From IMG/VR virus record IMGVR_UViG_3300020172_001034, positions 1 through 21,478 of that record: 21,478 nucleotides of DNA; one strand, given 5' to 3'. The position numbers were made by a program, and so were the translations under genes. Source of the stretch: a virus. The notes below the pieces were generated by a model. The model was not told the origin of the DNA, searched no databases, and was given only the letters and a program-made list of their open reading frames with translations. This document shows positions 1 through 21,478 of this stretch, piece after piece (the stretch's first letter is position 1; every line of letters starts with the position of its first letter).

Positions 1-33
1 ATATTGCGAGATTCTATTTGTTTCTCGCAATAT
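1..33. repeat. Perfect inverted repeat (hairpin) at the window edge
   Basis: ATATTGCGAGA (1-11) and TCTCGCAATAT (23-33) are exact reverse complements separated by 11 bases, so RNA or single-stranded DNA could form an 11-bp hairpin. No T-tract follows, so it is not a canonical intrinsic terminator. It sits just ahead of the first attC-like site, so it probably belongs to the 3' end of a preceding cassette whose gene lies outside the window. Confidence 0.7.
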
Positions 34-37
34 TTAC

Positions 38-171
38 AGGTAACGTATGGTGATATAAGAAGTAGCGGATTAATAAAAACTAAACTTTAAATTTATGACA
101 GATTTTACAAATATACCCAAACTTTCAGAAAGCACTGAACCCGCTATTTCTTATAGCACGTGTTATGCCTC
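38..171. repeat. attC-like recombination site 0 (between a preceding cassette and cassette 1)
   Basis: The site runs from TAAC (41-44) to GTTA (162-165). Its arms pair imperfectly: TATAAGAAGTAGCGG (54-68) faces the reverse complement of CCGCTATTTCTTATA (141-155), with one mismatch. Unequal unpaired bases lie between the arms and the ends, as in the extrahelical bases of folded attC strands. The right-hand core GTTATGC (162-168) would be the recombination point, cut after the G. The spacer between the arms contains the ATG of the following gene at 95. Known integron attC sites share this TAAC...GTTA layout; assigning this one is inference, because no integrase is visible here. Confidence 0.65.
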
Positions 172-997
172 GTTTTTATACGTGGTTTTGTTTTCAGGTG
201 GTCGTACTTCCGCATTTTTAGCAAAGTATATGAAAGAGCATCCACATTATAAAAACTGCATTTTTGTTTTTATGAATACTGGAAAAGAACGTGAAGAAAC
301 TTTACAATTTGCCGATAAATGCGATAAAGAATTTGGATTGAATTTGGTTTATCTTGAAGCATTAGTAAACAACGAAAAAGGGAAAGGTACAACTTATACA
401 ATAGTTGATTTTGAAACTGCTTCAAGAAATGGAGAACCATTTGAAGCGATGCTTAAAAAATATCCATTACCTAATAATATGGCTTCAAATTGCACAAGAG
501 AATTAAAACAAAGACCTATTGATGCTTATTTACGTGATAATTATAAAGACTTTGATGTTATTAAAGTAGTAGGGATTAGAGCCGATGAAGCACATCGTAA
601 AAGTGTAAATGCTGAAATTGAAAAAGTAATTTATCCCTTATGTGATGAAGTAAAAATTGATAGCAGATTTATTCGTAATTGGTGGGAAAAGCAAAGGTTT
701 GATTTAGGATTAAAAGACTATCAAGGCAATTGTGATTTATGCTTTAAAAAGTCATTGAAAAAAAGATTGACAATTATAAAAGAAAATCCTGAAAGTGCTA
801 AATGGTGGCTTGAAATGGAGCAAAAATATAGTTCTGAAGAAATACCAAGATTTGATTTAAGAACAAATAAAAGCATTGAGGAATTAGTTGAAATGGCAAA
901 AAGACCATTTACAAAAGCGCAAGATTTGCACGAACTTTCACAACAACAATGCGATTTGTTTGAATTTGAAACCGATTGTTTCTGCAAGGCTTCTTAA
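95..997 (+). CDS. PP-loop / PAPS-reductase-family protein (cassette 1 gene)
   Basis: This 300-aa protein belongs to the adenine nucleotide alpha-hydrolase superfamily. LFSGGRTSAFLAKYM near residue 32 is a variant of the SGGxDS PP-loop that binds the ATP/PAPS phosphates. It is followed by FMNTGKEREET, NCTRELKQRPI, VVGIRADEAHRKS and a CDLCFKK pair that may bind metal or act in redox. Such proteins reduce PAPS to sulfite or activate sulfur for thiolation; standalone copies are common in phages and accessory DNA. The first roughly 27 residues are unlike the family because they are encoded by the attC-like palindrome. The family core begins near the GTG at 182, so the native start may be there. 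A 10-base inverted repeat (162-171 and 1001-1010) flanks the gene as a cassette. The family call is firm; the substrate is unknown. Confidence 0.8.
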   Translation: MTDFTNIPKLSESTEPAISYSTCYASFLYVVLFSGGRTSAFLAKYMKEHPHYKNCIFVFMNTGKEREETLQFADKCDKEFGLNLVYLEALVNNEKGKGTTYTIVDFETASRNGEPFEAMLKKYPLPNNMASNCTRELKQRPIDAYLRDNYKDFDVIKVVGIRADEAHRKSVNAEIEKVIYPLCDEVKIDSRFIRNWWEKQRFDLGLKDYQGNCDLCFKKSLKKRLTIIKENPESAKWWLEMEQKYSSEEIPRFDLRTNKSIEELVEMAKRPFTKAQDLHELSQQQCDLFEFETDCFCKAS

Positions 998-1000
998 AAT

Positions 1001-1138
1001 GAGGCATAACGGTTTGCGTGTATAAGAAGTGGCGGAATTAAAGCACAAAATTAACTTGAAAGCAATGCAGTTGAATATAGCACTAATGTTTCTAAATGGC
1101 ACGAAACCCGCCATTTTTTATACACGCTGTTATATGCT
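1001..1138. repeat. attC-like recombination site 1 (between cassettes 1 and 2)
   Basis: This is the best-formed site. TAAC (1007-1010) begins it and GTTA (1129-1132) ends it. The inner arms are GCGTGTATAAGAAGTGGCGG (1016-1035) and the reverse complement of CCGCCATTTTTTATACACGC (1108-1127), pairing at 18 of 20 positions. The left side carries extra bases (GGTTT against a single base), which gives the bulge asymmetry seen in attC. The left end GAGGCATAAC (1001-1010) is the exact reverse complement of the start of cassette 1 (162-171). The right end GTTATATGCT (1129-1138) instead matches the far end of cassette 2. The spacer of about 70 bases is unpaired. Confidence 0.75.
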
Positions 1139-1175
1139 GTTTTTCTTTCGCAAATTTATAAAAATATGTATATAG
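1065..1175 (+). CDS. Possible 36-aa leader ORF reading through attC-like site 1
   Basis: An ATG in the spacer of the attC-like site opens a 36-codon frame that crosses the right arm and the GTTA core. It ends at TAG 1173-1175, overlapping the first codons of the next gene by 10 bases. The right arm encodes TKPAIFYTRCYML here, close to TEPAISYSTCYA from the same part of site 0, where the frame continues into the cassette gene. It may be a translation-coupling leader or a chance opening; there is no direct evidence of expression. Confidence 0.25.
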   Translation: MQLNIALMFLNGTKPAIFYTRCYMLFFFRKFIKICI

Positions 1176-1585
1176 TAAAATTATCGGCAAAAGATGGTAA
1201 CGAAGATTATCATTTTGTAAATGTTGAAGTAAATTGCAATAATGAAAATACCGCTATCAATAAAGCAGTAGATTATTATTATGATAAATATTGGTCAAAC
1301 ACTGATTGGCGAAAAGAAGAATTTGAAGCAGAAATGATTTCTTTTAAAAATAAAGTAAATCAATTAAACGATTCTACTTTATGTAAGATACTACCAAATA
1401 AAGATATTATAATAAATGAATACGAAAGCTATTTGAGAAGTCATTTAGGAGCATCGGATAAATCGGTGGAAGATTTTTCAAAAATGTCTTTATATTTAAA
1501 ATTACAATATCTTTCAGAAATTGGTTGTGAGTTATCTTATTTTGCATATCCTAGAAAATCAAAATTTGAAAGCGTGTCTATTTAA
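1166..1585 (+). CDS. Hypothetical protein (cassette 2 gene)
   Basis: I do not recognise this 139-aa protein. It begins MYIVKLSAKDGNEDYHFVNV, a plausible beta-strand segment, and continues with charged, helix-prone stretches such as the one around residues 45-65. There is no signal peptide, membrane segment or obvious catalytic motif. The ATG at 1166 follows an AT-rich leader just inside the cassette boundary. GTTATATGCT (1129-1138) lies before the gene and its exact reverse complement AGCATATAAC (1589-1598) lies 3 bases after the stop, so the gene fills the cassette almost completely. Orphan small genes like this are typical of cassette arrays; many prove to be toxins, antitoxins or defence genes, but nothing in the sequence shows which. 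Confidence 0.6.
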   Translation: MYIVKLSAKDGNEDYHFVNVEVNCNNENTAINKAVDYYYDKYWSNTDWRKEEFEAEMISFKNKVNQLNDSTLCKILPNKDIIINEYESYLRSHLGASDKSVEDFSKMSLYLKLQYLSEIGCELSYFAYPRKSKFESVSI

Positions 1586-1588
1586 AAT

Positions 1589-1729
1589 AGCATATAACGC
1601 CACTCGGCTTGCTCGTCGTTGTGGCGAATTGAAAACTAATATTAACAAATAATCCTAAACTTTTAATTATGCCAAATAAAAACAAAAACACAGAAGTGCC
1701 ACAATGCGTGCAAACCGATGTTAGCAGTA
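1589..1729. repeat. attC-like recombination site 2 (between cassettes 2 and 3)
   Basis: TAAC (1595-1598) begins the site and GTTA (1720-1723) ends it. The left arm CGGCTTGCTCGTCGTTGTGGC (1605-1625) pairs with the reverse complement of 1698-1717, sharing CGG, TTGC, CG and TTGTGGC with one bulge. Arm sequences differ completely from sites 0 and 1, yet the architecture is the same; conservation of structure rather than sequence is what is known for attC. A second small hairpin (CGCCAC at 1598-1603, GTGGCG at 1621-1626) lies within the left arm. GTTAGCAGTA (1720-1729) starts cassette 3. The spacer contains the ATG of the next gene at 1669. Confidence 0.65.
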
Positions 1730-1932
1730 GTACATTTATTTCTAATGTACCTAACAAATTTGCGGATTGTGTAAAAAAATACCATAAAGAATTTAACGTA
1801 AAACTAAAAGAGTTTAAAGAATATAAGGGTAATTGGAAAACAGTTCACGTAGTTGGGAAAATGAGTGATTTAATTTTATTAAATGCAAAGTGCGAAAAAG
1901 AAACTTACGGAGATTTAGACGATGTTGATTAG
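1669..1932 (+). CDS. Small hypothetical protein (cassette 3 gene)
   Basis: This unrecognised 87-aa, Lys-rich protein (for example KYHKEFNVKLKEFKEYKGNWK) has an acidic tail, ETYGDLDDVD. The predicted ATG lies inside the spacer of attC-like site 2, so its first roughly 17 residues are encoded by the recombination site and the rest by the cassette. The only later in-frame ATG (1861) would leave 23 residues, so the upstream start is preferred. The bases before this ATG (TAAACTTTTAATTATG) closely match those before the ATG of the first cassette gene (TAAACTTTAAATTTATG), hinting that the attC spacer supplies the translation start. The cassette ends with TACTGCTAAC (1936-1945), the exact complement of its start. 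Confidence 0.5.
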   Translation: MPNKNKNTEVPQCVQTDVSSSTFISNVPNKFADCVKKYHKEFNVKLKEFKEYKGNWKTVHVVGKMSDLILLNAKCEKETYGDLDDVD

Positions 1933-1935
1933 TAT

Positions 1936-1960
1936 TACTGCTAACTACCCGCTAACCGCT
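1936..1960. repeat. Half of attC-like site 3 (left end only)
   Basis: TACTGCTAAC (1936-1945) is the exact reverse complement of the start of cassette 3 (1720-1729), so it is that cassette's left attC end. It is followed by TACCCGCTAACCGCT. The expected partner arm (about AGCGGTTAGCGGG followed by GTTA) is not found in the next several hundred bases. The site therefore seems truncated or interrupted, and the phage-like genes start right after it. Confidence 0.5.
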
Positions 1961-1979
1961 ATAAATGTATTACAATATT

Positions 1980-2153
1980 ATGAAAGTACTAATAAAAACA
2001 AAGGTAATTAGAATTACTGAAATGCAACTTTTAACGCTTCAAAAAATGAAGTCTTATAATGTTGACGTAGGTCATTTTATACGACAAGCAATATCTGAAA
2101 AGATAAAACGAGAGTACAAGGATTTAATACCAAAACAAAAAACACCATTTTAA
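1980..2153 (+). CDS. Ribbon-helix-helix-like small DNA-binding protein
   Basis: With the ATG at 1980 this is a 57-aa protein; an ATG at 1965 would add five residues. The segment KVIRITEMQLLTLQKMKSYN followed by VDVGHFIRQAISEKIKRE fits the ribbon-helix-helix pattern: a short basic strand, a helix, a turn with G/N, then a second helix ending in FIRxAIxEKI. Such proteins are usually small repressors or partners of toxins. It is the first gene after the cassette array and lies 1 base before the next small gene, so it probably belongs to the phage control or early region. The fold call rests on pattern recognition only. Confidence 0.55.
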   Translation: MKVLIKTKVIRITEMQLLTLQKMKSYNVDVGHFIRQAISEKIKREYKDLIPKQKTPF

Positions 2154-2154
2154 A

Positions 2155-2316
2155 ATGAATAAAGAATTTAAAGAACTATTTAAGCAGTCGGGACTTACTA
2201 AGGCTCAGTTTTCCAAGGCAATAGGAATGAAAAGAAGCAATTTACACTCTTACTTAACAGATAAAATTGAAATGAAAATAAAAACTTTTCAAAAATATAG
2301 TTTGAAATTAAAATAA
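2155..2316 (+). CDS. Very small HTH (Cro/XRE-like) protein
   Basis: This 53-codon frame encodes a protein beginning MNKEFKELFKQSGLTKAQFS and ending with a Lys-rich tail. The stretch SGLTKAQFSKAIGMKRSNLH SY (residues 12-33) has the spacing of a helix-turn-helix of the XRE/Cro type: helix 2 AQFSKAIG, turn, recognition helix RSNLHSYL. It may be a minimal transcription regulator. It begins one base after the preceding stop and is followed by a promoter, which fits a control region. The coding call rests on tight spacing and the HTH pattern. Confidence 0.55.
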   Translation: MNKEFKELFKQSGLTKAQFSKAIGMKRSNLHSYLTDKIEMKIKTFQKYSLKLK

Positions 2317-2330
2317 ATGTTATATATTTG
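2302..2330 (+). promoter_or_regulatory. Bacteroidetes-type promoter for the recombination operon
   Basis: TTG at 2302-2304 and TATATTTG at 2323-2330, followed by C, are 18 bases apart. This matches the known Bacteroidetes consensus of TTG and TAnnTTTG. It lies 28 bases ahead of the ATG at 2359 and overlaps the 3' end of the small HTH gene, which could regulate it. Confidence 0.65.
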
Positions 2331-2358
2331 CATAACAAAACAATTAAAAATACACAAA

Positions 2359-2496
2359 ATGGAACAACTCACAGATTACCAAGCGCAAAGAATCCAAGCC
2401 TTAGAAATTGAAAACGCAAGGATTAAGGCACAACTTGAAGAAGCAAAACAACTATTAACACAACTTTTAAAAGATTTAGAAAATGGGAGCATCTAA
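2359..2496 (+). CDS. Small coiled-coil protein
   Basis: This 45-codon frame starts 28 bases after the TATATTTG promoter. After MEQLTDYQAQ it is almost entirely one predicted helix with heptad-spaced hydrophobics (IQALEIENARIKAQLEEAKQ then LLTQLLKDL), a short coiled coil that probably dimerises. Its 3' end overlaps the next gene by 14 bases, which suggests translational coupling. I cannot assign a function; small coiled-coil proteins next to ERF recombinases in phages are common but uncharacterised. Confidence 0.5.
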   Translation: MEQLTDYQAQRIQALEIENARIKAQLEEAKQLLTQLLKDLENGSI

Positions 2497-2905
2497 AGAT
2501 ATGTTTTTGGAATTAAGAGAATACGACCACAATTTCACAAAAAAAGAAGCCGTATTAACTGGGAAAAGAATGGTAGATAATTTAATTGAAGCAGGCGAAG
2601 TTAATTTAAACCAAACTACTGCACACTTAGTTAGATTATCAGAGGTAATTAATACCGCAATTAGCGAAATAAAAGAACACATTGAAGATGGTAAATCTTT
2701 CGGTATTGAAGTGAAGACGGTTGAGGGTGGTTCTACTCCTAACTATTCAGAAGATGAGGTTTGGGCGCATTATAAAGAACTAATTAAAAGCCGTGAGGAG
2801 TTATTAAAATTAGCACAAAAGCAGGATATTATAGACGGATACGGAAACAATGTACCTAAGGTATCAGTTAATTATAGAAAATCTTATAAAACAATTAAAT
2901 TTTAA
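2483..2905 (+). CDS. Hypothetical phage protein upstream of the recombinase
   Basis: This 140-aa protein is mostly helical and charged. It has a helical N-terminal half (LTGKRMVDNLIEAGEVNLNQ, then LVRLSEVINTAISEIKEHIE) and a second helical region near residues 95-115 (HYKELIKSREELLKLAQKQD). It ends with a basic tail, YRKSYKTIKF. Its last gene boundary is 3 bases before the ERF recombinase, so the two are almost certainly co-expressed. By position it could be a recombinase partner or a host-nuclease inhibitor, but no specific motif proves either. Confidence 0.6.
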   Translation: MGASKDMFLELREYDHNFTKKEAVLTGKRMVDNLIEAGEVNLNQTTAHLVRLSEVINTAISEIKEHIEDGKSFGIEVKTVEGGSTPNYSEDEVWAHYKELIKSREELLKLAQKQDIIDGYGNNVPKVSVNYRKSYKTIKF

Positions 2906-2908
2906 GGT

Positions 2909-3394
2909 ATGAAAAATATAGCTGCCGCACTTGTTAAGGCTCAATTAGAAATGACCACACCAAAAAAAGGTAGTGTAAACCCTTTCTTTAAGAATCGCTA
3001 CGCTGATTTAAACGATGTACTTTATGCAGTAGTTCCAGCATTAAATAATAATGGAATCGTACTTTTACAACCTCTAGTATTTATCGAGGGTAAAAACTTT
3101 GTTAAAACGGTTTTAATGCACGAATCAGGAGAAACTTTTGAAAGTTATGCGGAAATATTTTGCAAGAACCAAAACGATGCCCAAGCCTACGGTAGTGGTA
3201 TTACCTACGCTAGACGTTACGCTTTAAGTTCTATTTGCGGAATTGGTTCTGAAGATGATGACGCACAAAAAGCGGTACAACCTAAGCCACAGGCAACCGC
3301 TGAAAATTTAGCCAACGCAAAGAAAGTAGGTGCTACAATAGCGCAAGTAAAGCAAAAATATAGCGTAACCGCTGAACAAGAGAAAAACTATTAA
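2909..3394 (+). CDS. erf: ERF-family single-strand annealing recombinase
   Basis: This 161-aa protein matches the ERF family. It begins with a helical MKNIAAALVKAQLEM, then NPFFKNRYADLNDVLYAV, in which the Y-A-D-L motif after a helical start is diagnostic. Next come PALNNNGIVLLQPLV and YGSGITYARRYALSSICGIG, where A-x-x-Y-x-R-Y is the conserved second motif, followed by the acidic EDDDAQ. ERF proteins anneal complementary ssDNA and support phage recombination and genome circularisation. The C-terminal tail after residue 120 is low in complexity and may recruit partners. It is the third gene from the 2323 promoter, and a terminator hairpin follows 15 bases after the stop. Confidence 0.9.
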   Translation: MKNIAAALVKAQLEMTTPKKGSVNPFFKNRYADLNDVLYAVVPALNNNGIVLLQPLVFIEGKNFVKTVLMHESGETFESYAEIFCKNQNDAQAYGSGITYARRYALSSICGIGSEDDDAQKAVQPKPQATAENLANAKKVGATIAQVKQKYSVTAEQEKNY

Positions 3395-3408
3395 ATTAAA
3401 TGCAGTGA

Positions 3409-3439
3409 GGGTAGTACTGCAACTTACTACCCATTTTTT
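3409..3439 (+). terminator. Intrinsic terminator after the ERF gene
   Basis: GGGTAGTA (3409-3416) and TACTACCC (3425-3432) form an 8-bp stem with an 8-base loop, followed by a run of six T (3434-3439). An overlapping competing pair, TGCAGT (3401-3406) with ACTGCA (3416-3421), would block this stem, so conditional read-through is possible. Confidence 0.7.
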
Positions 3440-3453
3440 AAATATATTTTATT

Positions 3454-3747
3454 ATGGCACAATCATTTTTTGGCTCAATCGATTTTTCTAAATTGTTAGA
3501 AATGGCAAAATCAGGTAACAAGGCTTTTACAAAAAGCGAAAAAAACGGACGTATTTATTTGAATGTAGATGTTTATGTTAAAGACGAAATTGACCAATAT
3601 GGTAATATAGCTTCAATTCGTGGGACGTTCAAAGGAGCAACTAAAGAGGATAAATTTTACTTCGCAAATTTAAAAGAAAGCGCGCCTTTTGTAGAAGCAC
3701 AACCTGTAGCAAGTGAAATTCCTGATGAGGACGAACTAGCATTTTAA
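3454..3747 (+). CDS. Possible ssDNA-binding protein with SSB-like acidic tail
   Basis: The 97-aa protein starts MAQSFFGSIDFSKLLEMAKS, contains a strand-rich middle (KNGRIYLNVDVYVKDEIDQY and IRGTFKGATKEDKFYFANL), and ends EIPDEDELAF. The ending resembles the acidic, Phe-terminated tip that bacterial and phage SSB proteins use to bind partners. It sits just after the ERF recombinase, where phages often place an SSB. The body does not show a clear OB-fold signature to me, so the function is inferred from the tail, the size and the neighbours. It lies between two hairpins and may be expressed by read-through of the upstream terminator. Confidence 0.5.
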   Translation: MAQSFFGSIDFSKLLEMAKSGNKAFTKSEKNGRIYLNVDVYVKDEIDQYGNIASIRGTFKGATKEDKFYFANLKESAPFVEAQPVASEIPDEDELAF

Positions 3748-3758
3748 CAACTAACCAA

Positions 3759-3786
3759 AACCGCTCTTTAATTAGGGCGGTTAATT
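3759..3786 (+). terminator. Hairpin after the SSB-like gene
   Basis: AACCGCTC (3759-3766) pairs with GGGCGGTT (3775-3782) through one G-T wobble, with an 8-base loop. It is followed only by AATTTAAAA, so it is a weak intrinsic terminator or an mRNA-end stabiliser. Confidence 0.5.
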
Positions 3787-3802
3787 TAAAACACAAAACA
3801 AG

Positions 3803-4009
3803 ATGATGACAATTCACGAAAAAATAGACGAAACTGCAAGATTGTATTTTAATTCATTTGAATTTAACGGGTATGTATTAGATGAATCCAATAAAGAAAC
3901 ACAAAAGAAATTTGCAAATAACGCAATAGAATTATTGTTAATGGAATTGGATTTTGGATATGAAAGAATGTTTTGGATAGCAGTTCAAGACAAAATAAAT
4001 TTAATGTAA
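3803..4009 (+). CDS. Small hypothetical phage protein
   Basis: This 68-aa protein (MMTIHEKIDETARLYFNSFE at the start) looks mostly helical, with acidic and aromatic residues. It has no recognisable motif, signal peptide or membrane segment. It is followed 5 bases later by another small gene, in a run of four short genes typical of phage early regions. Two adjacent ATG codons (3803, 3806) could each serve as the start. Confidence 0.55.
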   Translation: MMTIHEKIDETARLYFNSFEFNGYVLDESNKETQKKFANNAIELLLMELDFGYERMFWIAVQDKINLM

Positions 4010-4014
4010 ACAAG

Positions 4015-4206
4015 ATGACACCGAAAGAGAAGGCAGAAGAATTAATATATAGATTTACATTCTATTGTAGAGAATGCGATTATGAAGATAATGCTAAACA
4101 ATACGCTTTAATAGCAGTTGATGAGATACTATCAATTAGAAAGTTAAAAGATATTGAAAGTCAAAATTATTGGCAAGAAGTTAAACAAGAAATAGAAAAA
4201 CTTTAA
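4015..4206 (+). CDS. Small hypothetical phage protein
   Basis: I place the start at the ATG at 4015 (MTPKEKAEELIYRFTFYCRE), giving 63 aa. An upstream ATG at 3973 would overlap the previous gene by 37 bases. The protein is helical, with two Cys (CREC) and a conserved-looking start, MTPKEKAEEL, that I associate with small Bacteroidetes phage proteins of unknown function. The next gene starts 2 bases after the stop and also begins MTPK, so one may be an old duplication of the other's 5' end. Confidence 0.55.
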   Translation: MTPKEKAEELIYRFTFYCRECDYEDNAKQYALIAVDEILSIRKLKDIESQNYWQEVKQEIEKL

Positions 4207-4208
4207 AT

Positions 4209-4460
4209 ATGACACCGAAGAAAAAGAATATGAAAATGCACCTGTTTTATTGCCTATGCCAGTTACTACTTGAATGCTTAGACGAATTAAAAGTAACTAA
4301 CCCGCGAATGATTGAATTAAAGGCTAATTTAACGGAGTTTTGTGAATTGCTTAACAATGAATGCGCCGACACTTATACGGTTCAGAAAACGACCTATTTT
4401 CAACAGATAACACAAAAGATTAATACCATTTTAAGAAACGAATTTAATCCAGAATTGTAA
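4209..4460 (+). CDS. Small hypothetical phage protein
   Basis: This 83-aa protein starts MTPKKKNMKMHLFYCLCQLL and looks helical throughout, with several Cys residues and no known motif. The hydrophobic stretch after the basic start is too short and too broken by polar residues for a clear membrane segment. Its stop overlaps the next start by one base (TAATG at 4458-4462), so translation of the two is coupled. Confidence 0.5.
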   Translation: MTPKKKNMKMHLFYCLCQLLLECLDELKVTNPRMIELKANLTEFCELLNNECADTYTVQKTTYFQQITQKINTILRNEFNPEL

Positions 4461-4681
4461 TGAAAACAAGTAGAGGAATTGCAGATGAATTAGGTATTGA
4501 GAAATATGTTGTGGCTTATATCATAAAAAAAGAAAACATTAAACCGATACGAATAGAGGGAAATAGACGTTACTTTGATGAATCCAGTATTAAAACAATA
4601 AAACAATTATTACACTTAGAAGAAGAATCTGAATACGAAATCTTTGAATCAAAAATGAATTATGAAAGTACAATTAGTTAG
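4460..4681 (+). CDS. Small MerR-like helix-turn-helix protein
   Basis: The 73-aa protein begins MKTSRGIADELGIEKYVVAY and continues with a basic segment and GNRRYFDESSIKTIKQLL. This is the shape of the winged HTH of MerR and excisionase-like proteins: helix, turn, recognition helix, wing with RRYF, then a helix. No effector domain follows, so it is a minimal DNA binder and could be a regulator or directionality factor. It is coupled to the previous gene by TAATG, and its end overlaps thyX by 20 bases. Confidence 0.6.
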   Translation: MKTSRGIADELGIEKYVVAYIIKKENIKPIRIEGNRRYFDESSIKTIKQLLHLEEESEYEIFESKMNYESTIS

Positions 4682-5354
4682 CAAAACAACAGGAGTAGGA
4701 AAATATAAAGACCTTACAAGTGAAGAAATCATTTCCGCAATCGCAAGGCACGGGATAATAAAAGAGGATAATGGTAAGCTAGTAAAGTACTTAATGAACG
4801 CAAAACACTGGTCGCCTTTGGATATGATAGATTTTACTTTTGAAATCGAAACAAGCAGGTCAATAGGTCGCCAAATTTTAAGACACCAATCTTTAAAGTT
4901 CCAAGAGCATAGCACACGTTACTCAGATAGGGTGCTTTTTGAAAACGTAGAAATCAGAAAAGAACATCCGACTAATCGCCAAAGTAGTACGGAGGTTTTT
5001 AATCCTATTTGGACAGAAACAATTTTTGGAGGTCGCCACGATGGAGAAGATTACGAAATGGATGCAGAAAAGGCAATTAAACAGCATTTAATAAAATCTG
5101 AAATCCTTTACAAAAAATTAATTAATGCAGGAGTAGCGAAAGAATGCGCACGTAAAATACTACCCGAAACACTAACTACCACAATGAGTGCAAAAGGTTC
5201 TTTAAGGAGCTGGCTATCGTTTTTAAATGTACGACTTGACCATCACGCAGAGCTTGAAATACAACTAATTGCAAAGGAAATAGGGGAACTTTTAGCACAA
5301 GAAATGCCGAATATATTTTATAGTATTGATTGGAAAAAAGGGATGTTTTTATAA
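4662..5354 (+). CDS. thyX: Flavin-dependent thymidylate synthase ThyX
   Basis: ThyX makes dTMP from dUMP using FAD, NADPH and methylene-tetrahydrofolate. The 230-aa length fits the family. Visible elements are KHWSPLDMIDFTFEIETSRS near residues 48-67, the ThyX signature as RHQSLKFQEHSTRYS at 74-88 (classical form RHRxxSxNExSxRY), and ILPETLTTTMSAKGSLRSWL near 170-185 with the following helix. The third signature residue is Q instead of R, and FQE replaces NE. Phages use ThyX to supply thymidine for replication; MazG-like genes downstream fit the same nucleotide-pool role. The start overlaps the preceding gene by 20 bases; a later in-frame ATG would remove the conserved N-terminus. Confidence 0.92.
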   Translation: MKVQLVSKTTGVGKYKDLTSEEIISAIARHGIIKEDNGKLVKYLMNAKHWSPLDMIDFTFEIETSRSIGRQILRHQSLKFQEHSTRYSDRVLFENVEIRKEHPTNRQSSTEVFNPIWTETIFGGRHDGEDYEMDAEKAIKQHLIKSEILYKKLINAGVAKECARKILPETLTTTMSAKGSLRSWLSFLNVRLDHHAELEIQLIAKEIGELLAQEMPNIFYSIDWKKGMFL

Positions 5355-5361
5355 CGTCCCT
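5339..5361 (+). terminator. Weak hairpin overlapping the thyX stop
   Basis: GGGATG (5340-5345) can pair with CGTCCC (5355-5360) through one G-T wobble across the thyX stop codon, followed by an AT-rich run but no clean T-tract. It separates thyX from a new promoter, so a terminator role is plausible but weak. Confidence 0.4.
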
Positions 5362-5403
5362 AAAATTTATTAAAAATATTTACTTTTATTTAAAAAAGTT
5401 TAT

Positions 5404-5411
5404 TATATTTG
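5404..5411 (+). promoter_or_regulatory. Promoter -7 element for the GNAT-methyltransferase pair
   Basis: TATATTTG (5404-5411) followed by C matches the Bacteroidetes -7 consensus and lies 25 bases before the ATG at 5437. No good TTG is present at the usual distance, so strength is uncertain. It implies the modification pair can be expressed separately from thyX. Confidence 0.55.
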
Positions 5412-5436
5412 CATACACATTTAAAACAAATTAAAA

Positions 5437-6828
5437 ATGAGAACACAAAAAAGTTTATTTGAGGAAAAAATTGAGCTTATTCAATTGAATAGCGTTATTG
5501 GAAGTGGTTATGAATCACAAGTAGCAGAATTGGCATTAATAGATAAAATAGCTTATAGGGCAGCAAGAGCTAATATGCAAAAACATTCTGCTATTATTTT
5601 AAAAATTAATGATGAGTTTAGCGGTTTTTTTACTTATGAAGTAAATCATATAGTAGGCGAGTTTTGTTTATTACAGTCTGCAATGTATCCTGGTAAAGAA
5701 TCTAAAGAAATATATTCTATGATGGTTCAAAAAATAATTGATCAAAATACATTTGGATATCATATGGTTATGACTGTTTCAAATAAACATAAATTAGAGA
5801 ATCCAAAAGTTTTTTTAGCATTAGGATTTAAAGTTAATTTAGCAAAAAATGATTTTACTTATATTTATTACGGTAAAGAAGAACAAGTAAGAGTGAAAAG
5901 ACTTTGTCATATGGCTATGACTAATTTATGGAACTCTACAAGTGGGGAATGGTTAAAAGTAAAAAGAGCGTGGAATGAAAAATTAGAGGAAGCTGGAAAA
6001 AAATATAATATTCCTAATCCTAAATTTGCAAGTCGTGAAGGGTGTTGGCAGGGTAAATCAGGTATGTCAAATGTTGTGTTATCAAAACAAACTGTTAAAG
6101 ATGGAGAAATTTTAACAGATAAAACAAAAGATTTGAATGGTAATGCATCTGTTTTAGATCCTACAGCTTGTGAAATTATAGCACGTATGTTTATGCCTAC
6201 TAACGGATGTAGAATTTATAATCCTTTTGGCGGAGGAGTTCAAATGGGGTTTGTTGCTGGTGGCTGTGGATACGAATATTTGTCTTCTGAAATTAGACAA
6301 AATCAATGTGATGCTAATAATGCACTTTGTCAAGATTTTGTTAATGTAAAATGGTTAAAATCAGATACGTCAAAATTTACACCAAAGCAAAACTATGATT
6401 TAGTTTTTAGTTGTCCTCCTTATTATAAAGTTGAAACTTATTTAGACTATGATGGAAAAAGTCCAGAAGGCGAACTTAATTCGCTATCAACTTATGAACA
6501 ATTTAGAGATATGCTTTTTGAAGGTTATAAAAATGCTATTTCTGTAATGAATGATAATACTTTCTTTGTTGTTATGACTGGAGATAGCAGAAATAAAGAT
6601 GGAGGTTATTATTGTTCAGATGCAGAACACGAACTATTTTTTAAAGAACAAGGATTACACGTTTATAATAAAATAATTTATTTAGAAAGTGAATTTACAA
6701 GACGTGCCACAGCAAAGAAAACATTAAATAGTAGAAAATATCCAAAATGTGAACAGCGTATTTATGTTTTTTACAAAGGTGATACTTCAAAAATAAAAGA
6801 CCTTTATCCAAATATAGGTAGATTGTAA
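5437..6828 (+). CDS. GNAT-like domain fused to a DNA amino-methyltransferase
   Basis: The 463-aa protein has two parts. Residues 1-150 look like a GNAT acyltransferase: a strand (SAIILKINDEFSGFFTYEV), then GEFCLLQSAMYP, a helix, and the closing NPKVFLALGFK that is typical of GNAT C-termini. Residues 190-450 are a SAM-dependent DNA methyltransferase of the N6-adenine/N4-cytosine class. Motif X/I is at 241-287 (DPTACEIIAR, YNPFGGGVQMGF) and motif IV at 320-330 (YDLVFSCPPYY), in the order I then IV. The usual S/N/D before PPY is C327, which is unusual. Mom of phage Mu is a GNAT-like enzyme that hypermodifies adenine, so a GNAT-methyltransferase fusion suggests a modified base that protects the phage genome; that is inference. 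The stop overlaps the next start (TAATG), so the two genes are coupled. Confidence 0.75.
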   Translation: MRTQKSLFEEKIELIQLNSVIGSGYESQVAELALIDKIAYRAARANMQKHSAIILKINDEFSGFFTYEVNHIVGEFCLLQSAMYPGKESKEIYSMMVQKIIDQNTFGYHMVMTVSNKHKLENPKVFLALGFKVNLAKNDFTYIYYGKEEQVRVKRLCHMAMTNLWNSTSGEWLKVKRAWNEKLEEAGKKYNIPNPKFASREGCWQGKSGMSNVVLSKQTVKDGEILTDKTKDLNGNASVLDPTACEIIARMFMPTNGCRIYNPFGGGVQMGFVAGGCGYEYLSSEIRQNQCDANNALCQDFVNVKWLKSDTSKFTPKQNYDLVFSCPPYYKVETYLDYDGKSPEGELNSLSTYEQFRDMLFEGYKNAISVMNDNTFFVVMTGDSRNKDGGYYCSDAEHELFFKEQGLHVYNKIIYLESEFTRRATAKKTLNSRKYPKCEQRIYVFYKGDTSKIKDLYPNIGRL

Positions 6829-7622
6829 TGAGAACTTATAAAAGTATAATATCCCTTTCTAAGAACGAAAGGGGTATTTGGGATTTAGATACAATTAAAG
6901 GATGTAAAAGCGGTATGTTAGAAAATCCAAAAGGCTGTTATAATGATTGTTATGCTTTTAAAACTGCAAATAGATACGGTATTGATTTTAGCAAATCTAT
7001 TGAAAGAAATTTTGAAAATGAAGCGCATAAACAACAAATAATAAGACAAATTGAAAAAATAGATATGTCATTTATTAGAATTGGATGTGCTGGCGACCCC
7101 TCAGAAAATTGGGAACATACTATTAAAATAATAAAAGAAATAAGAGATAGTAGTCAATTATCATTTTTTGACATTTCTTATAAAAAACAAATAGTTATAA
7201 TTACAAGGCATTGGAATGTATTAACAGATAAACAATTAAACGAAATTAAAAAATACAACATTTGTATTAATACTTCAGTTTCTGCTTTGGATAATGATTT
7301 GTTAATTAATACCGATTTAACTCAATACGAAAGATTAAAACCTTTTTGTAAATCAGTTTTAAGAATTGTAAGTTGTGATTTTAATGAAGAAAATGTAATA
7401 GGTAAAGAGAAAGCAGAAATACAAAGAAAATTATTTAAAAATCTAAATGTAATTGATACAGTATTTAGACCATCAAAAAATAATGAATTTGTAAAACAAA
7501 ATATAATAAATGTAAAAAAAATGGCTTTTATGAAATCAAAACAATTAATTAGTAAATTTAATAAAAAAGCATTTACAGGTAAGTGTGAAAATTGTTTAGA
7601 AATGTGTGGAATTAATTTATAA
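6828..7622 (+). CDS. Cys-rich radical-SAM-like iron-sulfur protein
   Basis: This 264-aa protein has an N-terminal cluster GCKSGMLENPKGCYNDCYAF, that is C-x10-C-x3-C followed by YA, close to the Cys arrangement of the DUF5131/Gp37-type radical-SAM relatives. IRIGCAGDPSENWEHTIKII resembles the second barrel strand with its GDPS turn, and QIVIITRHWN and NICINTSVSALD look like further TIM-barrel strands. A second Cys group, CENCLEMC, closes the protein and could hold an auxiliary cluster. The classical CxxxCxxC is not exact, so the family call is moderate. It is coupled by TAATG to the GNAT-methyltransferase and probably acts on the same substrate, either the DNA base or its added group. Confidence 0.6.
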   Translation: MRTYKSIISLSKNERGIWDLDTIKGCKSGMLENPKGCYNDCYAFKTANRYGIDFSKSIERNFENEAHKQQIIRQIEKIDMSFIRIGCAGDPSENWEHTIKIIKEIRDSSQLSFFDISYKKQIVIITRHWNVLTDKQLNEIKKYNICINTSVSALDNDLLINTDLTQYERLKPFCKSVLRIVSCDFNEENVIGKEKAEIQRKLFKNLNVIDTVFRPSKNNEFVKQNIINVKKMAFMKSKQLISKFNKKAFTGKCENCLEMCGINL

Positions 7623-7625
7623 ACT

Positions 7626-7925
7626 ATGACAAAATCCGAAGAAATACAACTACTATTAAAACTACCTAACTTTTATCTATGGAATAAAAGGCGTAGTAAA
7701 TGGACTGCTCAAGATATTGAGAATCTTAAAAACGGAACTGATGTAAAAAGAGATAACGCTAGCGGGGTTAAATGCCCTGTTATCGTTATCACAGAAACAG
7801 AAAAAAAACAATATAAATCTATTGCCGAAGCTTCAAGAAATTGCGGAGTTCCTGCATCAAAGATTTATAATATACTCTACGGTAATAGAGTACAACTAGA
7901 AACAATTAAATTTATATTATTATGA
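7626..7925 (+). CDS. NUMOD1-like DNA-binding protein without nuclease domain
   Basis: In this 99-aa protein, residues 51-98 follow the NUMOD1 pattern: a strand pair, then YKSIAEASRNCGVPASKIYN ending ILYGNR. This is the short HTH found in homing endonucleases (AARxxGxxxSxIxxxLxGxR). The usual HNH or GIY-YIG nuclease is absent, so it is either a free DNA-binding protein or the remnant of a homing endonuclease. The N-terminal half is unknown (LPNFYLWNKRRSKWTAQDIE). It starts 3 bases after the preceding gene and its stop overlaps the next ATG (ATGA). Confidence 0.6.
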   Translation: MTKSEEIQLLLKLPNFYLWNKRRSKWTAQDIENLKNGTDVKRDNASGVKCPVIVITETEKKQYKSIAEASRNCGVPASKIYNILYGNRVQLETIKFILL

Positions 7926-8113
7926 AAACCGATCCAATAGTAAAACAAGTAACAGATAAGTTCTTACAACGTTCAGAAGTAGGGATTAAAAAGTACGGAA
8001 CTACTTTACACGAAAATAATACAGACGATTTTTTTAACCATCTACAAGAGGAGTTAATGGATGCTATTTTATACTTACAAAAATTAAAAAATGAAACAAC
8101 AACAAACGACTGA
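7922..8113 (+). CDS. Small phage protein resembling nucleotide-hydrolase accessory domains
   Basis: The 63-aa protein MKTDPIVKQVTDKFLQRSEV contains GIKKYGTTLHENNTDDFFNH and LQEELMDAILYLQKL. The pattern R-x-x-x-G-x-x-KYG-x-x-L followed by hLxEExxDAxxYL is known in phage proteins related to MazG/DUF5664-like all-alpha NTP hydrolases. The second helix carries EE and D, which could bind Mg2+. It is very short, so it may be an accessory or half-domain. Coupled by ATGA with the previous gene and overlapping the next small frame by 23 bases, it lies close to the MazG-like gene at 8289. Confidence 0.55.
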   Translation: MKTDPIVKQVTDKFLQRSEVGIKKYGTTLHENNTDDFFNHLQEELMDAILYLQKLKNETTTND

Positions 8114-8225
8114 AGACCAACTATTCAGGATTAATACAATATTAAAATATTATGCCTTAAAAGGCGTGAACAAGGAAAAAATAAATTCTATAAAACACAA
8201 ACCTTTGAAAAATGACAAAATATAA
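8091..8225 (+). CDS. Small basic protein in an overlapping chain
   Basis: This 44-codon frame starts inside the end of the previous gene (MKQQQTTEDQLFRINTILKY). It continues with a Lys-rich tail and overlaps the next small frame by 14 bases. It has no recognised motif. The support is positional: it fills the gap between the two nucleotide-metabolism genes, on the same strand and with the stacked starts seen elsewhere in this operon. Confidence 0.4.
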   Translation: MKQQQTTEDQLFRINTILKYYALKGVNKEKINSIKHKPLKNDKI

Positions 8226-8292
8226 TATACAAATATTAGCCGAAAATTTAGCAATCAATCTAGCGGAATTATTAATAAAATTTATAAAATGA
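8212..8292 (+). CDS. 26-aa peptide coupled to the MazG-like gene
   Basis: The short frame MTKYNIQILAENLAINLAEL ends in LIKFIK and its stop overlaps the start of the MazG-like gene as ATGA (8289-8292). It reads as one amphipathic helix. It may be a genuine micropeptide or only a device that brings ribosomes to the next start; no direct support beyond the overlap. Confidence 0.3.
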   Translation: MTKYNIQILAENLAINLAELLIKFIK

Positions 8293-8582
8293 AAGAACTA
8301 ATAAAAAAAGTCGAAAAATGGGCGGATGATAAAGGTATCTTAGAAAACGGTACATTTGAAAAGCAAGCATTAAAAACACTAGAAGAAGCTGGAGAGTTAC
8401 TTGTCGGAGTAGGTAAAAATAATAAATATGAAATTAAAGATGCAATCGGCGATATTATGGTGACTATTATTATTCAGGCTAAAATGCAAGGTATGGATAT
8501 TGAGGACTGCCTAGAATGTGCATACAATGTAATTTCTAAAAGAAAAGGCGAAATGATTAACGGAACATTTGTAAAAAATTAG
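8289..8582 (+). CDS. MazG-like nucleotide pyrophosphohydrolase
   Basis: This 97-aa protein carries the MazG Mg2+-binding pattern: LKTLEEAGELLVGV (E-E-x-x-E) near residues 30-42 and EIKDAIGDIMVTI (E-x-x-D-x-x-x-D) near 49-60. A long final helix follows with KRKGEMINGTF, where K-R-K-G-E-M is typical of the family's end. Such enzymes hydrolyse NTPs or dNTPs to monophosphates and pyrophosphate. Phage copies are thought to tune nucleotide pools or lower host alarm nucleotides. With thyX upstream it forms a nucleotide-metabolism set. The gene ends just before a strong terminator that closes the operon. Confidence 0.85.
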   Translation: MKELIKKVEKWADDKGILENGTFEKQALKTLEEAGELLVGVGKNNKYEIKDAIGDIMVTIIIQAKMQGMDIEDCLECAYNVISKRKGEMINGTFVKN

Positions 8583-8623
8583 TATCTTCGCAAAGTGTTT
8601 TAACCTTTTTGTCATGTTGTTTT

Positions 8624-8655
8624 AGCCAGTTATGAAAATAGCTGGCTTTTTTTTT
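8624..8655 (+). terminator. Strong intrinsic terminator
   Basis: AGCCAGTTA (8624-8632) pairs with TAGCTGGCT (8639-8647) through one G-T wobble with a 6-base loop, followed by eight T. It closes the early operon after the MazG-like gene. Confidence 0.88.
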
Positions 8656-8657
8656 GG

Positions 8658-8720
8658 GCCAAACTTAAAAACCAAAAAGACAGACTTAAACTTAAAAAAG
8701 ACAGACTTAAAAACGTTAAA
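8658..8720. repeat. Three 21-base phased direct repeats (iteron-like)
   Basis: CTTAAA recurs at 8664, 8685 and 8706, exactly 21 bases (two helical turns) apart. The second and third units begin with GACAGACTTAAA (8679 and 8700); the first is degenerate. Further GACAGACTT-type copies lie at 8889 (forward), 8923 and 8943 (reverse, 20 bases apart) and, with one change, at 9057. Confidence 0.7.
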
Positions 8721-8749
8721 GTATTGATTTATAAATATTTAAGTAAAAA

Positions 8750-8849
8750 CGTGACGATGGGACGATAGCTCTTATACGCTATTTTGCGAGAGTTCAGAAA
8801 TTCAAAGGGGGGTCGACTTTTTTTACATTTTTATCGTCCCATCGTCACG
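8750..8849. repeat. 18-bp perfect inverted repeat with 64-base spacer
   Basis: CGTGACGATGGGACGATA (8750-8767) is exactly reverse-complemented at 8832-8849. Each arm contains GACGAT twice. The spacer holds a smaller nested palindromic stretch (CTC...GAG at 8770-8794) and a run of six G followed by a T-tract. It could be a replication-protein binding site, a cruciform or a recombination site. Confidence 0.8.
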
Positions 8850-8886
8850 GATTGCAAAAATATCAATGTTTATAAGGCTTTACAGC

Positions 8887-8938
8887 GGGACAGACTTTTT
8901 TTAAATCGTCTAAAAATATACAAAGTCTGTCCTTTTTT
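8887..8938 (+). terminator. Bidirectional terminator-like hairpin built from GACAGACTT copies
   Basis: GGACAGACTTT (8888-8898) and AAAGTCTGTCC (8922-8932) are exact complements with a 23-base loop and T-tracts behind each arm. On the + strand a run of seven T follows the right arm. It is either a terminator or a pair of inverted protein-binding sites. Confidence 0.5.
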
Positions 8939-8977
8939 TAATAAGTCTGTCCTGTTAAAAAATAAAATCCATTTAAA

Positions 8978-9010
8978 TTGTATTTTATATTATTAAATTA
9001 TTTATATTTG
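8978..9010 (+). promoter_or_regulatory. Promoter for the replication block
   Basis: TTG (8978-8980) and TATATTTG (9003-9010) stand 22 bases apart in a very AT-rich stretch, matching the Bacteroidetes consensus at the long end of its spacing. Transcription would start near 9017, leaving a leader of about 108 bases before the ATG at 9125. Confidence 0.6.
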
Positions 9011-9021
9011 TACTCAGCAAT

Positions 9022-9104
9022 CTACTACTTGCGTAAAGATATTTAGTCAATAGACTAACAGACTTAACCCTTAAAGATGTGTAGTAGCTCTTTAGGGGTT
9101 TTGT
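9022..9104 (+). promoter_or_regulatory. Structured leader with competing hairpins
   Basis: Three pairings are visible. TTAGTC/GACTAA forms a tight hairpin with an AATA loop (9043-9058). AACCCTTAAAGA/TCTTTAGGGGTT forms a 12-bp stem with one wobble (9066-9077 and 9089-9100), followed by TTTTG. CTACTAC (9022-9028) complements GTAGTAG (9081-9087), which sits in the loop of the second stem. It may act as an attenuator or a protein-bound leader ahead of the replication genes. Confidence 0.45.
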
Positions 9105-9124
9105 CATTTATAAAAATTATTATT

Positions 9125-9361
9125 ATGTGTAAATTTTTTGAATTAACAGAAACAACATTTGAGTTTAACCACTTAGACCAATCTTATGAATTTAACGAGT
9201 TCTTTGAATATGTGTTTCAAAAGGATAATAAAAAAACTCTTTTGTTTTTTGTTTTTAAAAAAGGTAAAAATAAAAAAGAGCATAAACATTTAATTAAACA
9301 CGTTAAAGAATACTATGTAAAACAAAGAGGTTATAATAAATGTAAATTTTTAACCCAATAA
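9125..9361 (+). CDS. Small hypothetical protein before the helicase
   Basis: I choose the ATG at 9125 (MCKFFELTETTFEFNHLDQS), giving 78 aa. The longer frame from 9077 would begin inside the leader's hairpin and add hydrophobic residues unlike a conserved start. The protein is rich in Phe and Lys, with a basic end (KKGKNKKEHKHLIKHVKEYY) that could bind nucleic acid. It is separated from the helicase by 1 base, so co-expression is near certain. No known motif; by position it could be a helicase or origin partner. Confidence 0.55.
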   Translation: MCKFFELTETTFEFNHLDQSYEFNEFFEYVFQKDNKKTLLFFVFKKGKNKKEHKHLIKHVKEYYVKQRGYNKCKFLTQ

Positions 9362-9362
9362 A

Positions 9363-11024
9363 ATGAGTTTAAATATACAACAACAAGAACTAAAAGATAA
9401 ATTAGTCGAGTTCTTAAAATCAAATGAAAAAGGGTTCTTTGGAATTTATGGTGCTGGAGGTTGTGGGAAAACATACACTTTATGTCAATCTATTCATAAT
9501 TATAAAGGTTCTATTTTATTTTTAGGTGCTACAAATAAAGTAACAGGAGTTTTAAAAGATGGATTAAATAATGCTGGTTATCTTAACCCTACTATTAAAA
9601 CTATTGATTCATTTTTTAAATTTAAAATGAAAAAAGATTTTGAGGATAAAACTACAATATCTTATAGAGAGCCAAAAGATAATGAAATACCTGATTTAAT
9701 TGTAATTGATGAAATATCTTTAATCTCTAAAACTAAGTTTGAAATAATAAACAAAATTAAACATAAGTGTAAATTTATTTTAATTGGGGATTACTTGCAA
9801 TTACCGCCAATAGAAACAAGTAAAGAAGATTCATTTAGAAATGATGAAGGGTTTTTAGTTTCTAAGATTTTTTTAAGCATACCAAAAGAAAAAACATACA
9901 CTTTGACTATTCAACAACGTCAAAAAGATGGAACTGATTTAAGTGCTTTAATATCTGGGTTTCGTTTAAATATGGATAAGTATATGAAGCCTGTTAATAT
10001 AGCCTTAAAAAAACAAAATGATACTGATGTACTATTTTATAAAATTAATTCTTTAGAACTAAAGAAAACAATAAAAGAAAGTAACTCAGTAGCCGTTTGT
10101 TATAAAAACCAAAGCGTACTTTCTTTTAATTGGTTAATAGGTTCTACTAAGTCTATGGATAAAGGATATAAATTGAACTCTATAAATGTAAATGATACTT
10201 TAATGTTTGATTCTTTTTACAAAGCTTTAGACACTGCTAATCAAAAGGTTTCTTTTTATACTGCTGATATAGTTGATGTTATTTATATTAGTGATTATAT
10301 TACAGAAATATTTGAGATAGATAATTCAAGAATAAAACAAGAAAGTAAAGTAGTAAATTATAGAATAATTCAAGTTAAAGATAAAGATGGTAGGGTAAAA
10401 GAAATTAGGCATATTCAAGGAGGTCTTTCAGTTGGTAGTAAATTAAGTTCAGTTATATCTAACCAAAGAAAAACAAGCCTTAATAATATTCAAAAATTAT
10501 CTTTATTGAAAAATGATTTAGAAGCAAAAGCAGAAATAAAAAGATTAAAAGAATATTTAACTGATTTAAATACTCGTTATTCAAATTATAAAAATAGCTT
10601 TGCATCTCTAAAAAGAGCTTACGCAATTACGGCACACAAGGCGCAAGGTTCAACTTATGATAGTGTTATTATTCCCGTTTATGATTATTCATCTCTTAAT
10701 TATAAAGATTCTAATCAGTTACTTTATGTGGCTATGAGTAGGGCAAAGAATAAGATTATTTTTGTAGATAAAGAATCTAATTTTAAAGATAATTCAAATA
10801 GATATACATTTAGTGAATTTGAAAAGATGGCAATAGCTTCAAGTCAGGATTATAAATGTAAAGAATGTGAAAAAGATTTATTAGAAAGAGAATTTGATAT
10901 TGACCATAGAATACCAATTGCAAACGGAGGATTTAATTCTTTGTACAATTTACAAGCACTTTGTAAAAGTTGCCATAAAAGAAAAACAGCAAAAGAAACA
11001 TATTTTAAAAACTTAAAAAAATAA
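9363..11024 (+). CDS. SF1 (RecD/Dda-like) helicase fused to a C-terminal HNH nuclease
   Basis: The 553-aa protein has Walker A GAGGCGKT at 30-37, Walker B DLIVIDEISLI near 111-121, motif III ILIGDYLQLPPI at 139-150 and TIQQRQ after it. The late UvrD-like motifs are AITAHKAQGSTYDS at 421-434 and LLYVAMSRAKNKI near 453-465. This is the Dda/RecD2 type of 5'-3' helicase used in phage replication. A short linker leads to a full HNH motif at 497-545: CKEC (C499, C502), DIDHRIP (D514, H515), N525/N529 and CKSCH (C534, C537, H538), so the zinc-binding and catalytic residues are all present. A helicase joined to an HNH nuclease is unusual; origin nicking, recombination processing or attack on host DNA are possible roles. 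The stop overlaps the primase start by one base (AATAATG). Confidence 0.85.
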   Translation: MSLNIQQQELKDKLVEFLKSNEKGFFGIYGAGGCGKTYTLCQSIHNYKGSILFLGATNKVTGVLKDGLNNAGYLNPTIKTIDSFFKFKMKKDFEDKTTISYREPKDNEIPDLIVIDEISLISKTKFEIINKIKHKCKFILIGDYLQLPPIETSKEDSFRNDEGFLVSKIFLSIPKEKTYTLTIQQRQKDGTDLSALISGFRLNMDKYMKPVNIALKKQNDTDVLFYKINSLELKKTIKESNSVAVCYKNQSVLSFNWLIGSTKSMDKGYKLNSINVNDTLMFDSFYKALDTANQKVSFYTADIVDVIYISDYITEIFEIDNSRIKQESKVVNYRIIQVKDKDGRVKEIRHIQGGLSVGSKLSSVISNQRKTSLNNIQKLSLLKNDLEAKAEIKRLKEYLTDLNTRYSNYKNSFASLKRAYAITAHKAQGSTYDSVIIPVYDYSSLNYKDSNQLLYVAMSRAKNKIIFVDKESNFKDNSNRYTFSEFEKMAIASSQDYKCKECEKDLLEREFDIDHRIPIANGGFNSLYNLQALCKSCHKRKTAKETYFKNLKK

Positions 11025-13183
11025 TGAAAACACCATTTGAAACAGAAATATCAATATTTAAGAACTTGTTTAATTCAAAGGAAACCCCTTTTACTTTACA
11101 GTTTACAGATGTTTATTTAAGAATTAAAAAAGGTTATCCTGACTTAATTGATAAGATTAATTTTATAAGAACCTCAGAAGATAAAGAACTTATTAAATCT
11201 AAAAAAGAATCTTTACTTGCGATTATGTTTAATGGCGTTTTCTCAGATAGAAGTGATAATGGTTTAGTTAATCATTCTGGATGTATGGTACTTGATTTTG
11301 ATAAGTACCCAGATATTGAAACTATGAACTTAGAAAGGGAGCGTTTAAAGAGCGATAAACATACTTTAATGGTATTTACTTCTCCAAGTGGTAATGGTCT
11401 TAAATTAATAGTTAGAATCCCAAAAAGCGATAAGTTTGAACATAAAAGAAGATTTAACGCTTTTAAAAATTATATTAATTCAGAATACTTTGATAATCTA
11501 AATTGCAATGTATCTAGGGTATGTTTTGAAAGCTATGACCCAGATGTATATTTAAATCAGTTTTCAGATGTATTTGAAAGTATAGAAGAAGAAAGAGGTT
11601 ATGAGTATATCGAAAAAACTCCAGTATGTATTTTAAGAGATGAACAAAAGATTATTGATAAAATAATGAAGTTTGATTTTGGAGGTACGTTTTCTGAGGG
11701 TAATAGAAATAACTATATTTTAAAAGTAGCTCTTTGCTTTTCTGATTATGGAATAAGTCAATCAATAGCAGAAGGTTATATTTTAAACAATATTGTAATA
11801 GGTGATTTTGACGAATCAGAATGTAAAAGAACTATTAAATCAGCTTACAGAAAATCAAACTTTGATAGTAAATACTTTGATGATTTTGAAAAAATTAAAA
11901 AAGTAGAGAATAAAATTAAATCAGGAATTTCTCCGTCTGAAATAAAAAAGTCATTAAATGTTAATGATGAATTTATTAACGAAATTAAATCTGATTTAAT
12001 AGAATCAGAAGATATTTTTTGGAATATTTCAGTAGATAAAAATGGAGTTGAAAGAATAGCAGTAGAACCTTTTAGTTATAGTTGTTTTTTAACTAAAAAC
12101 GGATTTAATAAATACTATCCAGAAAGCTCAGAAAGTCCTGTTTTTGTTAGAGTAATAGAAAACAAAGTAAAACTTTCAAGTGTAAGTCAAATTAAAGATT
12201 TTGTTTTAAACTACTTACTAAAAAAAGGAGAGTTAAGCGTTTGGAACTATTGCAGTAAGTCGCCTTATTTGTTTCAAGAAAGTCATTTGAATATGATTGA
12301 TTCAATAGAACTTAAAATGCTTCAAGATGAAAGATATTTAGCTTATATTCCTTTTCAAAATGGTGTGGTAAGAGTAAGTAAAAATAATATTGATTTAGTT
12401 CATTATTTGGATGTAAACGGGTACATTTGGGAAAATCAAATTATAAACAGAAAGTTTAATAAAGTAGATGATTTTAAAAATGATTTTCAAGATTTTGTAT
12501 CAAAAGTAAGTGATAATGACACTAATAGAATTAAATCTTTAGAATCTACAATGGGTTATTTAATTCACGCTTTTAAAGATAAAACAGACCAAAAGGCGAT
12601 AATATTTAACGACCAAGAAATTGACGATAATCCAAACGGTGGAAGTGGTAAGTCTTTAATGATTACTGCATTTTCAAAATTTAGAAATACAGTTAAAATT
12701 GATGGTAAAGCATTTGACCCAAAGAAGTCAGACTTTGTTTATCAAAGAGTAAATCTAGATACTCAGATTTTATGCTTTGATGATGTTAAAAGAAACTTTG
12801 ACTTTGAACAGTTATTTAGTTTAATTACTGAGGGTATTACTGTTAATAGAAAAAATAAAGAAGAAATATTTATACCATTTGAAAGGTCGCCAAAGATAGT
12901 TATCTCAACAAATTACGTTATTAATGGTGCAGGAAGCTCACACGATAGAAGGCGACACGAAATAGAATTTTATCAATATTTCAATTCAAAAAGAAGTCCT
13001 TTGTCTGAATATGGTAGATTACTTTTTGATAGTTGGGAATCATTAGATTGGGAAAAGTTCGATAATTATATGATTAATAATTTACAACAATTCTTAAAAA
13101 TGGATTATCAAAAACAATATCAATTAATGCAGACGAAAAAAGATTTATTCAATCTACAAATAAAGATTTTTATGATTGGGTAA
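11024..13183 (+). CDS. Primase / SF3 helicase, frame broken near the 3' end
   Basis: The N-terminus is a BT4734/VirE-type primase-polymerase domain: CMVLDFDKYP (DFD at 91-93, metal-binding), TSPSGNGLKLIVRIP at 119-133 and RVCFESYDPDVY at 165-176. A primase C-terminal region follows (EGNRNNYILKVALCFSDYGI, near 225-244). The last third is an SF3-type helicase with NPNGGSGKSLM at 536-546, Walker B QILCFDDV at 581-588, sensor KIVISTN at 624-630 and arginine finger DRRRHEIEF at 641-649. It primes and unwinds phage DNA with the upstream helicase. After K692 this frame gives a short unrelated tail ending at 13183. The -1 frame from 13099 continues the expected C-terminus to 13428, so the intact product would be about 801 aa. 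Confidence 0.88.
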   Translation: MKTPFETEISIFKNLFNSKETPFTLQFTDVYLRIKKGYPDLIDKINFIRTSEDKELIKSKKESLLAIMFNGVFSDRSDNGLVNHSGCMVLDFDKYPDIETMNLERERLKSDKHTLMVFTSPSGNGLKLIVRIPKSDKFEHKRRFNAFKNYINSEYFDNLNCNVSRVCFESYDPDVYLNQFSDVFESIEEERGYEYIEKTPVCILRDEQKIIDKIMKFDFGGTFSEGNRNNYILKVALCFSDYGISQSIAEGYILNNIVIGDFDESECKRTIKSAYRKSNFDSKYFDDFEKIKKVENKIKSGISPSEIKKSLNVNDEFINEIKSDLIESEDIFWNISVDKNGVERIAVEPFSYSCFLTKNGFNKYYPESSESPVFVRVIENKVKLSSVSQIKDFVLNYLLKKGELSVWNYCSKSPYLFQESHLNMIDSIELKMLQDERYLAYIPFQNGVVRVSKNNIDLVHYLDVNGYIWENQIINRKFNKVDDFKNDFQDFVSKVSDNDTNRIKSLESTMGYLIHAFKDKTDQKAIIFNDQEIDDNPNGGSGKSLMITAFSKFRNTVKIDGKAFDPKKSDFVYQRVNLDTQILCFDDVKRNFDFEQLFSLITEGITVNRKNKEEIFIPFERSPKIVISTNYVINGAGSSHDRRRHEIEFYQYFNSKRSPLSEYGRLLFDSWESLDWEKFDNYMINNLQQFLKMDYQKQYQLMQTKKDLFNLQIKIFMIG

Positions 13184-13428
13184 ATGATGGTAACCTTTCA
13201 GAAAATACAAGAATTTACAACTCTCAAATATTAATAGCTTTTATAAATGATAATAGAAATTATAAAGATTTAAATAGTAGAAACTTTAATAAATGGGTTT
13301 CTGTTTATTGCGATTTTAAAGGATTTGAATTAGTAAAAGGCAAAGACCATAATGGTAGGTATTTTGAAATAATTAATAATAAAGCAGTAAAAGAAGAAAC
13401 TAACGAAGAAGATGATTTTATATTTTAA
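13099..13428 (+). pseudogene. Displaced C-terminus of the primase-helicase (-1 frame)
   Basis: From the five-A run at 13096-13100 the -1 frame reads NGLSKTISINADEKRFIQST, then NKDFYDWVNDGNLSENTRIY and on to an acidic end, EETNEEDDFIF. Joined to LQQFLK it gives LQQFLKNGL, which resembles the usual C-terminal wing of these primase-helicases. In contrast the 0-frame tail (MDYQKQYQLMQTKKDLFNLQ) looks random. One extra A would restore a single frame. This is either a real frameshift, an error in the A run, or ribosomal slippage at TTAAAAA; no strong downstream stem supports the last. Confidence 0.7.
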
Positions 13429-13437
13429 AACAATACT

Positions 13438-13713
13438 ATGAAAAAAAGATTTGAAGAAGCAGTACAAGAATACATTTTAGCATTTTGCATTAAACACTCA
13501 ATAGACTTTGATTCGTGGGTAGCTGGTAATATCGGGGAGGTTGCCTGCTTTCAAGGCGGAGAAGTTTATCTAAACTTTGACAATATACGTTTTGATATTG
13601 ACACTAACCAACCAGCAGAATTAATAATAAATCATTATTGGGATTCAATAGAACACTACCCGAAAGAAATTAATTTTAAGTCATACGCTAAAGGATTACG
13701 ATATGAAAGCTAG
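13438..13713 (+). CDS. Conserved-looking small phage protein
   Basis: The 91-aa protein starts MKKRFEEAVQEYILAFCIKH and continues FDSWVAGNIGEVACFQGGEV, YLNFDNIRFDIDTNQPAELI and HYPKEINFKSYAKGLRYES. The layout, with helix, WxAxxIGExxCF, NFxDIRxDIDTxQP and YxKGLR, reminds me of uncharacterised proteins common in Bacteroidetes phages and conjugative elements. Its function is unknown. It starts 9 bases after the displaced primase C-terminus and overlaps the next small gene by 11 bases, so it belongs to the same transcript. Confidence 0.6.
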   Translation: MKKRFEEAVQEYILAFCIKHSIDFDSWVAGNIGEVACFQGGEVYLNFDNIRFDIDTNQPAELIINHYWDSIEHYPKEINFKSYAKGLRYES

Positions 13714-13882
13714 AGCAGGCTCACGAATATACAAAGGGTGTGAAGTGCCATTAACCGCAGTAATTCACACTTCGCAATTAGGGCGTGAGTACTACATTTC
13801 AGCAGTTGAAAATGATGAATCTTATATTAGATTTATAGATGATGGAACTTTTTTGAAAATAAATAGTAAAAGATTAAAATAA
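13703..13882 (+). CDS. Small hypothetical protein, possible KOW/SH3-like fold
   Basis: This 59-codon frame (MKARAGSRIYKGCEVPLTAV) overlaps the end of the preceding gene. It alternates strand-like stretches (TAVIHTSQLGREYYISAVEN, SYIRFIDDGTFLKI), which suggests a small beta-barrel, but I know no family match. The closing TAA lies just before the next promoter. Confidence 0.45.
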   Translation: MKARAGSRIYKGCEVPLTAVIHTSQLGREYYISAVENDESYIRFIDDGTFLKINSKRLK

Positions 13883-13888
13883 ATATTA

Positions 13889-13896
13889 TATATTTG
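13889..13896 (+). promoter_or_regulatory. Promoter -7 element for the late module
   Basis: TATATTTG (13889-13896) followed by C lies 28 bases ahead of the ATG at 13925 and matches the Bacteroidetes -7 consensus. No TTG lies at the usual distance upstream. From here all genes to the window end run in one direction with small gaps, so this may be a main late promoter. Confidence 0.5.
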
Positions 13897-13924
13897 CTTT
13901 TATAAACGATAAAACACAAACAAA

Positions 13925-14290
13925 ATGAAAGCAGGAGATAAAGTATTTATTGAATTAAATGTAATAGATATTACAGGTCATTATTTTAAAACAAATATAG
14001 GTTGGCATAAAAATGATCAAGCAATAACCCAACTACCATTCCAAGAGGGAAGATGGATGATGGTTTCGGAAAATAATCATAGTTATGTAAAAAGACTTAT
14101 AATAGGCAAATATAATGGTTATTTTGTATCTATATTAGCCGCAAAAGACGAAACAGAATTAGAAGCATGGGGATTTCAAACATCTCACTGGAAATACGCA
14201 AAAGAAATACCAACCAAAAGAAAACTAACAATGCAAGAAATCGCTGAGAAGTTCGGGGAGGATGTGGAAAAAATCGAGATATGCCAATAG
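13925..14290 (+). CDS. Hypothetical phage protein
   Basis: The 121-aa protein has a strand-rich body (MKAGDKVFIELNVIDITGHY; FQEGRWMMVSENNHSYVKRL; GKYNGYFVSILAAKDETELE; WGFQTSHWKYAKEI). It ends with a short HTH-like segment, KLTMQEIAEKFGEDVEKIEI. The ending KLTMxEIAEKFG is recurrent in small Bacteroidetes phage proteins of unknown role. The stop overlaps the next ATG by 10 bases. It precedes the packaging genes, so it may be a late-region regulator, but that is a guess. Confidence 0.55.
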   Translation: MKAGDKVFIELNVIDITGHYFKTNIGWHKNDQAITQLPFQEGRWMMVSENNHSYVKRLIIGKYNGYFVSILAAKDETELEAWGFQTSHWKYAKEIPTKRKLTMQEIAEKFGEDVEKIEICQ

Positions 14291-14565
14291 TACATAATAC
14301 AAACCACGTTAGAATTAATCAAACTTCAACAGGAAGCTATCAGTTTCACGTTTGGGATAATTTTTTCGACGAACCTTTTACTTTTAAAATGCACGATGAT
14401 TGTATTGAATTTAAAAGAGCTATCTTTACGGATAAAAAAATAATAGAATCTAAAAAAGCATACAAGTCAAAAAGATTCCATATTACAAGTAAACAACTAA
14501 TCAAAATAGGACACTTTGAATTTGATGATGTGGTTGACGAAGATTTAAGAACATTAACAATTTAA
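14281..14565 (+). CDS. Hypothetical phage protein
   Basis: This 94-aa protein is strand-rich, with many aromatic and charged residues (SYQFHVWDNFFDEPFTFKMH; KRAIFTDKKIIESKKAYKSK). It has no known motif, signal or membrane segment. It begins inside the end of the preceding gene, which indicates coupled translation, and lies 12 bases before the lipoprotein gene. Confidence 0.5.
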   Translation: MPIVHNTNHVRINQTSTGSYQFHVWDNFFDEPFTFKMHDDCIEFKRAIFTDKKIIESKKAYKSKRFHITSKQLIKIGHFEFDDVVDEDLRTLTI

Positions 14566-14577
14566 AACACAAACAAA

Positions 14578-14775
14578 ATGAAAACAGAATTTTTAGGATT
14601 AATAGCAGGTATATTACTATTAGGATGCTCAAAGAATTGCGATGACATGGAAGCAGAAGCTAGAGCGCAATATTTAACAGCCTTAAATAACGCTGGTAGT
14701 AGTCAACCAGCTATTAAAGAAGTTACAAGGCAATACAACGAGAAATTAAGTAAAATTCAAAAAGACTGTAGGTAA
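14578..14775 (+). CDS. Small phage lipoprotein
   Basis: The 65-aa protein begins MKTEFLGLIAGILLLGCSKN: a charged start, a hydrophobic stretch and the lipobox LLGC with the lipid-carrying Cys at residue 17. The mature part of about 49 residues is helical, with two more Cys (C21, C64) that could form a disulfide. It would sit in a cell-envelope membrane. In phages such small lipoproteins are known as superinfection-exclusion factors or as outer-membrane halves of spanins (Rz1-like). Its position just before terminase, away from any visible lysis gene, slightly favours exclusion, but this is open. Confidence 0.7.
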   Translation: MKTEFLGLIAGILLLGCSKNCDDMEAEARAQYLTALNNAGSSQPAIKEVTRQYNEKLSKIQKDCR

Positions 14776-14777
14776 TT

Positions 14778-15227
14778 ATGGCACGTCCATTTGGAACTAA
14801 GAAAATAGCAACTCCCGAGATACTTTGGCAACACTTTTTAGATTATAAAGAGTGGGTTAAAAGTAATCCTATTTTAGTACAGGATTACATAGGCAAAGAT
14901 GCTCAAATGATTTATAGAGAAAGACAAAGACCTTTAACTATAGAGGGTTTTGAGTGCTATTGTTTTGATAACGATATTATAAATGATTTAGGGGATTATT
15001 TTAAAAATGATGATGGAAGATACTCTGATTATGCCCCTATCTGTAATAATATACGTAAGGCTGTTAGAAACAATCAAATCGAAGGAGGTATGGCAGGAAT
15101 ATTTAATCCTAGTATAACTCAGCGATTGAACGGACTTACTGAAAATGTAAATCAGGATATTAAAAGCAATGGTAAAGAGATTAGTAACACTTTGCAAATA
15201 GAAATAATTAAACCTACAAATGATTAA
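14778..15227 (+). CDS. terS: Terminase small subunit
   Basis: The 149-aa protein lies directly before the large terminase and overlaps it by 8 bases. It begins MARPFGTKKIATPEILWQHF, a common start in Bacteroidetes TerS-like proteins (ARPxGTKKI/PE). RPLTIEGFECYCFDNDIIND, then DLGDYFKN, looks like the HTH DNA-binding part, and a helical C-terminal part follows with GIFNPSITQRLNGLTENV, the usual TerS tail after the oligomerisation region. It recognises the phage packaging site and loads TerL. The assignment rests on this pattern plus the neighbour. Confidence 0.8.
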   Translation: MARPFGTKKIATPEILWQHFLDYKEWVKSNPILVQDYIGKDAQMIYRERQRPLTIEGFECYCFDNDIINDLGDYFKNDDGRYSDYAPICNNIRKAVRNNQIEGGMAGIFNPSITQRLNGLTENVNQDIKSNGKEISNTLQIEIIKPTND

Positions 15228-16455
15228 AGCTACTACCGTATTTGAGCAGAACTATTCCGCTTTAAATTCGGGTAATTATAAATATATAATTAACTCAGGT
15301 AGTAGCAGAAGTTCAAAGACCTTTAGTATTTTACAGTTGTTTTGGCTTTTAGCTTGGTCAAACGATAGGATTAAATTAGCTGCTTTTAGAGTTACTAAAA
15401 AAGACTGTAAAGATACTATCTTACAAGATATGCTTAAATATTACCCTACATTAGAAAATTGGGATAGGGTAGTTTATAATAAATCAGAATCATATTTCAC
15501 ATTTCCAAACGGTTCTCAGATTTACATTGAGGGAACGGATGATGAATTGAAAGTAATGGGGTATCATTCCGATTATCTTTGGTTCAATGAATTCTACAAG
15601 CTATCTAAAGAAACATTTGACCAATTAGATATGAGATGCTCTAAGGCTGTATTCATGGACTACAATCCCGTAGGCAATCATTGGGCAGATGGAGTAATGA
15701 AAAGAGATAACGCTACGGTAATACACTCTACTTTTAAAGATAATCCATTTATACCTATAGAGCAAAAAAAGAAAATATTATCATATGAACCAACGGAATA
15801 CAATATTTCACAAGGTACTGCAAATGATTATAATTGGCAAGTATTCGGTTTAGGCTTAAAAGCTGAAAAACAAGGTCGTATTTATAATTGGAAACCTATT
15901 GACTACTTTGAATACCTAAAGATTGATAAACCTACCTATTACGGGTGCGATTGGGGATTAGTTGATCCATTTGCAATCGTTGAGGTTAAGTACCACGATG
16001 GTAATTTATACGTTCACGAACTAAACTATAAAAGTGAAAATGAAATAAGACGTACACTAACAACTACAGAAAACCACCAAATCAATGCACACGAAGATGA
16101 GGGTCTAGTAAGTTGGATGTTTACTAAATTGAATATTCCAAAAGATAAAATGATTGTTTGCGATTCTAACCGACCTACTAAGATTGTAGCTTTAAGGCGG
16201 GCTGGTTGGGAATATGCAATATCGGTAGGTGGCAAAACTAAACTTATTGATAGAATCGGAACTATGCAGTCTTTAAATGTTTACTATACTTCTACTTCAA
16301 AGAATATTGAATTTGAACAGGAAAACTATTCATACCAAAAAGATAGGTTTGGGGTTACTTTAGAGCAACCAGAAGACGGAACGGATCATCAAATCAATGC
16401 CATAGAATATGTGTGTATAAAATTATTTGAAATGAATATAATTAAAAATATTTAG
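15220..16455 (+). CDS. terL: Terminase large subunit (packaging ATPase/nuclease)
   Basis: The 411-aa protein is a Terminase_3-type large subunit. The N-terminal ATPase has a Walker A variant SGSSRSSKT at 26-34, an adenine-binding-type Arg segment AFRVTKKD near 55-62, and Walker B YLWFNEFYKL at 119-128 with N123-E124 in place of D-E. FMDYNPVGNHW at 145-155 is the coupling motif. The C-terminal RNase H-like nuclease has GCDWGLVDPFAI at 242-253 (D244), VCDSNRP at 313-319 (D315) and GTDHQINAIEY at 387-397 (D389). It cuts and pumps DNA into the prohead through the portal encoded next. All key residues look intact. Confidence 0.95.
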   Translation: MIKATTVFEQNYSALNSGNYKYIINSGSSRSSKTFSILQLFWLLAWSNDRIKLAAFRVTKKDCKDTILQDMLKYYPTLENWDRVVYNKSESYFTFPNGSQIYIEGTDDELKVMGYHSDYLWFNEFYKLSKETFDQLDMRCSKAVFMDYNPVGNHWADGVMKRDNATVIHSTFKDNPFIPIEQKKKILSYEPTEYNISQGTANDYNWQVFGLGLKAEKQGRIYNWKPIDYFEYLKIDKPTYYGCDWGLVDPFAIVEVKYHDGNLYVHELNYKSENEIRRTLTTTENHQINAHEDEGLVSWMFTKLNIPKDKMIVCDSNRPTKIVALRRAGWEYAISVGGKTKLIDRIGTMQSLNVYYTSTSKNIEFEQENYSYQKDRFGVTLEQPEDGTDHQINAIEYVCIKLFEMNIIKNI

Positions 16456-16467
16456 TATCTTTGTCGT

Positions 16468-17616
16468 ATGGGATTTAATTTTAATATAGGATTCAATAAC
16501 ACACCTCAAGTAATTGAGCGTGATTCAAGCGGAAATATATTCTTTGAAATGTTTTCTGGCAACTCAGCTAATAAATTTAAAAGCGATAAACAAAAGATAG
16601 ATACTGTTTTATCTAACCCAGCAGTACTCAAGGTATTCGCTTTGAATTGTGATTTATTTAGTTTAGGTAAAATAAACACTTCGACTACTACAAACTTCTT
16701 ATACACTCAAAGAAAAAAGCCAAACTTTAAACAGACTTGGACGCAGTTTCTTTGGGATTATATGTTTTTTAATCAATTAGGTACGGCTTATCTTTGGACT
16801 CCTAACAGCCGATTAAATGAAACTTCGCCTATTCAATGGCTTAATCCTGCTAATATTGAATTTGATAGCACGTTAGTAGATAAGATAAATGCTTTAATAC
16901 TATCTAATATTACATTTAAAGACGTTTTAAAGGGCACAATAAGATACAACAACGGAAATACTACCAAGTTAATTCCACTATCTGAAATAACGCCTTTTTA
17001 TGATCTTACTAACTCGGTAAGTGATAACGCTTTTAAAGGGATTAGCCGTTTAGATGCTTTGTACAAAATTGTAACTAATTCCGAAAATGCCTTAGATGCA
17101 AAAGGTATAAATCTTGAGTTTAGCCGTAAATTTATTGCAAGTTCTAAAAGTGAGAGTTTGGAGTCGGTTAATATGACCAACGAAGAAAAGCAAAGTATTG
17201 AGGGCGTAGTTAGAAGTAATAAAGCCGTTCACGCTATTAAAAAACCAATAGACATAAAAAGGTTTGTTGATGATATTGCACGTCTTAAATTAGATGAATG
17301 TTTTTATAATGACTTTTTTATGATTGGTTCTATGTATGGAATACCAAGAGATGTTTTAGAAGCTAATCTTAAAAGTAGTACTTACGAGAATCAAGAAAAG
17401 GCAATTAATAGACATGTTGAATATGTTCTTAAACCAAAAGGGCAAAATTTAACCGATTCATTAAGTGAATTGTTTAACTTTACAGAATTATTTATGACTT
17501 GGGAACATTTAGCATTTAACCAAGTATTTGAAAGAGAACGTCAAGAAGTAATTAGATTGAAGTTAGATAACAAGATATTAGCTGATACTAATAACATTAA
17601 AATAGAGGAATTATGA
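16468..17616 (+). CDS. Portal protein (HK97 type)
   Basis: This 382-aa protein follows TerL, as expected for a portal. Features of the HK97 portal family are an early helix with NPAVLKVFALNCDLFSLGKI, then FLWDYMFFNQLGTAYLWTPN and IQWLNPANIEF, and the late GIPRDVLEANLKSSTYENQE region followed by a long clip/stem helix. Twelve copies form the ring at the capsid vertex through which DNA passes. The length is near the short end for the family. The stop overlaps a tiny Cys-rich gene by ATGA, and the protease follows. Confidence 0.9.
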   Translation: MGFNFNIGFNNTPQVIERDSSGNIFFEMFSGNSANKFKSDKQKIDTVLSNPAVLKVFALNCDLFSLGKINTSTTTNFLYTQRKKPNFKQTWTQFLWDYMFFNQLGTAYLWTPNSRLNETSPIQWLNPANIEFDSTLVDKINALILSNITFKDVLKGTIRYNNGNTTKLIPLSEITPFYDLTNSVSDNAFKGISRLDALYKIVTNSENALDAKGINLEFSRKFIASSKSESLESVNMTNEEKQSIEGVVRSNKAVHAIKKPIDIKRFVDDIARLKLDECFYNDFFMIGSMYGIPRDVLEANLKSSTYENQEKAINRHVEYVLKPKGQNLTDSLSELFNFTELFMTWEHLAFNQVFERERQEVIRLKLDNKILADTNNIKIEEL

Positions 17617-17738
17617 AAGATTGTTGTAAAGAGTGCGGAGAGGGCAAAGTATGCGCGTCCGAACTAAAAGAAGCTAAAAAGAAAGAACTTAATAAAATAG
17701 TCCTAAAAGATGGAGATAAACGAGATACTAAAAAATAA
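17613..17738 (+). CDS. 41-aa Cys-rich protein between portal and protease
   Basis: This short frame begins at the ATGA overlap with the portal stop and runs into the protease gene by 29 bases. It starts MKDCCKECGEGKVCASELKE and ends in Lys-rich residues. The CCxxC...C spacing (C4, C5, C8, C14) could bind zinc, or the protein may be an unstructured basic peptide. Its conservation between portal and protease is not known to me; the double overlap and the Cys pattern are the support. Confidence 0.5.
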   Translation: MKDCCKECGEGKVCASELKEAKKKELNKIVLKDGDKRDTKK

Positions 17739-18474
17739 AGACGAGGTTATTGCTATTAAAAAAGCAGTAGTTAAACACTCCGATTCTGTTTGTACTTTAC
17801 CGATTAAAGATGTTTCTGAAACGATTAAACTAGCTTTAGACGGCGAAGAAAGTACATTTAAAAGAGTAATCGCAAATACTTACTATTGGTTAGATTCTCA
17901 CGGTGATGTCCACGTTAAAGGATGCTTTACTAAGTCAATTAAAGAAAGTAAAATATTTCACTTTGATAACCATAATCACTCTTTTGCTTCTAAGGTAGGT
18001 AATGTTAAGAGCGTTAAAGAAGTAGCCTTTAAATGGTCTGATTTAGGTATTAATAAAGAGGGTAAGACTATTTGTGTAGTTGGAGAATCTGAACTAATTG
18101 AAGATTATAACTGTCAAGTCTTTGACGCTTATAAAAATAACGAAATTACTCAGCACTCAGTAGGAATGATTTACGTTAAGTTAGACTTAGCGATAAACAA
18201 CCCGCAAGAAGTAGAAGCTTACAAAGTATGGAATGAAATATATCCTTTATTAGGTAATCCAGAAGAAGCTGATAAAATGGGTTATTTTTGGGCAATTAGA
18301 GAAGCTAAATTAAAAGAATATAGTTGTGTGTTATGGAGCGGTTCTAATACTCTTACACCGACTTTAAATAGCAAATCGGAAGCCGATCCAATCACTCCCG
18401 AACCTGAGCCAGTTATCGAAACTACTCAAAAACTGAACGAAAACGAATTTAAGAATTTATTAAACAAATTTTAA
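17710..18474 (+). CDS. Prohead (capsid maturation) protease
   Basis: The 254-aa protein lies between portal and capsid genes. RVIANTYYWLDSHGDVHVKG, then CFTKSI, is the typical early part of the prohead protease fold (change in register, D, G, V). FHFDNHNHSFASKVGNV at 83-99 carries the candidate catalytic His (H88 or H90). QHSVGMIYVKL at 148-158 carries the candidate Ser, S150, in the SVG context of S78-type proteases. The C-terminal Pro/Glu-rich tail after about residue 225 may act as scaffold. It cleaves the N-terminal delta domain of the capsid protein encoded next. Confidence 0.82.
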   Translation: MEINEILKNKDEVIAIKKAVVKHSDSVCTLPIKDVSETIKLALDGEESTFKRVIANTYYWLDSHGDVHVKGCFTKSIKESKIFHFDNHNHSFASKVGNVKSVKEVAFKWSDLGINKEGKTICVVGESELIEDYNCQVFDAYKNNEITQHSVGMIYVKLDLAINNPQEVEAYKVWNEIYPLLGNPEEADKMGYFWAIREAKLKEYSCVLWSGSNTLTPTLNSKSEADPITPEPEPVIETTQKLNENEFKNLLNKF

Positions 18475-18477
18475 ACT

Positions 18478-19671
18478 ATGATTACAAAAGAACAATTAGA
18501 CGAATTAGCCGCAAAGGTTGAGTCTTACAAAGCGCAAGATGTAGAAGTAACTGCATTAAAGGCTGAAATTGAAGCATTAAAAGGAGCTGAAACAATCGAG
18601 AAAGCAGACTTTAACGCACTTCAAGAACAAGTAAACCAATTGAAAGAAGTTGGTAAAAACGAAAACAAAGCAGAATCTATGCTAGAAACTATCAAGGCGA
18701 ACCGTGAGAAAATTAACGGGGCTACACGCGAAAAGGGTAATGGTCAAGTATTTGAAATGACTGTAAAAGCAGACACTTTAAGAGCTTCTGTTGCAAATAA
18801 TCCTTACGCTTTAGATTTAAACGATATTGGGCAATTAGCTACAAGACGTTTAACTGTTTACGATTTATTCCCGAAATTAAGCGTACCTATGAACGCTAAC
18901 GGAGTAGTTCGTTATGTGGATTGGGATGAAGCTACAAAAGTAAGAGCTGCCGCTGCAGTTGCTGAGGGTGCAGTTATTCCAGAAGCTACAGTTAAATTTG
19001 CTACTTATACTTTGAACTTACAAAAAGTAGGTGTTACCGTTCCAGTGTCTGAGGAGTTCGCTTATGATGATAACCTATTGATGCAAGAAGTTCGTAATTT
19101 CTTATTGGGTGATGTAGCCTTAAAAATTGATACTGATTTAATTGCGGGTAACGGAACAGCTCCAAACATTAAAGGTCTTACAGCTTCCGCTACTGCTTAT
19201 ACTGCTGCTGCAAGTGGTATTACGGATGCTTCAATCTATGACTTAATTGTAGACATGAAACGTTCTATTACTGTTAGTGGTGGTTCTAAATATGCTCCTG
19301 ACTTTATCTTAATGAACATTGTCGACATTAACAAAATGTTGCTTAAGAAAGACGTTAATAAACAATACGTAGCACCTCCATTTGCTCAAGGTGGTAACGG
19401 TGTTTCTGAGTTAATCATTTCAGGCGTTAGAGTAATCGAATGTAACTCTGTAACTGCTAATACTGCTATTCTTGGTGATTCTCGTTATGCTAGAATCTAT
19501 GAGGAAGCTGGTTTTGTTGTAGGTATGGGTTATGATGGTGCAGATTGGTCTTCTGATATGATGACTTTGAAAGCTAGAAAACGTCTTAACTTATTAGTTA
19601 GAACGGCTGATGCAACAGGTTTTGCAAAAGTAGCTTCTATTTCTGCAGCTTTAACTACATTAGCTACATAG
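18478..19671 (+). CDS. Major capsid protein (HK97 fold)
   Basis: The 397-aa protein has an N-terminal coiled coil of about 90 residues (LAAKVESYKAQDVEVTALKA, then EIEALKG), the delta/scaffold domain that the protease removes. The HK97-fold body follows, with VYDLFPKLSVPMNANGVVRY, then a hairpin arm (AAAVAEGAVIPEATVKFATY) and VGVTVPVSEEFAYDDNLLMQ for the spine helix. The end has GMGYDGADWSSDMMTLKARK and a final strand. The gene is less AT-biased at third positions than its neighbours (many GCT, GGT and CGT codons), as expected for a highly expressed protein. Confidence 0.93.
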   Translation: MITKEQLDELAAKVESYKAQDVEVTALKAEIEALKGAETIEKADFNALQEQVNQLKEVGKNENKAESMLETIKANREKINGATREKGNGQVFEMTVKADTLRASVANNPYALDLNDIGQLATRRLTVYDLFPKLSVPMNANGVVRYVDWDEATKVRAAAAVAEGAVIPEATVKFATYTLNLQKVGVTVPVSEEFAYDDNLLMQEVRNFLLGDVALKIDTDLIAGNGTAPNIKGLTASATAYTAAASGITDASIYDLIVDMKRSITVSGGSKYAPDFILMNIVDINKMLLKKDVNKQYVAPPFAQGGNGVSELIISGVRVIECNSVTANTAILGDSRYARIYEEAGFVVGMGYDGADWSSDMMTLKARKRLNLLVRTADATGFAKVASISAALTTLAT

Positions 19672-19675
19672 TAGT

Positions 19676-19813
19676 ATGGTAAAAGTAGAGTTTACAGAAG
19701 ACTTTGCTGGAAAAAAGAAAGGCGATGTATGGGAGTGTGACTCCCTACTCGCTTCTCAATTAGTACGCATTGATAAAGTGGCAAAGTATTACGAACCAAA
19801 AACAAAGAAGTAA
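19676..19813 (+). CDS. Small protein between capsid and connector genes
   Basis: This 45-codon frame begins 4 bases after the capsid stop and ends directly at the next ATG. It encodes MVKVEFTEDFAGKKKGDVWE and then a basic end. The motif V-x-F-T-x-D-F-A-x-K-x-x-GDVWxCD resembles short KOW-like proteins that sit after capsid genes in many Bacteroidetes and Firmicutes phages. It might be a capsid decoration or a connector accessory protein; the role is not known. Confidence 0.6.
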   Translation: MVKVEFTEDFAGKKKGDVWECDSLLASQLVRIDKVAKYYEPKTKK

Positions 19814-20452
19814 ATGTATTTAATTAACGAAACATATTTTATTAAAGAATTAAGCGTCCCAAACATTAATGAAATGGATGCTGATAATCTTACTATCTTA
19901 ACGCAATATGTGGACGAGTTCGCTCGAAAACTGCTAAAAGATGCTTTAGGATATGATTTGTTTAAAGAATTAGATACTAACATCACTAGCGGAGTTCTTA
20001 ACGTAGGAGCGCCTCAAAAGTGGCTTGATTTGGTAAATGGTTGTGAGTACACAAAAGACGGTAAAACCTATAAATGGAATGGTTTAATTTTTACCGAAGG
20101 TTTACATAAATCTTCACTACTTGCGAAGTTCGTTTTTTACCATTGGTTAAAAGATAACGTTACCACAATTACAGGAACAGGAGAAAAAAGCATAAAATCT
20201 GTAAACGCTGATTCTGTTAATTCTAATCAAAGATTAGTAACTGTATGGAATGATTTTGTATCTGAATATCAAGGAAGCAACACACGTTTTCCAACTGTTT
20301 GGTATAAAGGAGCTACAAAAGTAATTGATTGGTTCGGAAGTGGCGAAAGTTTAGGATTTGTAAGTTTAATTCAATTCTTAACAGATAATGAAACTAACTA
20401 TCCAGATGCTACTTTAATTACTTATTCACTTCAAAATCAATTTGGTTTATGA
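19814..20452 (+). CDS. Head-tail connector / head-completion protein (DUF6712-like)
   Basis: The 212-aa protein begins MYLINETYFIKELSVPNINE, and AQYVDEFARKLLKDALGYDL-like helices (here TQYVDEFARKLLKDALGYDL) and WNGLIFTEGLHKSSLLAKFV follow. This is the pattern of the Bacteroidetes phage family I associate with DUF6712, placed between capsid and tail genes. These are thought to be head-tail adaptors that attach below the portal. It ends TYSLQNQFGL and overlaps the next gene by 4 bases (ATGA). The family recall is moderate; the positional argument is strong. Confidence 0.7.
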   Translation: MYLINETYFIKELSVPNINEMDADNLTILTQYVDEFARKLLKDALGYDLFKELDTNITSGVLNVGAPQKWLDLVNGCEYTKDGKTYKWNGLIFTEGLHKSSLLAKFVFYHWLKDNVTTITGTGEKSIKSVNADSVNSNQRLVTVWNDFVSEYQGSNTRFPTVWYKGATKVIDWFGSGESLGFVSLIQFLTDNETNYPDATLITYSLQNQFGL

Positions 20453-20940
20453 TAGTAGTAGAAGAATACTTAAAGAATATCTTTGACCAATTACCACTGA
20501 TAAAAGGTTTTAAACCTAAATTTAACTGGGGAAGTCAAGATACATTAAATTTGTACCTTTCACAATTAAAACAAACCAATAAATACCCTTTGATTTGGTT
20601 GGTTGAAAGTCCTGATAATATCGGAATGTACTCAAAGACAATTGAAAAATCGGTAAAATTAATCATTGCCAAACAATCGGTACACGTTACTAATACTAAC
20701 CCAATCATTTGGGAAACTGAATTTAAGGAGGTTTTAAACCCTCTTTTAGAGAATGTGATAAAAGCGTTAGAACGTAGCACAATAACCGAAATAAAGGACG
20801 ATAAATACAAGATTCAAAGGATTACTAACTATTCAGAAGATAATGGTAAGAATGCAAAAACCATTGATAATTGGAATGTAATAATCTTAGAATTAGACGT
20901 ATATTTCAAAGAGAATTGTTTAAAACAAATTAAATTTTAA
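20449..20940 (+). CDS. Neck / tail-completion protein
   Basis: The 163-aa protein starts MIVVEEYLKNIFDQLPLIKG and has an alternating strand-helix layout: YPLIWLVESPDNIGMYSKTI, then VKLIIAKQSVHVTNTNPIIW with EVLNPLLENVIKALERSTIT, ending with a strand (NWNVIILELDVYFKENC). This layout and the place between connector and tail genes fit a tail-terminator or head-closure protein of siphophages. No strict motif was identified. It is translationally coupled to the connector gene by ATGA. Confidence 0.6.
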   Translation: MIVVEEYLKNIFDQLPLIKGFKPKFNWGSQDTLNLYLSQLKQTNKYPLIWLVESPDNIGMYSKTIEKSVKLIIAKQSVHVTNTNPIIWETEFKEVLNPLLENVIKALERSTITEIKDDKYKIQRITNYSEDNGKNAKTIDNWNVIILELDVYFKENCLKQIKF

Positions 20941-20953
20941 TAAATAAAAAATT

Positions 20954-21478
20954 ATGCCATTATTAACTGACATCGTAAATTCAGTAAATTGTTCAGCTAG
21001 TGCCATTTTAGGTACTGGATTAAAACATTGTAAAACTGATATTAAAAGAGTAACAACTCTAGGACTTATCGAACGTGGTCTTATTTTCGATAATACAAAA
21101 GCCTTAAATTTAGCTTACATTCAAGAGCTACAACAACAAAACAAACTAATTATATTGCAGGGAGTTGTTGAAATGAATGACAATACTGCAGAAGATACTA
21201 TTATCACTCGTGCAGGTTCAGGAGAAAAGATTGTAGCAGGTAAAAATCCATACGAATATACAGCAGTATTTGACAACGGATTGAACTTTCATAAGGCTTT
21301 GACTTCTTTGAGTTCACACCGTCAATTCGATTTGATTATGTGGGATTCTAAAGGGGATGCTATTTTTACACAAAACAAGGCAGGAGCTTTTAAAGGTTTT
21401 ACGCTTGGAATGTTTGAAAATGGAAAATACACTATGAGTAACGGGGCGGATGCTTCTTCTCAAAGCGTATCTTTTCAA
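20954..21478 (+). CDS. Probable tail protein (partial, cut by the window end)
   Basis: An open frame starts at the ATG at 20954 with MPLLTDIVNSVNCSASAILG and runs without a stop for 175 codons to the last base. Features are TITRAGSGEKIVAGKNPYEY-like text (here IITRAGSGEKIVAGKNPYEY), FDNGLNFHKALTSLSSHRQF and DLIMWDSKGDAIFTQNKAGA, then FKGFTLGMFENG. Its place after the neck genes and its strand-rich layout suggest a major tail tube or related tail structural protein. The gene is incomplete, so its length and domains are unknown. Confidence 0.65.
   Translation, partial: MPLLTDIVNSVNCSASAILGTGLKHCKTDIKRVTTLGLIERGLIFDNTKALNLAYIQELQQQNKLIILQGVVEMNDNTAEDTIITRAGSGEKIVAGKNPYEYTAVFDNGLNFHKALTSLSSHRQFDLIMWDSKGDAIFTQNKAGAFKGFTLGMFENGKYTMSNGADASSQSVSFQ

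Follow-up and report, generated by a model that had tools for sequence, protein, structure and literature searches.

Integrons have been regarded as rare in Bacteroidota. According to a passage of its published description, IntegronFinder needs the IntI-specific domain (PMC9668308), and its authors reported one complete integron in Bacteroidetes proper, that of Salinibacter ruber M1 (PMC9024848). In phages, a survey (Qi et al. 2023, PMC9892861) listed 17 clusters of two or more sites devoid of an integrase gene (CALINs). The flavobacterial phages of the genus Lillamyvirus were described as virulent in a paper in which integrons and cassettes go unmentioned (PMC7077304), and our search of the open-access full-text literature found no description of the cassette system presented here.

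The window analysed in this study is the whole IMG/VR virus contig IMGVR_UViG_3300020172_001034 (21,478 bases). Past its first 1.95 kb, profile matches identified an ERF annealing protein and a Dda-like helicase, and terminase, portal and capsid genes were assigned by eye from the open reading frames (ORFs); the window is part of the genome of a Bacteroidota phage, a virus of aquatic bacteria. Searches of the record for Rfam families, tRNA genes and the integron integrase model TIGR02249 gave no match, the last in agreement with a sequence-only reading of the first 2 kb, which had seen an integron-like array with no integrase in view. With good confidence, we interpret this segment as the right-hand end of an orphan integron-type array in a Bacteroidota phage, the cassettes of which would be moved in trans by a recombinase of the host (Table 1). 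The contig opens with a perfect 11-base inverted repeat (ATATTGCGAGA / TCTCGCAATAT, positions 1-33). It directly precedes the closing bases of a fourth cassette, itself out of view, and may be a terminator for the gene of this cassette or an artefact of assembly at the contig end.

Table 1. Features of the cassette array in the window and their basis (E-values of model R1 are rough)
Feature	Position	Strand	Basis
3' end (TTTACAGGTAAC) of an unseen preceding cassette, truncated by the contig start	33..44	+	sequence; TAAC opens site 1
Hairpin site 1 (TAAC...GTTA), 5' part of cassette unit A	41..165	+	model R1, 63 bits, E 3e-12 in 245 kb, full length
Cassette A, GTTATGCCTC ... GAGGCATAAC	162..1010	+	G/T at position 11, 4 further matches
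Cassette A ORF, PAPS-reductase family (phage type)	95..997	+	PF01507 E 5e-8; phrog_424 E 6e-48; first start codon within hairpin 1
Hairpin site 2, 5' part of cassette unit B	1007..1132	+	model R1, 55 bits, E 2e-10
Cassette B, GTTATATGCT ... AGCATATAAC	1129..1598	+	inverted end match
Cassette B ORF, 139 aa	1166..1585	+	family match: none
Hairpin site 3, 5' part of cassette unit C	1595..1723	+	model R1, 63 bits, E 3e-12
Cassette C, GTTAGCAGTA ... TACTGCTAAC, final one in the array	1720..1945	+	inverted end match
Cassette C ORF, 87 aa	1669..1932	+	ORF list; start codon within hairpin 3
Fixed array end (attI-like boundary), TAAC followed by TACCCGCTAACCGCTATAAATGTATTACAATATTATGA	1942..1985	+	kept in relatives with other cassettes
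Conserved small phage gene flanking the array end, outside the array	1980..2153	+	phrog_25647, function unknown

Each of the three cassettes begins with GTTA plus 6 bases and ends with the exact reverse complement of these 10 bases, as claimed from the sequence at 162-171/1001-1010, 1129-1138/1589-1598 and 1720-1729/1936-1945. In dinucleotide shuffles of positions 1-2100, such 10-base end pairs arose by chance with a mean of 0.044, and at least three were present in 1 of 2000 shuffles. The pairs extend to 14-15 positions with a single mismatch, at position 11, where the 5' arm carries G and the 3' arm T in all three cassettes; past it, 3-4 further bases match in each. Pairs combining this G/T with at least 3 of 4 further matches were found in none of the 2000 shuffles. 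Counted rule-free, G/T occupies position 11 in 32 of 34 distinct phage cassette ends and in 88/88 chromosomal ones. As a control, cassette ends of the Vibrio sp. HDW18 chromosomal integron match across 9-12 bases and lack any constant mismatch. We therefore rejected the idea that 10-base end matches are in themselves unusual for integrons: since Vibrio cassette ends also match, such matches are an integron property, which makes the argument of the sequence-only reading sound, and it is the constant G/T, not end matching as such, that sets this lineage apart. The cores of the window (GTTATGC, GTTATAT and GTTAGCA) do not fit the integron consensus GTTRRRY. Single-gene cassettes parted by folded sites number 3 in the window, 12-14 in Lillamyvirus and up to 46 in Flavobacterium, and the three sites within 1.7 kb of an integrase-free record correspond to a CALIN (at least two sites within 4 kb, no integrase gene).

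The palindromes running from TAAC to GTTA between the cassettes were also present, although their true spans (Table 1) lie slightly within the ranges first given, and their unequal bulges separate TAAC/GTTA from the inner stem by 5 unpaired bases on the left side and a single one on the right. A covariance model, R1, was built only from 28 chromosomal sites, aligned under a hand-written structure of 21 pairs. In this alignment 97.8% of cells are paired, and 129 double changes were counted vs 35 in shuffles, a covariation exceeding that of all 500 shuffles. Sites thus keep their structure through compensatory changes while their arms vary, as had been proposed. Fixed departures from pairing include a C.A mismatch, a G.T pair (26/28 sites) and an internal loop of 5 vs 1 bases. 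R1 recovered all three window sites on the correct strand (55-63 bits), as well as sites of other phages, and matched 111 of 296 Bacteroidota genomes (37%) at a rough E-value of 1e-4; the sites are attC-like in structure, again as first suggested. The model found no match in a Vibrio integron, nor in Polaribacter phage P12002L (L096), whose sites therefore lie outside R1, one of them having been used by IntI1 in a published assay; the cassette sites of Bacteroidota phages may belong to two or more families. For each window cassette, the junction of the joined circle folds 7-12 kcal/mol more stably than the array junctions, its two ends closing a stem.

Searched by blastn, the window matched Flavobacterium phages of the genus Lillamyvirus, and nine complete isolate genomes of this genus carry 12-14 consecutive cassettes under the same end rule. 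Direct comparison of these isolates revealed rearrangements. A cassette of 320 bases, x27, sits between one and the same pair of cassettes in lillamy9-1, lillamy9-6 and sniff9-1 and also lies mid-array in morran9-1; in lillamy9-7 it is the last of the array and its former place is closed. Together with its upstream hairpin, x27 is 99% identical at both places, with unchanged flanks and joints falling exactly on TAAC. As the cassette travels with its upstream hairpin, the moving unit consists of a hairpin and the gene that follows it on the right, and the array is to be read from its right end; the classical left-to-right reading, in which a gene moves with its downstream site, was rejected on the same ground. 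The terminal position of x27 in lillamy9-7 further indicates that the array end, TAAC followed by TACAATAT, receives units. Other differences between isolates also fall on cassette boundaries: morran9-1 has one extra cassette, snork6-2 lacks the last one, and hemulen6-1 and stinky9-1 carry a different terminal block. We infer recombination itself from these rearrangements. The methyltransferase cassette GTTAGCCGCAG is absent from lillamy9-1 and morran9-1 and present in hemulen, sniff and snork. Phages plating poorly on strain LMO6 were reported to lack a certain methyltransferase (PMC7077304); if the cassette encodes that enzyme, a tie to the plating phenotype is possible.

Cassettes are likewise shared beyond these isolates. 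Proteins related to the ERF annealing protein were found in 97 viral contigs, 28 of them close. Homology of the phage backbone to four of these relatives (L012-L015) starts at window position 1941/1942, which is the last TAAC: to its right the boundary TAC..CTAAC.GCTATAAATGTATTACAAT is conserved, and to its left each phage has different cassettes. The methyltransferase cassette that ends the array of L012 has an internal position in L027 (92.5% identity, homology from the hairpin onward), a cassette of L027 recurs in an array on the chromosome of Flavobacterium taihuense (L093; 91% for the gene, 83% for the hairpin), and the terminal cassette of L028 corresponds to hemulen cassette Y (77%). 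The expectation that relatives would hold rearranged cassettes was thus borne out, cassettes being reordered between isolates and shared among phages and with one chromosome. The pattern AAAGCACTGAACCCGCYANTT had no match in viral contigs, and a plasmid search gave none. Separately, the end box GTTATAACTCG flanks unrelated genes at L004:4275, L003:5766, L030, L092:360 and L095:3388, with the same hairpin in some and another in others, as if new genes had been set within conserved ends. A chromosomal array at L095:1632-3650 holds two cassettes in chromosomal orientation and a last one with phage-type hairpin and orientation, possibly a phage capture.

No tyrosine recombinase was found in five phage genomes (two Lillamyvirus, the 36,012-base record G007, P12002L and G005). 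By contrast, an insertion site lies beside a recombinase in Flavobacterium, the phages having a fixed array end and no recombinase. Among 30 loci scanned around tyrosine recombinases in four bacterial genomes reached by the hairpin pattern, a good cassette faced the recombinase in three (L101, L102 and L104), the enzyme of L101 and L104 having 347 residues; further examples of this recombinase type with cassettes were found across the phylum. The first cassette starts 93-105 bp after the stop codon of the 347-aa recombinase in 14 of the 20 loci with room for it, and one complete Flavobacterium genome carries an array of 46 cassettes over 34 kb. Draft contigs L139, L142, L143 and L145 run for no more than ~1 kb past the recombinase, as would be expected if assemblies break in cassette arrays. 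Across the 296 Bacteroidota genomes, 70 had both sites and recombinase, 24 the recombinase only, 161 neither, and 41 sites only at a strict recombinase cut-off. The last figure speaks against the recombinase as the mover of these sites, although genomes may be incomplete and many sites may be orphan. Sites and recombinase were associated (odds ratio 11, p 4e-19, uncorrected for shared ancestry).

The 347-aa recombinase comprises Phage_integrase and SAM-like domains and an extra N-terminal module of ~70 residues, in which a possible resemblance to the HARP DNA-annealing domain was seen by eye. Across ten sequences the catalytic residues of the enzyme (Arg, His, Arg, His and Tyr) do not vary. 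Against TIGR02249 it scores 198-218 bits in two stretches (cut-off 265); in 199 Flavobacterium genomes, 88 matched this model at E 1e-30 or better, 347-aa and 585-aa classes mixed, and no protein passed its cut-off. Aligned to Vibrio IntI and IntI1, the recombinase lacks ~42 residues that correspond to the IntI-defining insertion, an absence that would explain why standard integron searches missed the system. Phylogenetically, these recombinases and IntI stand apart from the Xer proteins of Flavobacterium, the long branches being compatible with IntI either as their sister or nested within them. The best structural matches of an AlphaFold2 model (pLDDT 79, pTM 0.49, moderate quality) were IntI and XerA. 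The orphan cluster and the array of a different recombinase, between which the sequence-only reading had hesitated, therefore both hold: the array is orphan in the phage and adjoins an enzyme other than canonical IntI in bacteria. A class of 575-585-aa tyrosine recombinases also occurs in Flavobacterium (L128, L132, L135-L138), with a long N-terminal part that looks like repeats of the module of the 347-aa class; in L138 the ORF that comes after it resembles a reverse transcriptase by eye (YRDD motif). The 585-aa recombinases were set aside as the array enzyme, since no cassettes adjoin them.

Relative to the G/T asymmetry, 68 of the 73 chromosomal cassettes scored near a recombinase have an antisense gene, which is the integron arrangement of a gene followed by its site, and 42/46 phage cassettes have a sense gene, i.e. 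a reversed one. Genes pointing away from attI with the site at their 3' end are accordingly a trait of the chromosomal arrays and not of the phage ones, where the sense orientation places the site at the 5' end of the gene. The longest reading frame starts inside the site in 13/42 phage cassettes, including two of the window's three, and the phage site may supply signals for gene expression. This reversal, the phage nature of the DNA and the constant G/T at position 11 add to what the sequence-only reading had noticed.

These observations are best explained by a mechanism in which each mobile unit combines a hairpin site with the GTTA...TAAC gene segment on its right. Both complementary ends of a cassette would, as in integrons, once have formed part of one site in a circular cassette, a single strand of which would fold into one long hairpin, with an outer stem of 4 + G.T + 10 pairs and, inward of it, the asymmetric 5/1 internal loop and then the inner stem. 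A tyrosine recombinase of Bacteroidota-integron type, supplied by the host since the phage has no gene for one, would recognise this folded strand by its shape and insert the circle at the attI-like array end or at other sites. The cut would fall within the shared GTTA, by analogy between G and TTA. We infer that the 347-aa recombinase is the catalyst, as well as the cut position, the strand used and an action in trans during infection, and the constant G.T would serve as a mark of strand or orientation.

Other mechanisms could be envisaged. Some hosts might have acquired a canonical IntI that moves these cassettes as ordinary attC cassettes, the neighbouring Bacteroidota recombinase being incidental. 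IntI1 did recombine one P12002L attC with attI1 (PMC9892861), and the Vibrio integron, too, has cassette ends matching over 9-12 bases; nevertheless, Vibrio cassettes have no constant G/T at position 11, R1 matches neither Vibrio nor P12002L sites, none of the 199 Flavobacterium genomes encodes a protein above the TIGR02249 cut-off, and the 347-aa recombinase keeps a constant distance to the first cassette, making this explanation unlikely. Slightly less credit is given to homologous recombination between similar hairpins, helped by the phage ERF annealing protein and requiring no site-specific enzyme. It would leave unexplained the cassette-specific complementary ends and the compensatory pair changes, and x27, whose flanks are unchanged and whose breaks lie at the 4-base TAAC, landed at an array end whose junction offers no hairpin partner. 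The phage does encode an ERF annealase and several hairpins are 83-91% alike between genomes, so that this process could be behind some of the shuffling.

In having one end folded into a hairpin and a short, constant tetranucleotide where they join, the cassettes resemble, though no more than that, single-strand transposon-like elements with subterminal hairpins moved by HUH (Y1) transposases of IS200/IS605 or REP type. Such elements seem very improbable here, the ends being complementary and cassette-specific with no family-wide terminal hairpin, and the start of chromosomal arrays lying at a fixed distance from a tyrosine recombinase. Lastly, the position-11 pair would be a G.U wobble in + strand RNA, as if the complementary ends acted in transcription or in the RNA, as terminators or mRNA stems of phage genes inherited together; yet the gene-flanking rule is kept with the opposite gene direction in chromosomal arrays, Rfam gave no match, and the units move and are common to several genomes, rearrangements that already contradict this view and leave it hardly tenable.

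Returning to the host-driven orphan array, our results more broadly suggest, as the probable picture, a widespread integron lineage of Bacteroidota with a tyrosine recombinase free of the IntI domain and differently marked sites, through which lytic phages exchange genes in reversed cassettes, the site giving the 5' end including start codons. A cassette system of integron logic occurs in more than one in three genomes of the phylum-wide sample (the 37% above), with arrays of up to 46 cassettes, linking lytic phages and chromosomes by one cassette pool. Its phage cassettes include methyltransferases and other accessory genes, by which near-identical isolates differ. It also provides a natural test of what the IntI domain does and of how strand choice works with fixed mismatches in the site.

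Compared with known systems, these arrays share with IntI/attC integrons (class 1, Vibrio) the tandem single-gene cassettes, the folded site between them, the cassette-specific complementary ends (GTT.../...AAC), and an insertion end beside a tyrosine recombinase from which chromosomal genes point away. Unlike IntI, the recombinase has no ~42-residue IntI domain and bears ~70 extra N-terminal residues, and its gene points toward the array; unlike attC, the sites combine the constant position-11 G/T, the inner-stem G.T, the C.A mismatch and the 5/1 loop with a core other than GTTRRRY. The integron of Salinibacter ruber M1 belongs to the same phylum, but was found by a method requiring the IntI domain that is absent here (PMC9024848). 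The Flavobacterium recombinases narrowly pass the cut-off of NF040815, 'site-specific tyrosine recombinase/integron integrase' (XerA-like; 222-226 bits vs 220), a family whose name implies no cassette arrays and to which they add the N-terminal module. Finally, the phage arrays resemble the phage CALINs surveyed by Qi et al. (2023, PMC9892861), including that of P12002L, in being integrase-free clusters in lytic phages with many DNA methyltransferase genes, but differ from them in that the isolates hold 12-14 cassettes of one site family, with rearrangement.

Follow-up and report, generated by a model that had tools for sequence, protein, structure and literature searches.

Phages M6 and ViI hypermodify thymidine through radical-SAM, PLP and acetyltransferase steps, a precedent for the locus analyzed here, in which a GNAT-SAM-transferase fusion (P1) is coupled to a protein with a predicted radical-SAM fold (P2). 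The Mom protein of phage Mu is a single domain and is not known to have a transferase or a radical-SAM partner. Mom enlarges a DNA base (PMC7824862) and is comparable to P1 as a GNAT-fold phage protein that would act in this way, but the GNAT domain of P1 is without sequence or profile similarity to Mom (PF25680). In the carboxymethylcytosine pathway of phage S-B43 (CmoX/CmoA/CmoY), as set out in PMC12783734, a phage SAM transferase uses an altered SAM donor provided by a phage-encoded partner, is followed by a tailoring enzyme and is associated with ParB. These features recall the present locus, while the C5-cytosine chemistry, the SPPC motif and the AMP-forming ligase of that pathway set it apart. 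The words "GNAT" and "radical" do not occur in the main text of that paper.

Among proteins related to the transferase part of P1, the ParB-methyltransferases (phrog_498; Listeria B054 gp77 and Enterococcus phiFL3A gp36) share its CPPY transferase domain but carry a ParB-type N-terminus instead of a GNAT domain, and their motif I mostly reads DPFAGGSVRG, with an Arg, in contrast to NPFGGGVQ[MF]G in all 34 P1 sequences. Gp66-gp67 of the Croceibacter phage P2559S and their counterparts in Pseudomonas phage ZRG1 combine a transferase of the same family with a coupled tailoring enzyme, which in these phages is a pyruvoyl AdoMet decarboxylase. Spore photoproduct lyase and SplB-like radical-SAM proteins represent the closest fold to P2 among the matches listed; they differ by an identity of 10-11% in structural alignment and another Cys spacing, as well as by the coupling of P2 to a transferase. 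Methyltransferase and GNAT domains also occur in one chain in AprA (PDB 6d6y; Foldseek rank 6, E 2.8e-07), which is, however, part of a polyketide synthase with a reversed domain order, judging by its title, and superposes poorly as a whole chain (rmsd 19.0). Among the matches listed from the full-text literature searched, a collection with most subscription journals outside its scope, neither the pairing of a GNAT-SAM-transferase fusion with a radical-SAM protein nor the use of decarboxylated SAM on DNA was described. Phage DNA hypermodification, the function proposed here, is a known kind of system; what appears to be new is the combination of enzymes.

Organization of the locus

The window, i.e. 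the whole stretch of DNA that was analyzed, is a linear fragment comprising positions 1 to 21,478 of the IMG/VR virus record IMGVR_UViG_3300020172_001034. Its larger ORFs were all located on one strand and, as read by eye, encode replication functions followed by terminase and head genes. All features detailed below are on the plus strand. P1 (463 aa, 5437..6828) was delineated by its ORF, the fold of both of its halves and a 34-sequence alignment (A1), and P2 (264 aa, 6828..7622) by its ORF, its structural model and comparison with VIA-align. In agreement with the initial annotation, which had described a two-gene unit joined by TAATG, both ORFs are present and share the A of the stop-start overlap at 6826..6830 that couples them.

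The GNAT-SAM-transferase fusion P1

P1 was folded with the 34-sequence alignment, resulting in a model with a mean pLDDT of 80.3. Residues 10-149 (5464..5883; alignment A3) and 152-449 (5890..6783) of this model matched a GNAT fold and the Rossmann fold of SAM transferases, respectively, which upheld the proposed joining of a GNAT-fold to a methyltransferase-like domain. Matches to the first of these domains with VIA-align included the acetyltransferases 7rb3_A (Z 16.3, rmsd 2.5, 134 aa) and 1xeb_E (Z 16.0, rmsd 2.1, 129 aa), so the N-terminal 150 residues of P1 are modelled as a GNAT fold and not as a target-recognition domain. Residues N70, H71, E75, C77, Q80, S81, N104, K117 and E121 were invariant in A3, and the mean column identity was 73% for the GNAT domain (A3) as well as for P1 as a whole (A1). 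The CoA pyrophosphate loop of the GNAT superfamily is characterized by the motif [QR]xxGx[GA], which was present in none of the 29 GNAT-domain members of A3, and a search of these 29 members against Pfam returned no family match. A relationship to phage Mu Mom, to which the initial annotation had pointed, was not supported, since none of the 29 members matched the Mom family (PF25680) at E <= 10 and hhalign against 28 Mom proteins gave a Prob of 0.1 over 10 columns. Lacking a family match, similarity to Mom and the CoA loop, the GNAT-fold domain may be non-catalytic in the usual sense. The GNAT fold is known to perform acyl transfer and also decarboxylation (PMC8072286).

Only the C-terminal half of P1, approximately residues 201-460, was recognized by sequence. 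In PHROGs it matched phrog_498 (E 1.9e-37, residues 201-460), annotated as DNA methyltransferase, and phrog_12517 (E 3.1e-38), and both the phrog_498 profile match and the CPPY motif place P1 among the CPPY phage transferases of this family. Motif I (NPFGGGVQMGFV, residues 262-273, 6220..6255) and motif IV (SCPPYY, residues 325-330, 6409..6426) are located in this domain, with motif IV reading CPPY in 34 of 34 sequences. Amino N-methyltransferases (PF01555) have [DNS]PP[YFW] as motif IV, a pattern that these 34 sequences lack. A match to PADLOC MTase_II (E 3.9e-9) was obtained, while that to Pfam N6_N4_Mtase (PF01555) reached 20.5 bits (E 5.2e-4) versus a cut-off of 26.7. Structural comparison of residues 152-449 with VIA-align yielded archaeal aTrm11 (5e71; Z 17.1, rmsd 4.0, 202 aa) as the best SAM methyltransferase, and the best fold matches were RNA enzymes (Trm11, Trm14, TrmN and METTL5). 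The initial annotation of a "DNA amino-methyltransferase" is supported with respect to the SAM-methyltransferase fold, whereas its assignment as an amino-methyltransferase acting on DNA is too firm considering the sub-threshold Pfam match, the CPPY motif IV and the RNA methyltransferases among the best folds.

The radical-SAM-fold protein P2

Folding of P2 with a 42-sequence alignment resulted in a model with a mean pLDDT of 92.3. The model exhibits a partial TIM-barrel, and all 50 matches listed by VIA-align were radical-SAM enzymes, among which spore photoproduct lyase (4fhf; Z 11.8, rmsd 4.0, 217 aa) ranked best, with viperin-like enzymes (10.9) and RlmN (9.8) also represented. A plain Foldseek search with the model returned nothing at E <= 0.001. 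Six Cys residues were invariant in all 42 sequences. The first group (C26-x10-C37-x3-C41, 6903..6950) is presumed from the fold to be the [4Fe-4S]/SAM site, while the second (C253-x2-C256-x3-C260, 7584..7607) could hold an auxiliary cluster. The classical CxxxCxxC cluster motif was absent, the C26-x10-C37-x3-C41 arrangement taking its place in 42 of 42 sequences; other spacings of the cluster Cys residues are known within the radical-SAM superfamily. By its predicted fold P2 is a radical-SAM superfamily protein, and both the Cys-rich, radical-SAM-like barrel and the second Cys group that had been noticed from the sequence were recovered.

No usable family name for P2 was found in Pfam, PHROGs, NCBIfam, PADLOC or PDB sequences, and no P2 was detected among 50,697 GenBank phage records. 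The DUF5131 profile (PF07505) matched one of the 42 members only (E 0.001). When the Radical_SAM profile (PF04055) was run over ten whole virus records, the only match was in the record of a locus with a different partner of P1 (L083, see below), indicating that this profile is blind to P2.

Linkage of P1 and P2 across loci

P1, P2, the alternative partner and phage relatives known by name served as queries, which yielded 199 sequences, 125 of which were non-redundant. Since the collection scans took the best 80 of 94 and the best 80 of 194 relatives, this survey leans to close relatives. Among the matches listed, GNAT and transferase were found together in 92 non-redundant loci, and P2 was present in 85 of these, located within 30 bases downstream in 76, upstream in eight and further off in one. 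The P1-P2 pairing therefore recurs far beyond chance, and the expected conservation of the pair in a neighbourhood survey was observed. A different protein of the radical-SAM family was encoded within 30 bases of P1 in five loci (L064, L083, L085, L111 and L177). The remaining two (L084 and L110) had no partner in view and their contigs end on the missing side; in the assembly that contains L110, two contigs start with a piece of P2. As regards a cognate restriction endonuclease beside the transferase, neighbour clusters read by eye revealed no third gene recurring at a fixed place in the 92 loci.

On the P1 tree, which contained 91 of the 92 proteins, the state of having either P2 or the alternative partner changed at least five times, and the arrangement of the genes, followed for 91 of the 92 loci, changed eight times. 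Six of the eight loci with P2 in first position (L091, L093 and L112-L115) encode P2, GNAT and transferase as one polypeptide of 739-839 aa. Considering that 90 of 92 loci have a radical-SAM partner and the contigs of the remaining two are cut short, with exchanges that remain within the radical-SAM proteins and with six fusions, such a partner is effectively obligatory for the GNAT-transferase. Conversely, all 87 P2 loci among the matches listed adjoin a transferase; the GNAT match was lacking in two of them (L140 and L141), in which P2 is close to the contig start.

Matches on the host side were obtained in metagenome-assembled contigs assigned to Massilibacteroides, Desulfobacula, Desulfobacterales and Spirochaetes, as well as in Smithella sp. 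SCADC and Riemerella columbipharyngis. The Riemerella protein (L116) shares the transferase motif but differs in its N-terminal region, for which database profile searches gave no match, and is encoded in a genome without P2, so the transferase can exist without P2.

Alternative radical-SAM partners

Three of the five alternative partners were scanned and all matched the Radical_SAM profile (PF04055), with scores of 44.4 (L083) and 40.5 bits (L085) above the cut-off of 29.5 bits and 29.3 bits (L064) 0.2 bits below it. The alignment of P2 and the alternative family by hhalign was colinear (E 0.0014, 176 columns), and on the strength of this alignment the two may be distant relatives inside the radical-SAM superfamily. 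In other phages the alternative family adjoins ParB, a queuine-transglycosylase-like protein (phrog_887) and the transporter Vut_1, which is a 7-deazaguanine DNA-modification type of setting. The alternative partner of L083 also gave weak scores against TIGR04070 and the DNA repair photolyase phrog_9252. Besides the module, L083 carries a true Mom gene.

The wider CPPY transferase family

Fusion to a ParB-type domain is frequent among the more distant relatives of the transferase in GenBank phages, and tblastn revealed 31-33% identity to Listeria B054 and Enterococcus phiFL3A. Sixteen stretches with transferase relatives were read for neighbouring genes, some of which had non-methyl tailoring enzymes and others not. 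The gene directly after that of the transferase encodes an AdoMet decarboxylase in Croceibacter P2559S and Pseudomonas ZRG1, and a PALP-type PLP enzyme follows the transferase in AlanGrant and Mae-JY30, while Pam4 and, by match pattern, two Erythrobacter phages have a PLP domain within the transferase itself. SpeD of P2559S has proven AdoMet decarboxylase activity (PMC9992855), and the word "methyltransferase" is absent from the main text of that paper.

Scanning IMG/VR for the family resulted in 95 non-redundant loci in which the transferase could be read. In 58 of them an AdoMet decarboxylase is encoded on the same strand at a distance of no more than 500 bases. All of these 58 had Asp at position 6 of motif I and none had Arg at position 9, compared to five and 29, respectively, of the 37 other loci. 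The motif D6-[VIA]8-[FML]9, defined after seeing the data, tracked the decarboxylase in 95 of 95 loci. Fisher values for this link overstate the association, as a tree built without those columns provides four independent pairs, which all agreed (p 0.125, not significant). Loss of the Arg alone pointed in the same direction in about one of four independent pairs and the other pairs showed no difference. The presence of a decarboxylase or PLP partner in sister branches, the former in 58 of 95 loci, argues that the CPPY transferase family adds groups beyond methyl, and the AdoMet-decarboxylase branch would be predicted from its gene content to move an aminopropyl group from decarboxylated SAM. 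Since CPPY is found nearly throughout the family, this motif alone does not set the GNAT branch apart. In the GNAT branch the motif I Arg is likewise missing and the first Asp of motif I is replaced by Asn, sequence features that may hint at an unusual donor here too. Among GNAT-type loci, an AdoMet decarboxylase or PLP gene was found nearby only in L029, where the decarboxylase adjoins another transferase, encoded on the opposite strand.

Proposed function of the P1-P2 module

We consider it rather probable that P1 and P2 constitute a phage DNA base hypermodification module. The CPPY transferase domain would transfer an alkyl group from SAM, or from a donor derived from it, to an exocyclic amino group on a base, the fused GNAT-fold domain would work on the donor or the transferred group by either acyl transfer or decarboxylation, and P2, with its resemblance to spore photoproduct lyase, would perform C-H chemistry on the adduct. 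The resulting bulky base could protect the phage DNA from host nucleases. We infer DNA as the target from the ParB-type relatives, the DNA-acting enzyme that is nearest to P2 in fold and the genes that adjoin the alternative radical-SAM family in other phages. A more specific proposal, which we put forward tentatively, is that CPPY family members alkylate phage DNA and that the coupled tailoring enzyme determines the donor they use. The decarboxylase branch would then be a DNA aminopropyltransferase. In the branch of P1, a change made to SAM or to its transferred side chain by the fused GNAT domain, or by P2, would lead to the attachment of a non-methyl group, which the radical-SAM partner would then rebuild. 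If so, the chains that unite all three activities would write an undescribed hypermodified base on their own.

Hypermodification is favoured over simple methylation by three observations, namely the effectively obligatory radical-SAM partner, the existence of a fused form and the tailoring enzymes found with sister branches. P1 could nevertheless be an ordinary N6-adenine or N4-cytosine DNA methyltransferase with the GNAT domain as a structural or DNA-recognition add-on and P2 serving a separate task, as the weak Pfam N6_N4_Mtase match, PADLOC MTase_II, the phrog_498 annotation and the Riemerella transferase without P2 would suggest. This appears unlikely considering that the radical-SAM partner is present in 90 of 92 loci and fused in six, that each of the at least five exchanges was for another protein of the radical-SAM family, that the GNAT domain is as conserved as P1 as a whole and that CPPY replaces D/N/SPPY. 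On the grounds of modelled fold, the main alternative is a module acting on tRNA or rRNA, for example in countering tRNA-cleaving defences of the host. It is known that tRNA hypermodification can combine a radical-SAM enzyme with a SAM transferase, which speaks for such a target, as do the tRNA m2G and rRNA m6A enzymes among the top transferase folds. The ParB-type domains of the transferase relatives, the DNA repair enzyme as closest solved P2 fold among the matches listed and the DNA-modification-type genes next to the alternative partner in other phages all point away from RNA, and we regard this target as quite unlikely.

The same closeness in fold to spore photoproduct lyase, together with the weak scores of the L083 partner against TIGR04070 and phrog_9252, would also be consistent with P2 acting as an eraser or in repair, so that marks or lesions introduced by P1 are taken away or corrected and not built upon. 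Translational coupling and fusion in the same chain, however, suit one pathway better than a writer and an eraser made in equal amounts, which makes this role very improbable. A hypermodification module, if confirmed, would extend the counter-restriction chemistry of phages by a novel combination of enzymes and, probably, by a novel DNA base. It would also mean that transferases filed as methyltransferases in a large unannotated phage family add other groups, which is testable. With their compact size of 739-839 aa, the single-chain versions are candidates for expression. A simple first test of the claim for the family is offered by the sister branch in which the AdoMet decarboxylase is proven.

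Sequence upstream of the pair

The initial annotation had assigned the pair a promoter of its own, which was not borne out. Sigma-70-like sites were no more frequent than in shuffled sequence, and the two-part promoter pattern of the Bacteroidota type, as used for the pattern scan, was absent at 5404..5412. The sequence at this site on the plus strand, TATATTTGC, is a possible promoter element on the basis of its motif count, with four copies in the window versus 0.52 expected.

Partner enzymes of CPPY transferases in related loci

Among the 95 non-redundant loci with a readable transferase, an AdoMet decarboxylase (counted if on the same strand and within 500 bases) accompanied a CPPY ParB-type transferase in 58, including Croceibacter phage P2559S gp66-gp67 (L097, 5473-7114), L104 (3494-5339), L198 (988-2815) and 55 more. 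Motif I of these decarboxylase-paired transferases was altered, mostly to D[CTP]FAGD[TS]VFG. The P2559S enzyme is a proven AdoMet decarboxylase (PMC9992855), and the transferases paired in this way are candidate DNA aminopropyltransferases. A different association was apparent in five loci, where a PALP-type PLP enzyme either adjoined the CPPY-family transferase or was located inside its domain (L099, 1406-2275; L098, 5831-6541; L100, 2012-4501; L105; and L279, 2053-4491).

In the module of the window, P1 is a GNAT-fold domain fused to a CPPY transferase and P2 is a radical-SAM-fold protein. Riemerella columbipharyngis DSM 24015 encodes a P1-type transferase (L116, 5326-6966; motif NPFGGGVQMG) with an N-terminal region of about 240 aa in the position of the GNAT domain, and P2 was not found in this genome. 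In contig L087, the P2 frame upstream of P1 (7161-7955) contains an internal stop. In addition to the GNAT/radical-SAM module, one phage contig (L029) has on its minus strand (4065-5025) another CPPY transferase, this one accompanied by an AdoMet decarboxylase.

A true Mom family gene (8451-9191; PF25680, E 1.2e-46) was present on phage contig L083 together with a module containing the alternative radical-SAM partner. In other phages (L184, L188, L179 and L180), the neighbours of this alternative family are ParB, a Vut_1 transporter and a protein resembling queuine transglycosylase. L180 also encodes another radical-SAM-like protein, along with the N-terminal domain of an S-AdoMet synthetase.

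Other genes of the window

A PP-loop protein of the PAPS-reductase family (95-997; phrog_424, E 5.9e-48; PADLOC SspD, E 4.1e-20) is possibly another nucleic-acid modification gene. A Dda-like helicase (phrog_325) whose C-terminus resembles an HNH endonuclease is encoded by a single ORF of 553 aa (9363-11024).
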